The position numbers and the translations under genes are program-made. A stretch of 64,000 nt of DNA. It comes from a bacterium (GTDB lineage: Bacteria > Patescibacteriota > Gracilibacteria > UBA4473). The DNA lies in the NCBI GenBank assembly GCA_018648585.1, contig JABGQW010000016.1, positions 22,483 through 86,482 of the forward strand. Reading direction: 5' to 3'. Below the pieces are notes generated by a model. The model was given only the letters and a program-made list of their open reading frames with translations, searched no databases and was not told the DNA's origin. Below, piece by piece: positions 1 through 64,000 of this stretch (position 1 is the stretch's first letter; each line of letters opens with the position of its first letter).

Positions 1-1
1 G

Positions 2-949
2 CTGTGCAAACCCGGCGACACAATTCTTGGAATGGATCTCGGACACGGCGGACACTTGACGCACGGACACCCGGTCACGCATTTGGCAAAAATTTTCAAT
101 TTTATTCGGTACAAAATGAAAGATCCGGAAACCGGAGAAATTGATTTTGACGAACTGCGAGAAACCGCGCTCCGCGAAAAACCAAAAATGATTTTGGCGG
201 GATTCTCTGCGTACTCGCGAAACCTGGACTACGCAAAATTTGTGGAAATCGCAAAAGAAGTCGGTGCGATCACCGTGATGGATGCCGCGCACATCGCCGG
301 ACTCATCGCCGGAAAAGCACTGCCAAATCCGTTCGATTTTGGATTCGACGTGATCACGACCACCACGCACAAAACTCTCCGCGGGCCACGCGGCGGAATG
401 ATTTTGGTTCGCGAAAATGCAGACTTCGCAAAAGCGATCGACAAATCAGTCTTTCCTGGACTCCAGGGGGGACCTCACATGCATTTGATCGCGGGAAAGG
501 CTGTGGCGTTCGGCGAAGCGCTGAAACCCGAATTTCAGACGTACGCGCAGCAAATTTTGAAAAACGCAAAAGCGATGGAAAAAGTTTTTCTCGACGCGGA
601 CATCCGACTGCTCGGCGGCGGAACTTCGAATCATTTGTTGCTGGCGGACGTTTTTGGGTCGCTCGGCGTCACTGGAAAAGACGCGCAGTTTGCGCTCGAC
701 GAAGTCGGAATCACGCTCAACATGAATTCGATCGCGGACGATCCGCGCAAACCGCTCGATCCGTCCGGAATCCGATTTGGAACACCGGCGGCGACAACGC
801 GCGGATTTGACGAAAAAGATTGCGCGCGGGTGGCAGAATTGATGATCGAAGTTTTGAAGGATCACGAGAATTCTGATCTGAAAAAACGCGTTCGCGAAGA
901 AATCCGAAAACTCTGTCTCGCACGTCCGATCCCGGAGAGCTTTCTCTGA
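2..949 (+). CDS. glyA: Serine hydroxymethyltransferase, 5' end cut by window
   Basis: PLP enzyme that interconverts serine and glycine and loads one-carbon units onto tetrahydrofolate in the cytosol. The frame is open from base 2, so the ORF-track start at base 32 is an internal Met; the residues before it (KPGDTILG) fit the family. The GGHLTHG block and the PLP-lysine block THKTLRGPRGG are present, and the C-terminus looks complete. About 100 N-terminal residues lie outside the window. The family usually has Ser or Ala before the HGGHLTHG block; here it is Gly. A terminator follows at once. Its methylene-tetrahydrofolate product feeds ThyA, encoded 9 kb away. Identification is secure. Confidence 0.97.
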   Translation: MCKPGDTILGMDLGHGGHLTHGHPVTHLAKIFNFIRYKMKDPETGEIDFDELRETALREKPKMILAGFSAYSRNLDYAKFVEIAKEVGAITVMDAAHIAGLIAGKALPNPFDFGFDVITTTTHKTLRGPRGGMILVRENADFAKAIDKSVFPGLQGGPHMHLIAGKAVAFGEALKPEFQTYAQQILKNAKAMEKVFLDADIRLLGGGTSNHLLLADVFGSLGVTGKDAQFALDEVGITLNMNSIADDPRKPLDPSGIRFGTPAATTRGFDEKDCARVAELMIEVLKDHENSDLKKRVREEIRKLCLARPIPESFL

Positions 950-973
950 TCGACAACTTTATTTTGAAATACG

Positions 974-1004
974 AACAAGTCCCACTCCGGGGCTTGTTTT
1001 TTTT
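974..1004 (+). terminator. Rho-independent terminator after glyA
   Basis: A 10-bp stem (AACAAGTCCC with GGGGCTTGTT, one G-T pair) encloses a 5-nt loop and runs into a T tract. It lies 25 bp after the glyA stop, so it should end that transcript. Confidence 0.88.
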
Positions 1005-1048
1005 AGAAAGTTCTGGTAAAATGTCCTGATTTATTCGTTTTAAAAAAA

Positions 1049-2869
1049 ATGCAAAATAATCCCATGGAAAACCAACAGCCGTTGCTGGACGCAAATATTC
1101 CTGAAAGCAACGTCACCGAAGAACAAAAACCGTTCGATCAGCTCGTCACCGATTTTGAAGCTGGTGTTGTAAAACCACGAAAGGTTGATGATCGGGTGAC
1201 GGAGATTTTAAAAAACGTCAACCGGGAAAATCTCACCGCGATGGAAAATGCGCAAACCGGTTTGGCGAATTTTTTAGACAAAGTCGGAGTCAAAAATGAC
1301 GGAACTTCCGAAACCATCGAGCTTCGAAAAAAACAAAAAAAAGAACTCCATGAAATGAAGGCTGAATTTGATGCGGAGATTGAAAACGCAAAAGACGAGT
1401 TCGCCCAAGAATGTGAACGAGAAGAAAAGGAATACGCCCTTCTCCAGACAGAATCCAACGCAATGATACAGATGGATGAAAAAGTTTCACACATTGCAAA
1501 TCAACCCACGACGCCTCAAGAAAACGTTTCTGATAACACGGACGAAAACGCCACCATACAGTTGGAGGAAATAGCCATTGACGAAGAAGAGGAAGAAGAA
1601 ATGGAGATTCCTGAAGAAATACAAGCTGAAACAAAAAAAATAGTTCAAACACAAGAAATGGAAAATGAACTTTCTGACGGACTGCTCCAACTCCGCAAAA
1701 ACGGACAGGGTTTTCTCGCAAAACCAGAAAATATTGCGTTGCTCCACGATCTCGGAATTTCAAAAATTCCAACCGACGATTTTGGCGCACGCGGCGGATT
1801 GCAGGCAATCCACGATTTGCAGGCAGCGCTAAACTCAAAATTAAATACCGGGCTCGTGGAAGATGGAATTTTTGGAAATAAAACAAAAAATGCCATTAAA
1901 ACTTATAAAATCGCAATAAATCCTAACGCAGAAGGACCATATCAATACATCGGAGACAACACTGCGCCAGCAGAAAAAACTGAATCATGGAAAATCTTCG
2001 GCGAGCAACCACTGCCCGGACCGGTTATTGAAAACGGCGCCACGGCGCAACCCGCCGAAGTCGCTAATAATGACATTTCTGTTGCCTCGAATTCTGAAAA
2101 CTTAAAGAAGCTGGGAATCGCCATTGATGCACAGGACTGGGATGATGTTAAAAATATTCCAAAAGCAGACCTCAGGGCGGTCTTTAAATTAAAAGAAGGG
2201 TGGCGAACCTGGGTAAACAGAAATCTCTCAGGAAGCTCTGTCGATACGGCGACGTTTCTCGGAACGGGAAATGAAACGGGGTTGCCAATAAGTGAAAATA
2301 TCGATCGGATAAAGACATCTGTTAATCTTGGACCAATTGACATTCGAAGATTTAGTAATTGGGTTAACTCGCCTAAGGGAGATGCTTTCTTAAGTAGCAA
2401 CGCAAAGAATTTAGGCGAATACGTTAAAACTCTCGCGGGAACTGATAAACAAAATACCAGTACTCCGGCAGCAAATAAGGTCCCTGTTTCGGAAAATACT
2501 GCAAGCGAAACACCCGAAGAAAAGAGTGCCGATAACTTAAAGAAGCTCGGAATCGCCATTGATGCTCACGACTGGAAGGATGTTAAAGACATTCCAAGTG
2601 CAGATCTCAAGGCGGCCTTTAAATTAAAAGAAGGGTGGCGAACCTGGGCAAACAGAAATCTCTCAGGAAGCTCTGTCGATACGGCGACGTTTCTCGGAAC
2701 GGGAAATGAAAAAACAGGGCGTGAAGATAGCGATCGGATAAAAACATCTGTTAATCTTGGACCAATTGACATTCGAAGATTTGGTAATTGGGTTAACTCG
2801 CCCAAAGGAGAAGCTTTCTTAAATAGCAACGCAAACACGCTCGAAGAATACGTTAAAACACTCACATGA
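1049..2869 (+). CDS. Unknown repeat protein with peptidoglycan-binding-like segment
   Basis: No family recognised as a whole. Residues about 85-145 are highly charged and helical, probably coiled coil, followed by an acidic stretch (EEEEEEM). Around residues 245-285 a segment with GLVEDGIFGNKTKNAI resembles a PG_binding_1 repeat. The C-terminal third holds two nearly identical blocks of about 110 residues beginning NLKKLGIAIDA and containing GWRTWxNRNLSGSS. No signal peptide or membrane segment is seen, so location is unclear. Start may be at 1049 or at the Met codon at 1064. A TAAAAT box lies about 30 bp upstream. It overlaps the next small gene by 4 bases, which suggests translational coupling. 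Confidence 0.75.
   Translation: MQNNPMENQQPLLDANIPESNVTEEQKPFDQLVTDFEAGVVKPRKVDDRVTEILKNVNRENLTAMENAQTGLANFLDKVGVKNDGTSETIELRKKQKKELHEMKAEFDAEIENAKDEFAQECEREEKEYALLQTESNAMIQMDEKVSHIANQPTTPQENVSDNTDENATIQLEEIAIDEEEEEEMEIPEEIQAETKKIVQTQEMENELSDGLLQLRKNGQGFLAKPENIALLHDLGISKIPTDDFGARGGLQAIHDLQAALNSKLNTGLVEDGIFGNKTKNAIKTYKIAINPNAEGPYQYIGDNTAPAEKTESWKIFGEQPLPGPVIENGATAQPAEVANNDISVASNSENLKKLGIAIDAQDWDDVKNIPKADLRAVFKLKEGWRTWVNRNLSGSSVDTATFLGTGNETGLPISENIDRIKTSVNLGPIDIRRFSNWVNSPKGDAFLSSNAKNLGEYVKTLAGTDKQNTSTPAANKVPVSENTASETPEEKSADNLKKLGIAIDAHDWKDVKDIPSADLKAAFKLKEGWRTWANRNLSGSSVDTATFLGTGNEKTGREDSDRIKTSVNLGPIDIRRFGNWVNSPKGEAFLNSNANTLEEYVKTLT
2099..2866 (+). repeat. Intragenic direct duplication (about 330 bp, 435-bp period)
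   Basis: Bases 2099-2431 and 2534-2866 are near-identical copies within the unknown repeat gene, separated by a Pro/Thr/Ser-rich linker. Long identical runs at the DNA level, for example through the GSSVDTATFLGTG codons, indicate a recent duplication or gene conversion rather than old repeats. Confidence 0.9.
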
Positions 2870-3054
2870 ACCAAAATAAAATCCTCATCGATGCGCTCCG
2901 AGAATTCCAGAAAACAGTGGAAACTGCGCAAAAAAAATTCCTCGACGGCGTAAAAAGTTCGCTCAAACAGTCGATCAAAGATGTCGAAGGAATCTCACAA
3001 AAACAAGAATCCGAAATTCTCGCGGGGCTTGAATCCGAACTCGACGCGCTCTAA
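2866..3054 (+). CDS. Small helical protein of unknown function
   Basis: 62 residues, almost entirely predicted helix (EFQKTVETAQKKFLDG), with no membrane segment or signal. The start codon overlaps the stop of the preceding gene in ATGA, so the two are probably co-translated and may act together. Family not recognised. The start is the only plausible one in this frame. Confidence 0.6.
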   Translation: MNQNKILIDALREFQKTVETAQKKFLDGVKSSLKQSIKDVEGISQKQESEILAGLESELDAL

Positions 3055-3087
3055 AAATCGCGAAAATATATTCCAAACCGGAAATAC

Positions 3088-3122
3088 AAAAAAAGCCCCG
3101 AATCGGAGCTTTTTCTTTTTTT
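3088..3122. terminator. Bidirectional terminator between convergent units
   Basis: The stem AAAAGCCCC / GGAGCTTTT (one C-A mismatch, GAATC loop) is flanked by A-rich DNA on one side and T-rich on the other. It can serve both the plus-strand unknown operon and the minus-strand rpoC-rpsL-rpsG operon. Confidence 0.8.
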
Positions 3123-3156
3123 TCTCTAAACTTTCAACTCTAAACTATTCACTAAT

Positions 3157-3729
3157 TTAGTATCGCGCCAAGTGCGCAAATGCTTTGTTTGACTGTGCCA
3201 TTTTGTGCACTTCCATTTTTTTGTTGAACGCGAAACCCTGTTCGCTCGCCGCATCCAGCAATTCGCCCGCCAACCGACGGTACATTGGTTGTCCTTTTTT
3301 GCTGCGCGCGCCCGCAAGGATCCAACGCAACGGAAGACTTTCTTGTCGTTTTGGCGTAACCTCGATCGGAATCTGATAAATCGAACCTCCCACGCGACGC
3401 GGTTTTACTTCCATCGTTGGGGTTGCATTTTGCAACGCTTTTTCCAGCGCTTTCAGCGGATCTTTTTCTCCGCGACGATGCATTTCTTCAAAAGTATCAC
3501 GCAAAACACGACGCGCAATGGTTTTCTTTCCCGATCGCATCAACATGTTCACCAGTTTTGCCTGGAGCGGATCTTGTTCCGAAAAAGGGTTGTTGAATTT
3601 TTTATCCTTTTTGTCCTCGTTTTTCGGTTTTTCCTCTTTTTCGACTTTCGTTTTTTTGACGGCCGGAGACGGTTTTTCTGAGTTTTTAGAGGCGGCCCCA
3701 GTTGCCGCTACTTTTTTTTCGTCTGTCAT
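3157..3729 (-). CDS. rpsG: 30S ribosomal protein uS7
   Basis: Primary 16S rRNA-binding protein that nucleates the 30S head. The S7 core is clear from NPFSEQDPLQAKLVNMLMRSGK to the end, including VGGSIYQIPIEV and LPLRWILAGAR. At 190 residues it is longer than the usual ~156 because of a ~45-residue Lys/Glu/Pro-rich N-terminal extension, probably disordered. The Met at 3729 is the only start that includes this extension. Last gene of the rpoC-rpsL-rpsG unit, 12 bp after rpsL. The usual next genes fusA and tuf are absent; a terminator and convergent genes follow. Confidence 0.96.
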   Translation of the reverse strand: MTDEKKVAATGAASKNSEKPSPAVKKTKVEKEEKPKNEDKKDKKFNNPFSEQDPLQAKLVNMLMRSGKKTIARRVLRDTFEEMHRRGEKDPLKALEKALQNATPTMEVKPRRVGGSIYQIPIEVTPKRQESLPLRWILAGARSKKGQPMYRRLAGELLDAASEQGFAFNKKMEVHKMAQSNKAFAHLARY

Positions 3730-3741
3730 TTTAAAATAAAA

Positions 3742-4158
3742 TTATTTTTTCTTCGGTCGTTTTGCGCCGTACCGCGAGCGCGCCTGTCGTCGGTCACTGA
3801 CTCCGTCAGCATCCAGCGTCCCCCGGACAATGTGATATCGCACTCCAACAAGATCTTTGACGCGTCCGCCGCGAACCATCACAACCGAGTGTTCTTGCAG
3901 GTTGTGCCCCTCTCCCATGATGTACGCATTGACTTCTTGTCCGTTGGTCAGCCGCACGCGCGCAATTTTTCGAAGCGCGGAGTTTGGTTTTTTCGGTGTC
4001 ATTGTCGTGACCTTGATGCACACACCACGACGCTGTGGCGAAGCAAGCATTTTCGTTGTATTTTTAAGGCTATTTGCCAAAATATTCACCGCGGGAGATT
4101 TTGACTTCCGCTTTTGTTGTTGTCGCGATTTGCGAACGAGTTGGTTGATCGTAGGCAT
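3742..4158 (-). CDS. rpsL: 30S ribosomal protein uS12
   Basis: Decoding-centre protein of the small subunit. The family hallmarks [21 protein letters not shown] and RGGRVKDL are intact. The decoding-site loop is wild type, with no known streptomycin-resistance change visible. At 138 residues it is the long form with an insertion after the N-terminal KSKSPA segment, as in Bacillus, rather than the 124-residue E. coli form. It sits 15 bp after rpoC and 12 bp before rpsG. Confidence 0.97.
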
Positions 4159-4173
4159 GAAATTAGAATTATT

Positions 4174-7100
4174 TTAGTGACTTTCGGCAACACTGGCCTG
4201 TGGCTTTTTGGGACGATTGAACGACGCATATCCTGTCCCCGCCGGAATAAGCCGGCCGATGATAACGTTTTCTTTTAGTCCGTCAAGCGTATCTCGACGA
4301 CGCTCCACCGCAGCATTGACAAGTACGCGAACCGTTTCTTGAAACGATGCCGCACTCAGCCAAGAATCCGTCCAGAGCGCGATGCGCGTCAATCCCAACA
4401 AAAGTCGTTCCGAACGAATTGTTCGTTTTTTTGCTTTTGCCAGTTTTTTATTTTCTGCGTAATATTCAATATAATCTCGGACCTCGCCCGCGAGCCAATC
4501 CGAGTCGCCCGCGTCGATCACTCGAATTTTCGACGCCATTTGTTTGACAATAATTTCGATGTGTTTTTCTGAAATATCCTGTCCCTGCGACGCGTAAATC
4601 TGCTGCACTTCGTACAGAATATATTCCTGCACCCGCTCGACAGTCGTCAATTCCATAAGTTTTCGTAAATCCAAGTGTCCAAGCGTCAGCGGCGTTCCTT
4701 TTTCCACGATCGAACCATCTTTGACTTTTGGCGTCATTCTCGCGGAAATTGTGTACGATTTTTTCGCGGCCTCACTTTGGCGAATTACGATCGCCTCGTT
4801 GTCCGCAGAAACAACTGTTCCTGAGCAGCGAGATTTTACCGTTGCTTTTTCTTCTGTTGAGCGAGCAATAATTTGTTTTTCTTTCACGGCGTCGCCTTTT
4901 TTTACTGATGGCTCAAAATCGTAGCCCAAAACGTGTTTTTCGTCTGCGGGTTTGTCTGCCTGAATTGTAATTTTTGTGTCGTTTTTTCCTTTTTTGATAG
5001 AAACTTTTCCCGTAATTTCCGCGAGTTCTGCGGGCATCGACGGCGATCGCGCTTCGAAAAGTTCTTCAACTCGCGTCAATCCCTGTGTGATCGTCGCCCC
5101 CTCTGTCGCAACGCCTCCCATGTGAAATGTTCGCATCGTCAACTGCGTTCCCGGTTCTCCAATTGATTGCGCCGCGATAATTCCCACGGGCGTTCCTTTT
5201 TCGACGAGAAGACTTTTTCCCAGGTCGTACCCGTAACAATGCTGACACACTCCGTCGCGCGTTTGGCAGTACATCACCGATCGAATTTCAATTTCTGCTA
5301 CTTGGTTTTCTCGAATCACTTCAATTTCTTCAGGACCGATCAATGTGTCTTTTTTGAAAATAACTTTTTTTCCTTTTTTCACTTCTGAGTGCGTAAATCG
5401 ACCGTACACACGGCGCTCAAAGTCCATTCCCAGTTCGATGGAATTTTCTCGCGTCACCAATTTTCCGTACTCGGTGTGACAATCTTCCTCGTGCACCACA
5501 ACGTTTTGGACGCTGTCGACAAGTCGTCGTGTCAAATATCCCGCTTCGGCCGTTTTCAACGCCGTGTCTGATTTTCCTTTTCGTCCTCCGTGCGTCGCAA
5601 TAAAATATTCCAAAATTGTAAATCCACGCTTCAAGTTCGAACGAATTGGCAACTCAATCGTGCGTCCAGACGGACTCGCCACCAATCCTTTCATTCCTGA
5701 AATCTGGGTGACCTGTCCCCAGTTTCCACGCGCACCAGAATCAATCTGGTAAAAAATATCGTTTTCTTTGTCGTACTCGTGGATCATTTCGTCCGTCACT
5801 TCTGATTTTACGCGCGACCAAATTTTAATTGTGTTGTTGTATCTTTCTTCGTCCGTGATCAATCCGTGTCGATATTGTGAATTAATATGATTGACGATTT
5901 GATTCGCGTCTTCGATAATTTTTTCTCGTGAAGGAGATTCGTGAAAATCAAACACGGAAATCGAAATTCCTGATTTTGTGGCGTATTTAAATCCAAGATC
6001 TTTGATCGCGTCCGCAAGTTGTGCGGTCGTGTCAATTCCCAGGTCGGTGTAACATTGCGCCAACATTTGGCTCAGTTCTTTTTTTCCAAAAGATGCGTTT
6101 TGATATCCCAGTTCGTCTGGAATTATTTGATTGAAAATCATTCGACCAATCGAGGCTTCCAAGATTCCCCATTTTTCTGTTCGAATTTTAATTTTTGCTT
6201 GCAAGTGGATGTGTCCCGATTCGTAGGCAAAAATTGCATCAGATTCTGTCGGGAACGCGTTTCCTTCGCCTTTTTTTCCGTCAAAAACCTGTGTCAAAAA
6301 GTAACACCCCAAAACCATGTCTTGACTTGGATTGATGATCGGATCACCGGACGACGGTTTCAAAAGATTTTTTGCCGAACACATAATTTCGCGTGCTTCG
6401 GTTTGCGCTTTTTCAGAAAGTGGTAAATACACCGCCATCTGATCTCCATCGAAATCCGCGTTGTACGCGGCACACACGAGCGGATGCAAACGAATTGCTT
6501 TTCCTTCGACAAGTTGCGGTCGAAACGCCTGAATTCCAAGTCGGTGCAGCGTTGGTGCGCGATTCAAAAGAACGTATTTATTTTTGATCACTTCGTCCAA
6601 AATATCCCACACAACTTTTTCTCCGTCGCGAATTAATTTTTCTGCAGATTTTGCGTTGTACGCAAGCTCAAACTCAATGAGTTTCGAAATCACGAACGGT
6701 TTGAAAAGTTCGAGCGTAATTTTTTTTGGCAATCCGCACTGGTCCAATTTCAAATTTGGTCCCACTGCGATCACGGACCGGCCAGAATAATCGACACGTT
6801 TTCCCAAAAGATTTTGGCGGAATCGCCCTTGTTTTCCTTTGAGCATATCCGACAGCGATTTCAATTTTCGACGCTGCGAATAATTCATTCCCGATCGCGT
6901 GCTGCGCGATGAATTCGAAATCAAAATATCAACCGCTTCTTGTAGCATTCGTTTTTCGTTGCGGCAAATAATTTCTGGCGCCCCGAGCTGAATTAATTTT
7001 TTCAAACGCGCGTTTCGGTTGATTACGCGTCGATACAAATCATTTAAATCTGATGTTGCAAATCGGCCTCCGTCCAGCTGAACCATTGGTCGCAAATCCG

Positions 7101-8040
7101 GAGAAATCACCGGAATCACGGTCAAAACCATCCACTCTGGTTTTATTTTATTCCGCATAAACGAGCTGATCAATTTCAATCGTTTCACGGCTTTTTTCTG
7201 TTTTTGTCCGGAAGAATTTTTAATTTCCGCTTCCAATTCCACCGCAAGTTTTTTGAGATCTGTTTTTTGAATAATTTCTCGAATCGCATCCGCCCCAATT
7301 CCAGCACGAAAAATGTGTCCAAATTTCATCGAAATATTTCGGTATCCCAACTCTGTTAAAATTTCTCCAATATTTATTGATTTCAATTCGTCGCGCGCTG
7401 CTTTGTAATTTTCATTTGTTTGCTCCACTTTTTCCACCAAACTTTCTTCAAGTTTTTTGAAATCGTCTTCCGTCATTTCTTCTTTTTTCACGGCAGATTT
7501 CGCCGCTTTTAAACTCTGATCCGTTTCTTCTTTTAATTTATCAATTATTTTTTTGTATTCTTGTTCGAGTCGCAAAATTTCTTCTTCTTTTCCTTTTAAA
7601 TCCACATCAACAACCACGTACGCTGCAAAATAAATTACCAGTTCTAATTTTTTCACAGGTAAATTCAAAAAAAGTCCAATTTTTGACGGCGTTGAAAATA
7701 AAAACCACGGATGCGTCACAGGAACCGCAAGTTTTATGTGTCCCATTCGTTCTCGACGAACAGATGATCGCGTGACTTCGACGCCACATTTTTCACACAC
7801 AATTCCTTTGTATCGAATGCGTTTATATTTTCCGCACGCACATTCCCAATTTTTTACCGGACCAAAAATTTTCTCACAAAAAAGACCATCTGGTTCTGGT
7901 TTTTGTGTTCGATAATTAATTGTTTCTGGTTTTGTAATTTCTCCATGCGACCAGCTCAAAATATCCTCTGGCGAGGCAATTGAGATGGAGATGGAGTCAA
8001 AGAGAATCTGGGTTTGTGGCGCTCTTTTGACTTCACTCAT
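4174..8040 (-). CDS. rpoC: RNA polymerase beta-prime subunit
   Basis: Largest catalytic subunit of RNA polymerase. The N-terminal zinc site (CACGKYKR ... CEKCGVEV), catalytic [11 protein letters not shown] loop, second zinc cluster ([17 protein letters not shown]) and trigger-loop region ([17 protein letters not shown]) are all present. At 1288 residues it is slightly compact. A Lys/Glu-rich helical insertion of ~80 residues lies near residues 150-230. The gene heads the rpoC-rpsL-rpsG unit from its own promoter, and rpoB is not beside it, which is unusual. The start MSEVKRAPQ fits the normal N-terminus. Confidence 0.98.
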
Positions 8041-8114
8041 GTGATGGGTGGGAAAAAGACTGAGAAACAGAATTTGGACACAAAATCAACGATTTTCTGC
8101 CAAAAAGCCACGCG

Positions 8115-8142
8115 ATTTTATGAATTTTTTTGATTGAGTCAA
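8115..8142 (-). promoter_or_regulatory. rpoC promoter
   Basis: On the minus strand TTGACT (8137-8142), a 16-bp spacer and TAAAAT (8115-8120) lie about 75 bp before rpoC. The expected leader is about 65-70 nt. Because rpoB is missing upstream, this is probably the main promoter of the rpoC-rpsL-rpsG unit. Confidence 0.7.
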
Positions 8143-8555
8143 TTTTATTTTTTACTTTTTTTTTCTCCACCATTTTTAACTTTTTATATTTAGAATTTAT
8201 AGTTTTAAAAATTAATATTTCGTAGTGAGAAAAAGTGGAAACGAATTTCTCGATGAAGTGAGTGTTTTTGCGACTTATTTGAAATAAATTTTTAAGCGGA
8301 AAACAGACTGAGTAATAAATTTTCTACTCATTTTTTAATTAATAAAACCAGGGAATTTTGTGGCGAAATTTTTTCGTTTAAAAAACAAACTTTTTTGGTG
8401 CAAAACTTTCGGAAAACCGGTGCAAAAAAATTCATTTCATGGTGAAAAAGTTTTTTGAGCAATCTTTTCGCATTTTTGGAATAATTTTTTTCTAAAAATT
8501 TATGGAGGAAAAGAATTTTTTCATCGCGCAAAAGAATTGGAAAAGTTGTTGAAAA
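8143..8555. other. AT-rich intergenic region upstream of rpoC
   Basis: About 410 bp with many A and T runs and no convincing gene. The 67-codon minus-strand ORF here has no start signal or recognisable composition. No RNA gene or terminator hairpin was recognised. Confidence 0.6.
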
Positions 8556-9752
8556 CTATTTGAAAACCTCTCCTGGTGCGACAAATCCAGAGTTTGAAAT
8601 TGTGCGTCCAGGCATGATTTTTGCGCCACTTCCGATCTGTGTACCCGCGCCAACAATAGCTCCGAGTTTTTCTCGTCCAGAATCTAAAACTTCGTCTTTT
8701 ATTTTCACTTTTACATTTTTGTGATCGAGTCTGAGATTTGTCGTGCAACTGAATGCGCCAAAATTTACATTTTCGTCCACGATTGAGTCGCCGACGTACG
8801 CGATGTGTGTTGAAACTTTTTTTGCGAGAAAACTGCGCGCAATTTCTGAGTTGAAACCCACAACACAATTTTCACCGATGATCGAGCCACGCACGAGCGA
8901 TCCAGTGCCAATGATCGCATTTTTTCCGACGAAACACGGACCAGAAATTACCACATTGTCGGTAATTTTCGCTCCCGCAGAAATGTAAATTTTTTCTCCG
9001 CGCAATCGTGCGGTGTCGGCGACTTCGGCGGATTCGTCGACAAAATTTTCGGGTAATTTTTCCAGCCAAAATTCCATCATTTCTAAAACGTGGTGCGGAA
9101 ATTTCACGGCGCACCAGTTGCCAGAATATTCGACGGCGGTAAAATTTTTCTGTTGAAAAAGTTCGTGCAGCGCGCGTTCGTACGCGTCTGGATTCTGAAA
9201 GTTCTGCTGTTTTAAAAGTTTTTGCAATTCATTCGCATCTCGGAAAAAATGTGCCACGATGTTCACCAAATTCGACGGCTCATTTCCCGCGCCCGGCTTC
9301 TCGACGATTGTGGTGATTTTTTTGCGATCAGTTTGCAAATATCCACCGGGAAAATATTTCTCCACTTTTTTCGCTAAAATTGCGCCGTCGGCAGATCGTC
9401 CCTCAAAAACCATTTTTTCATAAATTTTCGGATCAACGGCGTCGTTTCCACCGAGAAGAAAGACCTCGCCCGCGCCGCATTTTTCCAATCCAGCGAGAAC
9501 TCCGCCCGCCATTCCGTCGTCGGGATTCGGCTGCTCGACGATCGTTGCTGGGAATTTGAATTTTTGCAAAACACTCGCAATTTCTCCGGCGTTGTGCTTT
9601 CCGGCGACAACGATGAAATTTTCCAGTCCGCCCGCGGCAGCATTTTTCAATAATTTCACGATCAGCGGTTCGCCGCAAAATTCGAGAAAATTTTTATCTC
9701 CGATCGGATCCATCCGAGTGCTGCGTCCGGCGGCGAGAAAAATTGTTTTCAT
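8556..9752 (-). CDS. GlmU-like sugar nucleotidyltransferase with beta-helix domain
   Basis: Two-domain enzyme. Residues 1-230 form a nucleotidyltransferase fold with the signature FLAAGRSTRM and a later GGND segment. Residues about 240-390 carry hexapeptide repeats (IIGTGSLVRGSIIGENCVVG), a left-handed beta helix as in GlmU and related acyltransferases. GlmU makes UDP-GlcNAc for the cell wall. The order matches GlmU, but the substrate cannot be fixed from sequence, and other sugar-1-phosphate transferases share this plan. The length (398) is a little short of GlmU (~450). It overlaps the next upstream gene by 4 bp. Confidence 0.8.
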   Translation of the reverse strand: MKTIFLAAGRSTRMDPIGDKNFLEFCGEPLIVKLLKNAAAGGLENFIVVAGKHNAGEIASVLQKFKFPATIVEQPNPDDGMAGGVLAGLEKCGAGEVFLLGGNDAVDPKIYEKMVFEGRSADGAILAKKVEKYFPGGYLQTDRKKITTIVEKPGAGNEPSNLVNIVAHFFRDANELQKLLKQQNFQNPDAYERALHELFQQKNFTAVEYSGNWCAVKFPHHVLEMMEFWLEKLPENFVDESAEVADTARLRGEKIYISAGAKITDNVVISGPCFVGKNAIIGTGSLVRGSIIGENCVVGFNSEIARSFLAKKVSTHIAYVGDSIVDENVNFGAFSCTTNLRLDHKNVKVKIKDEVLDSGREKLGAIVGAGTQIGSGAKIMPGRTISNSGFVAPGEVFK

Positions 9753-10279
9753 GAAATTTTTTCAATTTTAAATCCGGAATTTTCTCCATCCTCGAGAAAA
9801 TCAATGACACAATTTTTCAAATGGCGCAACGTCGCGGCGGACAAAAATAATTTCACGTCGCACGATTTCAAAACCGAATCGCCCGGTTCTGGTTTTTCCA
9901 AAAAATCCAAAAAGTAGCTCACCTCCTCGCTTCCGGGCGGAAAAAGTGCTTCAATTTTAAATCCAGAATTTTCTTGTCCGGCGGTTTTTTGAAATTCAAA
10001 AACTTTTTCTGCGGCAAGTTTTGTGAGCTCGGGATTTTTTTTGGGCGCAAAAATTTTCAAATCGTCCGCGGCTTCGTTCAAATCCTGCAGCACGTTTTTC
10101 AAATCTTTCTCCGACATTCCGTGTCCGGCGATTCCGTCGGCGAGCGTTTCAAAATTTCCAATCGCGCAGCCGGCGCAGGCCAGCCCGTGTGCGGAGAGAA
10201 TTTCTGCGGCTTCGGGCATTTTTTCCAAAATTTCTGCCACGGTTTCGGTTCCAAAAAATTTTTGTGCAGCGCTTGTCAT
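9749..10279 (-). CDS. DUF1858 domain fused to a degenerate IscA-like domain
   Basis: Residues 8-70 match the DUF1858 type (hybrid-cluster-associated redox disulfide domain), with CAGCAIG in the usual place. Residues about 85-176 align by eye with A-type Fe-S carriers: LTKLAAEKVFEF, SYFLDF, VKLFLSAATLRHL, CVIDFLED, SGFKI. The cluster-binding cysteines of IscA are gone: the CSG position reads SEE, and the protein ends before the C-terminal CGC. It may therefore be a partner or sensor rather than a cluster carrier. Stop and start overlap in ATGA with the GlmU-like gene; thyA diverges on the other side. Confidence 0.75.
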   Translation of the reverse strand: MTSAAQKFFGTETVAEILEKMPEAAEILSAHGLACAGCAIGNFETLADGIAGHGMSEKDLKNVLQDLNEAADDLKIFAPKKNPELTKLAAEKVFEFQKTAGQENSGFKIEALFPPGSEEVSYFLDFLEKPEPGDSVLKSCDVKLFLSAATLRHLKNCVIDFLEDGENSGFKIEKIS

Positions 10280-10299
10280 CGGCCGGATTTTAGGGGAAA

Positions 10300-11145
10300 A
10301 TGCGCGCGATGAAAAATGAATTTGACGTTCAGTACCAAAATTTGTTGTCGGAGATTCTCTCGCACGGTTTTGAAGAAAAAAATCTCCGCACCGGACACGT
10401 CTGCAAATCGCTTCCTGGACAGACGATGCGGTTCGATTTGGAAAAAGGATTTCCGCTGCTCGCGCTGCGAAAAATTCCGCTGAAAGTTTTTATCGCGGAA
10501 CAGGCTTGGTTTTTGATGGGAAATAAAAATCTGCGATTTTTGCAGGCGTTCACAAAAATCTGGGACGATTTTGCGGAAGAAAATAATTGCGTCGAATCGG
10601 CGTACGGGTACCGCTGGCGCAAACATTTTGGCCGCGACCAGATCGGCGGTTTGATCAAACTTTTGCAAAAAGATCCGACGAGCCGCCACGGCGTAATTTT
10701 GATGTGGGACCCGAGCGACGACGGGCTCGCCGACGGAATTCAGAAAAAAAACGTGCCGTGTCCGTACACGTTCACCGTTCAAATTATCGGCGGAAAATTG
10801 CACCTGCATTTGGTGATCCGCTCCAATGACATGATGCTCGGGAATCCGCACGATGTTGCAGGATTCGCGCTTTTGGCGCACATTTTGGCGGAAAAATTAA
10901 ATGTCGGCGTCGGAGTTCTCACGGTTTCGATTTCGAACGCGCACATTTACGACATCCATTTTGAGCAGGCAAAAGAAATTATTTCTCGGGGAATCGAGCA
11001 CGCGCCGATCAAATTTCAGTGCCCAAAAAATGCGTTTGTTCGCGCGGAGGAGGGCGACGAAAAACTCGTCGAGGAAATTTTTTCACAACTCCGAGAAAAT
11101 TACGCGCCGCAGGAATCGCTTGGGAAAATGTCGATTGTTTTGTGA
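10300..11145 (+). CDS. thyA: Thymidylate synthase family protein (ThyA type)
   Basis: Would methylate dUMP to dTMP using methylene-tetrahydrofolate. The active-site Cys is in NVPCPYTF (C154), the RSND phosphate-binding block follows, Glu is in AEQAWFLMG, and the His-x-Tyr pair is in AHIYDI. The pyrimidine-selecting Asn (N177 of E. coli, in PFNIA) is Asp here (GNPHDVAG, D185). The same change is known in T4 dCMP hydroxymethylase, so substrate preference is open. Start is at 10300 or 10309; an AGGGG lies 3 bases before the first. The 3' end is duplicated just downstream. dCMP deaminase, a dUTPase-family protein and a DHFR-like protein are encoded 12-14 kb away. Confidence 0.87.
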   Translation: MRAMKNEFDVQYQNLLSEILSHGFEEKNLRTGHVCKSLPGQTMRFDLEKGFPLLALRKIPLKVFIAEQAWFLMGNKNLRFLQAFTKIWDDFAEENNCVESAYGYRWRKHFGRDQIGGLIKLLQKDPTSRHGVILMWDPSDDGLADGIQKKNVPCPYTFTVQIIGGKLHLHLVIRSNDMMLGNPHDVAGFALLAHILAEKLNVGVGVLTVSISNAHIYDIHFEQAKEIISRGIEHAPIKFQCPKNAFVRAEEGDEKLVEEIFSQLRENYAPQESLGKMSIVL

Positions 11146-11352
11146 TGCGAATTTTAACGGTGGAACTTATTCCGCCGATCGAGGAATTCATTCCTCGATT
11201 AAAAAACACCGAGCAGCGTTTGTTCGTGCGGTTTTTTGTAAAAAGTTGCGGGGAAATCAAGTTTTTGGAAAAACTCGTCGAGGAAATTTTTGCCCAACTC
11301 CGAGAAAATTACGCGCCGCAGGAATCGCTTGGGAAGATGTCGATTGTTTTGT
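11059..11352 (+). repeat. Duplicated 3' tail of thyA
   Basis: Bases 11059-11143, the last 85 bp of thyA, recur at 11268-11352 with only three mismatches, offset 209 bp. The second copy again ends in frame with the ThyA C-terminus ESLGKMSIVL. The event is recent and lies just before the cassette island. Confidence 0.92.
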
Positions 11353-11354
11353 AA
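11145..11354 (+). pseudogene. 69-codon ORF ending in the duplicated ThyA tail
   Basis: The ORF begins in the TGATG overlap at the thyA stop (MRILTVELIPPIEE) and ends with 29 residues of the duplicated ThyA C-terminus. The first 40 residues were not recognised. It contains a palindrome GAGGAATTCATTCCTC. Most likely it is a rearrangement remnant rather than a working gene, but it is open and could be translated by coupling. Confidence 0.5.
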
Positions 11355-11638
11355 AAAAGTTTGTATAATATGTGACAAAAAGAGCAAAATATGAAAATAC
11401 TTCGTATAAAAACCAGTTATACGCAATCAATTTTTACATTTTGATTTTGCTCCAGAGACTTTTTCTTTTTTTAGGAATAAGGAAAGAAAGTTTGATTTTC
11501 ATTTTTTAAGAGGGGGGGAAGCGGATATTTTTTACTCCATACTTCCGTAAAAAATGACTTTTAATTTAAAGTGGAAAAATTTAATGAAATTGTTATATTA
11601 TAGATGTAGGAATATTTAATTATTCAAAACCAAAAATT
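11355..11638 (+). promoter_or_regulatory. Junction of backbone and cassette island, with AT-rich leader
   Basis: A TATAAT box lies in the backbone at 11364-11369, just before the recombination point, with no good -35. After the junction come a G7 run (about 11511) and, near 11590, a TATATTAT box 40-50 bp before the methyltransferase start. No gene is seen. Bases 11483-11500 form a 17-bp inverted match with 14048-14064 beyond the two cassette genes. Confidence 0.5.
11410..11424 (+). other. Putative integron recombination site (start of cassette 1)
   Basis: CCAG^TTATACGC has the G^TT cleavage form of an integron core site. Its bases after the cut are the exact complement of the R'' box GCGTATAAC in the attC that ends cassette 1, as expected for a cassette boundary. 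GTATAA/TTATAC around it can form a short hairpin. No full attC lies upstream, so it may be an attI-like or secondary site. Confidence 0.65.
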
Positions 11639-12739
11639 ATGAAATTTATAGATTTATTTGCAGGTATTGGAGGAATAAGACAAGCGTTTGATGCTATTGG
11701 TGGAGAATGTGTTTTTACGAGCGAATGGGATTTGGCTTGTCAAAAAACATATTCTGCAAATTATGGTTGTGATATTGATGAAATTGCAGGAGATATCACA
11801 AAAGTAGATGAAAAAGATATTCCAAAACACGATGTTCTTCTTGCCGGTTTTCCTTGTCAGCCTTTTTCTATTGCGGGAGTTTCAAAAAGAAACTCTTTAG
11901 GCTCTCCTCATGGTTTCTTGTGTGGAATGCAAGGAACTTTATTTTTTGATGTTGCAAGAATTATTGCTCACCATAGACCAAAAGCATTTTTGCTTGAAAA
12001 TGTAAAAAATCTTATAAGCCATGATAAGGGAAATACATTTAAGGTAATTATGAAAACATTACAGGAAGATCTTGGCTATCATGTACAATTTAAAGTTATA
12101 AACGGAAAAGGGTGGGTTCCTCAAAATAGACAAAGGATTTACATTGTAGGATTTAGAGAAAAAAACGACTTTAATTTTGACGATATAGAAACATTTGATG
12201 CAGAAAAAGGTCCAAAATTAAATTCTATATTACACTCAGAAAATGAGGTTATTGAAGAACCCTTTACTGTAAATTCAAAAGATAAAACAAAGCCTAATGA
12301 TAAATATACTTTATCTCCAAAGCTTTGGAAATACTTACAAGGTTATGCTGAAAAACATAGAAAAAAAGGAAATGGTTTTGGTTTTGGATTAAATGATGGA
12401 AATGACACAGCAAGAACTTTATCTGCAAGATATTACAAAGATGGTTCAGAAATACTTATAAAACAAAAAAAAGGAAATCCAAGAAGACTTACCCCTAGAG
12501 AATGTGCAAGGTTAATGGGATTTGATGATAATTTTAAAATTGTTGTTTCTGATACTCAAGCATATAAACAATTTGGTAATTCTGTTGTAGTCCCCGTATT
12601 AAAAGCTGTCGCAAAACATATGGAGTCTTGGATAAAAGATAAAAACAATAAAAAAAGAGTTCCGAAAAAAACAAGAAAAATAATGAGTAAACGTTTTCAG
12701 AGTGTTGAAAATAAAACTCCTTTAGAATTAACTGTATAA
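11639..12739 (+). CDS. DNA cytosine-5 methyltransferase, Dcm/EcoRII type
   Basis: Methylates cytosine in duplex DNA to protect the host from the paired endonuclease. All main motifs are present in order: [13 protein letters not shown] (I), GFPCQPFS with catalytic C73 (IV), ENVKNL (VI), [11 protein letters not shown] (VIII), [14 protein letters not shown] (IX) and [10 protein letters not shown] (X). The target-recognition region with GNGFGFGL and [17 protein letters not shown] strongly resembles Dcm and M.EcoRII, so CCWGG is the likely site. A Lys-rich tail follows motif X. The next gene starts 3 bp after the stop. Codon use is AT-rich, unlike thyA upstream. Confidence 0.95.
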
Positions 12740-12742
12740 ACT

Positions 12743-13987
12743 ATGAAAAAAGGTTTCCTCTCTTCGTATTTTGATGAAATAGCTATAAAAAGGCTGTCTT
12801 CTGTTGAGGTTGATCCAAAAATATCAAATCAACATGAAATAAATGGAGTAAAAGAGTTAATAAAAATGTTTGGAAAAGCTGGGGCAGAAAAAAAGAAAAT
12901 CAAGACAAATTTTCTTTATGTTTCAAATAACGAAGGAGAATATGAAAGTGCAAATGATCTTATAACTTGGTATGACTCAAGATATAATAATCCAAAAAGA
13001 ACAGAGCATAGACTGTATTATCCAAGTAATGATGTTACTAGAAAGTTTTCAGAAAATGATATTTTAGTGATAGCAAAGCAATCAAATGGAGAGGTTTTAT
13101 TTCTTGCGGTAGAAAAAGGTTCTAATTTAGAAAATCAGATACTATGGCTTTTTGATTCTGAAAAAGTTTCAAATCAATTCCAAGTAAAAGATATTGTTCA
13201 TGATGATAAAAAACTAGATTTTGCAACACGCTTTATTCTTGAAGAGATTGGAATACAAATAAAAGATATAAATGAAGATTTCCTAGAAATCATGATAAAT
13301 AAATTTAATGGAAACTTACCAACTACAAAAATATTTTCAGAGTTTGCAAGAAGTACAATAACAGTATCAGAAATTAAAAGTCCTGATGAAGCGATACTAA
13401 AATGGATGGAACAAGAAGAAATTCTATTTAGAACTTTTGAAAGACATTTAATTACAGAAAGATTAAAAAATGATAAAAGTAAAATTTTTGATGAAGATGG
13501 AAATGTTAAAGATGTAGATAGCTTTTTTCAATTCTCTTTATCTTTTCAAAACAGAAGAAAGGCAAGGGTTGGACTAGCATTGGAAAATCATTTAGAGCAA
13601 ATATTTTTATCAAATAATGTAGCCTATTCAAGAGGAGCAAAAACAGAAGGAAATTCTAAACCAGATTTTGTGTTCCCAAGTATCGATTATTATCACAACG
13701 AGAATAGTCAAAATGAACTATTAACAATGTTGGGTTCAAAATCTACTTGCAAAGATAGATGGAGACAAGTTTTAGCAGAAGCAAAGAAAATAGATAAAAA
13801 ACATTTGTTTACATTGGAGCCAAGTATAAGTGAAAATCAAACAAGCGAAATGCAAGAAAGATTATTGCAATTAGTAGTTCCTGAAGGACTTTTTAAGACA
13901 TACAATTCGAATCAACAAGGATGGTTAATGAATCTAAATGACTTTATTTCGCTAACAAAGAAAAGAGAATCAATGGCTATACGATAA
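12743..13987 (+). CDS. Type II restriction endonuclease, EcoRII family
   Basis: Cuts unmethylated CCWGG in the EcoRII family. The C-terminal half (about residues 265-410) matches the EcoRII catalytic domain: RRKARVGLALENHLE, TEGNSKPDFVFPS, STCKDRWRQVLAEAKK and HLFTLEP. The PD of KPDF and the Lys of TCKDRW fit the PD-(D/E)XK-type active site. The N-terminal ~200 residues probably form the effector domain of the type IIE members, but similarity there is weak by eye. The length (414) is close to EcoRII (404). It is coupled to the methyltransferase gene. Identification is strong. Confidence 0.92.
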   Translation: MKKGFLSSYFDEIAIKRLSSVEVDPKISNQHEINGVKELIKMFGKAGAEKKKIKTNFLYVSNNEGEYESANDLITWYDSRYNNPKRTEHRLYYPSNDVTRKFSENDILVIAKQSNGEVLFLAVEKGSNLENQILWLFDSEKVSNQFQVKDIVHDDKKLDFATRFILEEIGIQIKDINEDFLEIMINKFNGNLPTTKIFSEFARSTITVSEIKSPDEAILKWMEQEEILFRTFERHLITERLKNDKSKIFDEDGNVKDVDSFFQFSLSFQNRRKARVGLALENHLEQIFLSNNVAYSRGAKTEGNSKPDFVFPSIDYYHNENSQNELLTMLGSKSTCKDRWRQVLAEAKKIDKKHLFTLEPSISENQTSEMQERLLQLVVPEGLFKTYNSNQQGWLMNLNDFISLTKKRESMAIR

Positions 13988-13998
13988 AACAATAAGGA

Positions 13999-14047
13999 GT
14001 TTCAAAAATTCCAATTCACCCCCGACCCCTCTTGGAATTTTCGAAAC
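13999..14047 (+). repeat. Conserved-loop hairpin element, copy 1
   Basis: A 16-bp stem beginning GTTTC and ending GAAAC (one G-T pair) encloses the 17-nt loop TTCACCCCCGACCCCTC. It starts 12 bp after the endonuclease stop. Two further copies with different stems but the same kind of loop lie at the end of cassette 2. There is no T tract, so it is not a classical terminator. Confidence 0.85.
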
Positions 14048-14179
14048 GAAAATCAAACTTTCTTAAAAAATGAAAAAAAAGAAAAAGTCTCTTACGCAAG
14101 AAGAATAAGGAAAAAATTGACTCACTCCGCTATCGCTCCGTGCCACATTGCATTCTCGTTTCGCTATGCTACACTCGGG

Positions 14180-14294
14180 GCGTATAACACAGTATATCTG
14201 GTTCGCTCGTGCCCTCGCTCGACCCATATTTGCCAAAAAATAATTGATTTTAAAGGAATTTTGGCAAACATCAGATATACTGGAACGTTAGCTG
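14180..14294 (+). other. attC recombination site of cassette 1
   Basis: About 115 bp with integron attC architecture: R'' GCGTATAAC; L''/L' CAGTATATCTG (14190) and CAGATATACTG (14272), a perfect 11-bp inverted repeat; an inner stem TTTGCCAAAA/TTTTGGCAAA; and R' GTTAGCTG cut at 14287/14288. It shares the ACCCATATTTGCC, GGCAAACATC and GGAACGTTAG blocks with the attC at 20234. Confidence 0.85.
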
Positions 14295-14516
14295 AAATAT
14301 TCCTTTTCTTTTCTGGGCTATCGCCCAATTGTTTTAAAAAATTTTCAAATTTCTTTTTCTTTTTTTATAAGGGGAAATATGGTGTTTCCTCCGCTCCGCT
14401 ACGGAAACGATTTATTTGATGAGGGGGGGGGCTGTCTGGCTCTCGCCAGCCAGTTCGGATGTTTTCTCCGCTTCGCTCCGAAAACTTTTTTAGAATTATT
14501 CAATTTACTGTATTTT

Positions 14517-14525
14517 TGGTATAAT
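14517..14525 (+). promoter_or_regulatory. Extended -10 promoter of cassette 2
   Basis: TGGTATAAT is a full extended -10 element 30 bp before the R-M-S start; the -35 is weak. Cassettes usually rely on an integron promoter, so a private promoter would let this one be expressed anywhere. Confidence 0.6.
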
Positions 14526-14554
14526 CCATACAAGTAAGTAACCATGCCCTACAT

Positions 14555-17500
14555 ATGCCTAATAAACAATTTCTACAAAAAATAGGCTTTCTTCCAAAAG
14601 AGGGCACATTGGGTATTTTTCATAAAAATTACTCATCTTATGTCATTCAAGTCAACCTTGAAAATAACACCATAAATTATGGTGGTGATATTGTATTTAA
14701 CAATACAAAAAATACCGTTCAAAATATTACAAAAGCCGAGGATTGGGTAGTACTTGAATGTATAGATAGGCTATTACTGCAAGGCTACATCGCAAAGGAT
14801 ATAGTTTTAGAAAAAATATACCCGACTGGACATGGAACAAGTGGAAGACTGGACATTTTAGTTAAAAAAAATGGCAAAGCATTTTTAATGATTGAATGTA
14901 AAACATGGGGTAAAGAATTTGATAAAGAATTTCAAAAAATCCAAAAAGATGGCGGGCAACTATTTACATACTTTCAGCAGGATCGAGATGCTGAATACTT
15001 AGTTCTTTACACATCTGAACTTGAGAGCGAAATAAAATACAAAAACGAGATTATAAAGATTGAAGAATCGTACCGTGAAACAAGCAATGTCAAAGATCTT
15101 TTCGAGAGGTGGAGTAAATTCACAAAACAAAACGGTATTTTTGACGATTGGGTTAATCCTTATGAATTTAAAAGTAAGGCATTAACTCTTTCTCAACTCA
15201 AACCAATTACACAAAAGGATAGTAGCTTTATTTTTAATAGATTTTTGGAAATTTTGAGACACAATGTAGTTTCAGACAAACCAAATGCCTTCAATAAAAT
15301 TTTTACGCTATTCCTTTGTAAAATTATTGATGAAAACAGAAAGCCAGAAGACGAACTTGAATTTCAATGGATTGAAGGAGTAGACGATGATGTTACTTTT
15401 CAAAAAAGACTTACCGATCTCTACAAGAAGGGTATGTTGGAGCTTCTTTCAAAAGAAGTCACAGATTTGAGTGATGATGAATTTAACCGCAAATTTGGAG
15501 GGATAGATGAGACGGTAAGGAATGAGATTTTGAAAGAATTTACCGCTATTCGTTTACAAAAGAACAACGAATTTGCAATCAAGGAAGTTTTTGACAAAGA
15601 AACCTTTACCGAAAACGCAAAAGTTCTCAAAGAGGTTGTAGAGCTTTTACAGGAATTTAAAATTCGTTATACAGAAAAACAACAATATTTGAGTGATTTT
15701 TTTGAATTGCTACTAACTACTGGGTTAAAGCAGGAATCTGGACAATTTTTCACGCCAGTTCCTATCGCTAGATTTATTTGTCGCAGCATTCCCCTCAACA
15801 AGATTGTGAAAGACAAGTTAAAAATTGGAAATGCGAATGATTTAGTTCCAACAATAATTGATTATGCTGCTGGAAGTGGCCATTTCTTGACAGAATCAAT
15901 GGATGAAGTACAAAAAATTATTGACCAAATAGATGAAGAAAAATTATTACCACAAGTAAAAAGAAAGATTAAGGGTTGGAAGGAAGACCAGTTCGATTGG
16001 GCTTATGATTATGTTTATGGAATAGAAAAAGATTATCGCTTGGTAAAAACGGCAAAAGTTGGTTGCTATCTTCATGGTGACGGACTGGCTAAAGTAATAC
16101 ATGGCGATGGCCTGGGTAGTTTTGAATTTTCAAAAGAATATAAAGATAAGCTAAAAATTTGCGACAAAGACTTCTCTCAAGATAACAAACAATTTGATTT
16201 AGTAATTTCAAATCCGCCATATTCTGTTTCAGCTTTTAAAGCCAATCTTAAAAAAGAGTTTGCTGAGCAAGATTTTGAACTTTATAAGCGCCTTACAGAT
16301 CAAAGCTCCGAGATAGAGTCATTGTTCATTGAACGAACAAAGCAACTTCTCAAGGATGGTGGAATTGCGGCAATTATTTTGCCCGCAAGCATTCTAACTA
16401 ACGGCGGAATTTATACTCCAACAAGGGAAATTATCCTTAAATTTTTTGAAATTGTTGCTATTACTGAGCTTGGATCAAATACTTTTATGGCAACAGGGAC
16501 AAATACTGTCGTGCTATTTTTGCGCAAAAAAAATAACTATGAGTGGCAAAATATCAACACTGCTGTTGAGAGATTTTTTTCAAACTTAAAAGACGTAACT
16601 GTAAATGGAATTGAAAATATTTTCTCAAAATACGTTGCGCATGTCTGGGAAGGAATTACCTTTGAAGATTACAAAACTTTATGCGAAACAAATCCAAATA
16701 AACCAATTAAAGACCATGAAATTTTTGTTGAGTACTCCAAAAAACTAAAATTCAAAGACGAAAAAAGTCTTTTTAATCAAATTATAAACATAGAAAAAGA
16801 TAAAATTCTCTATTTCATTCTGGCATATTCACAAAAAACTGTATTAGTAAAGTCAGATAGTAAAAAAACAGAAAAGGCTTTTTTAGGCTATGAATTTAGT
16901 AATCGTAGAGGCAATGAGGGAATTCACTCCGTAAAAAAAGGAAAGAGCATTGATGAATGTACAAAGCTTTTTGACCCAAGTACACAAGAAAACCCCCAAA
17001 AAGCCAGTACTTATATTCTTCAAGCTTTTAGTGGAGAATTTGAAACAGATATTGATGACTCGCTAAATAAACATATTTCACGAATCAAGCTACTTGACGC
17101 CCTTACTTTTGATCGAGCAGATTTTGATAAATCTATTTCTTTGAGTCTAAAAAAAAAGATTAAATTTGAAAGTAAATGGGAGCTAGTTAAGCTAGGAACC
17201 ATTGCATCATTTAATCCTTCAAAAAGTGCTGTTAGCAAACTATCAGAAAATTTAACTGTCTCTTTTATTGAAATGGCATCTGTAAGTAATAATGGGTACA
17301 TAGTAAAGAAAGTAGATAAAAAATTAAAAGAAGTTAGAAGAGGAAGTTATAAATTTTTTAAAGATGATGATATTTTGATAGCAAAAATTACTCCGTGTAT
17401 GGAGAATGGTAAGTGTGCAATTGCATCAAATTTGACAAATGAAATCGGTTTTGGAAGTTCTGAATTCCATGTAATAACCCCAAATAAAACAATTCTTCCA

Positions 17501-18277
17501 AAGTATTTATTTGCAATGCTGAATCGTGACCTAATACGTAGAGCTGCAGAAACAAACATGACAGGATCTAGTGGCCACAGGAGAGTTCCTGAATCTTTTT
17601 ATAGTGAACTTAGATTACCTCGACCACCAAAAGACATCCAAAGCAAAATTGTGAAAGAAATTGAAACTTTAGAGGTGGAACAAAATAAAGGAGACATAAA
17701 AATACAAGATTTAAAAGGTAAAATCGAAGATTTATTTAAAAACATCTCTTTAAAGGCAAATACTACTTACAGACTAAGTGATAATGGCATTTTTGATATT
17801 TCTATCGGAAAAAGAGTCTTAAATAGTGAATTATCATCCCAAGGAAAAATACCTGTTTATAGTGCAAATGTTTTTACGCCTTTTGGGTTTGTAGAAAAAT
17901 TACTTATTCAAGATTTTACCATTCCCTCAGTTTTATGGGGCATAGATGGAGACTGGATGGTTAATTTTATGCCCGAAGACAAGGTATTTTATCCAACAGA
18001 TCATTGCGGAGTATTAAGAATTAAAGATGACAGCAAAGTAAATGCAAAATATTTAGCATACGTATTGCAAAAAGAAGGCGAGGATCTGAAATTTTCAAGA
18101 GCAAAACGTGCTTCTATTGATAGAATTCAGGGAATTAAAATTCAAGCACCTGCCATTGAGGAACAGCAAAAAGCCATTTCTGAAATAGAAAAAATAGAAA
18201 CTGAAATCGCGAAGCTAGAAAGTAGGTTATCAGAAATTCCAAAACAAAAAGAAGCAATTCTGAATAAGTATTTATAG
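14555..18277 (+). CDS. Single-chain restriction-modification-specificity enzyme (type IIG/IIB, AloI-like plan)
   Basis: Combines nuclease, methylase and specificity modules. Residues 60-200 form an HsdR-N-like PD-(D/E)XK nuclease: RLDILVKK with D100, then MIECKTWG with E114 and K116. Residues ~390-650 are an N6-adenine methylase with ESGQFFTP, DYAAGSGHFL (motif I) and NPPY (motif IV). From ~870 to the end come two HsdS-type target-recognition domains, each followed by helical spacers (LPRPPKDIQSKI; APAIEEQQKAI). Two recognition domains predict a split recognition sequence. The total length, 1240, is typical of R-M-S single-chain enzymes such as AloI. The specificity itself cannot be read. The next gene starts 4 bp after the stop. 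Confidence 0.88.
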   Translation: MPNKQFLQKIGFLPKEGTLGIFHKNYSSYVIQVNLENNTINYGGDIVFNNTKNTVQNITKAEDWVVLECIDRLLLQGYIAKDIVLEKIYPTGHGTSGRLDILVKKNGKAFLMIECKTWGKEFDKEFQKIQKDGGQLFTYFQQDRDAEYLVLYTSELESEIKYKNEIIKIEESYRETSNVKDLFERWSKFTKQNGIFDDWVNPYEFKSKALTLSQLKPITQKDSSFIFNRFLEILRHNVVSDKPNAFNKIFTLFLCKIIDENRKPEDELEFQWIEGVDDDVTFQKRLTDLYKKGMLELLSKEVTDLSDDEFNRKFGGIDETVRNEILKEFTAIRLQKNNEFAIKEVFDKETFTENAKVLKEVVELLQEFKIRYTEKQQYLSDFFELLLTTGLKQESGQFFTPVPIARFICRSIPLNKIVKDKLKIGNANDLVPTIIDYAAGSGHFLTESMDEVQKIIDQIDEEKLLPQVKRKIKGWKEDQFDWAYDYVYGIEKDYRLVKTAKVGCYLHGDGLAKVIHGDGLGSFEFSKEYKDKLKICDKDFSQDNKQFDLVISNPPYSVSAFKANLKKEFAEQDFELYKRLTDQSSEIESLFIERTKQLLKDGGIAAIILPASILTNGGIYTPTREIILKFFEIVAITELGSNTFMATGTNTVVLFLRKKNNYEWQNINTAVERFFSNLKDVTVNGIENIFSKYVAHVWEGITFEDYKTLCETNPNKPIKDHEIFVEYSKKLKFKDEKSLFNQIINIEKDKILYFILAYSQKTVLVKSDSKKTEKAFLGYEFSNRRGNEGIHSVKKGKSIDECTKLFDPSTQENPQKASTYILQAFSGEFETDIDDSLNKHISRIKLLDALTFDRADFDKSISLSLKKKIKFESKWELVKLGTIASFNPSKSAVSKLSENLTVSFIEMASVSNNGYIVKKVDKKLKEVRRGSYKFFKDDDILIAKITPCMENGKCAIASNLTNEIGFGSSEFHVITPNKTILPKYLFAMLNRDLIRRAAETNMTGSSGHRRVPESFYSELRLPRPPKDIQSKIVKEIETLEVEQNKGDIKIQDLKGKIEDLFKNISLKANTTYRLSDNGIFDISIGKRVLNSELSSQGKIPVYSANVFTPFGFVEKLLIQDFTIPSVLWGIDGDWMVNFMPEDKVFYPTDHCGVLRIKDDSKVNAKYLAYVLQKEGEDLKFSRAKRASIDRIQGIKIQAPAIEEQQKAISEIEKIETEIAKLESRLSEIPKQKEAILNKYL

Positions 18278-18281
18278 CCCC

Positions 18282-20051
18282 ATGGAAGAAGAAAAAATAC
18301 AGATAGGCATATATCAGATAGCTTTAGATAGCGATATATTTCAGGATGAGAATAAACTCGATACTTTAGCTCAAACAATCGAGTCCAAAGGCTATACAAA
18401 ACAAGAAATATCAGAAGAAATTGATGGATTTTCTCTGAAGCTATTTTACGGAGTGAAGCCACAAAATCCAAAATGGAAGAAGTTTTTGTCGCAAGTAGTT
18501 ACAGACAATCAACCCATATCAGAAGCAAATAAATCATGGACAGAAAGTTTTGTTTTGCTAGCCCAAAATGAAAAAAATATTTACGCCGTGACTGGTGGCT
18601 TGGGCTTTTTTATTATTCAGGACTATATAAATCAAGATTTCGGAATAGACGTTATTTCACGCCTCATAAAAAAGGAGGATAAAATTATTAAAGCAACTAA
18701 AGAAAAAAGTGTCGTTGGTGGCGTGTTAGGTTCAAGTAAGAACTTTAGAAAAAATTACAATCTTTTCGAGAGCGATAGCTTCGGAAAAATCTATCAAGAA
18801 CTAAAAGCAAATCTTGATAAAGGAATACTGCAATCCAAATTTGGCTTCGGTCAAGATGATCTGAAGAAAGACTCATTCTGCATAGCAAAAACCTCTTTCA
18901 GGATAAATAAATCAATTACATTCGAACAACTATTTGAAATAATAAAAGGCTGTGAATATTTGATCGATAATGTTGATGCGATTGCAATAAATAACGTTGA
19001 AAAGATAGTTAAGAAAAAGAACCAAACACTAATCAGTAATCTTGAAAATGAATTATTTAGTCAGCTTTGGAAACGCCATCAAAATCCAGAAGATTACAAT
19101 ATAGATTTTGATCTGTGTCACAAAGAATTTGAAAAATACCTTACTGCAAGCAAATACATTGTCAAAAAAAATCTATCTAATAAAAATTTCTTCGATGATT
19201 TTGTGTTTGAAGAATTAGACAATGTAGATTTGCTCTTCTCGAAAATCAAGGAGCTAGAAGATAGTCCTGATAATGAACAGGGGCTTCGTGAGCTAATCTC
19301 ATCTTTGAAAATATATTCTTACGATGAAAATGACGAGGAATTAACACATGGGTGGTTACATCATCACATACACGGCGATGTTGAAATCGATGAAAAAAGA
19401 TACTTCTTTATTGATAAATCATGGTATCTCATTAAAGAAGAGTTCATTAATGAGCTAAATGAAGGCTGTAAGCATTTTATTTCAGAACATACGAACGAAG
19501 GACTCACAAATAAATGGGACTATCCAACCCAAAAAGAAAACGACTACAATCAGACCTATTTTGACCAGGAAAACACATTAGTTATTGACAAGATTACTCC
19601 CGAAAATATTGAACCTTGTGACATTTTAAAATGGGATGATGAAACTGTGTTCTTTTACCACGTAAAGGCAGGTTTTGGAAATACAATGCGCGACCTTTGC
19701 TCACAAATAATCATTGCGGCCAACAGAATAAACGGAAGTAAATTGGGCGATAAAAAATATCTGAAGAAAATCTATAAACAGATGAAAGATAAATCTAGTA
19801 GCAGTGATGAATACTACAAAAAAGTTGCAAAACAAACAGACAGCTTAACGGAAGACCAATTTTTGTCACTTTTCGATAAACATTTGATATTTGTACTAGC
19901 AGTTTTAGACACTGCGACAAATGAACGTAGCCTAAGTGAAATAGAAAAATTCAAATCAAATATTGCAAAGTTTTCTCTGCAAGAACTTTACAAAGAAATG
20001 AGGAGTATCGATGTTGCATTAGAAATCATACAGATTAAAAAGGTAAATTAA
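18282..20051 (+). CDS. TIGR04141/DUF6119 sporadically distributed protein
   Basis: 589 residues resembling the TIGR04141 (DUF6119) family, which is patchily distributed and often found near restriction genes. Recognised features are KWKKFLSQ near residue 65, the segment YAVTGGLGFFIIQDYINQDF, and a C-terminal block with D-x-LKW ... FFYHVKAGFGNTMRDL. The last resembles a PD-(D/E)XK-like core (acidic residue then HVK), which is inference. Biochemical role is unknown. It starts 4 bp after the R-M-S gene and shares its cassette, so a role in restriction or its control is likely. Family call by eye. Confidence 0.7.
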   Translation: MEEEKIQIGIYQIALDSDIFQDENKLDTLAQTIESKGYTKQEISEEIDGFSLKLFYGVKPQNPKWKKFLSQVVTDNQPISEANKSWTESFVLLAQNEKNIYAVTGGLGFFIIQDYINQDFGIDVISRLIKKEDKIIKATKEKSVVGGVLGSSKNFRKNYNLFESDSFGKIYQELKANLDKGILQSKFGFGQDDLKKDSFCIAKTSFRINKSITFEQLFEIIKGCEYLIDNVDAIAINNVEKIVKKKNQTLISNLENELFSQLWKRHQNPEDYNIDFDLCHKEFEKYLTASKYIVKKNLSNKNFFDDFVFEELDNVDLLFSKIKELEDSPDNEQGLRELISSLKIYSYDENDEELTHGWLHHHIHGDVEIDEKRYFFIDKSWYLIKEEFINELNEGCKHFISEHTNEGLTNKWDYPTQKENDYNQTYFDQENTLVIDKITPENIEPCDILKWDDETVFFYHVKAGFGNTMRDLCSQIIIAANRINGSKLGDKKYLKKIYKQMKDKSSSSDEYYKKVAKQTDSLTEDQFLSLFDKHLIFVLAVLDTATNERSLSEIEKFKSNIAKFSLQELYKEMRSIDVALEIIQIKKVN

Positions 20052-20054
20052 GAA

Positions 20055-20105
20055 GTTTGAGGGAGGGGCAATTCACCCCCAACCCCTCTTGCCCCTCCCT
20101 CAAAC
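20055..20105 (+). repeat. Conserved-loop hairpin element, copy 2
   Basis: A perfect 17-bp stem (GTTTGAGGGAGGGGCAA and its complement) encloses the loop TTCACCCCCAACCCCTC, one base different from copy 1. It begins 3 bp after the TIGR04141 stop codon. Confidence 0.9.
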
Positions 20106-20116
20106 CAGAAATAGGT

Positions 20117-20171
20117 GTTTTGGGTGGCGGGCATTCACCCCTTTAATTCCCCTCTGCCCACCACCCAAAAC
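20117..20171 (+). repeat. Conserved-loop hairpin element, copy 3
   Basis: A 17-bp stem (GTTTTGGGTGGCGGGCA with TGCCCACCACCCAAAAC, one mismatch) encloses a 21-nt loop TTCACCCC...CCCCTC. Loop ends and outer GTTT/AAAC pairs match copies 1 and 2; the stem core differs on both arms in step. Confidence 0.88.
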
Positions 20172-20233
20172 GGAAAAAGAAATTTGAAAATTTTTAAAAC
20201 AAACGACTATCGTCGAAAAGAAAAAGAATACAT

Positions 20234-20362
20234 CAGCTAACACTGCGTATGCGGTTACGGCTTGCTCCGTACCTCCGCAAGCCTCCACCCATATTTGCCA
20301 GTGGTAAGCACTTCGTGCAATTATACCACTGGCAAACATCGCATACGCAGGAACGTTAGGCG
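20234..20362 (+). other. attC recombination site of cassette 2
   Basis: R'' CAGCTAAC; L''/L' CTGCGTATGCG (20243) and CGCATACGCAG (20340), a perfect 11-bp inverted repeat; inner stem TTTGCCAGTGGTA/TACCACTGGCAAA; a GCACTTCGTGC tip; and R' GTTAGGCG cut at 20355/20356. It has the same plan and conserved blocks as the attC at 14180. Confidence 0.88.
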
Positions 20363-20457
20363 ACAAATTTTTCAATTATTTTTCGCGAATGATCGTATTT
20401 CTGATCGTGTCGCAAAACTCAAAATACACGCATTTTTTCAAATTGTGTTTTGATTTT

Positions 20458-20501
20458 GAGCCCGGACTTGGCGGAGTCCGTAGCGAGTAAAGTCCGGGCT
20501 C
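20458..20501. repeat. REP-like inverted repeat
   Basis: GAGCCCGGACTT and AAGTCCGGGCTC form a perfect 12-bp stem around a 20-nt centre that itself contains GGACT/AGTCC. There is no T tract. Role unknown. Confidence 0.7.
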
Positions 20502-20567
20502 TGTGTGCCCAGTTTTCGATTTCGGACAAGCCGGAATGACGACACATTTTTTTCAAAAATTCAAAAA

Positions 20568-21446
20568 TCAAATCTCAACTCCCAGCCACAATCGCGCGGC
20601 GACTCCGATTCCGAAACTCAGAGTGGCGACGCCGAGACTGATGATCGCCATTTCCCAGAACCGTTTTTTGAACGATTCGTGTTTTGCCACGGCGATGTAA
20701 AAATTGAATCCCGCGATGATCAAAATCACGATTGTCAGCGTCGCGCCGAGCGCGTGCAAATAATTTTCAAAAACAAAAAACGGCGTCACGAGCAAAATCG
20801 TCGTGATCACGTACGCGATCCCGGTGTACACCGACGAAGTCAGCGCGTTTTTTCCGCCCTCCGCGCGTGTCGACAAATACTCACTTGCCGCCATCGAAAA
20901 ACTCGCGGCGACGCCCGTGATCAAACCGAGCACGGCAATCGTGCGGGAATTTTGCAGCGCGAATGAAAACCCCGCCAGCGCGCCGGTCAATTCCACGAGC
21001 GCGTCGTTGAGCCCGAGAACGATCGATCCGACGTACTCGAGTTTTTTTTCGTTCAAAAGTTCGATCAATTCCTGCTCGTGCCGCTCCTCGTCTTCGATAA
21101 TTTTTTGCGCTTCGGGAAAAATCGCGACAACTTTTTCGTAATTTTTCTGCGCCTCGGCCTCGCCGCGTTCCATAAATCGCACGCCAAAAGTGAGCCCAAA
21201 AACTTTCGCGATGCGGCTCCAGCGACGCACGCGTCGTCGACTTGGTTCGCATTTTTCTCCGCCTGAAAGTTTTTGCCAAATGGCGGCGTGTCCGAGTTCT
21301 TCGTTCGCAATTTTTGTGAGAACGGCGCGGTTGTGTTCCGATTTGGTTTGCGCCGCCAACCGAAAATAAACGTCGGCTTCGGTGCGCTCGTTTCGCTGAA
21401 AATCGAGCAACAACGTTTTCAAATCCGGCGAAAGTATTTTCATCAT
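20568..21446 (-). CDS. Ferritin-like domain fused to VIT1/CCC1-type transporter
   Basis: Likely moves iron or manganese across the membrane. Residues ~5-135 form a rubrerythrin/ferritin-like helical bundle with metal-ligand motifs (EERTEADVYF-like start, NEELGHA, DEERHEQEL). Residues ~140-290 match the VIT1/CCC1 family, with GLNDALVELTGALAGF, a MAASEYLS motif and about five membrane segments. This fusion is known in many bacteria. The track start is a TTG; the ATG at 21446 (MMKILSPD) is preferred. It stands alone, next to the integron island. Confidence 0.88.
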   Translation of the reverse strand: MMKILSPDLKTLLLDFQRNERTEADVYFRLAAQTKSEHNRAVLTKIANEELGHAAIWQKLSGGEKCEPSRRRVRRWSRIAKVFGLTFGVRFMERGEAEAQKNYEKVVAIFPEAQKIIEDEERHEQELIELLNEKKLEYVGSIVLGLNDALVELTGALAGFSFALQNSRTIAVLGLITGVAASFSMAASEYLSTRAEGGKNALTSSVYTGIAYVITTILLVTPFFVFENYLHALGATLTIVILIIAGFNFYIAVAKHESFKKRFWEMAIISLGVATLSFGIGVAARLWLGVEI

Positions 21447-21519
21447 TTCAAATGTGCGGGAAATTTTTTCAAAAATCAAACAATTTTAAAATTCACGTGA
21501 ACTCGTTTTCAGCGCAAAT

Positions 21520-23088
21520 TTATTGAATTTCCGGGAAAAGCTGTCCCATCGAAATTTTATTTTTTCCGATCTGTAGTTTTACCAAACCGCCCAATTCTTT
21601 TTTGAGAATTGATTCTTTTTTTTCGTGGGGCATCGCGACGTGCGGGTATTGTTTCAACTCGTTCGAAACCGTTCTCCGGCGCGTCAAAACGGCAAAAAGT
21701 TCGTCGCCGGCGCGCGGTTTTCTCAGCGCAAATCGGGAGAAATTTTTCGTTTTATTTTTCACAAAAAGCGGTTTTAGTTTCGGATGTTGCATCCAAAAAA
21801 GTGCTTGGCGCGTGTCTCGCTGTGCCGCGGTGGCGGTGCCGCGCCCCCAATAAAATTTTTGCGGGCAGCGTTTTTGTGCGATTTTTTCCAGAGAAAGCCG
21901 CCCCGATCGGTACCCCAAAAAAGTAACTTTTCCGAGCGAATTTACGTACGAAACAACGGCGCCTGGTTTGAATTTATTGAGCGAATAAAAAAATTCTAAA
22001 CTTTCGGTTTCCGTTGAAAACGTGTCGGACAAAACGGCCACGCCACGGGAAATCCCAGAAAAAGTGAGCGGCTGTTTTCCGTTGCCACCGTCTGGGAAAA
22101 CGGAAACAGTTGTTGTTGTTGGGTTCGCGCTGAGCGCGCCGCTTTTTGTATTTTCGCCGTAAAGATTTTTTACGGTTACTGTAAAATCGTACGATTGACT
22201 ACGATCAAGGTTTGGAATGTTTTTTTCAGCTGATCCCTGCTTTGTTGTGGCGGGAAGAATAAAATCGAGCTGTCCGGTGGTGCCATCGGAAGAAACCCAA
22301 TCAATAAAAAGATCGGTGTTTGTGAAATTTTTTTCAAAATCAAAGGAAAGGTCGATGGACGAATTATTCCAAACGAGATTGAGATTTGAAAGCTCTGGCG
22401 GGGGGCGGGAAATCAGAACTTCCGACAGAGAATCCACTCCGTAAGTATTAGTTGCGGTGACGGTAAAATTGTACCGTTTGTTTTGATCGAGATTCGGAAC
22501 ATTTACCGAAAAAGGAATGAGGGCCGACAATATTGGAGTAAAAAAAGGAGAAAAGGCTGGCGTTGCTTGCCCGGACACGGTTCCATCCGAAGAAACCCAG
22601 CTAATTAAGAATTCCGTTTGAGTGAAAACATTTTCAAATACAAAATCAATTTTTGCAGACGAATTATTCCACGAGACAGAAAGATTTGAAATATCGGGTT
22701 CTTTTGCCGGTGGAATGTAAATGGTGTCGATTTCTCCGGTGACACTTCCGTCGGAATTGGTTGCGACAATTTGAATGTCATAAGGTTGTCCCGGGGGCAT
22801 GTCGAGCGGAGTTAATGAGATGGCAACTTCTTTGTCTCCGGTGCCCGAAAGGGGAGATTGGATGGCGGAGAGTTGGCTTGGGAGCGGCGTGCTTCCGCTC
22901 GGTCCCCAGTGAAAAACCACGGTCGTGGGGAGTCCGCCAGGATTTACAGTTGTCACCAGATGAAAAACATTGAAAAACCCATTAATTGTAATATTTGACT
23001 GAATTATTGGTGCTGCGGCGAAACAAGAATTCGCAACGAAAATCAAGCCAGAAACGATGCATAAAAAAAAGAAACGAAGGGTTTTCAT
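21520..23088 (-). CDS. Secreted protein with Fn3-like repeats
   Basis: Exported protein of unknown role, probably at the surface. The true start is the Met at 23088, giving a clean signal peptide (MKTLRFFFLCIVSGLIF ... CFA, cut before AAP). Three Ig/Fn3-like beta domains follow (~residues 25-330); two share FxxSxxWVSSDGT and NLDxxxxYxFTVT patterns. The basic C-terminal ~150 residues (WGRGTATAAQRD, RKPRAGDELFAVL) were not recognised and may be an anchoring or binding domain. The gene stands alone, with a TTGACA-type promoter. Confidence 0.72.
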   Translation of the reverse strand: MKTLRFFFLCIVSGLIFVANSCFAAAPIIQSNITINGFFNVFHLVTTVNPGGLPTTVVFHWGPSGSTPLPSQLSAIQSPLSGTGDKEVAISLTPLDMPPGQPYDIQIVATNSDGSVTGEIDTIYIPPAKEPDISNLSVSWNNSSAKIDFVFENVFTQTEFLISWVSSDGTVSGQATPAFSPFFTPILSALIPFSVNVPNLDQNKRYNFTVTATNTYGVDSLSEVLISRPPPELSNLNLVWNNSSIDLSFDFEKNFTNTDLFIDWVSSDGTTGQLDFILPATTKQGSAEKNIPNLDRSQSYDFTVTVKNLYGENTKSGALSANPTTTTVSVFPDGGNGKQPLTFSGISRGVAVLSDTFSTETESLEFFYSLNKFKPGAVVSYVNSLGKVTFLGYRSGRLSLEKIAQKRCPQKFYWGRGTATAAQRDTRQALFWMQHPKLKPLFVKNKTKNFSRFALRKPRAGDELFAVLTRRRTVSNELKQYPHVAMPHEKKESILKKELGGLVKLQIGKNKISMGQLFPEIQ

Positions 23089-23129
23089 TTTTATTTGGGG
23101 GAAATTTTTTTTGGCGAAATGCACGATAC

Positions 23130-23157
23130 ACATAAATTTTTTAAAAAACTCTGTCAA
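23130..23157 (-). promoter_or_regulatory. Promoter of the secreted Fn3-like gene
   Basis: Minus strand TTGACA (23152-23157), a 16-bp spacer and TTATGT. The -35 is perfect and the -10 weak. The start codon lies about 40 bp downstream. Confidence 0.45.
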
Positions 23158-23190
23158 GAAGAATCGGGTCTTTTTTTGTGGAATGTCAAA

Positions 23191-23218
23191 TTGTCTTTTT
23201 TTTCAAAATCGGTACAGT
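23191..23218 (+). promoter_or_regulatory. Promoter of DHFR-like gene, predicts leaderless mRNA
   Basis: TTGTCT, 16 bp, TACAGT, then 7 nt to the ATG. Transcription is expected to begin at or next to the start codon. Confidence 0.6.
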
Positions 23219-23225
23219 TTGAGCG

Positions 23226-23732
23226 ATGAAGGTCACGATGTTGATGGCGCAGACGCTGGATGGTCGGATCGCGAAAAGTTCGAACCATTTTCCCGACTGG
23301 ACAGAAAAAGCCGACAAAAAATTTTTCAAATCGCGAACAAAAGAATCGGGCGTGATGATTTTTGGGCGGACGACCTTTGACACGTTGCCGGGCGTTTTGC
23401 CGGGGAGATTTTCAATCGTGATTTCGCGCAGCGCGGGGGCGTGGGACGAGCGAGCAGAAAATTTAATTTTCACGTCGCTGGCGCCGGCGGAGATTTTGAA
23501 AAAATTAAAATCGCTCGGATTTTCAAACCCGATTTTGTGCGGTGGAACCACGATTAACACGCTTTTTGCGCGGGAAAATTTGATCGATGAAATTATCGTC
23601 ACGGTTTCCCCAAAAATTTTCGGCGACGGGCTCGGGCTTTTTTCTCCGGAAATTTCGCTCGATTTGGCGCTGGAAAAATTTGAAAAACTCGGCGAAAACT
23701 CGCTCGCACTTTTTTACACCGTGAAAAAATGA
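23226..23732 (+). CDS. Dihydrofolate reductase family protein
   Basis: DHFR/RibD-C fold reductase, likely regenerating tetrahydrofolate from the dihydrofolate that ThyA makes. Seen: MLMAQTLDGRIA at the N-terminus, FPDWTEKADKKFF in the substrate loop, the NADPH-type MIFGRTTFDTLPGVLPGR, and GGTTINTLF. The length (168) fits. RibD-type pyrimidine reductase is the main alternative, but the neighbours (dUTPase-family and dCMP deaminase genes) favour a role in dTMP synthesis. First gene of a three-gene overlapping operon. Confidence 0.82.
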   Translation: MKVTMLMAQTLDGRIAKSSNHFPDWTEKADKKFFKSRTKESGVMIFGRTTFDTLPGVLPGRFSIVISRSAGAWDERAENLIFTSLAPAEILKKLKSLGFSNPILCGGTTINTLFARENLIDEIIVTVSPKIFGDGLGLFSPEISLDLALEKFEKLGENSLALFYTVKK

Positions 23733-24379
23733 TTCTCACGCGACACGAAATTTCGGCGCTGATTTCTGCGAAAAAACTTGAATTTTCGCCGCCGCTGGAC
23801 AAGTGGCAGGATCAGCCGCACGCGGTGGATTTGCGGCTCGGGACGGCATTTTATCTTCCAAAAATCTGGAAACTTTCCGATCGCGGTCGAGAGGTTTTGA
23901 ACGTCGACGTGACGCGCGACGCGGGTGATAATTTTGAAAAAATTGAACTTGTGCCAGGACAGTTTTTCGAACTCGCGCCGGGGGAATCGATCATCGCTTC
24001 GACGCTCGAAAAAATTTCGCTCCGCGCGGACGATTTGATGGGCGTTTTGTACCCGCGCAGCTCGATCAATCGCCGAGGACTTTCGGTGGATTTGACCGGA
24101 ATTGTCGACGCTCATTATTCGGGGTTTTTGATGATTCCGATTCACAACCGAACTTCAAGCCAAATTATTCGCATTTTTCCGGGCGAGCGAATCTGTCAGA
24201 TCGTGTTTCAAAAACTTGCGAGCGACTTGCAAAAAATCGACGCACTCCGACACGGAGCGAGTCCTGCAAAATATGAGGGTGCGGCCGCGGACGAACTTTG
24301 TTCCAAAAAAGATGCCGAAACGGAAATTGGATTTCTCAAATCTGGCGACCTGGACGGACTTAAAAAACATTTGTACTGA
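23729..24379 (+). CDS. dUTPase/dCTP deaminase superfamily protein
   Basis: Trimeric nucleotide-hydrolase fold that should help supply dUMP. PRSSINRRGL (motif 2) and GIVDAHYSG (motif 3) are clear, and PGERICQIVF closes the core. In dCTP deaminases a catalytic Glu follows motif 3 (VLEF in E. coli Dcd); here that place reads MIPI. The Asp in GIVDAHY fits the catalytic Asp of dUTPases. It is therefore more likely a dUTP diphosphatase than a deaminase, though annotation tools may call it dcd. At 216 residues it has a C-terminal extension. ATGA overlap with the DHFR-like gene; TGATG overlap with the next. Confidence 0.78.
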   Translation: MILTRHEISALISAKKLEFSPPLDKWQDQPHAVDLRLGTAFYLPKIWKLSDRGREVLNVDVTRDAGDNFEKIELVPGQFFELAPGESIIASTLEKISLRADDLMGVLYPRSSINRRGLSVDLTGIVDAHYSGFLMIPIHNRTSSQIIRIFPGERICQIVFQKLASDLQKIDALRHGASPAKYEGAAADELCSKKDAETEIGFLKSGDLDGLKKHLY

Positions 24380-24834
24380 TGAGTGCGAACGACTTGCAAA
24401 AACTTCCGTATCTCCCGCTGGGGAGCGAAATAAAATTTCTCGACGACAAAAATAAATTTTTAATTGCGGCGAAAAAAGTGGCGCTCGAATTTTCCAAAGA
24501 TCCAGAACATCCGACGGGTGCAGTTGTCGTGCGCGACGGAAAAATAATTGGGCGTGGCGCGAACGGTTCCGATTTTCACGAAAAAAACGGGTGTCGGAGA
24601 AAAAAACTCGGAATTCCGACGGGGAAAAATTACGAGCTGTGTCCGGGCTGCGACCCGAAAAATCACGCGGAACAAACGGCGATTGCAGACGTTTCGGCGC
24701 GCGGAAAAAATTCTGCTGGCGCGGATTTATATTTGTGGGGACATTTTTGGTGCTGCGAAAGTTGTTGGGAAAAAATGATCGAGAACGGAATTCGCGATGT
24801 TTTTCTCGTCGAGGGCGCGTGGAAAAAATTTTAA
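24379..24834 (+). CDS. dCMP/cytidine deaminase-like zinc enzyme
   Basis: Probably deaminates dCMP to dUMP, the ThyA substrate. The zinc site is complete: NHAEQTAI (His and catalytic Glu) and CCESCW (Cys-x2-Cys). HPTGAVVVRDGKIIGRGAN matches the family N-terminal block, and a GCRRKKLGIPTG-GKNYELCPGC insert resembles dCMP deaminases (ComEB type). Third gene of the DHFR/dUTPase/deaminase operon, overlapping the previous stop. Stops are convergent with the next minus gene and overlap by 4 bp. Confidence 0.88.
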   Translation: MSANDLQKLPYLPLGSEIKFLDDKNKFLIAAKKVALEFSKDPEHPTGAVVVRDGKIIGRGANGSDFHEKNGCRRKKLGIPTGKNYELCPGCDPKNHAEQTAIADVSARGKNSAGADLYLWGHFWCCESCWEKMIENGIRDVFLVEGAWKKF

Positions 24835-25079
24835 AAAACGGGCGCGGCGGGTTCAATTTCGTTCGGAGTTTTTTGCGGAAATTCTGTTTTGATCGCGGAC
24901 GGATCGTCAATTTTTTTTCCGCTGCAGTTTTCAAGTTGCGAGAGCACCAGCATTCCAAACAGCACGATGAAAAAAGAAATGCCGCCAAGTTTTAAAATTA
25001 TTCGATTCTGTTTTTGTTCCGGCGTTTCGTCGCGAAATTTTTCCGCGTGGCGAGCTTGATTTTTTGCAGAAAACAACAT
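24831..25079 (-). CDS. Small single-pass membrane protein of unknown function
   Basis: 82 residues from the ATG at 25079 (the track start is a TTG). A charged N-terminus (KFRDETPEQKQNR) is followed by one membrane segment (GGISFFIVLFGMLVLS) and a Pro-rich tail that would lie outside. No family recognised. Confidence 0.6.
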   Translation of the reverse strand: MLFSAKNQARHAEKFRDETPEQKQNRIILKLGGISFFIVLFGMLVLSQLENCSGKKIDDPSAIKTEFPQKTPNEIEPAAPVF

Positions 25080-25141
25080 CAATTTTAAATTTCACACACG
25101 GCGCGCAATTTGTCAAAGTTTTTTTTGAAAATACAAACCGG

Positions 25142-25147
25142 TACAAT
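25142..25147 (+). promoter_or_regulatory. -10 box of PrsW gene, predicts leaderless mRNA
   Basis: TACAAT lies exactly 7 nt before the ATG at 25155, as in several other genes here. The -35 at 16 bp is only a T run, so support is moderate. Confidence 0.45.
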
Positions 25148-25154
25148 TCCCGCG

Positions 25155-25952
25155 ATGTGGAATTCAATTTTGGCTGACGAATATTTTTGGCTCTCTTTTT
25201 TCCCGATCGCTTTTTTGGGTGGCGGATTTTGGCTGCTGTTTTTTGACCGTGCCGATCGCGTCCGCGAACCGCTGCGATTTTTGTCTCTCGCGCTGGTGGC
25301 GGGGATTTTGTCCGCGGTGGCGTACGGATTTTTTGCAGAAATTATTGGGCTCGAAAACTTTTTTGGTCGCGTGGCCGTCGAAGAAGTTTTTAAAGTTTTT
25401 TTCGCACTGCTGGCGATGGAGCTCGTGCGGTCGCGGTTCCGATTTATCTCGCAGGGAATTATGTACGGATTTGCAGTTGGGCTGGGATTTGCTGTCGCGG
25501 AAAATATTGTTTTTCTTGCGAAAGTTCACGAGCTGGCGGCGTTTTCGCCGGAATTTTGGCTGACATTTCAGGGGCGATTTTGGAGTTCGTCGTTGTTGCA
25601 CGCGATTACAACTGGTTTTTTTGGTCTTTTGTACGCGGGCGCGTACTTGTCTCCGACGCTGTTTCGCACAAAAAAAGAATCTCCGCTGCGGGCGTTTTTT
25701 TTTCCGCCGAATTTTCGCCAACTCTGGTTTGCGTTTTCCCTGCGCGTGACGCGGAAAAATTTAGTTTTTCAGTTGCGAAAAAATCTGCACGATCATTCCG
25801 CGCGCGCCGTTATTTTGGAAGGATTGTGGTTCGCGATTTTATTGCATGCCGCGTTCAATTTTGCACTTGAAAAAAGTTTTCCCGCGCTCGCGTTTCTCAT
25901 CGCATTTCTTGGGATGCTCGGGCTCTGGCGTATTTCGAAAAAAATTTCGTGA
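25155..25952 (+). CDS. PrsW-family intramembrane metalloprotease
   Basis: Membrane CAAX-type protease family, typically involved in stress signalling by cutting membrane substrates. About seven hydrophobic segments. The metal motifs are in place: AVEEVFK (EExxK), FAVAEN, SSLLHAITTGFFG and LLHAAFNF (His ligands). Start taken at the ATG at 25155 rather than the upstream TTG. Length is slightly above family average because of a basic loop around residues 170-210 (RTKKESPLRAFFFPP). No anti-sigma gene adjoins it; its substrate is unknown. Confidence 0.85.
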   Translation: MWNSILADEYFWLSFFPIAFLGGGFWLLFFDRADRVREPLRFLSLALVAGILSAVAYGFFAEIIGLENFFGRVAVEEVFKVFFALLAMELVRSRFRFISQGIMYGFAVGLGFAVAENIVFLAKVHELAAFSPEFWLTFQGRFWSSSLLHAITTGFFGLLYAGAYLSPTLFRTKKESPLRAFFFPPNFRQLWFAFSLRVTRKNLVFQLRKNLHDHSARAVILEGLWFAILLHAAFNFALEKSFPALAFLIAFLGMLGLWRISKKIS

Positions 25953-25970
25953 CAATATTTTCCGAGAATT

Positions 25971-26561
25971 TTATCGCGAGAGTTGTTGTTCGACAAAATC
26001 CCAGTTCACGAGATTTTCGACAAAATTTTTCAGATAATCTGGGCGGCGACTTTGAAAATCCAAATAATACGAATGTTCCCAAACGTCGCAGCCGATCAGT
26101 GGTTTTTTGCCGAGCACGATCGGATTTTTTGCATTTTCGGTTTTCAAAATTTCTAACGTCCCGTTTTTTTCCGTGAGCCACACCCAGCCCGATCCAAACT
26201 GCGCGCTGCCGATTTTGACAAATTCTGCGACAAAGTTTTCCCACGAATCGAAATTTTTTTCGATCAAATTCTGCATTTTCCCGGACGGAGTCTGCGATCC
26301 GGGCGCCATCAAATTCCAAAAAAATTCGTGATTCCACGCCTGTGCGGCGTTGTTAAAAACAGCGTCGTTTTTTCCGTACGCCGCAAGAAAAACTTTTTCG
26401 AGCGACGACAGATTTTCAAATTCAGAATTTTCAATCAGCGCGTTTGTTTTCGCCACGTACGCGGCGTGATGTTTGTCGTGGTGCAGCGCGAGCGTCTGCG
26501 CGGACATGTGCGGTTCGAGCGCATTTTTTGCGAACGGGAGCGGGGGAAGTACAAATTTCAT
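25971..26561 (-). CDS. sodB: Superoxide dismutase, Fe type
   Basis: Converts superoxide to oxygen and hydrogen peroxide in the cytosol. The four metal ligands are visible: His in LALHHDKHH, His in AWNHEFFW, and Asp and His in CDVWEHSYYLD. NNAAQAWNH carries the Gln typical of iron enzymes, so Fe is preferred over Mn. Start taken at MKFVLPPLPF (26561), the family N-terminus, not the track start. It implies at least occasional oxygen exposure. Confidence 0.94.
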   Translation of the reverse strand: MKFVLPPLPFAKNALEPHMSAQTLALHHDKHHAAYVAKTNALIENSEFENLSSLEKVFLAAYGKNDAVFNNAAQAWNHEFFWNLMAPGSQTPSGKMQNLIEKNFDSWENFVAEFVKIGSAQFGSGWVWLTEKNGTLEILKTENAKNPIVLGKKPLIGCDVWEHSYYLDFQSRRPDYLKNFVENLVNWDFVEQQLSR

Positions 26562-26654
26562 TTTTTCAAAATAAGAAATCGCGCCTATTTTTTCACACAA
26601 AAAAGATTGCGGCAACTCTTTTTTCGTGGAAAATCATTTTCCAGCTAAAAAACC

Positions 26655-26690
26655 AGAAAAAAGACGCACTGACACTGCGTCTCTTTTTTT
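26655..26690. terminator. Terminator after recA
   Basis: AGACGCA/TGCGTCT stem with a 7-nt loop, with A runs on one side and T runs on the other, plus outer AACCAG/CTGGTT arms. It can end the lexA-recA transcript and readthrough from the plus strand. Confidence 0.8.
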
Positions 26691-26707
26691 CCCTGGTTCT
26701 AAAATTT

Positions 26708-27709
26708 CTATTTTTTTGCAACTGTTGCTCGAACCTCCGTGTCTATTTTTTTCACCATTTTTTCATCCGTTTTCAAAAAATCCACGGCTTTTTGTTTTCC
26801 CTGCCCAAGTTTTATTTCTCCGTACGAATAAAATGCGCCGGATTTTTGGATGATTTCCATTTTCACCGCGGTGTCGAGCAGATCGCTGATTTTGGAAATT
26901 CCCTCGTTGAAGAAAATATCGACTTTTGCCGTTCGAAACGGTGGCGCCACCTTATTTTTCACGATTTTCACGCGCATTTCGTTTCCGTGCGCCTCTTTTT
27001 CGTCGCCGGTTCCGGTTTCGAGTTTGCTGCCTTTTCGCACCTCGACGCGCAGCGATGCGTAAAATTTCAGTGCGTTTCCGCCGGTCGTTGTTTCTGGATT
27101 TCCAAACATCACACCGATTTTCATTCGAATTTGGTTGATGAAAACAATCGTCGTGCCCATTTTACTCGAAATTGCGGTCAATTTTCGCAGCGCCTGGCTC
27201 ATCAATCGCGCCTGCAAACCCATTTGTGCGTCGCCCATCGCGCCTTCGATTTCTGCGCGCGGAGTGAGCGCCGCCACCGAATCCACGATGATTAAATCCA
27301 CGCCGCCCGAACGGACGAGTGCTTCGACGATTTCCAGTGCCTGTTCGCCGGAATCGGGTTGCGACAATAAAAGTTCGTCAACGTTCACGCCCACTTTTTC
27401 CGCGTATTCTGGATCGAGCGCGTGTTCTGCGTCGACAAATGCGACCGTGCCGCCTTTTTTCTGAAACTCTGCAACCGCGTGCAGCGACAGCGTTGTTTTT
27501 CCAGAACTTTCTGGACCATAAATTTCGATCACACGCCCTTTTGGCCAGCCGCCACCGAGAGCAAGATCGATTGAGATCGCGCCCGACGAAATCATTTCAA
27601 TTTTTGGTCGATCGTGATCGCCCATTTTCATCACGGCGCCTTTTCCGAAATTTTTTTCGATTTGCGCGAGAGCAGCTTGGAGTGCGGCTTTTCTTGGATC
27701 TTCTGCCAT
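26708..27709 (-). CDS. recA: Recombinase RecA
   Basis: ATP-dependent strand-exchange protein that also triggers LexA self-cleavage. Walker [10 protein letters not shown], the MAW-type segment, DNA loops L1 ([18 protein letters not shown]) and L2 ([14 protein letters not shown]), and [15 protein letters not shown] are complete. The 333 residues fit the core with a short tail. The gene starts 24 bp after lexA on the same strand, so both are probably co-transcribed. Confidence 0.98.
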
Positions 27710-27733
27710 TTTAAAAAATTGTTTAAAAAATAA

Positions 27734-28354
27734 TTACACGGTTGGAATTGAGGTCACGACGACGCCCTGAATTTGGAGCTGATCGGTGACGATGATTGGT
27801 TGGTGCCGCGGATTGCTCGATCGTGGAGTGAGCACGACGACGTTTTCACGTCGATGAAATTCTTTGATTGTGGCCTCGTCGTCCACCAACGCGACAACCC
27901 GATCACCATTTTCTGCATTTTTTTGAACGCGCACGAGGACGAGATCTCCGGGCTGAATGTTGGCCTCGTTCATTGAGTCGCCAACCGCGCGGAGCAAAAA
28001 ATGTTGTTGATCGCGTGGGGCCAGTCGTGTACTGACGCGCACAAAACTTTCGATATTTTCTTCGGCGAAACTGGGAACGCCGCATCGGACATTTCCGACG
28101 ACAGGAATGTCGACGGTGTCTGCGGAGTCGAGCGAGTCATCGGAATTTTTGACGAGCTTCAGTTTTCCGCCGTCACCCCGGGTGAGAAAGTTTTTTGTTT
28201 CAAGTTTTTTCAAAATTACTGCCGTCGATCGTGGCGATCGGTACCCCATCGCGGTCATCAGTTCTCGCACGGAGGGGAATTTTCCCATCAATCGAATTGC
28301 GCTGCGGATTTCTCGCAGTGCGTCGGCTTCTCGGGCGGTGAGATTTTCAGTCAT
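27734..28354 (-). CDS. lexA: SOS repressor LexA
   Basis: Represses SOS genes until RecA-DNA filaments cause self-cleavage. N-terminal winged-helix (FPSVRELMTAMGYRSPRST) and C-terminal S24 protease domain are present, with catalytic Ser in GDSMNE (S127) and Lys in EATIKEF (K164). The cleavage site reads VRCG: Cys-Gly as in UmuD rather than the Ala-Gly of E. coli LexA. The ATG at 28354 (MTENLT) is preferred, because the 28381 start lies inside a dyad likely to be the operator. Forms an operon with recA. Confidence 0.95.
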   Translation of the reverse strand: MTENLTAREADALREIRSAIRLMGKFPSVRELMTAMGYRSPRSTAVILKKLETKNFLTRGDGGKLKLVKNSDDSLDSADTVDIPVVGNVRCGVPSFAEENIESFVRVSTRLAPRDQQHFLLRAVGDSMNEANIQPGDLVLVRVQKNAENGDRVVALVDDEATIKEFHRRENVVVLTPRSSNPRHQPIIVTDQLQIQGVVVTSIPTV

Positions 28355-28373
28355 TTTTGTTTTGCACACAGAA

Positions 28374-28390
28374 GTATACATCCAGCATAC
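28374..28390 (-). promoter_or_regulatory. Candidate LexA operator upstream of lexA-recA
   Basis: GTATGCTGGATGTATAC is an imperfect palindrome (GTATnC/GnATAC) 20 bp before the preferred lexA start. It is the only dyad in this upstream region. Autoregulation by LexA is the rule in other bacteria; the motif itself is new by eye. Confidence 0.45.
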
Positions 28391-28471
28391 ACCGCGTCAA
28401 AACTTTTTTTCAAAAAACAAAAAAAGCGCGTCGTCGTGCGCGTTTTTCGGTTGAAAATTATTCTCGTTCGC

Positions 28472-28900
28472 TCAGGATTTTGGTGCGCGCGCGGGAGTTT
28501 TCTCTTTTTTTTCTCGTTTTCCTTCGAGATGATAAAATTTTACGAGTGCGTCTTCTCGTCCGGTTGAAACTTTTTTGCTTTTGCATTGTCCGCAGACCGT
28601 TCTTGGGTTTCCGCGGAGTGTTTGCCCAATTCCGGCGGGAACGATGTCCCTGCAATCGTGGCAAAAAAGCGCCATTTTGCAGGTTGGCCAGTTTTCTTCT
28701 TTTTCTGTTTTGTACATTTCGGCAACATTTTCATCCAAAATATGTGTTACCGCGGTGATTGCATCGTCGAGATTTTTCAGGTCAATTTCTCCAGCGGCGC
28801 GCCCCGCTTGCTGCGATTCGCTCAAAAAACTTCGGGCAGCCGAATCGTTCGGTTTCGCGCTTGCGTTTGGATCGGTGACGATGGCGGGTTCTTGAGTCAT
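28472..28900 (-). CDS. Small zinc-ribbon-like protein of unknown function
   Basis: 142 residues. Two Cys pairs (CHDC ... CGQC, 21 residues apart) look like a zinc ribbon; a further Cys lies in PTCKMALFC. The N-terminus is helical and Asp/Ala-rich, the C-terminus highly basic (KREKKEK). DNA or RNA binding is possible. ATGA overlap with the upstream membrane-protein gene. Confidence 0.6.
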   Translation of the reverse strand: MTQEPAIVTDPNASAKPNDSAARSFLSESQQAGRAAGEIDLKNLDDAITAVTHILDENVAEMYKTEKEENWPTCKMALFCHDCRDIVPAGIGQTLRGNPRTVCGQCKSKKVSTGREDALVKFYHLEGKREKKEKTPARAPKS

Positions 28901-29490
28901 TTTCGTTTTTCTGAGGTGCTCGGATTTTTAAAGTTTTTCTCGGGCATTGTCAACGGGAGCCGTGTTTTTTTCGCTGTCGGTTTCGTCTGCGTGGGGAGTT
29001 GGAAAAAATTTGTCACAGATTCTTTTTTCGCCTGCTGCGAGCGAAGACACACCGCGACGATTCCCATCAATTGCAGCGCGGCGCACAGCCAAAATCCAAA
29101 CCGAATTTGTGAATTTTCAAATCCGCGACTTTCTGCTTGCAGCACCGACCACGCGCTCACGATCAAAATTAACTGCTGGATTCCGGCAACAAAAAAAAGT
29201 TTATTTTTCGAAACGCGCCAGCGAAACCAGCTTTTTTCCAAAAGTTCGTCCAAAAAAACGCCCACGCCCGCGAGAGAAATCAAAAAAATGAATGCGCCCA
29301 TCAACCAAATGTGCCCGACAAATGCAGATCGGTAGTACGGATCTCCGTACAGCGGTTCGACGCCGATCCACGGAAAAAAACAAAACACGAGCGTCAGCGC
29401 GTGCGCAAAAAACAAAACGCGAGACTCAAAATTTAGTCGGCGAAAATTTTTTTGCACGAATGCGTATTTTTGTGTTTTCATCTTGATCAT
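28897..29490 (-). CDS. Four-segment membrane protein of unknown function
   Basis: 198 residues from the ATG at 29490; the longer track ORF crosses into the divergent gene and is rejected. Four hydrophobic segments (VLFFAHALTLVFCFFPWI; IWLMGAFIFLISLAGVGVF; FVAGIQQLILIVSAW; FGFWLCAALQLMGIVAVC), with a short loop containing EPLYGDPYYRS and a basic tail. No family recognised. Co-directional and overlapping with the zinc-ribbon gene. Confidence 0.65.
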   Translation of the reverse strand: MIKMKTQKYAFVQKNFRRLNFESRVLFFAHALTLVFCFFPWIGVEPLYGDPYYRSAFVGHIWLMGAFIFLISLAGVGVFLDELLEKSWFRWRVSKNKLFFVAGIQQLILIVSAWSVLQAESRGFENSQIRFGFWLCAALQLMGIVAVCLRSQQAKKESVTNFFQLPTQTKPTAKKTRLPLTMPEKNFKNPSTSEKRK

Positions 29491-29554
29491 CACGATGATT
29501 GTAGATTTTTTTTCACTTCTGCCAAAAAAAATCGAGAAAAAGAAAAAAATAAGT

Positions 29555-30502
29555 ATGATTTCTCCAGAAATGGACACGAAACCAAAACGCAGAAGTCTCA
29601 CGATTGTTTTTTCCGGGGAAGCGCCGTCCGAAACTTTTTTGAAAAATATTAAAAAAACAGTTTCTTCGCTGGGCACGGTGGAGCTGGTTTCCGTGTGCAA
29701 TTGTGCGCAGAGCGAGCGGGCGGCGTGGGAAAAAATGATTCAAAAATTGTCGCCGGATTTTTCTGGCGAATCCGATTCCGGCGGGAGTTTGGCCAGCGCA
29801 GAAACTGGGCTCGGATCGAAACGATTTTTATTCGAAGAAGTCGAGCGTTTTTTGATTGAACTTCCAGACTCCGATGCGTACGAAAAACTTCGGTTCAAAC
29901 AAAATCTCGTGCGCCAAAATTTCGATCGGGATCGGTTGTTTCATCAGCCGCAGTTGATCGAGAGCGTGCTTTTCCCCGTTTTTCTCGAATACAAAAAAGC
30001 GTACATCGACCGATATTTTTCAGAACTTCAAACGTCGCAAGAAGCGCTTCAAAAAATTCAAAAACAACGAGAACCGCTGCGCCAAAAAATTTTTGCGGCA
30101 AAAAAACTTGCGCAACTTCCGTGGATTTCTCGGCAGGGCAGCATTTTGCTGGAGCAGGATTTGGGAGATTTTTTTCAGCAGTACCCCGTTTTTGAATTGA
30201 ACGAAAAAGAAATTCGGCATCATCTTGAAAAAGTTCCCATTTTCCGAAATTTTCGGTTGGGGCAGGGCTGGCCAAAAAACGAGTTTCAAGAACTTTCGAC
30301 TCGAATTGAAACAGAATTGCAGGAAAAAATGAAACAGATTAAAAATCGCGCGGTGGTCGATTTAACAACAAAAAACGACACGGAGGGCGTCAAAAAATTG
30401 TTGGAATTGTTGCATCTTTCTCAGCTCGACGAACTCGTTCCGCTGCTCGCGTCCGAACAATCAGACGCTGTTTTTTTTACTCTTCAAAAAATTTTTCCAT
30501 GA
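29555..30502 (+). CDS. Unknown helical protein upstream of a two-component system
   Basis: About 315 residues; Met at 29555 or 29570 (MDTKPKRRS) is preferred over the track TTG. A short beta-type start (SLTIVFSGEAPSETF) is followed by a mostly helical, charged body (KKAYIDRYFSELQTSQEALQ, RIETELQEKMKQIKNR). No catalytic motif or membrane segment seen. It overlaps the response-regulator gene by 4 bp, so it belongs to the signalling operon. Function unknown. Confidence 0.65.
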   Translation: MISPEMDTKPKRRSLTIVFSGEAPSETFLKNIKKTVSSLGTVELVSVCNCAQSERAAWEKMIQKLSPDFSGESDSGGSLASAETGLGSKRFLFEEVERFLIELPDSDAYEKLRFKQNLVRQNFDRDRLFHQPQLIESVLFPVFLEYKKAYIDRYFSELQTSQEALQKIQKQREPLRQKIFAAKKLAQLPWISRQGSILLEQDLGDFFQQYPVFELNEKEIRHHLEKVPIFRNFRLGQGWPKNEFQELSTRIETELQEKMKQIKNRAVVDLTTKNDTEGVKKLLELLHLSQLDELVPLLASEQSDAVFFTLQKIFP

Positions 30503-31182
30503 GAGTTTTAGTTGCCGAGGACGACGAGCGAATGTTGGCGTTGCTCGAAAAAGCGTTGAAAATGGAAAAATTTGACGTGGAACTTGCAAAAGATGGCGAG
30601 ATGGCGCTGCAGCTTGCGAAACAACGAAAATTTAATCTCATCGTGTTGGACATCGAAATGCCGAAAAAATCGGGATTTGAAGTGATCGCGGCGCTGCGAG
30701 CGCTCGGTGATTCGACGCCGATTTTGGTCATTTCTGCGCATGGACTCGTGGAAGATCGCGTCAAAGGTTTGGATTTGGGGGCGGACGATTATCTCGTCAA
30801 AAGTTTTTCGCTCACAGAATTGCTCTCTCGCGTACGAGCGCTGCTGCGGCGACAGACGCCGAATCGTCGAAACTTTTTCAGCGCGGGCGATTTGCTGCTG
30901 AATTTGGCGACGATGAAAGTGACATTTCATCAGCAGGAACTTGAACTTTCAAAAAAAGAATTTGCGCTGTTGTTTGCGTTGCTCAAAAAAAAGGACTGCG
31001 TTGTTTCTCGAAAAGAATTGTTGGAAAATCTCTGGGGAGAAAAAGTAAAACAGACATCAAACGCGCTGGAAGTGCATCTTTGCGCGTTGCGCCGAAAGCT
31101 GGGAATGATTCATCCCGCCGGAGAAAAAATGATAAAAACTGTTCGAGGGATCGGGTTTCGGCTTGTTTCTCCTGAAAAATGA
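30499..31182 (+). CDS. OmpR-family response regulator
   Basis: DNA-binding response regulator. The receiver domain has DD at 8-9, the phospho-acceptor in IVLDIEMP (about D53) and Lys in LVKSFS. The winged-helix output domain includes SKKEFALL and the RRKLGM ... VRGIGFRL end. Its kinase is the next gene, overlapping by ATGA. The regulated genes are not known. Confidence 0.94.
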   Translation: MRVLVAEDDERMLALLEKALKMEKFDVELAKDGEMALQLAKQRKFNLIVLDIEMPKKSGFEVIAALRALGDSTPILVISAHGLVEDRVKGLDLGADDYLVKSFSLTELLSRVRALLRRQTPNRRNFFSAGDLLLNLATMKVTFHQQELELSKKEFALLFALLKKKDCVVSRKELLENLWGEKVKQTSNALEVHLCALRRKLGMIHPAGEKMIKTVRGIGFRLVSPEK

Positions 31183-32288
31183 AATCAAAAAAATATCGTC
31201 GCCAGATTTCTCCGCAGCACCAAGTGTTGAAAAATGATTCGACGCAGTTGCACGCGGGATGTGTTTCCGAGCGGTGTTTTCAGCAGTCTTTTGGGCGGCA
31301 CTGTCCGTGCGAGGGATGTCCACTCGCCGAAGTTTTAAAAACCAAACAACCGAAAAAAGCAATTCTGCAGCCATTTTCAGATCTGTCACCGCTCGCTATT
31401 TCACTGGAGCCCGTACTGGATGAGGATGGAGAAATCGTTTCAATTTTAGAAGAAATTTCTCTGGCAGCCGTGGAGAAAAAAGTGCCGGAGGCCTCCACCA
31501 AAGAAATGATTCGGGTTCGAGAAGAACGGCGACGACTTCAGCAACACGCACTCAAAAAACATTTGGAAGTGGAAGAAATCGAACGAAACACGGAAAGCCA
31601 AAAAGAATTTTTGCGACTTGCGGCGCACCAAATGCAGACGCCGATCAGCATTTTGCGCGGGTATCTTGAGCTTTTTCTTGCGGATCCATCGAAACAAAAT
31701 TATGTAAATTTGGATCAAACACTCGTTGAACTTTCAGAGCTCGTTCAAAACATGATGTTGTTTGCGCACGCGGCGCCGACGGTGGAAGATTTGGAAAAGG
31801 TGGACGTGGTGGCGGAAACGCAAAAAAACACACAAAATTTTCAGCAAAAATATCCAGAGCACCTGGTTTCTTTTTCATCTCCGCATGGGGTGGGCGAGAT
31901 TTGGGGAATGGCATCTCGCCAGCGTGGAAAACACATTCTCACGGCATTACTTGAAAATTCTGTAAAATATTCTTCGCCCGGGACAAAGATTGAAGTTTCG
32001 GTGGAAGCGACGGCGGATAAAATTAAAATTTCCGTGTACGATGAGGGCGCAGGAATTCCGGAGGAGGAACAAGAAAAAATTTTTGAACCGTTTTTTCGCG
32101 GATCTCGGCGCGTGCAGGGATCTGGGTTGGGACTGTCGATTGTGCGAAAATTAATTCGCAGTCGCGGTGGCGACGTGGTTGTAAAATCGGTTTTTGGAGA
32201 ATTTACAAAAATTACAATTCTTTTGCCGCGGAACATTCCCGAAAAATCGTTGACAGAAGAAAAAAACCTCGGAGAATCAGCTCGATGA
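31179..32288 (+). CDS. Soluble histidine kinase with Cys-rich PAS-like sensor
   Basis: Partner kinase of the preceding regulator. No membrane segment, so the signal is cytosolic. Residues 25-50 carry a Cys cluster (CVSERC ... CPCEGCPL) inside a PAS-like domain; such Cx2CP sites occur in PAS sensors that may bind a metal or respond to redox state. HisKA has the phospho-acceptor His150 in LAAHQMQTP. The HATPase part has LLENSVKY (N box), DEGAGIPEE (G1) and GSGLGLSIV (G2). It overlaps metG by 4 bp. Confidence 0.9.
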   Translation: MKSKKYRRQISPQHQVLKNDSTQLHAGCVSERCFQQSFGRHCPCEGCPLAEVLKTKQPKKAILQPFSDLSPLAISLEPVLDEDGEIVSILEEISLAAVEKKVPEASTKEMIRVREERRRLQQHALKKHLEVEEIERNTESQKEFLRLAAHQMQTPISILRGYLELFLADPSKQNYVNLDQTLVELSELVQNMMLFAHAAPTVEDLEKVDVVAETQKNTQNFQQKYPEHLVSFSSPHGVGEIWGMASRQRGKHILTALLENSVKYSSPGTKIEVSVEATADKIKISVYDEGAGIPEEEQEKIFEPFFRGSRRVQGSGLGLSIVRKLIRSRGGDVVVKSVFGEFTKITILLPRNIPEKSLTEEKNLGESAR

Positions 32289-33706
32289 AAAAATTTTTTA
32301 CGACACCGATTTTTTACATCAACGACGTGCCGCACATCGGGCACGCGTACTGCACGCTCGCGGCGGACACGATCGCGCGATTTTGGCGAAAAAAACTTGG
32401 CCGCGAAAATGTTTTTTTCCTGACGGGCGTGGATGAAAATTCTCAAAAAACAGTCGATGCCGCGGAAAAATTGGGCGAGCCGATCGAAAAATATTTGCAA
32501 AAAATGGCGACGATTTGGCGCGAAACCTGGGAAAAATGCGGGATCGATTTCGACGATTTTATTCGCACGACCGAGCCGCGGCACGTCCGGACGGTGCACG
32601 AAATTTTACAAAAAATTTACGACGCGGGCGACATTTTCCCTGGGGAATATTCCGGATTGTACTGCACGGGCTGCGAAAGTTTTCTCAAAAAATCGGATTT
32701 GGACGAGCACGGAAATTGTCCCGCGCACAAAGTTCCGCCGCAAAAAATTCAGGAAAAAAATTATTTTTTCCGGCTCTCGAAATTTCAAAAACCGCTGCTC
32801 GAACTTTTCGAAAAAAATCCAAAACTTTTGGAACCAGAAAAACGCCGGAACGAAATTTTGTCGTTCATCCGCGGAGGGCTCGACGACATTTCGATCTCGC
32901 GCGAAAACGCAGAATTCGGCATCCCGCTGCCGTGGGACGAATCGCACAAAATTTACGTTTGGTTCGACGCGCTGATAAATTATCGATCGGGTTGTCCGAG
33001 CGAGGATTTTTGGAAAAATTCCTGCCATTTTCTTGGAAAAGACATCACGCGATTTCACTGCGTGATCTGGCCGGCGATGCTGATTTCCGCTGGAATTTCA
33101 ACGCCCGCGGAAGAATTTGCGCACGGATTTTTTACGGTCGACGGAGAAAAAATGTCGAAAAGTTTGGACAACGTGATTTCGCCGCTCGAACTTTCTCAAA
33201 AATTCGGCAACGACGCGCTGCGACTCGGACTTTTGTCGGCGTTTGAATTTGGGAACGACGGCGATTTTTCGTTCGCGCAGTTTGAAAATTTTTACCGCAC
33301 AAAACTTGCTGGCGGCGTTGGAAATCTTTTCAACCGCGTGATCGTGCTGATTCACAAATTTCTCGCGGGCAAAAAACCAGAAAATTTGAACGCGGAAAAT
33401 GACGAAATTTTTAAAAACTTTGAAAAGCTTTTGGAAACGAAAAAAATCCGGAGCGCGATTGAAATATTTTTCGAAACGGTGGACGGCGCGAACGAACTTT
33501 TGAATTCTACCGAGCCGTGGAAATTGGCAAAAGTTGATCTGCCCGCGGCGGAAAAAGTTTTCGCGAAACTTTTGCAAAAACTCGAAATTCTCGCGTCGAT
33601 GGCGGAAGTTTTACTCCCGGAAACGTTTCCGAAAATGCAAAAAATGTTGGGCGACGAAAAAAAAGTTGGTGCGCCAGAAATTTTATTTCCGCCGGTGGAA
33701 AAATAG
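32285..33706 (+). CDS. metG: Methionyl-tRNA synthetase
   Basis: Charges tRNA-Met. HIGH is in VPHIGHAY and KMSKS in GEKMSKSLDN. The knuckle contains CTGC; a second Cys lies in NCPAHK, so zinc binding may be partial. The length (473) is the short form without the C-terminal EMAP/tRNA-binding domain. The start overlaps the kinase stop in ATGA, which ties it to a regulatory operon. Confidence 0.96.
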   Translation: MKKFFTTPIFYINDVPHIGHAYCTLAADTIARFWRKKLGRENVFFLTGVDENSQKTVDAAEKLGEPIEKYLQKMATIWRETWEKCGIDFDDFIRTTEPRHVRTVHEILQKIYDAGDIFPGEYSGLYCTGCESFLKKSDLDEHGNCPAHKVPPQKIQEKNYFFRLSKFQKPLLELFEKNPKLLEPEKRRNEILSFIRGGLDDISISRENAEFGIPLPWDESHKIYVWFDALINYRSGCPSEDFWKNSCHFLGKDITRFHCVIWPAMLISAGISTPAEEFAHGFFTVDGEKMSKSLDNVISPLELSQKFGNDALRLGLLSAFEFGNDGDFSFAQFENFYRTKLAGGVGNLFNRVIVLIHKFLAGKKPENLNAENDEIFKNFEKLLETKKIRSAIEIFFETVDGANELLNSTEPWKLAKVDLPAAEKVFAKLLQKLEILASMAEVLLPETFPKMQKMLGDEKKVGAPEILFPPVEK

Positions 33707-33826
33707 CGCGGGGAAATTTTGCGCGTTTTTTCCCAAAAAACCAAAACCAAAACTTGTCAAATCACCGGAATTGTGCTACAAATCTTTTGAGTTTTGTACT
33801 CACCATTTTTTGCGTACCCGCTGGGC

Positions 33827-36092
33827 ATGAAAACATATTTGATCACGATTCCGCAGTTCAAAGCCGAAACGGTTTTGGCGAAAACGGCGAAAGACGAAAA
33901 TATGCGCAACGCGGAGCGATTTATGGATGTTTTCACAAATCTCCACGAATCACTTCCCGGCAAAAAAATGTCGTTTGAGCTGGTGGTTTTTGGACAAAAT
34001 ATTGGGTTTTGTTTCACGTCCGACGCGGCGACCTGCGAGGTGATCGCCGGACAAATTTACGCGATGGATTCGGACGCGGACATCCGCGAAATTCCAGATT
34101 TCACAAAAAAAATAAAAGCGAGCACAAATTTCGTCTGGGCAGACGTGGCGCTGATGCGCAACGATTTGTACCCGATCAAAATTTTTGATGAATTCGAAAC
34201 GGATTCGCTGTCGGGGATTCTGAATGTTTTGGCAAAATGTACGCCGGACGAGGGCGTCTGGATTCAGATTGTCGGGAAGCCGCGAGCAGACACGGGTGCG
34301 CTGCATTTTGTTCTCGGAATTCGAAAAAAAATTGAGCGGCTGCACCGGATTTTTCGTACAAAATTTTGGTTTAAAAAAGGAATTAAAAAAGGATTCAAAG
34401 AAAAAATTCGTGAAAAAACATCCAACGAAATGTTCACCTGCAACATCCGCGTGGCGGCGTTTTCCGACGACCCCAAAAAAGATCCGCGCATAAAATTGCA
34501 GGCGGTTTTTGGCGGACTCCAAAATTTCAACACGTTGGATCACAACAAAATGAAACCGGGACGGATTTCCAAAAATAAAAAAATGGGCGTGCAGCGGTTT
34601 CGATCGCGCCAGCTTTCTGGCGGGTTTTTGCTGTCGCTGCGGGAAATGACGACGCTGTACCATTTGCCGAATGAACAAAAAGTTCCAAATCTGATTCACG
34701 TTCTTTCTCGTCGCTGCGAGCCGCCGGCGGATTTGCCGGTCGACAAAAAAGATTCGGATATTTCCTTTTTCGGCGAAACAAATTTCCACGGAAAACAGAT
34801 TCCGTTCGGTGTTCGGCGTTCGGATCGACGGCGACATTTGTACACGGTGGGAAAATCCGGTTCCGGAAAATCGAAGTTGATGGAGTTGTTGATTCAGAAC
34901 GATATTTTGGAGGGAAAAGGCGTCGGCGTGCTCGATCCGCACGGCGATTTGGTCGACAACATTTTAAAATGCATTCCGGAAAATCGCATCAAAGACGTGG
35001 TGATTTTCGATCCGTCGGACATGAATTTTCCGATCTGTTTCAACCCGCTCTGCGATGTTCCGCCGGAACTCAAAATTCGCGTGACGATCGGATTCATTGA
35101 GATTTTCAAAAAATTATTTGGTGCCAACTGGACGCCGCGGCTCGAACACGTTTTGCGGTACACGACGTTGGCGTTGCTCGACACGCCGGGCACGACGATT
35201 TTGTCGATTCTCAAAATGCTGACCGATAAAAATTACCGCCAGACGGTGGTTCGAAATATTCAGGACAACGTCGTCAAAAATTTTTGGGTGAACGAGTTTG
35301 CCGGCTGGTCAGAAAAATTCGACAACGAGGCGATCACGCCACTTCTCAACAAAGTTGGGCAGTTTGTTTCGACCAACATGATTCGAAATATTGTCGGGCA
35401 ACCGGACAACAAAATCGATTTTCGGGAAATTATGGACGGGCAAAAAATTGTTTTGATGAAAGTTTCAAAAGGAATTCTCGGCGAAGAAAACGCGGCGTTG
35501 ATGGGCTCGCTCGCGATCACGAAAATTTACCAGGCGGCGATGAGTCGCGCGGACACGGCGGAGGAAAATCGCGTGGATTTTTATTTTTACGTCGACGAAT
35601 TTCAAAATTTCGCCACCGACACGTTCGATGAAATTCTTTCCGAGGCGCGAAAATACCGATTAAATTTGACGATCGCGCATCAGTTTTTGGGACAGCTTTC
35701 AGAAAAAATCCGCACAACGGTTTTTGGCAACGTCGGATCGATGGTGAGTTTTCGTGTCGGCGGCAACGACGCAAAAATTCTCGAAAACGAGTACACGCCA
35801 CGCGTCAAAGAGCGCGACTCTCGGCGTTCGGAATTTTTACTGCAAAATGTCGGTGAACGGCGAACTTCGTGAGGCGTTTTCGGGGCGAACGCTCGGGATG
35901 GAATTTCCAGAAAAAAGTTACGCGCAGGAGTGCAAAAATTTTTCCCACGAAAAATACTGTCGCCCGATTGCCGAAGTTGAAAAAATTCTCCAGCAGTGGG
36001 AGGAGGGAAAATACGATTCGAAATCTCCCGCGAAACCGTCAAAAAATTCGTCGCTTGAATTTGAAGAAGATTTCAACGAACCGTTGGTTTGA
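33827..36092 (+). CDS. Conjugation-type (TraD/TraG/VirD4-like) ATPase with a frameshift
   Basis: Large AAA-type DNA-transfer ATPase of a kind conserved in CPR genomes, possibly linked to DNA uptake or a type IV system. Walker A is YTVGKSGSGKSKL and Walker B FYFYVDEFQNF; IAHQFLGQL follows. The frame breaks near 35819: the first frame reads VKERD then nonsense-like SRRSEF and stops at 35872, while the +1 frame continues LGVRNFYCKMSVNG to 36092. Removing one T restores a ~754-residue protein. This could be a sequencing error, a real disruption or programmed shifting. Start is the ATG at 33827, not the upstream TTG. Confidence 0.82.
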
Positions 36093-36183
36093 ATCGTTGA
36101 ACGGCGGGGAATGAAAAATGAAGAATTAAAAGTTAAAAATTTTCGATTTTTATTTTTCATTTCGTGCGATTTTTTTTCCAAAA

Positions 36184-37089
36184 CTACCGCCACTCAAAAC
36201 TGTCGTAAATCCACGACAACAGCGTTTTTGTTTCCCCAAATCGATCGGACGAACCGAGAATCACCGTCAAAACGTCGTGCCCGTCGGGAGTTTCTCCGAG
36301 TGCGACGAAACATTGTCCTGCCAAAAATGTGAATCCGGTTTTGACGCCTTTCAGATTTAAAAAGGTGTCGAACAATTCGTTCGTGGAATCTTTTTCGTGA
36401 TAAAATTGCTCGTCAATGCTGGTGCCGTCAAAATGTCTTTTTGCGACTGTTTCGCGAAAAAAATCATCCTGCATCGCGATTCGCACCAACTGCAAAATAT
36501 CGCGTGCCGACATTTTATTTCCGAACGGTTGTCCATTTTCATCGAATAAATCGAGCCCTGTCGCGTTCACAAATTTCGCCGAATTGAGATGCAATTCTTT
36601 TGCTTTTGCGTTCATTTCTTCCACAAAATTTTTCTCGCTCCCCGCGTGAAAAATCGCGAGTGCGACCGCCGCGTCGTTCGCCGACGGGATCAGCGCGGCT
36701 TCGAGCAGCGTGCGGACGGTGAGTTTTTCGTACTCGTACAGATCGATTCGGGCGCCGACGACTTCGGTGGCGGCGAGATCGACGGTGACGACATCGTTGA
36801 GATCGTGATTTTCCAAAAGAATCAGCGCGGTCATAATTTTACTCAGCGACGCGATCGGTTGCGGGCGATTTTCATTTTGCGAAAGGAGTGTTTTTCCTGA
36901 TTGCAAATCAATCGCAAAAATTGCCGTACGCTCGTCCTCGAAAAGAACGGGGGCGATTTTTTCTGCCTGTCTGCGAGGAAGTTCGATCGGATTCAAAATT
37001 TCAATTTTCGGCGTCGGTCCGGGCGCTGATTTCGTGAGAAAATCAGAACTTCCACCGTGCAACAACGCAAAAATTAAAAACTCCAACAT
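36184..37089 (-). CDS. D-alanyl-D-alanine carboxypeptidase (S11 family)
   Basis: Penicillin-binding protein that trims pentapeptide side chains in peptidoglycan. The active-site set is complete: SLSK (SxxK), SAN in IPSANDAA, and KTG in GVKTGFT. A short hydrophobic N-terminus (MLEFLIFALLHG) suggests export. The C-terminal beta domain of PBP5 is lacking, so it is a minimal form of about 300 residues. It probably has a leaderless mRNA. Confidence 0.92.
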   Translation of the reverse strand: MLEFLIFALLHGGSSDFLTKSAPGPTPKIEILNPIELPRRQAEKIAPVLFEDERTAIFAIDLQSGKTLLSQNENRPQPIASLSKIMTALILLENHDLNDVVTVDLAATEVVGARIDLYEYEKLTVRTLLEAALIPSANDAAVALAIFHAGSEKNFVEEMNAKAKELHLNSAKFVNATGLDLFDENGQPFGNKMSARDILQLVRIAMQDDFFRETVAKRHFDGTSIDEQFYHEKDSTNELFDTFLNLKGVKTGFTFLAGQCFVALGETPDGHDVLTVILGSSDRFGETKTLLSWIYDSFEWR

Positions 37090-37096
37090 CGCGCGC

Positions 37097-37124
37097 AGTG
37101 TAGTTTTTTTCGAAAAATTGGCAA
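37097..37124 (-). promoter_or_regulatory. Carboxypeptidase promoter, predicts leaderless mRNA
   Basis: Minus strand TTGCCA, 16 bp, TACACT, then 7 nt (GCGCGCG) to the ATG. Confidence 0.6.
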
Positions 37125-37131
37125 ATAATTC

Positions 37132-37159
37132 TTGACAGGAATTAATTTGAAGCTAAATT
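37132..37159 (+). promoter_or_regulatory. tRNA-Cys promoter
   Basis: TTGACA, 16 bp, TAAATT; the tRNA begins 46 bp later. It has the same sequence elements as the rplJ promoter. Confidence 0.75.
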
Positions 37160-37204
37160 GCGGTAGCAGTGGAAACAAGATTGGTGATTTTGTTTCTCGC
37201 AATT

Positions 37205-37277
37205 GCGGGGGTAGCTCAGTTGGTAGAGTCCCGGGCTGCAACCCCGGAGGTCGCGTGTTCGAGTCACGTCGCCCGCT
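37205..37277 (+). tRNA. tRNA-Cys (anticodon GCA)
   Basis: 73-nt cloverleaf: acceptor GCGGGGG/CGCCCGC (one G-G mismatch at pair 6-67), D arm GCTC/GAGT, anticodon stem CCGGG/CCCGG with loop CTGCAAC, and T arm with TTCGAGT. U73 is the usual Cys discriminator. CCA is not encoded. cysS lies convergently 100 bp away. Confidence 0.9.
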
Positions 37278-37282
37278 CAAAT

Positions 37283-37347
37283 AGTTGTTCTTCTCGGTTT
37301 CTTTCTCCACGAGGGAATTAAAAAAAAGAAACCAAAAAAAGAAGAAC
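37283..37347 (+). other. Stem-loop downstream of tRNA-Cys
   Basis: GTTCTTC and GGTTTCTTT pair with AAAGAAACC and GAAGAAC across an AT-rich loop. It may mark a processing site or be part of the terminator structure. Confidence 0.45.
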
Positions 37348-37351
37348 GGCG

Positions 37352-37379
37352 CTCCCAGTTTCGGCTGGGAGTTTTTTTT
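37352..37379 (+). terminator. Rho-independent terminator after tRNA-Cys
   Basis: CTCCCAG, TTTCGG loop, CTGGGAG, then eight T. It overlaps the last bases of convergent cysS. Confidence 0.9.
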
Positions 37380-38991
37380 AATTTTTCACATTCCACGTCT
37401 GCCCGTCCGCTCCGTCGCGAACTTCAACGTGAAATTTTTCCAAAAGTTCGTCGCGGATCCGATCGGATTCTGCCCAATTTTTTTCCGCGCGTGCGTTTTT
37501 CCGTTCTGCCAAAATCGACTCGATTTCGTTTTTTTCAAATTCGTGGATTTCCACTTTCTGCGGAACGCAGTCAAAAATCGGATCAAAATCGTTCTGCAAA
37601 AAATTGAGTGCAGCGCTCGCGGTCGCGCCGTCGAGTTTTTTTTCTGCGTTCAATTTCAGCACGGCGTTCGTGATTTCAAAAACAGTCGCGAGCGCTCCGG
37701 AAACATTCAAATCGTCGGCGAGCGCGGTTTGAAATTTTTCTCGAAAACTTTCTGCAAAATTATTTGGCGGCTCGTGTTCGGTTTCGAGACAGGCGCGATT
37801 TGCCTCGACGATTCGTGCGATCGATGCGCGAGATTGTTCGAGCGATTTCATCGAAAAATCCAGCGTCGATCGGTAGTGCGCCCCGAGGAGCGCGAGCCGG
37901 ATTTCGTTTCCCTGCCAGTTTTTTTCCAAAAGATCGCGGATCGTGAAAAAATTTCCCGCGGATTTTGACATTTTTTTCCCCTCGACCTGCAAATGTTTTG
38001 TGTGCAGCCAAAAATTCACCGAGTTTTTTCCGTCGAAACTGCACTCATTTTGTGCGATTTCGCACTCGTGGTGGGGAAAAACGTTGTCTTCGCCGCCGGT
38101 GTGAATGTCGAACGGGAACCCGAGTAATTTTTTGCTCATCGCCGAACACTCCACGTGCCAGCCGGGAAATCCGCGATTTTTCTCCAAAAGTTCTCCAATT
38201 TCGTCGTCGCTCGTCGCGGGATTCGCTTGTCGTATTTCAGAATACGATTCACTAAAATCTCGCTTGAGTTCCTCGAATTTGGCGCTTTTTGAAGAAAAAT
38301 TTTTCGTGGCGTATTTTTGAATAATTTCGGCGGAAACCGGTTTCCCCGATAAAAATTCCCACTGCATCAAATGATTTTCGTCGGCTTTTTTCCACAGCGC
38401 AAAATCGAGCGGATCTTCTTTTTCAGAATTTACTTCGACGCGCGCGCCGGCGATCAGATTTTCCAGCGAATTGCCGGACAGTTGCCCGTATTTTTCAAAT
38501 TTCCGGGTGCGAAAATACACCGAGCCATTTTTTTCGTACGCAAAATTTTCGGCGATCAATTTTTTCACCAGCTCAATTTGTTCCGCGATAAATTCTGTTG
38601 CCCGCGGATATTCGTTCGCCGGGCGGATTCGGAGCGTTTTTTCATCTTCAAAAAAATATTTCTCAAATTTCCGCGCAATTTCAAACGGATCGATTTTTTG
38701 CTCGCGTGCGGTTTTCGAAATTTTGTCCTCGCCGCCAGCGTCCGCCGTTTCGTCGTTTGTCAAATGTCCGACGTCGGTGATGTTCATCACTTTTTTCACC
38801 TCAAATCCGGCGTACTCGAGCACGCGTGTCAGCAGATCGGACGCGAGAAAACTGCGAAAATTTCCGATGTGCGCAAAATTGTACACGGTCGGGCCGCACG
38901 AATAAATTTTCACCTTTTCTGGCTCGATCGGCACGAATTTTTCTTTTTTTCCCGACAGCGTGTTCGTCAAAAAAATTTCCATCGCCGCCAT
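37378..38991 (-). CDS. cysS: Cysteinyl-tRNA synthetase
   Basis: Charges tRNA-Cys. Zinc ligands in SCGPTVYN and the GWHVECSAMS and HHECE blocks are present; the HIGH motif reads HIGN and the second motif is KMSKS. Around residues 212-272, between QWEF and RGFPGWH, lies a charged insertion ~50 residues longer than usual (KNFSSKSAKFEELKRDF). Start taken at MAAMEIF (38991); MEIF at 38982 is also possible. It is convergent with its own tRNA gene. Confidence 0.95.
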   Translation of the reverse strand: MAAMEIFLTNTLSGKKEKFVPIEPEKVKIYSCGPTVYNFAHIGNFRSFLASDLLTRVLEYAGFEVKKVMNITDVGHLTNDETADAGGEDKISKTAREQKIDPFEIARKFEKYFFEDEKTLRIRPANEYPRATEFIAEQIELVKKLIAENFAYEKNGSVYFRTRKFEKYGQLSGNSLENLIAGARVEVNSEKEDPLDFALWKKADENHLMQWEFLSGKPVSAEIIQKYATKNFSSKSAKFEELKRDFSESYSEIRQANPATSDDEIGELLEKNRGFPGWHVECSAMSKKLLGFPFDIHTGGEDNVFPHHECEIAQNECSFDGKNSVNFWLHTKHLQVEGKKMSKSAGNFFTIRDLLEKNWQGNEIRLALLGAHYRSTLDFSMKSLEQSRASIARIVEANRACLETEHEPPNNFAESFREKFQTALADDLNVSGALATVFEITNAVLKLNAEKKLDGATASAALNFLQNDFDPIFDCVPQKVEIHEFEKNEIESILAERKNARAEKNWAESDRIRDELLEKFHVEVRDGADGQTWNVKN

Positions 38992-39089
38992 CTTCTTCGA
39001 AATTTTGCATAAAAAAAACATTTCCGCTTGCGTTTTTTTTTTTTGATGTAGAATAAACAGAAAAGTTCGTAAAATTTAACCAAATAAAA

Positions 39090-39794
39090 ATGAAAAATCT
39101 TTTCAAATCGGCATCGGCGAGCGGAAATCCCGCAAAATTTATTTGGAAAGAAAAACCCTCTTGGGATGACATCGTTACTCCCATTGTAGAGGAAAAATTT
39201 GGCACGCCCGAGTCTCAATTAGAAATCTTAAAAGACATGGTCTCAGGATTGAATGAAGATGATGAGACGTTGAAAAATAGTTATGGCACCACAAGGAAAA
39301 GATTGATGACAAACATCATTCGCAAAGCGGACAGTTTTGTATATTCAATTGAGCGCGAAATTGAAAAGAATCAAAAAATTGAACTTTTATCCCAAGGCAG
39401 CAAATCAAAAATAAACGAAATAATTGACAATTTTGTAGTTTCCGGGAAAAAAGAAATTGTAATTCTACAAGAAAAAGCGACGCTCCTGCGGGACGCCCAA
39501 AAAGTAGTTCCTATTTTAAAAGGAGTTTTTGAGAGAATGGCAAATATGCAACCACTTGAAAATCTTCAGCAGAAAGATGTAGCGAAATTTTTTGACTTGG
39601 CCAAGCTTTTTGCGGAATTGGTTGAAAGCGAAGAAAGCTTTGTTCAAAACTTTATGCCGGGCTTTGTCGCTGGAGGAAAAAGGATCGTGGATGGAAAGGA
39701 AATTGAAGTTAATCCAGAAAATGGACACGTTTCATCGAAAGAAAACTTTGACAAAATTTCTCCAGAGAATAGACAAATCTATGGTCTTTATTAA
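39090..39794 (+). CDS. Unknown helical protein
   Basis: 234 residues, soluble and mostly helical (RKADSFVYSIEREIEKNQK; VPILKGVFERMANMQ). No signal, membrane segment or known motif. Its codon use is less G/C-rich at third positions than its neighbours'. Single-gene unit with its own terminator. Confidence 0.65.
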   Translation: MKNLFKSASASGNPAKFIWKEKPSWDDIVTPIVEEKFGTPESQLEILKDMVSGLNEDDETLKNSYGTTRKRLMTNIIRKADSFVYSIEREIEKNQKIELLSQGSKSKINEIIDNFVVSGKKEIVILQEKATLLRDAQKVVPILKGVFERMANMQPLENLQQKDVAKFFDLAKLFAELVESEESFVQNFMPGFVAGGKRIVDGKEIEVNPENGHVSSKENFDKISPENRQIYGLY

Positions 39795-39824
39795 TAAACA
39801 AAAGTGTCACAATGAAATTTTGAG

Positions 39825-39853
39825 CACCGATCTTCGCGGGTCGGTGTTTTTTT
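39825..39853 (+). terminator. Rho-independent terminator
   Basis: CACCGA/TCGGTG stem with a TCTTCGCGGG loop followed by seven T, 30 bp after the unknown gene. Confidence 0.85.
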
Positions 39854-40124
39854 AATCCAACAATTTTATCAAAAGTTCGGTCAAAAATCGACCGCCAAAA
39901 TCAATCACGAGCAGCGCCGTGATCGGTGAAAGATCCATCATTCCAATTCTCGCCCAGCGAAACGGGCGGCACAGCGGCTGAACGATCGAATCCAACCAAC
40001 TTCCGAGTTGGCTGCGGCCACGAGCAAACCACGATAAAATCACCGAAATAAAAATTGCCCAGTACAAAATTTTTGTCAAAATCGAAACGAACGAAATAGC
40101 GAATCGAATCAAAGTTTCCGTCAT
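39852..40124 (-). CDS. YggT family membrane protein
   Basis: 90 residues with two long hydrophobic segments and the YggT signature SWFARGRSQLGSWLDSIVQPLCRPFRW. The family is linked to osmotic tolerance or division-site factors; the role here is unknown. ATGA overlap with the DUF5665 gene. Confidence 0.85.
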   Translation of the reverse strand: MTETLIRFAISFVSILTKILYWAIFISVILSWFARGRSQLGSWLDSIVQPLCRPFRWARIGMMDLSPITALLVIDFGGRFLTELLIKLLD

Positions 40125-40501
40125 CCGAGCGAGGGGATCATACTTTGCGGCGCGGAGGATTTGAGCAAATTCAAAAGTTCTTCAAAATATTGTCCGATCA
40201 GCGGGAAATCCACGAGTTGCGTCAAAATCCAAACAATGCTTGCGACCACGACGGTCATTCCGATGACGACGCCGAGCCCGCGGACGACTCCCAGCCCAAA
40301 ATTCCAGAATAATAATTTCCGTGGATTTCGGAGCAAACTCATAAAATCGTCCAATCCGGTGGATTCGAGTGCGCGAGTGAGCGCTTGGATTTCCGCAGAA
40401 AATTCAGCTTTTGTGGCCGCGATTGGCGCCTTTTTTGGTGTCGTTTTTTTGGGAGAACTGGCGGGTTTTGGAGTTGTTTTTTTGTCTGTCATCGGGTTCA
40501 T
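40121..40501 (-). CDS. DUF5665-like membrane protein
   Basis: 126 residues. A Lys/Pro/Thr-rich cytosolic N-terminus (~35 residues) precedes a domain with LRNPRKLLFWNFGLGVVRGLGVVIG and one or two membrane helices, resembling DUF5665. Function unknown. It heads a two-gene unit with yggT. Start may be Met1 or Met4. Confidence 0.72.
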   Translation of the reverse strand: MNPMTDKKTTPKPASSPKKTTPKKAPIAATKAEFSAEIQALTRALESTGLDDFMSLLRNPRKLLFWNFGLGVVRGLGVVIGMTVVVASIVWILTQLVDFPLIGQYFEELLNLLKSSAPQSMIPSLG

Positions 40502-40535
40502 TTTAAATTTTCCGGAAAAAAAGTAAACTGCGGCC

Positions 40536-42869
40536 GTGGCAGACGATAAAAAAACGGAATCAGCATTCGCCTTTTCCGCGAAAAAAATCCCGACGGATGC
40601 GGGCTGCTACCTTTTTTTTGACGTGGCGGGGACGATTTTGTACGTCGGAAAAGCAAAAAATTTGCGGAACCGCGTGCGTTCGTATTTTCAAAAAACCGAA
40701 AAATCGCCGAAAACCGAGTCGCTCGTGAAAAAAATTTCTCGAATCGAAACGCGTGTGGTGGAATCGGAGACCGAGGCGCTGATTCTCGAAAATAATCTGA
40801 TCAAAAAATGGCAGCCGCGGTACAATATTTTGCTGCGCGACGACAAAAATTTTTTGTACCTGCGGATCACGAACGAACTTTTTCCGCGGCTTGAAATTAC
40901 GCGCCGAATTGTTCGGGACGGAAGTTTTTATCTCGGACCAAAAACGAGTGCGAAAAAGTTTCGTGCCACGATCGCGTTTTGTCAGAAAATTTTCCAAATT
41001 CGGACGTGCCGACTCGAATTTTCAAAATGCGGAACTGTCGCAAAAAACCCGGAAAAGCGCAGCCTGCCGTGTCTCGATTTTCACATCAAAAAATGTTCTG
41101 GGCCGTGCGCGGCCAAAATTTCCACAGAAAATTATCGAGCGGATGTCGAGCGAATGAAGAAATTTCTCCGCGGCGACACGCGCGAAGTTCTCGTTTCGTT
41201 GCGGGAAAAAATGATGAAACTTGCTGCCGAAAAAAATTTCGAAACGGCGGCTCGCACGCGCGACTTGATTCAGTCGATCGAAAGTTCGACGCAGTCGCAG
41301 TCGGTGCAGTTTTCCGATCTGGTGGCACGCGATTTTGTCCATTTTTTTCGCGATGGAAAATCGGCATTTTTCGTCCGGCTGGTGTTTCGCAACGGAAAAT
41401 TTTTGGATCAAAATGAAGTTGAATTTCACGCTGAAAAATTCGAGTCGGACTCGGAGTTGATTGAGAAATTTCTCCTGCAATTTTACGAGCGGGTCGATGA
41501 AATGCCGTCGGAAATTTTTCTTCCGGAGCGGCCAGAAAACGCGGAAGAATTGGCTGAAATTTTACACGTAAAATTACAGATTCCGGAGCGCGGGGAAAAG
41601 AAAAAAGTTTTGCAACTCGCTCGCAAAAACGCTGAAAAGTTTTTCAAAACGCGGGAATTGGAAATCGAAAGTCGTGCGGAAAATTTTGCGAACGCGCTTC
41701 CTGAACTTGCTGAAATTTTGAAACTCCCCGCGTTGCCGCGGCGGATCGAGGGGTACGATATTTCACATTTTGCGGGAAAAGAAACCGTTGCGAGTCAGAT
41801 CGTTTTTGTCGACGGAGAACCGAAAAAATCAGAATATCGGCGCTTCAAAATTCGGTCGCTGGCGCCCGGAGAAATTGATGATTTCAAATCGATGAACGAA
41901 GTGCTGGCGCGACGATTTTCGGTTTTTGCGAAAAACTTGCAAAATAAAAAATTGGACAATTTCGCGGATTTTTTACAGAAAAATAAAAAACTTTTGCAGC
42001 AGTTTCTCCAGTTTCAAAAAATAATGTCCGGGGTTGATTTTTGGTTGTTGGGGGGATTGGCGGCGGCATTTTCTGTCGGGCGATTTTGGCGGCAGCACGA
42101 AGATTTCGACGTTTTGGTGGAGAAAAAAAATTGGAAAAAAACACAGAAACTTTTGATTGCTGCGGGATTTGAAAAAACAGAAAACACCGAAAATTTTTTC
42201 ACATTTTCCAAAAAAGGATTTCCTCCGATCGACGTTTCTCCGCTCGGCGTGACGCTTCCGATCGGGAAATTTTCCAAAAAAAATACCGATTCGGGTCTCA
42301 AAAAAATTGGAGAAACTTCGGCGCGGGTGTTGAATTTTCAAACGCTGCTCGAAATAAAACGCACGCTCGCGGCGTCTCGCGAAAACGAGAAAGATGGGCG
42401 TGATTTGAAAATTATGACGGAATTTCAAACCGGAGAAAAACTTCCGGACTTGATCGTGATCGACGGTGGAAAAGGGCAGCTTTCTGCGGTTTTGAAAGTT
42501 TTTGCAAATATTTCGCATCCAGGATTCGATCCAAAAAAACAGATCGTGGCGCTCGCAAAACAGGAGGAAGAAGTTTTCGTTCCGGGGCAATCGGATCCGA
42601 TCGATTTGCCCGCGGATTCTGCGGCGTCCAAACTTTTGCAACGGTGTCGGGACGAGGCGCACCGGTTTGCGATTTCGTTCAATCGGTCGTTGCGAGAAAA
42701 AACGGCGATTCGTTCGGCGCTCGACGAAATTTCTGGAATCGGTCCCACGACGAAAAAAAAGTTACTGAAAACCTTTGGTTCGGTGTCCGGAATTCGTGCG
42801 GCAGAAGATGAACAGCTGCGCACGATTATTTCTGCGAAGTCGTTGCAAAACCTGCGAAAAAATCTTTAA
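40536..42869 (+). CDS. uvrC: UvrC excision nuclease with inserted nucleotidyltransferase domain
   Basis: Makes both cuts in nucleotide excision repair. The GIY-YIG domain (YLFFDVAGTILYVGKAKNLR), Cys region, UVR motif, RNase H-like nuclease (D408 in GYDISHF, D643 in VIDGGKG, His in DEAHRF) and C-terminal HhH (ISGIGPTTKKKLLKTFG) are complete. Between about residues 465 and 630, within the nuclease domain, ~165 extra residues form a nucleotidyltransferase-like fold: LLGG (G506-G507), HEDFD (D523, D525), IDVSP (D566) and KRTLAASRENEKDGRDL. Without it the protein has normal UvrC length. GTG start 6 nt after a TAAACT box. Confidence 0.95.
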   Translation: MADDKKTESAFAFSAKKIPTDAGCYLFFDVAGTILYVGKAKNLRNRVRSYFQKTEKSPKTESLVKKISRIETRVVESETEALILENNLIKKWQPRYNILLRDDKNFLYLRITNELFPRLEITRRIVRDGSFYLGPKTSAKKFRATIAFCQKIFQIRTCRLEFSKCGTVAKNPEKRSLPCLDFHIKKCSGPCAAKISTENYRADVERMKKFLRGDTREVLVSLREKMMKLAAEKNFETAARTRDLIQSIESSTQSQSVQFSDLVARDFVHFFRDGKSAFFVRLVFRNGKFLDQNEVEFHAEKFESDSELIEKFLLQFYERVDEMPSEIFLPERPENAEELAEILHVKLQIPERGEKKKVLQLARKNAEKFFKTRELEIESRAENFANALPELAEILKLPALPRRIEGYDISHFAGKETVASQIVFVDGEPKKSEYRRFKIRSLAPGEIDDFKSMNEVLARRFSVFAKNLQNKKLDNFADFLQKNKKLLQQFLQFQKIMSGVDFWLLGGLAAAFSVGRFWRQHEDFDVLVEKKNWKKTQKLLIAAGFEKTENTENFFTFSKKGFPPIDVSPLGVTLPIGKFSKKNTDSGLKKIGETSARVLNFQTLLEIKRTLAASRENEKDGRDLKIMTEFQTGEKLPDLIVIDGGKGQLSAVLKVFANISHPGFDPKKQIVALAKQEEEVFVPGQSDPIDLPADSAASKLLQRCRDEAHRFAISFNRSLREKTAIRSALDEISGIGPTTKKKLLKTFGSVSGIRAAEDEQLRTIISAKSLQNLRKNL

Positions 42870-42875
42870 AAAAAC

Positions 42876-42903
42876 TTGACAAGTTCGGGGTTTTCTGTAA
42901 AGG
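42876..42903 (+). promoter_or_regulatory. Promoter of small helical protein gene
   Basis: TTGACA, 16 bp, TAAAGG, 23 bp before the ATG. The -10 is imperfect, but spacing matches the other promoters. Confidence 0.5.
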
Positions 42904-42926
42904 TGCGTGGGAATTAACAGAACACA

Positions 42927-43379
42927 ATGTTTGGAACCGATCGATTTGAAAAAAGAGAAGATTTGCTCCAGTGCGCGATTGATTTATTCGAGCAGCTTGA
43001 AAAACTGAAAACGCCGGAGGAGTACGAAGTGTTTGCCGTAAAATTTCTGGGACAAAAACAAAAAAAGAATCTCGGGGAAAAAATAGAACAAATTCTCGAA
43101 GAAATTCGGGAGGAGGTGGAAGCGGTGTTCGTTGGTGAGGATAAAAAATTTGTGATAAAAAAATTTTTTGAGGAATTTAAAAAAGAGATGCAGGAATCTG
43201 TTTCGGTTGCGGAGAAATCTTTTCTTGCTTTAAAAGTTTCCCGATTGGAACAGTTTCAGAAATTGATGAAAAAAGCGTACGAAATAAAAAATACGCCGCC
43301 ACTTTTTGCGGTGCTTGATTTTTCCCAGACGAACTTTGAAGATGCGGTGGAAAGTGCGTACGAATTTGTGCAAAAATAA
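42927..43379 (+). CDS. Helical protein of unknown function
   Basis: 150 residues, almost all charged helix (KIEQILEEIREEVEAVF; FFEEFKKEMQESV), probably coiled coil. No known motif. Own promoter; followed at once by convergent yraN. Confidence 0.65.
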   Translation: MFGTDRFEKREDLLQCAIDLFEQLEKLKTPEEYEVFAVKFLGQKQKKNLGEKIEQILEEIREEVEAVFVGEDKKFVIKKFFEEFKKEMQESVSVAEKSFLALKVSRLEQFQKLMKKAYEIKNTPPLFAVLDFSQTNFEDAVESAYEFVQK

Positions 43380-43402
43380 ATTGCGGTTTAAATTTGCGTG
43401 GC

Positions 43403-43792
43403 TCAAAAATCATCCGGTCCGATATTTTCCACGTGTTCGCAAAAAACTTTTGTGCCCTCGATTTTCAAAATTACGGCATCGATGCGAAACTCTGGAATGT
43501 CCGAACGTTGTAATTTTTTCAGAAAAAAATCTTCGATCGCGCGGAGCATTTTTTCAAATTTCGCAGCTGTGATTGCGGCTTTTCCACCACCAAATGCGTC
43601 GTTGGTTCGAGTTTTGACTTCGACGAAAACGTACTCGTCGTTTTCTGGGTTTTTCATCACGAGATCGAGTTCGCCGCCCTGCGCGTGAAAATTTTTTTGC
43701 ACGAGTTCGAATCCAAAATTTTGCTGCAAAAACTTTGCAGCGATCGCTTCTCCGCGAGCACCCAGTGGTTTTTGCAAGTCACTTGCATTCAT
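43403..43792 (-). CDS. YraN/UPF0102 family nuclease-fold protein
   Basis: 129 residues. PD-(D/E)XK-like core with GARGEAIAAKFL, GGELDLV and VFVEVKTRT. The family is widespread and its role is debated (Holliday-junction-type nuclease fold). ATGA overlap with gmk. Confidence 0.9.
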   Translation of the reverse strand: MNASDLQKPLGARGEAIAAKFLQQNFGFELVQKNFHAQGGELDLVMKNPENDEYVFVEVKTRTNDAFGGGKAAITAAKFEKMLRAIEDFFLKKLQRSDIPEFRIDAVILKIEGTKVFCEHVENIGPDDF

Positions 43793-44376
43793 TTTTTGAG
43801 TTCAGAAAAAATTATTTTTTCTGCGTCTGATTTCATTTTTTCAAAATTTCCGTCCTCGACAGAAATTTCATAATCGTACAATTTTGCCTGCGCAAATTCC
43901 GCTTTCATCGATTCCATCCGGAGCGCGAGATCGCGATCGGAAATCGGCGCGCGGTCCCGAATCCGGTGTGCGAGTTCGCCGACACCGCCGGAGGGTTTCA
44001 AAAAAATCGACACAAAATCCGAGCGATTTAGTTTTTCTCGTGCAGCAGAAAATCCCTGAACATCAAATTCGCGGATCACGATTTCGCCGCACTCGATCGG
44101 GTCCAGCAACGGTTTTTTCAGCGTTCCGTACCAATTTTCGTGATGAACTTCTGCCCACTCGAGAAACGCATCCTGTTCAATTTTTTCTAAAAATTCGTCC
44201 TGAGAAATAAAATAGTACGTTTCGCCGTCGATTTCGCCTGGGCGCGGATCGCGTGTCGTGCAGCTGGGTGGAAATTTCCACTCGGGATGCGTCTCGTGGA
44301 GCATTCCGATTAGCGTGCCTTTTCCGACGCCAGAGGGGCCAGAAAAAAAGAAAATTTTGCCGCGAGACTTTTTCAT
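43789..44376 (-). CDS. gmk: Guanylate kinase
   Basis: Phosphorylates GMP to GDP. P-loop GPSGVGKGTL, GMP-binding SCTTRDPRPGEIDGETYYF, and the lid region near RDRAPISDRDLALR. Normal length. Probably leaderless: the ATG is 7 nt after its -10 box. Transcribed divergently from a sigma-factor gene. Confidence 0.96.
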   Translation of the reverse strand: MKKSRGKIFFFSGPSGVGKGTLIGMLHETHPEWKFPPSCTTRDPRPGEIDGETYYFISQDEFLEKIEQDAFLEWAEVHHENWYGTLKKPLLDPIECGEIVIREFDVQGFSAAREKLNRSDFVSIFLKPSGGVGELAHRIRDRAPISDRDLALRMESMKAEFAQAKLYDYEISVEDGNFEKMKSDAEKIIFSELKK

Positions 44377-44383
44377 CGATCAG

Positions 44384-44411
44384 ATTCTACGATAAAAAAC
44401 AAAAGAGACAA
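44384..44411 (-). promoter_or_regulatory. gmk promoter, predicts leaderless mRNA
   Basis: Minus strand TTGTCT (44406-44411), 16 bp, TAGAAT (44384-44389), 7 nt to the ATG. Its -35 is one base from the -35 of the divergent sigma promoter. Confidence 0.65.
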
Positions 44412-44412
44412 G

Positions 44413-44440
44413 TTGACAAATGTATTTCTCGTTCTAAACT
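44413..44440 (+). promoter_or_regulatory. Sigma-factor gene promoter, predicts leaderless mRNA
   Basis: TTGACA (44413-44418), 16 bp, TAAACT (44435-44440), then CCGCGCG and the ATG at 44448. Confidence 0.72.
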
Positions 44441-44447
44441 CCGCGCG

Positions 44448-45080
44448 ATGGAAAAATTGAACGGAGAAAAAAAGTTTTTGGAAAAAGAAGAAAAAGAAAT
44501 TTTAGAGTTTTTGTTCGACGAACCGTTTCGTACGAGTTTGTTCAAAAAAATTCTTTCGATCGTACAAATTCCAGCGGACGCGGAGGACGTTTTTCAGAAC
44601 GTTTCGATAAAAATAGTGGAAGCGGTTCGGGCGGGAAAATATAAAAATCAAGGAACGCCTCGGGCGTGGATTTTTCAAATTGCAAACAACGCAGCGATTG
44701 ATTTTTTGCGCGAGAAAAAAAAGAAAGAAGTGGGAATTGCTTTTTCAGCTGTGATCTCTAATCCGAACGGAATGACGTGGCAAGAAATTATTCCGGATGG
44801 TGCCGCGGCATTTCTCCAAGATGAAATAGAGGCAGAAGAACTTGCAGCGATGATGGTGAAGAAGCTCGTTGCGGTTCTTTCTCCAGATCAGGCGCGGGCG
44901 ATTTCACTGGTGGCTAGGGGAAAGAAAAGACGGGAAGTCGCAGAAATTATGGGAGTTTGCATCAACACCGCGACGGGATTTGTTCAGCATGGGCGAGTGC
45001 GAATCGCAAAAATGCTAGAGTTTGCAGAGATGAAGTTGCCGGTGCAACGAGGAAACGTTAAAAAGCTTCGTCGGGACTGA
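44448..45080 (+). CDS. ECF-type sigma-70 family factor
   Basis: Alternative sigma factor for RNA polymerase. 210 residues from the ATG at 44448. Region 2 has DAEDVFQNVSIKIVEAV and PRAWIFQIANNAAIDFLR; region 4 has LSPDQARAISLVARGKKRREVAEIMGV (helix-turn-helix). An extended linker lies between them. No anti-sigma gene is adjacent; its regulon is unknown. The 3' end overlaps the convergent S41 protease gene by 23 bp. Confidence 0.9.
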   Translation: MEKLNGEKKFLEKEEKEILEFLFDEPFRTSLFKKILSIVQIPADAEDVFQNVSIKIVEAVRAGKYKNQGTPRAWIFQIANNAAIDFLREKKKKEVGIAFSAVISNPNGMTWQEIIPDGAAAFLQDEIEAEELAAMMVKKLVAVLSPDQARAISLVARGKKRREVAEIMGVCINTATGFVQHGRVRIAKMLEFAEMKLPVQRGNVKKLRRD

Positions 45081-46425
45081 TTGTTTCGGGCGCGGAGTCT
45101 TCCGACAAAATTTCTTCTTCTGCGGATGGCGGATCTTGATTCAAAATTTCCTGCATTTCGTCAGGATTTTTCAAAAGTTCTCGCGCGCGATCCAAAACCG
45201 GATCGATGCCATTTTCAAAATCTTCGGTGGTGCGCTTGATTTCTTCGTCGGGCGTGATGCCGGCTTCGTGGATTGAGCGGCCATTTGGCGTGAGCCATTC
45301 GGCGATTGTGACTTTCAAACTCGATCCGTCCGAGAGCGGAATCACGTTTTGAACGGAACCTTTTCCAAATGTCGTTTCGCCCAACAAAACTCCGCGGCGA
45401 TGATCTTGAACCGCTCCCGCAAAAATTTCAGAAGCAGACGCGGATCCGCGATTGACCAAAACGATCAGCGGAATATCCAAAAATGCGCCACCCGCGTTGC
45501 TCTGCATCGCGCCAGAATCTCCAAACTGTCGTCCTTTTGTTGCGACCAAAACCTGCTGGCTAAAAAACGCATCGCCCAATCGCAAACACGCGTCGAGTAA
45601 TCCGCCGCCGTCGTTTCGCAAATCAATGATCATTCCGCTCGGTTTGGCGAGTGAAATTTCTGGGACAGCTTTTAAAAATTCTTTGACCAAATCGGTTCCA
45701 AATTGTGAAATTTCTAGCACGGCGATGTCGTCTTTTATTTCCCATTCCAGGTTTTTGAGTTGGATTTTGTCGCGCACGATTGTGATCGTGATGGGATTTG
45801 GTTCGCTGTCTCGCGTGATATCAAGAACAACTTTTTCGCCTTTTGGTCCGCGAATTTTCATCACCGCATCGGTGATCGTCATGTCAAAAGTTGGTTCGTC
45901 GTTGATTTTGAAAATATGATCTCCCGATTGCAGTCCTGCGAGTTCTGCGGGCGCGCCTTTGAGCGGGGAGACGACGACGAGTTGTTGGTTTTTAATCGCA
46001 ATTTCTGCTCCGATTCCCTCGAATTCTCCCGAAATGGAATCGTCAAATTCTTTGGTTTCTCCGGGTGTCATAAAAATCGTGTACGGATCGCTCACCGATC
46101 CCACCAATCCTTCCGCGGCACCGTACAACTGATCTTGTGCTTTGAGTCGATCTTGGTACAAAAAATTGTCGTCCAGCTCGTTCCACACTTCCCAAAAAAG
46201 CGACAGATCGACATTTTTTGGATCGGTTTTTCGTCGGATCGGGAGTTTGAGTGTTTTTTGGAAAAAAGATTCTGTTGTTTTTTCCGTCGTTTCGGTTGGC
46301 AGTTTTTCGACGTGTCCCGGAGAATATTGGGCGTATTTTTCATTCAAAATCCATCCCAGCAAAAATGCCAAAACGGGCAAAATGAGAAAAAGAATGAAGC
46401 GAACATTCTGGCGGTAGTGCGGCAT
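45058..46425 (-). CDS. S41-family carboxy-terminal processing protease
   Basis: Membrane-anchored protease of the CtpA type. One N-terminal membrane helix (FILFLILPVLAFLLGWIL), a PDZ domain (PLKGAPAELAGLQSGDHIF), then the S41 catalytic domain with Ser in RGSASASEI and Lys in GKGSVQ. The acidic tail (EEEILSEDSAPE) is not conserved. Acts on exported proteins or envelope factors. Single gene with its own promoter. Confidence 0.94.
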   Translation of the reverse strand: MPHYRQNVRFILFLILPVLAFLLGWILNEKYAQYSPGHVEKLPTETTEKTTESFFQKTLKLPIRRKTDPKNVDLSLFWEVWNELDDNFLYQDRLKAQDQLYGAAEGLVGSVSDPYTIFMTPGETKEFDDSISGEFEGIGAEIAIKNQQLVVVSPLKGAPAELAGLQSGDHIFKINDEPTFDMTITDAVMKIRGPKGEKVVLDITRDSEPNPITITIVRDKIQLKNLEWEIKDDIAVLEISQFGTDLVKEFLKAVPEISLAKPSGMIIDLRNDGGGLLDACLRLGDAFFSQQVLVATKGRQFGDSGAMQSNAGGAFLDIPLIVLVNRGSASASEIFAGAVQDHRRGVLLGETTFGKGSVQNVIPLSDGSSLKVTIAEWLTPNGRSIHEAGITPDEEIKRTTEDFENGIDPVLDRARELLKNPDEMQEILNQDPPSAEEEILSEDSAPETISPDEAF

Positions 46426-46458
46426 TTTTTAACTTTTATGTCTCAAAAAATCTCCGCG

Positions 46459-46486
46459 ATTGTACGCAAAATCAGAACTTGCGCAA
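46459..46486 (-). promoter_or_regulatory. S41 protease promoter
   Basis: Minus strand TTGCGC, 16 bp, TACAAT; leader about 27 nt. The GCGTACAATCGCG core also occurs at the ftsH promoter. Confidence 0.55.
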
Positions 46487-46515
46487 CCCAAACTTTTGGT
46501 GAACTCAGAATGATT

Positions 46516-49317
46516 TTACGCACTGAGAATATTGTGTGCGCCCGCCGGAGTTTTGAACACGGGGGGGGCGGCCGGAGTTTTAAAAAGTGCACGAATGCTG
46601 TCGACCGGAACGATGAGTGGAACGTACCGATTTCGTTGTCCGACGAGATCCGGATAATAAATTTTTGCGTGCGATTCGCTGCAATCGGTGAGATTGTTCA
46701 TGAGCTCTTTGGACGAAAGTGTCTCTAGTTTTTCCTCGTGTTCTCTGTACGTGAGATCCATTTCGTCTCCGAGTTCGAATGTTGCATTTTTGAAAAATTT
46801 CTGAATATTTTCGAGCGATTTTCCAAAAGCTGGCGATTCGATCATTTGTGTGAAATTTTCATTTCCAAAAGAATTTATGCGTCCTTCGACGAAGAATTTT
46901 TGGAGCGAATCGTGTGTTTCTGATTCAAAAAATTGCAACAATTCTGAATTTTTGAAATCTTTCCAATTTTCAAAACTGTGCAAAAATCCCAAAACAGAAT
47001 TTCGGTACACATTTTCTTCGGCGGTTTCCATTCGCCCTTTTTTCGTGTCAAAAGTGAGTTGCTGTTCGTTTGTCAGTTGTGTGAGATCGTTTTTCGTTTC
47101 TGCGTGCTGTTGCGCGTTTGTGGCGAGATTGTACAAATTTTTCACCGCGGCGATGCGTGTCAAAAATTCGTCGAATCGTTTTTTGTGTTTTTTTGGCAAA
47201 TTTTCAAAATTTACTTCTTCGGCGTTCGTGAGATTTGGTGCCTGCGATGATACGTTTTCATTGCTTTTGTAAAATTTCCAAACGGCTTTTCCGTTGACTT
47301 CTTGTTGCTGTGCAAAAAATGGAATGATCGCGCCACGACCAGTTTTTTCGGCACCGAGCGGGATTGTTTTGAATCCAGAAATTCCTTCGCCCAATTTTTC
47401 AAATCGAATGATTTCCCAGTTCTGAATTTTTTCCGATTTTCGATCAAATCCTTTTTTCAAATCGTCGTTGAGTTCGGTCACGAGAACGCCGAGCATTTTT
47501 TCCGCCGCTTTTGTTTTTTCCAAATCGGGTTCGTACGGATCTTTCAAAATTCGTTTATTTTCGCGGTACGTTTTGCGTTTTTTCCGATCTCCAAACGTGT
47601 CGAACGACGCTTTTTTCACCTGTTTGGCTTTGTCCTCGGTTGCGCCTTCGTAGCGTTCAAACGCGTCGTCGAGCATTGAAATTGTTTGTTTGTTGCGTTC
47701 TGCATTTTTCACGAGCGTTTCGTTTCCCACGACGCCGCCGCGTCCCAGATTTTGCTGCGCCTCGATCATTTGAAACTGCGCGTCGGTTTGCCAGTTCATA
47801 AACTTTTCGTACGGATTGTCGGAGTTTGCGAGTGCTGCGATTGACCTATCTTCCATCGCCATCAGTCCTGAATAAATCACGTTGAGATCGCCGACACGGA
47901 GGAGATCTTTGAAAAAAGGAGTTTTGATATTTGTTGCGACGAGCGCCAGACCGCCAGTCAGCGCAGAAGACAAAACGGTGAGCGCGATGTCTTGGGTGAG
48001 TGTTTCCATTTCTCCAGCAAAATGTCCGGTTTTTTCGAATCGTTTTGTCATTTTTTGACAGAGTGCTTCACGATTTTTCAATTCTTCGATCGCGTCAATT
48101 TCGTTTCCCTGTGCATCTTTGAAAGTTTTTCCGTCGAGTCCGGTTTTTTTCAAAAACTTTTCTCGTGGTGTTTTTGCGCCGACAATTGTTTTTCCGAGTG
48201 CGTCGACCCAGCCGAGAACGCCGCCCTTGATTAATCCAGCGTTGTTGGCGATGTCATCCAAATTTTTGAATGCAGATTTCCGTTTTTTTCTTTTTCCGTT
48301 TTTCTTTTCTTCGCCGTACAATTTATCGAACATATTTTTGTCTGCGGTCAAAAACTTTTCCGCTTCTGCCCTGGTGGATTCCACGAGTTTGATTCGTTGT
48401 TCTTTGTTTCCCACTCCGTTGACGACGGCGCTGAGACATTCATTATTTTCGTGGATGATTTCTGGATCGGGCGGAGTTGGTTTTGGCTTGGGAGATTTTC
48501 CCAATTTGATCGCGACAAGATTTCCGTGACATCCATTACTTACGCGAGCCAAAACCCGAGTTTTACCTCCATCAAAAACAACATTGCCCATTTCAAACTT
48601 ATTGAGCAAGATTGGATCGTATTCTGCCATCGCGCCACCGGTCAAAATTTCACATCCGGTTATTTGGACTTTTTCTCCAGAGCTGAGTGTCATCATTCCA
48701 TTTTCAAAAGTAGCCGTTACATTTGACTGACTCATTTTTTTTTCATATCGCATCAGGCTTCCGCCGTTTGTCCATTCTGTTACATTGACGCCCGAATGGT
48801 TCTTGTCGTATTTCATCATACGAGAAGCGCTGTACAACGATTTGTAAACCGTTTGTTCGTATTTTGGAAAGCTGTAAACAGCGGCCATTCCGTGCAACAA
48901 AAATTCGGATAACTGATCGTCGGTGAGTTGTATCTTTGTGCGGTTTTCTTTGATTTGTTCGAGCAATGTCGCAAACATTTCTGTTCGGTACAGTTTTCGC
49001 ATTTCTGGATCGGGAAGCGATTTATTTACGAGATATTTTTCAGCTAAATTTTTCAGATCTACGGTTGCGTTGTTCGTGAGCGCTGCCATCACGCTACCAA
49101 TTTTTGCATCGACTTGTGTGTTTGCTTCTTTTGCGGCACTCATGACAGCAACCGAATAACCAAGTGCGGCGAGTCGCTCTTGGGTGTCTTTTTTCAAATT
49201 TTCTTTTGCCCATTCCTGCGGAGAAAGCGATTCTTGCTTTTCAGCGGAATTATTTTCAAACACGAATTTCGAGTTAAATTCAAAGTTTTTTTGTGCCGGA
49301 TTTTTTAGTAATTTCAT
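46516..49317 (-). CDS. Large protein of unknown function
   Basis: 933 residues from the ATG at 49317 (the track start is a TTG). No signal peptide. Regions: a helical N-terminus; a small beta-rich part ~170-270 (TNGGSLMRYEKKMSQSNVTATF; TLSSGEKVQITG); a Lys-rich helical middle with a possible membrane-active segment near 450 (ALTVLSSALTGGLALVA); a beta-rich part near 640-700; and a helical C-terminus ending in two KTPA-type motifs. A C8 tract encodes the Pro repeat near the 3' end. No family recognised. Confidence 0.72.
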   Translation of the reverse strand: MKLLKNPAQKNFEFNSKFVFENNSAEKQESLSPQEWAKENLKKDTQERLAALGYSVAVMSAAKEANTQVDAKIGSVMAALTNNATVDLKNLAEKYLVNKSLPDPEMRKLYRTEMFATLLEQIKENRTKIQLTDDQLSEFLLHGMAAVYSFPKYEQTVYKSLYSASRMMKYDKNHSGVNVTEWTNGGSLMRYEKKMSQSNVTATFENGMMTLSSGEKVQITGCEILTGGAMAEYDPILLNKFEMGNVVFDGGKTRVLARVSNGCHGNLVAIKLGKSPKPKPTPPDPEIIHENNECLSAVVNGVGNKEQRIKLVESTRAEAEKFLTADKNMFDKLYGEEKKNGKRKKRKSAFKNLDDIANNAGLIKGGVLGWVDALGKTIVGAKTPREKFLKKTGLDGKTFKDAQGNEIDAIEELKNREALCQKMTKRFEKTGHFAGEMETLTQDIALTVLSSALTGGLALVATNIKTPFFKDLLRVGDLNVIYSGLMAMEDRSIAALANSDNPYEKFMNWQTDAQFQMIEAQQNLGRGGVVGNETLVKNAERNKQTISMLDDAFERYEGATEDKAKQVKKASFDTFGDRKKRKTYRENKRILKDPYEPDLEKTKAAEKMLGVLVTELNDDLKKGFDRKSEKIQNWEIIRFEKLGEGISGFKTIPLGAEKTGRGAIIPFFAQQQEVNGKAVWKFYKSNENVSSQAPNLTNAEEVNFENLPKKHKKRFDEFLTRIAAVKNLYNLATNAQQHAETKNDLTQLTNEQQLTFDTKKGRMETAEENVYRNSVLGFLHSFENWKDFKNSELLQFFESETHDSLQKFFVEGRINSFGNENFTQMIESPAFGKSLENIQKFFKNATFELGDEMDLTYREHEEKLETLSSKELMNNLTDCSESHAKIYYPDLVGQRNRYVPLIVPVDSIRALFKTPAAPPVFKTPAGAHNILSA

Positions 49318-49436
49318 GATTTTCAATAAAATCAGGTGATTCTACCACGATTTGCGTAAAAAAACAAGTCACGTTTTCAATGAAAAAAGAGAAATTCCGA
49401 ATGAAACTATTTTTCAAATTGTGTTTTTCCAGAAGT

Positions 49437-49511
49437 TGGTGGATCAGGTGGGGGTCGAACCCACGACCAACTGGTTAAGAGCCAGATGCTCTACCACTGA
49501 GCTACTGATCC
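49437..49511 (-). tRNA. tRNA-Lys (anticodon CTT), CCA encoded
   Basis: Cloverleaf with acceptor GGATCAG/CTGATCC, D arm GCTCAGTGGTAGAGC, anticodon loop CTCTTAA, T loop TTCGACC, A73 and an encoded CCA. It lies 40 bp after gyrA on the same strand and may be processed from that transcript. Confidence 0.94.
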
Positions 49512-49551
49512 ACTCGGTTCGGATTTTCAGGATTTCGCCAAAAAATTCAAA

Positions 49552-52248
49552 TTATTTTTCAGGTAATTTTTCTTGCGCATCGCCATTTCCCTCTGGGAGA
49601 TCGAGGAGGAGTGAGACCGAAGAAACTTTGTCTCCGGCGGACGGTCGCATCAAAATCACGCCCTGCGTGGCACGACCAGACGTTTTGATGTCAGCAAGTG
49701 GGACGCGAATCGTTTGTCCTTTTTCTGCAACCATCAACAAATCTCCTTTCACATCGGGAGAAACGACTCTGGCGCCAGCGATTTTTCCTGTTTTTGCGGT
49801 GACATTTGCCACTTTTATTCCGGATCCTCCACGAGATTGTCCGCGGTACAGACTGACTTTCGACATTTTTCCCAGTCCGTTTTCCATCACAACCAAAAGT
49901 TTCGCGGTATCGTCTCGGAGCAGCTCCATTTCAACAACTTCGTCGCCGGGTTTCAATTTAATTCCGCGGACGCCGGATGCAGATCGTCCCATTGAGCGCA
50001 CGTCTTTTTCTGGAAATCGGATAGACTTTCCTTCGCGGGAAACGATGAAAACTTCGTCTTCCCCGCTGGAAACCCTGACCCAGAGAAGTGATTCCCCGGA
50101 TTTTATTTTTTGTGCGATGAGTCCGGATCGTCGAACATTTTTAAATTCTTCGAGTGCCGTTTTTTTCACGGTTCCTTTTGTCGTGCAGAAAAAGAGATAT
50201 TCTCCGATCGATTGGCTGAGATTCAAAATCTCAGTGATTCGTTCGTCCTGTTGCAGCTGCAGCAAATTGACAATCGGCGTGCCTTTTGCTTGCCGGCTGG
50301 CTTCTGGGATTTCGTACATTGGCAATTGAAATACGCGCCCCTGGCTCGTGAAAAACAAAAGTTCGTTGTGATTTGTTCCGTATCGCGCTTTTGCGATGAC
50401 GTCTTCATCTTTTGTTTTGACGCCGACCACGCCGACTCCGCCGCGGCGCTGCGTTCGAAATGCGCTCGGGCTCACGCGTTTTATGTAATTTTCTTTTGTC
50501 AGCACGGCCAACATTTCTTCGTCTGGGATCGTGTCTTTTGCTTCAAATTTTCCAAGCGCGTGTTTGTGCACGATTGTTTTTCGCGCGTCTCCAAATTTTT
50601 TCGCGGCTTCCAGCATTTCATCGTTGATAATTTTTGCCTGGAGTTCTCGATTCGAAAGAATTGCTTCGAGTTTTTTAATCGTTTCGAGGACTTCTGCCAG
50701 CTCGTCTTCGATCTTTTTTCGCTCGAGTCCGGCCAGCGTCTGGAGTCGCATTTCCAAAATAGCTTTCGCTTGTTTTTCGGAAAGTCCAAACTGTTTTATC
50801 AAATTTTCTCCGGCGATTTCTTTTGTCTCAGACGCGCGGATCGTGGCGATTACTTCGTCGATGTGATCGAGGGCGATTTTCAAGCCCTCCAAAATATGCG
50901 CGCGATCGCGAGCCACTTGCAAATCGTATTCAGTGCGGCGGCGGATCACTTCAAATCGGTGATCGATAAAATGCTGCAGCACTTCTTTCAAATTCAAAAG
51001 TTTCGGGTGAATCCCGTCCACCAGCGCGATCATGTTCAAATTGAACGATTTTTGGAGCTGCGTCATTTTGAACAACTGGTTCAAAATCTTTTTTGGGTAG
51101 CTGTCTTTTTTCAGTTCGATCACGACGCGAATTCCGTCGCGCGCGGTTTCGTCGCGGAGATCGGTGATTCCAGCGATTTTTTTGTCGCGGACGAGATCTG
51201 CAATTTTGATGATTAATTCAGCTTTATTGACCTGATACGGAATTTCCGTCACCACGATCGCATGTTTTCCGCCCTTCATTTCTTCGATCTGCGCTCGGGC
51301 GCGCATCATCACGCCGCCGCGGCCGGTGTGGTACATTTCCGTGAGACAGCCGCCGTCGTAGATTTCTGCGCCGGTTGGAAAATCAGGCCCTTTCACAAAT
51401 TTCAATAAATCTTCAATTGTCGCCCCGGGAGTGAAAAGTAAATGTGATGTCGCGGCAACAATTTCACGCAGATTGTGCGGGGGAATATTTGTTGCCATTC
51501 CGACGGCGATTCCCATTGTTCCGTTGAGCAGCAGCTGCGGCAAAATGCTCGGCAACACGCTCGGTTCGTACGCAGTCGCGTCGTAGTTTGGACGAAAATC
51601 AACGGTTTTTTTCTCAATATCTGTCAGCATCGTGTCGGCGATGCGCGTCATTTTTGCTTCGGTGTATCGCATCGCAGCGGCATTGTCGCCGTCGATCGAT
51701 CCGAAGTTTCCCTGTCCGTCGACGAGCGGGTATCGCAGGCTAAAATCTTGCGCCATTCGCACCATCGACTGGTACACGGCAGAATCTCCGTGCGGATGGT
51801 ATTTTCCCAAAACGGCTCCCACGACGTTGGCGGATTTTCGGTATTTTGCGCTCGCGCGGAGCCCATTTTCGTGCATCGCGTACAAAATGCGGCGATGCAC
51901 CGGTTTCAATCCGTCGCGAACATCTGGCAGCGCGCGACTCACGATCACACTCATCGCGTACGACAAATACGATTCTTCCATGTCGGTCACGATGTCGAGC
52001 TGATTTTTTCCCAGAGTCACCGGGGGCGAAAGCGGAAGCGCCGGAGAATCTTCGTCAGATTCTGGCGTGTTTTCGTTCTCGGTTTCCGGTTCAGTTTTTT
52101 CTTCTGTTTCCAAAACTTTTTCGTCAGAAGTTTTTTCCTCTTTTTCCAGTTCCGCGTCTGGCGCGGGAATTTCGGTGTTTTTTTTCGGATCGTCTCCTTC
52201 AATTTTTTTAGAAGAAAAAAGGTTGTCGTTTGTGTTTTCGTCAGTCAT
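49552..52248 (-). CDS. gyrA: DNA gyrase subunit A
   Basis: Supercoils DNA with GyrB. Catalytic Tyr in [10 protein letters not shown], breakage-reunion domain ([25 protein letters not shown]) and a six-blade C-terminal domain with GyrA box QRRGGVG. About 75 acidic residues precede the core (DENTNDNLF ... EDSPALP), which is unusual. In the quinolone region [12 protein letters not shown] the Ser83 equivalent is kept, but the usual acidic residue at 87 is Gln. ParC lacks a GyrA box, so gyrase is favoured. Own promoter. Confidence 0.96.
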
Positions 52249-52274
52249 TTAAAATCAAGCAAAAAGTCGGGCAG

Positions 52275-52302
52275 ATTCTAGCTTTTTCAGGAAAAAAAAC
52301 AA
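52275..52302 (-). promoter_or_regulatory. gyrA promoter
   Basis: Minus strand TTGTTT, 16 bp, TAGAAT, about 27 bp before the ATG, in the gap after the vanW-like gene. Confidence 0.6.
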
Positions 52303-53520
52303 TTAATTTTTCTTCGTTCCGACTTGAATTTTGGCAGGCCACGGTCGGTACACCGAAATAAAATTGTCCAGCCAGCTGTTTCCATTTTTTTTCACGCGGC
52401 GAATCCACTCGGCGCGGAATCCGTCGTGCGCCTGATCAAACACAAACATTTCTCCGGCTGGCAAATCTTCCGTTTTGTACACGATCGGATCGGGAGCGGA
52501 TTTAAATTCAGAAATGAACGGGCCCTCGAACGAAATTTTGCGATCGTCGTTTGTGCCATAAAACACAAAAAAGAGATCATCATTTTCCACAAAAGTTTGA
52601 ATTAAAAGATCGCTGGGCGAATCATTTTCAAATCGAAAATCCTGTCCGCCCAAATAAATTGTCGCGTCGAGTCCGAACGGTTTGTAGTACGGGACGGCGT
52701 ACGAATGATTTCTCCGCACGGGAATCGGGAATCCGCCGCTGAACGCAGCACGAAAAACCGTCGTCGAAACCTGGCACAATCCGCCGCCGAGTTCTTTTTC
52801 CGTTTTGTCGCCCTTGATCACGAGCTCGCGGACAAATCCTTTTTCCTCGGAGACCGATTCGAGAATTTTATTGAACGAAAAAATTTCTCCCTGCGGAACA
52901 ATTTTCCCGTTAAAAAGTTTCGCGCCGGCGAGAATATTTTGGCGCCGAGCGTCGCTCGATCCGGTAAAATTCGATTCTCCGATGGCGATGACTTCGAGAA
53001 TTCCGCGCGTGGCCAGATTTGGATCGACGATCACTTGTGAAAAAATTTTTCGTGCGGGAACGCGAACGTCGCGGACGTGATTTTCGATCGCGGCATCGAG
53101 CAGGTGGACGAGTTTTTCAAAATCAATTTCGTAGCCGTCGTGCGGCGATCCTTCAAACAAAACATTTTCTTTTTCGTCGAGTTGGATTTCCACGGCACGG
53201 CTGGTTTCCGTGCGAAAAATTGAGATTTCTTCCAAAAAAAGATGCAATTTTTCCGGAGAAATTTTTGGCACAAATTTGGTTTCAACTTCCAAAAATGCGT
53301 CCTCGGGCGGCAGCGAATTTCGCAAATCAATCGGAATGCGCTGCTCGTTCCACACCAAAAAATGTTGCGGCACGCGGCGGATTAATTTGTTCTGAATTTG
53401 AAAATCGAGCGTCAAAGTTCGATCGTCAAAAATCAAGTTGATCGTCCGGGGCACATCGGCTGCGCTGGCGGTTTTTGCCAGAAAAATCAGCGGCAGCAGC
53501 AAAAAAATCCAGCGTTTCAT
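52303..53520 (-). CDS. VanW-family exported protein
   Basis: Cell-envelope protein. Start taken at 53520, giving signal peptide MKRWIFLLLPLIFLAKTASA. The VanW domain (about residues 190-330) has GEIFSFNKILE, GGGLCQVSTTVFRAAF, RRNHSYAVPYY and LDATIY, which may place it in the L,D-transpeptidase-associated group, with a YkuD-like or G5 role not shown. The N-terminal half resembles a peptidoglycan-binding type-4 segment. Despite the name it does not imply vancomycin resistance. Confidence 0.88.
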   Translation of the reverse strand: MKRWIFLLLPLIFLAKTASAADVPRTINLIFDDRTLTLDFQIQNKLIRRVPQHFLVWNEQRIPIDLRNSLPPEDAFLEVETKFVPKISPEKLHLFLEEISIFRTETSRAVEIQLDEKENVLFEGSPHDGYEIDFEKLVHLLDAAIENHVRDVRVPARKIFSQVIVDPNLATRGILEVIAIGESNFTGSSDARRQNILAGAKLFNGKIVPQGEIFSFNKILESVSEEKGFVRELVIKGDKTEKELGGGLCQVSTTVFRAAFSGGFPIPVRRNHSYAVPYYKPFGLDATIYLGGQDFRFENDSPSDLLIQTFVENDDLFFVFYGTNDDRKISFEGPFISEFKSAPDPIVYKTEDLPAGEMFVFDQAHDGFRAEWIRRVKKNGNSWLDNFISVYRPWPAKIQVGTKKN

Positions 53521-53848
53521 TTCGGGGCCAGCGTAGCGAAAAACGTGATTTGCGTCACGATTTTTTTTCAAAATACGCCAAGAATTCTTCGCGCGGCATA
53601 GTTTCTTTTTTGAGGGAGATGAAAACATTTAGTTGCTTTTATGGAAAAAAACAAATTGACAAATTTGTAGGCTTGGTCTAATAGTTGCTTCCGTAGCCAG
53701 TAGAAAATATTTATTTTCAATGGTTCGTTCTTTCAAAATTTCGTATCAACAGTAATTTGTCTTCAACGAAATCTTTTTTTTGAAAAATGAGGATTTTGTT
53801 GGAGACAAAAACGAGCTTCACAAAATAAAAAAATAAAAAAACAAAACA
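53521..53848. other. Intergenic region with ftsH-tail remnant and promoter
   Basis: Holds the left copy of the ftsH 3' end (53568-53614) and a TTGACA box at 53656 with TAATAG 17 bp on, a candidate promoter for the lipoprotein gene. The rest is AT-rich with no gene. Confidence 0.65.
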
Positions 53849-54712
53849 ATGAAAACAATGAAAATGATGGCATTTTTAGTTGCCATTTGGGTTGTTTCTC
53901 TTGGTGGTTGTGGCAGCACGACCACAAGAACAATTATTATCGAACGGGTTCCTGAAAAAGTCGAACCCAAAAAAAGCCGAGCGACGCTAGAAAAAGAAAA
54001 AATTAATCGCGGAAAATGCAGACAGGTGGTGTTTGTTTTTGAAAGCTATGGCGTCCGAGAGCTTCGGGGAGACAGCTTTCGGATGCAAACTGTATTAGAC
54101 TCCCTGTGGGGGAGTTTTTCGTTTATTAAGGAGGCGATCAGGGTCCAGCGCAGCTCAAATAAGTTTCGTTTTGGGACAAAGTATTACAATTTTGCGAAGG
54201 CAATAACATACCCAGCGATTGCTGGATATGACTCGGTGACCGTTCGGGCACGGGGTTCATTTTGTGAAAAAAAACAAAAAAGGGTTACGACTCGTCCTTT
54301 TTTGTGGGTATTTTCCCTAAAAACGACGATTGTGGACACAATTGTTGTGCCGCTATACAAGAGGGGATTAGTCGTGAATGATGGGAGAGAACTCCTGCTG
54401 TCCTATCACAATCAAGACACCACCGTCCAGGTGAGCTGGGCGGATTGGTACGGGGATGATGAACTTGCCATCTATAACCTCCAATTTTTTGTTGGAGGGG
54501 CTAAGAAAAAAAATAAGATCGCGGGCATTACGGATCACAAGGCGGGAGGTTGGCATTTTTCCGCTTCACCGCAAGGTGGCTACGCGAAAAAAGGGTGGGA
54601 TATTTTTGACGCGAGATGGGATCCCTGGCACAGAAACTTTGTTAAAAAGATGCATGCATCTTTTCAAACAATATTAGCTGTGCGATCAGCAGAGGCTGTT
54701 GAGCGAAAGTGA
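53849..54712 (+). CDS. Lipoprotein of unknown function
   Basis: 287 residues with a lipoprotein signal (MMAFLVAIWVVSLGGC; lipobox LGGC), then a charged linker and a beta-rich globular part with WADWYGDDELAIYNLQFF and GITDHKAGGWHF. No family recognised. Codon use (GGG, AGG, CTA) differs from neighbours. It lies between the two ftsH-tail repeats, so it may be an insertion. Confidence 0.7.
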   Translation: MKTMKMMAFLVAIWVVSLGGCGSTTTRTIIIERVPEKVEPKKSRATLEKEKINRGKCRQVVFVFESYGVRELRGDSFRMQTVLDSLWGSFSFIKEAIRVQRSSNKFRFGTKYYNFAKAITYPAIAGYDSVTVRARGSFCEKKQKRVTTRPFLWVFSLKTTIVDTIVVPLYKRGLVVNDGRELLLSYHNQDTTVQVSWADWYGDDELAIYNLQFFVGGAKKKNKIAGITDHKAGGWHFSASPQGGYAKKGWDIFDARWDPWHRNFVKKMHASFQTILAVRSAEAVERK

Positions 54713-54716
54713 AAAA

Positions 54717-54762
54717 AGAAAAAACGCGACAAATACTTAGTTATTTTGTGGCGTTTTTTTCT
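54717..54762 (+). terminator. Terminator of lipoprotein gene
   Basis: AAACGCGACAAA pairs with TTTTGTGGCGTTT across a TACTTAGTTA loop, followed by seven T. It abuts the ftsH stop. Confidence 0.75.
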
Positions 54763-56588
54763 TATTCAAAATATGCCAAGAATTCTTCGCGCGTCATTGT
54801 TTCTTTTTTGAGCAAATCCGTCGCGATTTTTTTCAGCATCGGTTCGTGTTTTTTCAAAATCTCTCCGCAGGTTTTTTCCGCTTCCTCGACGAGTGTTTGC
54901 ACTTCTTCGTCGATCACGCGGGCGGTGGCCTCGGAGTGTTCTTTTTCATTAAAATCCATGAATCCGTTTTGCCGCGCTTTTTCTGCAAAAACGACGGCGC
55001 CGAGTTTTTTGCTGCCCATTCCGTACGTCATCACCATCGCGCGGGCGATGTTCGAAATCCGCGACAGATCGCTGCTGGCGCCGGTTGTCGTCTGACCAAA
55101 AATCAGTCGTTCGGCGATGCGTCCGCCGTGGAGCGACACCATTTCGTCTTTCATTTTTTGTTCCGACTGCAAGTACGTGTCTTCCTCCGGCAAAAACCAC
55201 GTCACGCCGAGCGCGCTTCCGCGCGAGATCACAGAGATTTTGTGCACGGGTTCGCAATTTTTCGAAAAATGTCCAGCGATCGCGTGGCCAACTTCGTGGT
55301 GCGCGATGATTTGTTTTTCTTTTTCTGAAATTTTTCGGCTGCGGCGTTCTGGTCCCATCGAAACTTTTTCGACGGAGTCGTCGATATTTTTTTGAGAAAT
55401 ATTTTTCGCGCGATTTTTGACCGCGGCGATCGCGGCTTCGTTCATCACGTTTTCGAGATCCGCTCCCGAAAATCCAACGGTTTTGCTCGCGATTTTCCGA
55501 AGATCGATTTTCGTGTTCAGAATTTTATTTTTTGCGTGCACTTCCAAAATTTTCTCGCGCGCTTCCAAATCTGGCAGATCAATGTGGACGCGGCGATCGA
55601 ATCTTCCTGGCCGCAAAAGTGCGTTGTCGAGGACATCTGGTCGGTTTGTCGCAGCGAGAACGATTACGTTGGTTCCTGGCTCGAATCCGTCCATTTCCGT
55701 CAAAATCTGGTTCAACGTTTGTTCACGTTCATCGTGTCCGCCGCCAGAACCATTTCCGCGTTTTTTTCCGATCGCATCAATTTCATCGATAAAAATTAAA
55801 CACGGCGCGTTGCGTTTCGCGGTTTTGAAAAGATCTCGCACGCGGCTGGCGCCCACTCCGACAAACATTTCGACAAATTCTGAACCCGAAACGCTGAAAA
55901 ATGGAACATTTGCTTCGCCGGCGATTGCGCGCGCCAGCAGCGTTTTCCCCGTTCCCGGAGGGCCGACGAGCAGAATTCCTTTTGGAATTTTTGCGCCCAT
56001 TTTTCGGTACTTCACCGGATTTTTCAAAAAATCCACCACTTCCGCGGTTTCGTCTTTTGCTTCCTGCGCTCCGGCCACGTCTCCAAATTTTGTCGTGTGT
56101 TTTTTTGAGTCGTACACTTTTGCGCGGGATTTTCCAAATCCGAACGGTCCGCCCTCTCCGCCGCCTCCGCTCGCGCGGCGCGACAAAAATATGAAAAAAG
56201 CGATGATCAAAATAAATGGGACAGCGCCCAGCAAAATATTCGTCCACATTTTTGTTCCCGACGTGTCGATAATTTTCACCTGCGCGCTTTTCAGCGGATC
56301 GTTGAGTCCGAGATCGATCGTCGTGGCGAGCGGCTCTTTTGCGCTTTTGAATTTTTCGCCTTTTTTGCTTTCGGCTGAAATTTTCGAATCTTTGATTTCG
56401 ATCGTTTTGAGTTCGTCGGCTTCGTATTTTTGCAGCAATTCCGAGAGTGGAATTTCCTCGGGTTTTTCAAATTTTAGCGTGTTTCCCGGCTGAAAAACAA
56501 GTGTCAGCGCCGCGGCAACGAGTGCGACGAGCAACAAAATTTTAAACGGGTTTTGTTGTGGACGATTTTTGGGGCCTCGTTTATTCAT
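54762..56588 (-). CDS. ftsH: ATP-dependent zinc metalloprotease FtsH
   Basis: Membrane quality-control protease. Two membrane helices ([34 protein letters not shown]), AAA domain with Walker A GPPGTGKT, Walker [11 protein letters not shown] and second-region [18 protein letters not shown], then protease domain with HHEVGHAI zinc site. Normal length (608). The 3' end is duplicated 1.2 kb away. Confidence 0.98.
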
Positions 56589-56614
56589 AAAAATGGAGAT
56601 TCAAAATCAGCGCG

Positions 56615-56642
56615 ATTGTACGCAGTTTTTTTGGTTTTTCAA
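56615..56642 (-). promoter_or_regulatory. ftsH promoter
   Basis: Minus strand TTGAAA, 16 bp, TACAAT, about 27 bp before the ATG. The -35 lies in the end of def. Confidence 0.55.
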
Positions 56643-57118
56643 TTTTTCAAATAATCAGTGAATAAAATTCCGTCGAGATGATCGAGTTCGTGCTGGATTT
56701 CTCTCGCCTCCCATCCGTCAAATTTTCGTTCGGCGTGGTTTCCTTCGAGTGTTTGCCAGCGGACGCGAACTTTGGCGGGACGCGAAACTTTTTCAAAAAT
56801 ATTCGGCAGCGACAAACAGCCTTCTTCCATCGTCGACTGCACCGGCGAAAAATCGACAATTTCAGGATTGATCATCGGCAGGATTTTCATTGGTTTTTTT
56901 GTCCCGACATTTTGTGTGATCAAAACGACTCGCAAATTTACACCGACTTGCGGTGCGGCAAGTCCAATTCCGGTGATTCCTGTTTCTGGATCTGGCGCGA
57001 GCATCGTTTCTTCCATTTCCAAAACGAGTTTTTTGAGTTCGTCGTCAAAATTTTCAATCGGAACAGAAACTTTCCGGAGAATGGGATTTTCCTCGCCAGT
57101 TTGGATTTTGAGCATCAT
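56639..57118 (-). CDS. def: Peptide deformylase
   Basis: Removes formyl groups from new proteins. The three motifs are present: GIGLAAPQVG, EEGCLSLP and QHELDHLDG (metal site). 159 residues, normal. Start may be the first or second Met. It lies where rpoB often follows rplJL. Confidence 0.96.
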   Translation of the reverse strand: MMLKIQTGEENPILRKVSVPIENFDDELKKLVLEMEETMLAPDPETGITGIGLAAPQVGVNLRVVLITQNVGTKKPMKILPMINPEIVDFSPVQSTMEEGCLSLPNIFEKVSRPAKVRVRWQTLEGNHAERKFDGWEAREIQHELDHLDGILFTDYLKN

Positions 57119-57202
57119 CTTTTTTGTAGCGCGATTTCAAAAAAATGCAACAACATTTGCGCCTCGCCGGGAATTTCGCGAACCCTGTTTTTTTAAAATA
57201 TA

Positions 57203-57236
57203 AAAAAAACCGCGAGCTTGCGCCAACGGTTTTTTC
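57203..57236 (-). terminator. Terminator after rplL
   Basis: On the minus strand AAAACCG/CGGTTTT with a Gly/Cys-like G/C-rich loop region and eight T. A second hairpin TTGCC/GGCAA followed by T lies at 57248 for the other strand. Confidence 0.8.
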
Positions 57237-57276
57237 AGGTGTTCCTCTTTGCCTCGAGGAGGCAATTTTTCGAAAA

Positions 57277-57678
57277 TTATTCGAGTTCGATTTTTGCGCC
57301 TGCGTCTTCAAATTTCTTTTTGAGTTCTTCGGCTTCAGCTTTTTTTGCGTTTTCCTTGATCATTCCTCCGCTTTCAGCAAGTGTTTTTGCTTCGCCAAGT
57401 CCGAGTCCGGTGAGTTCTCGAACAATTTTGATCACGGCGATTTTTTGTGCGCCGCAGTCTTTCAAAACAACATTGAATGCAGATTTTTCTTCGGCAGCGT
57501 CGTCTCCTGCAGGAGCACCAGCAGCGGCTGCGACGGGCGCAGCAGCGGAAATTCCGTATTTTTCCTCAAAATATTTGGCGACGTTGTTGGCTTCGACGAC
57601 GGTCAATTTTTCAATTGAGTCGACGACTGTTTGCTCGGTTTTTCCAAGCGTGACGGTGACGGTGTTTTCTTCGGTCAT
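57277..57678 (-). CDS. rplL: 50S ribosomal protein bL12
   Basis: Stalk protein that recruits translation GTPases. N-terminal dimer domain, Ala-rich hinge (SAAAPVAAAAGAPAG) and C-terminal domain with KIAVIKIVRELTGLGLGEAK. Normal length (133). 30 bp after rplJ. Confidence 0.97.
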   Translation of the reverse strand: MTEENTVTVTLGKTEQTVVDSIEKLTVVEANNVAKYFEEKYGISAAAPVAAAAGAPAGDDAAEEKSAFNVVLKDCGAQKIAVIKIVRELTGLGLGEAKTLAESGGMIKENAKKAEAEELKKKFEDAGAKIELE

Positions 57679-57708
57679 TTTTTAAAAAAATTAAAAAGGA
57701 GTGAAAAG

Positions 57709-58254
57709 TTAGGAAGAGAATTTGTCTGCGTTTTCCAGGACGTTGTACAGTCGTTGGAATCCGGAGTTGAAAACGTTGTGAAGTTTTTGTGGTCCTGATC
57801 GGAGCATTCCCACAATTTTTGCCAGACTTTCCTCGCGAGTGGAGGTGTTTGCAAACTCGGTGCTTGCAGCCACGTCGAGAAAATTTCCGTCAAAAATCGC
57901 TCCCGCAAAATCAAATTTTGCCAAGTCTTTCTTTTTATCGAAAAACTCTTTTTTCAGGCGTTTGACTTCCTGGGAGGGGAGAACAGTGTCATCGGGTGAA
58001 ACGATCACGGCGACAGAACCTGGGAGCAAATCCGAATCAAAATCTGCGAGCCCCACGTTTTTTGCCGCGAGAGCCATCAGCGTTTTTTTGATGACGGAGT
58101 AACTCATTCCCTTCGATCGCAAATCTCGTCGCACCGTTTGCGCTTCTTCCACGGTGACCTGATCAAACTTCACAAACGCCACGCCAGCAGCGTCCCGAAA
58201 TTTTGTTTCGAGGGCTTCCAGCTGTGTTGATTTTTTACTTCGTGGCGTTGCCAT
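57709..58254 (-). CDS. rplJ: 50S ribosomal protein uL10
   Basis: Stalk base that carries L12 dimers and binds its own leader to control expression. N-terminal RNA-binding domain (FVKFDQVTVEEAQTVRRDLR, SYSVIKKTLMALAA) and a helical C-terminus for L12. Preceded by a leader and attenuator. rplKA and rpoB are not adjacent. Confidence 0.96.
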   Translation of the reverse strand: MATPRSKKSTQLEALETKFRDAAGVAFVKFDQVTVEEAQTVRRDLRSKGMSYSVIKKTLMALAAKNVGLADFDSDLLPGSVAVIVSPDDTVLPSQEVKRLKKEFFDKKKDLAKFDFAGAIFDGNFLDVAASTEFANTSTREESLAKIVGMLRSGPQKLHNVFNSGFQRLYNVLENADKFSS

Positions 58255-58268
58255 GTTTTAGAATGATT

Positions 58269-58293
58269 AAAAAAATCTTCGGTTGACCGAAGA
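58269..58293 (-). terminator. Attenuator in the rplJ leader
   Basis: Minus strand TCTTCGG-TCAA-CCGAAGA followed by seven U, ending 15 bp before the rplJ ATG. A strong terminator inside the leader implies that leader binding by L10 controls readthrough. Confidence 0.85.
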
Positions 58294-58409
58294 CTTGAGA
58301 CAATTTTGGAGACGAGGTTTGGCAACAGTTCTTTGGCCACACTCCTCGTCAATTCTTGTTTCGTCTCGACTGGTCTTTTGCGCGTGAGCGCCGCCAGTTG
58401 TCTTCGACC
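58270..58409 (-). ncRNA. L10-type ribosomal leader
   Basis: About 140 nt between promoter and rplJ. Paired arms CTGGTC/GACCAG and GACGAGG/CCTCGTC enclose TGTGGCCAAAGAACTGTTGCCA, resembling the L10 leader where L10(L12)4 binds. It ends in an intrinsic terminator. Confidence 0.75.
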
Positions 58410-58415
58410 AGAGTG

Positions 58416-58443
58416 AATTTACGGTTTGAACAAAAAATGTCAA
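58416..58443 (-). promoter_or_regulatory. rplJL promoter
   Basis: Minus strand TTGACA, 16 bp, TAAATT. The -35 overlaps the last codons of the upstream NUDIX gene. Confidence 0.75.
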
Positions 58444-59009
58444 ACTTTTTTTTGATTTTCCAAAAACGTTTCCACGAACGGAATCACGCAGAGTGATGCG
58501 GCGGCTGGCGTATTTTTATCTTTTTGGTCGGTGGTGTCGGTCAAAAATTGTTTCGCTGCTTCAAAGTTGGGAACCAAAAAAGTTTCGATTTGTTCGGCTT
58601 TGTCGTATTCGGTGTCTGCGATTGGGCGACAAATTTCCGCCAGAAAAAAATGGTACCGCATCGGGCTGCCAGTTGGATCGGCGAACACGGTTCCAATTTT
58701 ATGTAATTTTTCTGCGACGAGACCGGTTTCTTCCCGAAGTTCTCGCGCGGCGGTCAGTGCGGGCGTTTCTTTTTCGTTCACCATTCCTGCGGGGAATTCG
58801 GTCACGATTGTTCCCGATCCGTTTTTGTACGCGCGCTGCAACATTACTTCTCCCGACTGAAAAGTCGGAACGATCACCACTGCATCCGGACTTTTTCGCA
58901 AAAACCAGTTTGTCGAACTTCCGTCGTGCAGTTCAATTTTTTGTTTCTCGATGTGGCAAAATGGCTCGTCCACGATCATTTTTCGGGAGAGCACTTTGAA
59001 TTTTTTCAT
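58440..59009 (-). CDS. NUDIX hydrolase, ADP-ribose pyrophosphatase-like
   Basis: Hydrolyses a nucleoside diphosphate linked to another group. The NUDIX box GMVNEKETPALTAARELREETGL is complete, preceded by TEFPA and followed by DPTGSPMRYHFFLA as in ADP-ribose pyrophosphatases. Start taken at the ATG at 59009. Single gene with a near-leaderless promoter. Confidence 0.88.
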   Translation of the reverse strand: MKKFKVLSRKMIVDEPFCHIEKQKIELHDGSSTNWFLRKSPDAVVIVPTFQSGEVMLQRAYKNGSGTIVTEFPAGMVNEKETPALTAARELREETGLVAEKLHKIGTVFADPTGSPMRYHFFLAEICRPIADTEYDKAEQIETFLVPNFEAAKQFLTDTTDQKDKNTPAAASLCVIPFVETFLENQKKV

Positions 59010-59018
59010 TTCAAGCGC

Positions 59019-59046
59019 ATTTTGCAAAAAATTTTCAATTTGTCAA
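59019..59046 (-). promoter_or_regulatory. NUDIX gene promoter, near-leaderless
   Basis: Minus strand TTGACA, 16 bp, CAAAAT, then 9 nt to the ATG. Confidence 0.6.
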
Positions 59047-59075
59047 AAAAATGCAAAAAAATCGCACAGAAAAAA

Positions 59076-59106
59076 GTGTCCCGCAGTGTTAAAACCGTGG
59101 GACAAT
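59076..59106. terminator. Hairpin between convergent-facing ends
   Basis: TGTCCC/GGGACA stem (59078-59104 region) beside AT-rich DNA downstream of the small unknown gene on the minus strand. Termination role is probable, though the T tract is short. Confidence 0.5.
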
Positions 59107-59110
59107 TAAT

Positions 59111-59449
59111 TTAGGTCAGATTGATGGATTTGAGAAAATCAAATAATTTCTCGGCTTTTTCTGGAGAGCTTCCTTCGATGAAAGTTGAAGATATGGATTT
59201 TTTGAGTTCGATGCGATTTTTTTTGTAAGAAAATTTAATAATCTTGGGAAGGGAAATGAGCTTGGGCCCAACAGAAATAAAAATATTCCATCTTCCGCTG
59301 ATATCTAATTTCATGCTTGTCACGATTTCTTTTTCGATCGTAAAGTCCTTTGGAAAAAGAATTTCAATTTTTTCTCTGGATTTGCGCCAGTTCGCAATTT
59401 TTTCGATGTCGGATTTTGAAATTTTATTGTTGTAAATAAAGTTTTTCAT
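59111..59449 (-). CDS. Small protein of unknown function
   Basis: 112 residues from the ATG at 59449 (the track start is upstream). Basic, with KISKSDIEKIANWRKSREKI and a beta-rich middle (GRWNIFISVGPKLISLPKII). No motif recognised. AT-rich codon use. Confidence 0.55.
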   Translation of the reverse strand: MKNFIYNNKISKSDIEKIANWRKSREKIEILFPKDFTIEKEIVTSMKLDISGRWNIFISVGPKLISLPKIIKFSYKKNRIELKKSISSTFIEGSSPEKAEKLFDFLKSINLT

Positions 59450-59627
59450 TTTTTTAAAAAAATTTAGTTGATTAATAATTTCGCATTCCCTCAATCCGCG
59501 AATTTCACGAACTGTTCGGAATGCCAAATTAAATCCTCAAATCTGTCAAAGAACCAAATCATCACGACCACACACGAAAAATTTTCGTTCGCAGTACAAA
59601 TCCTTTTTCGTTGTTTTTCGGAAAATG

Positions 59628-60512
59628 TCAAACTATTTCAAACTCGGTCGGGATCGGCGATTCGATTTCGAGTGTTTTCGCGGAGTCCGGATCGGGAAAT
59701 TTTAATTTCCACGCGTGCAAAAAAACACGATCCGCTTTTTTCCCTCCGTATTTTTCATCTCCCAGAATCGGGAACCCGATCGCGGAAAAATGCACGCGGA
59801 TCTGGTGCGTGCGCCCGGTGGGAATTTTCACCTCGATCAAACTCAGATTTTCAGTGGTGTCGGTTTTGAGTCGCTCAAAAAAACTTTCCGCAGATTTGGC
59901 GCGAGACGAACTTGAAACCGCCATTTTTTGCCGATCTTTTTTGTCCCGCGAAATTCCGGCTTCGATTTTTCCAGATTTCGGTGGCTGGCCGCACACGATC
60001 GCGACGTACGTTTTTTCGACTTTTTTCCAATTTTTCTGCAGCGCGGCGTGCGCCTCCGGCGTTTTTGCCACGAGCAAAATTCCGCTCGTCGGTTTGTCCA
60101 GGCGGTGCACGATTCCGGGGCGTTCGGCGTCGTCGAAGTTTTTCCCAATTTCCGGAAACTGCGCGACGAGCGCGTTCACGATCGTTTCATCCGAATTTTC
60201 GCTCGCGGAGGGGTGCACCGAAATTCCGATCGGTTTTTCGATCGCGATCCAATTTTTTTCCTCCGCCAAAATTTTCAACTCAAAATTCCACGGCGCCAAT
60301 TTTTTCTCCAGCTCGGCGGGGGGACAAAATTTCACCGTCCAGATTTCGCCCGCGGCGATTTTGTTTTTTCCTTTTTTCTCCACTTTTTTCAAAAAAAATT
60401 CGCCGTGCCGCTGCCAGCGCGTCCGCGAAATTTCAGGAAAAGTTTCCGCCGCCAGGATTTCAATTCTTTTTCCGGCATTTTTTTCCGCGACTGTGATTTT
60501 TGCGTCGATCAT
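59628..60512 (-). CDS. RluA/RluD-family pseudouridine synthase
   Basis: Isomerises uridine in rRNA or tRNA. The catalytic block is GIVHRLDKPTSGILLVAK (Asp in RLD), with GRTHQIRVHF and KPIGISVHP also conserved. An S4-like N-terminal segment is present but weak. The target (23S or tRNA) is not readable. ATGA overlap with the GNAT gene. Confidence 0.93.
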   Translation of the reverse strand: MIDAKITVAEKNAGKRIEILAAETFPEISRTRWQRHGEFFLKKVEKKGKNKIAAGEIWTVKFCPPAELEKKLAPWNFELKILAEEKNWIAIEKPIGISVHPSASENSDETIVNALVAQFPEIGKNFDDAERPGIVHRLDKPTSGILLVAKTPEAHAALQKNWKKVEKTYVAIVCGQPPKSGKIEAGISRDKKDRQKMAVSSSSRAKSAESFFERLKTDTTENLSLIEVKIPTGRTHQIRVHFSAIGFPILGDEKYGGKKADRVFLHAWKLKFPDPDSAKTLEIESPIPTEFEIV

Positions 60513-61060
60513 TTTTTAAAATTTTTTTTTAAAAGTTCGTACAATTTCGCGTCGTGCCAGCGGCCGTTTTTTCCAAAATCTTTTTCGAGCGTGCCGACGA
60601 ATCGGAATCCGAGTTTTTCGATCACTTTTTTGCTCGGAATATTTTCCGAAAAATGGTGCGCGATAATTTTGTGCAGATCGAGATTTTCAAATCCAAAACT
60701 CAAAACGGCGCGAGCGGCTTCTGGCATAATTCCGTTTCCGTGAAATTCCGGATCGAGCCAGTACCCGATTTCTGCGCGATCGGTTTGGAGTACTCCGTAT
60801 TTTCGTTCGATTTTTTCCAGCGACACAATTCCGACAAATTTTTCTTCAAAAAAAATCGACCAGACCACGGATTTTTCGGGAAAATCTTTTTGCGTGGATT
60901 CAAAAAAAGTCAGCGTTTCCTTAATTTGTTCCGGCGGATTCCACGACATAAATTTTGGCAAATCCGGATTTTTTCTCGCGACCCGAAAAATTTCCGGCAC
61001 GTCCGATTTTTCAATCGTCCGGAGAAAAAGTTGCTCGGTGCGGATTTCAAAATTTTGCAT
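60509..61060 (-). CDS. GNAT acetyltransferase, RimJ/RimL-like
   Basis: Acetyl-CoA-dependent N-acetyltransferase, possibly for ribosomal proteins. Start at MQNFEIRTEQLFLR (61060). Family pattern RTIEKSDVPEIF, IGYWLDPEFHGNGIMPEA (acetyl-CoA loop), and NIPSKKVIEKLGF. Overlaps the end of murJ by 14 bp and the rluD-type gene by 4. Confidence 0.88.
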   Translation of the reverse strand: MQNFEIRTEQLFLRTIEKSDVPEIFRVARKNPDLPKFMSWNPPEQIKETLTFFESTQKDFPEKSVVWSIFFEEKFVGIVSLEKIERKYGVLQTDRAEIGYWLDPEFHGNGIMPEAARAVLSFGFENLDLHKIIAHHFSENIPSKKVIEKLGFRFVGTLEKDFGKNGRWHDAKLYELLKKNFKK

Positions 61061-62365
61061 TTTTCGTCTGAAAAAATCGTTTCCACGCGGTGATCCCAAA
61101 AAGTCCCGCGCTCAAAAAATTCGCCGAAAACGTTCCGAGTGCGAGCCCGAGAATTGCCGTGTTTTCCGGTAAAATTTTCAAACTCAAAATCGCCGCCAGC
61201 CCGGTCGCAAAAATCAACGAAACCGCCGAAATTTTCATCGGAGTTTTTACGTCGTCGTTCGCCATAAAAATTCGCGACAGCACCGGAATCGCGCACGCCG
61301 CCGGCAGACTCGCGACAGTCCACCGAAAAACCAGCGCTGCACCGCGCAGCGGTTCGCCGGAGAGATCGAATAAAATTTCCAAAATTTCTTGCGCCCAAAA
61401 AATCCCCACGATCGCCGCGGGAATCGTCGCCAAAAAAATCCACGCGAGCGTGTCGCGCACGATTTTTCGCTGCGCCGCGTGCTGGTGTTTCAATTTCGAC
61501 AGGCGCGGAAAACTCGCACTCGCCAGCGGCAGCCCGACGATCGACAGCAGCGCGTGCCCGAGATTTGTTCCGATCGAAAACGCGCCGACCGTTCCCGCCG
61601 CCAAAAAACTCGCGATCCACACGTCGGCGGATTGATTGATCTGAAAACTCGCGTTGTTTGTCGTGCGGAACGCAAGATCCGAGCCGAAGTTTTTCCACGC
61701 GGAGTCTGGTTTTTTCCAAAAAAATCCGAGCCCGCTGACACGATTTTTCCCCACAAAAAAATACGCGCTCGCGTTCGCCAGCAGGTGCAGCGCGGCTCCA
61801 GCGATGGCTGCGAGACCGATCGCCGCCAGTCCAAATTTTTCCGCGAACCAAAAAATCCCGACGCAGATCGCGCCGGTGTACAAAATTGGAGCGATCGCCA
61901 CCGACAAAAATTTTTCTCGAAACTGCTGCGCTGCCGAAAAAACCGCGCTCGTACCGAGCAAAAATACCGATCCAAAAAGCAGTCGCGCCAAGTTTGCGAT
62001 TTCTCCCTGCGCAGTGGGATCAAATCCGGTCGCAAAAATTTTCACTAAAATTCCTGGGAAAATCGCGCCCACTCCGCACAAAATTCCGAAAAAAACGACG
62101 ACGCCCCAGAAAAAACTGGAAAAAAATTTCACGAAATTTTTTCCGCGCAGTTCTGCCGCTCGTGGCAAAAACAGCGTCGCGACGGTGCCGCCGACCAGCA
62201 AAAAAAAGAAAAAATCTGGAATTCGAAACGCTGCAAAAATAAAATCGAGTTGTCCTGCGTCGGCGAAATTTTGCACAAAAAGTCGGTCGCGCCACAGCCC
62301 CAAAAGTTTCGACACGACGGCCGATCCCATCAAAAGTGCGCCACCGGACATCAGGATCTTTTTCA
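61047..62365 (-). CDS. murJ: Lipid II flippase MurJ/MviN
   Basis: Moves the peptidoglycan precursor lipid II across the membrane. About 13 hydrophobic segments; MurJ features include SKLLGLWRDRLF, AFRIPDFFFFLLVGG, FLPRAAEL and LPLASASFPRLSKL. Start is uncertain: GTG 62365, TTG 62402 or ATG 62351. Upstream of GNAT and rluD genes in one unit. Confidence 0.92.
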
Positions 62366-62415
62366 CGTCCCGGAGTGTGCCTCGGAATCGAGATTTTCGC
62401 AAGTTTGAGAAAATG

Positions 62416-62443
62416 TTGACTTTTTCCTGAAAAGTGCTAAAAA
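62416..62443 (+). promoter_or_regulatory. Promoter of secreted unknown gene
   Basis: TTGACT, 16 bp, TAAAAA; leader about 120 nt. A second TTGACA at 62490 has only a poor -10. Confidence 0.5.
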
Positions 62444-62570
62444 ATAACTATGATTTTGCACAAAATTTTTTTCGTGTGAAATCCGTTGTTTGACAGCTTC
62501 ATCATCAGACACGAAATTAGAAATTTTTAAATTTAACTATATTTTTTAACCAAACAAAAAAGATTTTATT

Positions 62571-63671
62571 ATGAACAGGAAAAATGTAATTTTAGTAATT
62601 TTAATGAGCGCTATGGTTTTGGGCGCAATGGGACAAAATTCTGAAACGAAGGAGTTGTATCCACCGTTTCGTTTTGTTTTACCGACAGTTCCGGACAGCG
62701 TGAGAGCGTTTCCAGAAAAAGTACAGATTTTTCGTCTTGAGTACGCGTTGCGGTTTATGGAAATAAATCAAAAAACTCTGGCAGAAAATCCGATCGTGCG
62801 TCCAGATTTATTATGGCGCAATTTGTATTTTGGTTTTGAATTTCTTCCGAAGGAAATTCGACGAAATGATTCTTTGATTCCAGGGACAGTTGAAGCAGAT
62901 AGTTTTCTGTTTGCGTTGCGAAATTATCAGAAAGAAATTTTGAATGACTTTAAATTCATGCAGGATTCGTTGATGAAAAACTTGGAGCAGCGCGTTTTCA
63001 CAGCCAAAAAGAACGGTGAAATTGTGGATGTTGAAATTTTTTCTGGAAACAATCTTTCTTCAGATCTTGTTTCCGCGTCAACCGATTGGCCATTTTTAAA
63101 AAAAGGCGGAAGTTGGGATCTTTTGAAAGAAATTGAGAAAGATTCTGCGCGGCTTGCAAAGATGGAAAAGTCCGTCATGAAAAATCTTAACACCCTGGCG
63201 AAATATGCGAGTCGAGAGAGTTCGCGAAGAAGGTTGCCGAGAAGGATTTACTCTCTTTTGACTTGGAAAGTTCCAAGCCAAATTGGTGTTTATGAATCTT
63301 TTTTTGATTCATATTTTTATAAGCTCGAGACATTGTATCTTACTGACACGATCGCGTGGGATTCAATTATGGCAAAGCATCAGGTTTTGCTCGAATTTGT
63401 GAATTATGCGGAATACAATTTGTTCCAACTTGGGAACGCGCTTCGATGTAAAATGTCCAAAAGACAAAAAAGATTGTGGAAAAAACAGGTGAACAACTAT
63501 CTTATTTTGCAAGGAGGTGCGGTAATTATTTCCGGCGATCATGAACCAGCGCGTGGTTGGTTTCGAAAAATTCTTTATCGCTACATTCACGGGACCAATC
63601 AAAAAAGAATGGTTCCGAATCAGGCGATCCCAGCACAAGAAAAAAATACGCAGGAAATTTTTCAAGTGTGA
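62571..63671 (+). CDS. Exported protein of unknown function
   Basis: 366 residues with a signal peptide (VILVILMSAMVLGAMGQ, cut after GAMG or AMGQ). The rest is charged, helical and Leu/Phe-rich (FLFALRNYQKEILNDFKFM; RLEYALRFMEINQKTL) with no recognised domain. Own promoter and terminator. It resembles the lipoprotein at 53849 in style only. Confidence 0.68.
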   Translation: MNRKNVILVILMSAMVLGAMGQNSETKELYPPFRFVLPTVPDSVRAFPEKVQIFRLEYALRFMEINQKTLAENPIVRPDLLWRNLYFGFEFLPKEIRRNDSLIPGTVEADSFLFALRNYQKEILNDFKFMQDSLMKNLEQRVFTAKKNGEIVDVEIFSGNNLSSDLVSASTDWPFLKKGGSWDLLKEIEKDSARLAKMEKSVMKNLNTLAKYASRESSRRRLPRRIYSLLTWKVPSQIGVYESFFDSYFYKLETLYLTDTIAWDSIMAKHQVLLEFVNYAEYNLFQLGNALRCKMSKRQKRLWKKQVNNYLILQGGAVIISGDHEPARGWFRKILYRYIHGTNQKRMVPNQAIPAQEKNTQEIFQV

Positions 63672-63688
63672 TGAAGCAATAAAACAGA

Positions 63689-63720
63689 AACAGCGGGTTC
63701 GAAAGAATCTGCTGTTTTTA
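63689..63720 (+). terminator. Rho-independent terminator
   Basis: AACAGCGGGTTC-GAAA-GAATCTGCTGTT (two G-T pairs) followed by T. Confidence 0.88.
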
Positions 63721-63740
63721 TTTGCAAATTTTGAGGCCGA

Positions 63741-64000
63741 GATGGATTACTCCTCACTTCGTTCGTCGTGGCTGCGCATCGAACCAAATGGTTCAAATCG
63801 TTCGCTCCGCGAATTAAAAAAAAAATTCCGCAGGGGAGCTTTTTAAAAAATGTCGAGATGGATTACTCCTCGCTTCGCTCGTCGTGGCTGCGCATCGAAC
63901 CAAATGGTTCAAATCATTCGCTTCGCGAATTAAAAATAAAAAAACTCCGCAGGGGAGCTTTTTAAAAAATGTCGAGATGGATTACTCCTCGCTTCGCTCG
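63741..64000. repeat. Tandem repeat of ~116-119 bp reaching the window end
   Basis: The GATGGATTACTCCTC unit starts at 63741, 63857 and 63976, so at least two full copies plus a partial one. Each holds GAACCAAATGGTTC (palindrome), TTCGC repeats and CTCC-GCAG-GGGAG followed by T. No coding role is likely; ORFs here are artefacts. Confidence 0.85.

Follow-up and report, generated by a model that had tools for sequence, protein, structure and literature searches.

The window, that is, the whole stretch of 64,000 nucleotides analysed here, carries on its forward strand a uvrC gene (40536–42869) that begins with GTG and runs for 777 codons without an internal stop. It is the only uvrC of its Patescibacteria genome, which also encodes a full, intact UvrA and UvrB, one of each. 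The 777-residue product was identified as a UvrC by the NCBIfam model TIGR00194 with 567 bits (cut-off 285), and every domain of the UvrC architecture was detected in it using Pfam and NCBIfam. These comprise, all on the forward strand, the GIY-YIG nuclease domain (40602–40826, residues 23–97; PF01541, 2.5e-11), the UVR motif (41184–41285, residues 217–250; PF02151), the UvrC_RNaseH domain (41328–41651, residues 265–372; PF22920, 1.7e-24), the RNase H-like endonuclease domain with its D/D/D/H residues, and the helix-hairpin-helix domain (42717–42857, residues 728–774; PF14520, 7.5e-8). The RNase H-like domain is recognised by PF08459 (UvrC_RNaseH_dom) at 8.4e-47 in two separate pieces, the first of which spans residues 393–467; based on this profile and the structural alignment below, its first half, including D408, was placed at 41712–41924 (residues 393–463), and its second half, with D643, D706, and H709, at 42435–42671 (residues 634–712). 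The catalytic residues of the GIY-YIG domain, as well as D408 and D643, were invariant in an alignment of 39 UvrCs.

What separates the two halves is a domain at 41925–42434 (forward strand, residues about 464–633). When the protein was aligned with the Thermotoga maritima UvrC structure 2nrt, residues 386–462 corresponded to chain residues 7–80 and residues 635–768 to chain residues 83–209, such that about 170 residues stand where 2nrt has a two-residue gap, in a short loop that follows the helix ending in RRF463 and precedes the strand on which D643 lies. The solved UvrC structures 2nrt, 3c65, and 8b0q, in contrast, hold no domain in this loop. The original prediction, that some 165 residues (465–630) interrupt the RNase H-like domain between D408 and D643 of an otherwise complete UvrC, is thus borne out. 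The protein without its insert would measure about 607 residues, the usual length of a UvrC. The window protein therefore resembles known UvrCs in its domains, catalytic residues, single copy, and company of UvrA and UvrB. In a full-length AlphaFold2 model, the UvrC body was predicted well and matched UvrC structures on both sides of the insert (pLDDT of about 85–94 in the second RNase H-like half), while the insert region itself was left unresolved because the input alignment was devoid of insert homologues.

The codon-usage log-odds of the insert (0.171) were close to those of its flanks (0.165 and 0.146), with values of 0.07–0.08 for the other frames. No convincing direct or inverted repeats were found bounding the insert, where only AT-rich matches occurred. 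An inverted pair at 41927–41944 and 42500–42517 was considered as a boundary and rejected, as it extends into conserved UvrC sequence and looks like chance. Among the internal start codons examined, none had a convincing Shine-Dalgarno sequence ahead of the nucleotidyltransferase.

Identity of the inserted domain

The insert was matched by PF10706 (aminoglycoside-2''-adenylyltransferase) with 28.8 bits when excised and 25.4 bits within the whole protein, both above the gathering cut-off of 21. A nucleotidyltransferase profile built without the window sequence recovered it at 1.3e-11, whereas the other 57 UvrC inserts scored no better than 0.019, and hhalign gave a probability of 96.5% for the nucleotidyltransferase alignment versus 29% for a GNAT-dominated alignment that itself includes the window row. 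Alignment further located the GG...RxHxDxD signature at 42051–42110 (residues 506–525), the third catalytic aspartate, D566, at 42231–42233, and a KDxxD tail motif at 42390–42404 (residues 619–623), all on the forward strand. In comparison with six stand-alone Lnu-like enzymes, which came from viral contigs, the residues G506, G507, G515, R519, H521, D523, D525, G544, D566, D620, and D623 were invariant, among them the previously proposed glycine pair, three acids, and tail aspartates.

Modelling of the insert by AlphaFold2 yielded a mean pLDDT of 60, with a core (model residues 10–106) at 63–94 and a C-terminal third below 50. The predicted model adopts the alpha/beta nucleotidyltransferase fold, its input alignment having held Lnu-like rows, so that the fold evidence depends on the sequence evidence. 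Its best solved matches were LnuA (Z 11.6) and ANT(2'')-Ia (Z 11.1), with Foldseek giving 4.1e-5 at probability 1.0; polymerases were among the more distant ones. Profiles and predicted fold thus agree with the earlier assignment to a Pol beta enzyme of the LinB/ANT(2'') kind with its acids intact, for which structure prediction had been suggested as a check. The view that the insert is a whole, putatively Pol beta-type nucleotidyltransferase of the Lnu/ANT(2'') group is supported by these data. It is like LnuA/LinA and ANT(2'')-Ia in size, signature, KDxxD tail, and predicted fold; unlike these stand-alone enzymes, it is embedded in UvrC and shares only about 20% identity with them. A resistance function is not implied by this likeness, and a lincosamide-resistance enzyme in the curated sense was ruled out, since the best NCBIfam Lnu match reached 24.9 bits against a cut-off of 300. 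Close homologues of the insert were found neither in viral contigs nor in phages, and plasmids gave weak matches only.

Occupancy and turnover of the loop

The UvrC genes of 99 genomes, drawn from the class and family, were read, and inserts were counted over 71 UvrCs. At least 60 extra residues occupy this very loop in 58 of the 71, while insertions at any other position were seen in one or two UvrCs each. Pfam identified 40 of the 58 inserts as GNAT acetyltransferase domains (51 with an iterated GNAT profile), and one each as a DUF559 nuclease (8.1e-35), an RBBP9-like serine hydrolase (Ser_hydrolase, 7.6e-12), and the PF10706 nucleotidyltransferase of the window. It had been suggested that the same insertion be sought in related genomes: insertion into the loop proved common, but nucleotidyltransferase content was confined to one of 353 class genomes, with no second such UvrC among the 353 genomes of the class or 380 of the phylum. 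A GNAT insert is also present beyond the class, in family f52 (L181 and L182). The UvrCs retrieved from other phyla mostly hold no domain at the loop, and those of Chloroflexi carry 35–50 low-complexity residues, which argues for a loop that is generally permissive.

The CoA-loop residues of the class-wide GNAT inserts are only 61–73% conserved, so that some of these domains may have lost catalysis. In addition, the inserts at the same loop in family f15 (L017, L041, and L042) show no recognisable family or motif and are possibly decayed GNAT domains. Taken together, the two observations suggest that embedded domains can decay.

A UvrC tree was built with the inserts excised. The window protein is sister to the UvrC of a species of the same genus, G001 (71% identity, support 99), the loop of which is empty. 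The states within the family of 17 were empty in ten, GNATb in four, and GNATc, DUF559, and nucleotidyltransferase in one each, and at least 11 changes of loop state are required over the UvrC tree, in which the deep branches are weakly supported and gain is not separable from loss by the tree itself. The absence of the nucleotidyltransferase from the sister species shows, as judged from these sequences, that its insertion is recent.

G001 instead carries a DUF559 domain (L016) at a different position in its UvrC, reference residue 167; this domain and the loop DUF559 of G002 (L024) are identical at 73 of 106 residues. Inverted REP-like palindromes, CCCTCACCCC..CCCTCTCCC, lie on either side of each of the two domains. 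Occurrence at two UvrC sites together with such flanks fits mobility, and the UvrC DUF559 looks like a mobile cassette. The GNATb inserts, for their part, retain a methionine where the former start would be. REP-like flanks and a methionine at the start position are what the insertion of a whole gene would be expected to leave behind; nothing of this kind was seen around the window insert.

Related domains in other host proteins

A search of the phylum for the nucleotidyltransferase matched two leucyl-tRNA synthetases (LeuRS). One, in G355 (L178, G355:C23:5000-13000), is an open frame of about 1795 residues in which a HAD, two Ham1, and a NUDIX domain are embedded alongside the nucleotidyltransferase; the other, in G413, has 1006 residues and carries the nucleotidyltransferase at another position. 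The remaining passenger families recur in a similar fashion. A serine hydrolase is embedded in the LeuRS of G002, G006, and G020, and the serine hydrolases of LeuRS and UvrC display apparent nucleophile, acid, and histidine residues, as judged by eye. An Elp3-like radical-SAM protein with DUF559 inside it occurs in both the window's own genome (L232, G000:C4:29000-32500) and G001 (L233, G001:C6), and DUF559 also interrupts the ValRS of G002 and the IleRS of G009. Members of the GNATb family lie within the IleRS of G042 (L236, G042:C129, 1490 residues) and of G005 (L237, G005:C225, 1805 residues), the latter having an embedded histidine phosphatase besides. The ValRS of the window's genome (L220, G000:C25:16000-21000) holds two tandem His_Phos_1 domains in mid-protein (1.2e-58, in two stretches). 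That passenger families recur across hosts, and that passengers differ at one host site, is what speaks most against a role specific to repair.

Some further observations were made on the side. A Y1_Tnp (IS200-like) domain is embedded in the LeuRS of G001 (L212) and G018 (L215), one open frame of G012 (L235, G012:C11) joins EPSP synthase, DUF559, and NUDIX, and the cysteinyl-tRNA synthetase of the window itself (37378–39021, reverse strand, 547 residues) has about 60 additional residues ahead of GFPGWHVECSAM.

Interpretation of the embedded enzyme

On the sequence evidence, the insert is probably a passenger enzyme lodged in a permissive UvrC loop, with both activities kept and a substrate of its own. 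A complete gene of a small stand-alone LnuA/ANT(2'')-like nucleotidyltransferase would have entered the surface loop in frame, possibly by way of mobile or recombined gene cassettes, and the tolerance of the loop would then give rise to one polypeptide in which UvrC works and the passenger enzyme folds independently. UvrC would still incise, both activities would survive, and the transferase would presumably act on its own substrate, be it a small molecule, tRNA, or protein, rather than on repair intermediates. Its persistence may be explained by co-expression with an important host gene from which clean deletion would be impossible.

A repair nuclease that had gained a transferase for its own pathway, as implied by the original prediction, would have the insert coupled to excision repair, for instance by nucleotidylating UvrC, UvrB, or the DNA end at the incision site. 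The insert has a catalytic aspartate of the 5' nuclease on either side of it, and both active sites look intact, which is in keeping with such a role. This must be set against the unrelated enzymes (GNAT, DUF559, and serine hydrolase) that fill the same loop in relatives, the empty loop of the sister species, and the insertion of the same nucleotidyltransferase family into LeuRS; the nearest folds, LnuA and ANT(2''), moreover modify small molecules, though the distant matches include polymerases. On this distribution, the association of transferase and UvrC is fixed in neither direction, and coupling to repair is considered improbable. Somewhat less so, yet still unlikely, is the proposal that the insert is a spacer, inert or structural, namely a former gene in decay that the loop tolerates, as might be supposed from the low-complexity residues of Chloroflexi at this site, the partial loss of GNAT CoA-loop residues in some lineages, and the motif-free inserts of family f15. 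The window nucleotidyltransferase, however, keeps all its signature residues despite being only about 20% identical to its relatives, and the apparent catalytic residues of the embedded serine hydrolases likewise speak against inertness.

Self-splicing introns are common in the rRNA genes of Patescibacteria, and it might be argued from this that the insert is an intein or self-splicing intron whose removal leaves a normal UvrC. This is the least credible of the explanations: neither Cys/Ser nor His-Asn lies near the junctions ARRFSVFAKN and EFQTGEKLPDL as an intein would have it, Rfam covariance models, including those for group I and II introns, gave no match at E up to 1 over 40400–43000, and the frame is open throughout, its content being a transferase and not a homing or splicing module. 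Inteins and mobile nuclease genes of the DUF559 type do resemble the present case as in-frame passengers of essential genes, DUF559 being itself a passenger here, but inteins possess splicing motifs, which the window insert lacks, and the latter would stay in the protein as far as can be read from the gene. An assembly chimera could be suspected from the occurrence of the nucleotidyltransferase insert in one genome only. With both ends in frame, host-like codon usage, and a position in the very loop where 57 other UvrCs carry inserts, a chimeric origin is very unlikely.

The insertion of domains into essential enzymes is already known. Lineage-specific BEAN/HABAS inserts occur in RNA polymerase (PMC11515920), and editing-domain insertions in LeuRS (PMC13114784); as in the window, what breaks the conserved essential protein is a whole domain, placed in a loop that tolerates it. 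The known inserts are both deep and host-specific, whereas here, in one bacterial family, unrelated enzymes alternate at a single site, and particular domain families recur across different hosts. Unrelated enzymes in one UvrC loop were not found to have been described earlier: in the open-access literature searched, there was no report of a UvrC with an embedded nucleotidyltransferase, none of a UvrC loop holding several unrelated enzymes, and none dealing with insertions in UvrC or with enzymes embedded in proteins of Patescibacteria.

These findings show that whole domains of catalytic type, unrelated in kind, can repeatedly find a place in the RNase H loop of UvrC, and they point to a lineage carrying small enzymes within its essential proteins. 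A wider generalisation, tentative and somewhat doubtful as it stands, is that essential proteins such as UvrC, LeuRS, IleRS, ValRS, and the Elp3-like protein might act as docking sites for exchangeable small enzyme genes, unspliced and in frame within loops, amounting to a protein-level mobile gene that the host gene would express and shield from deletion. In this group of tiny genomes, essential genes do seem to act as carriers of passenger enzymes. Should this be general, enzymes hidden in repair proteins and tRNA synthetases would be overlooked when genes are counted or metabolism is reconstructed for these reduced genomes, and the manner in which genes enter reading frames non-destructively would become testable.
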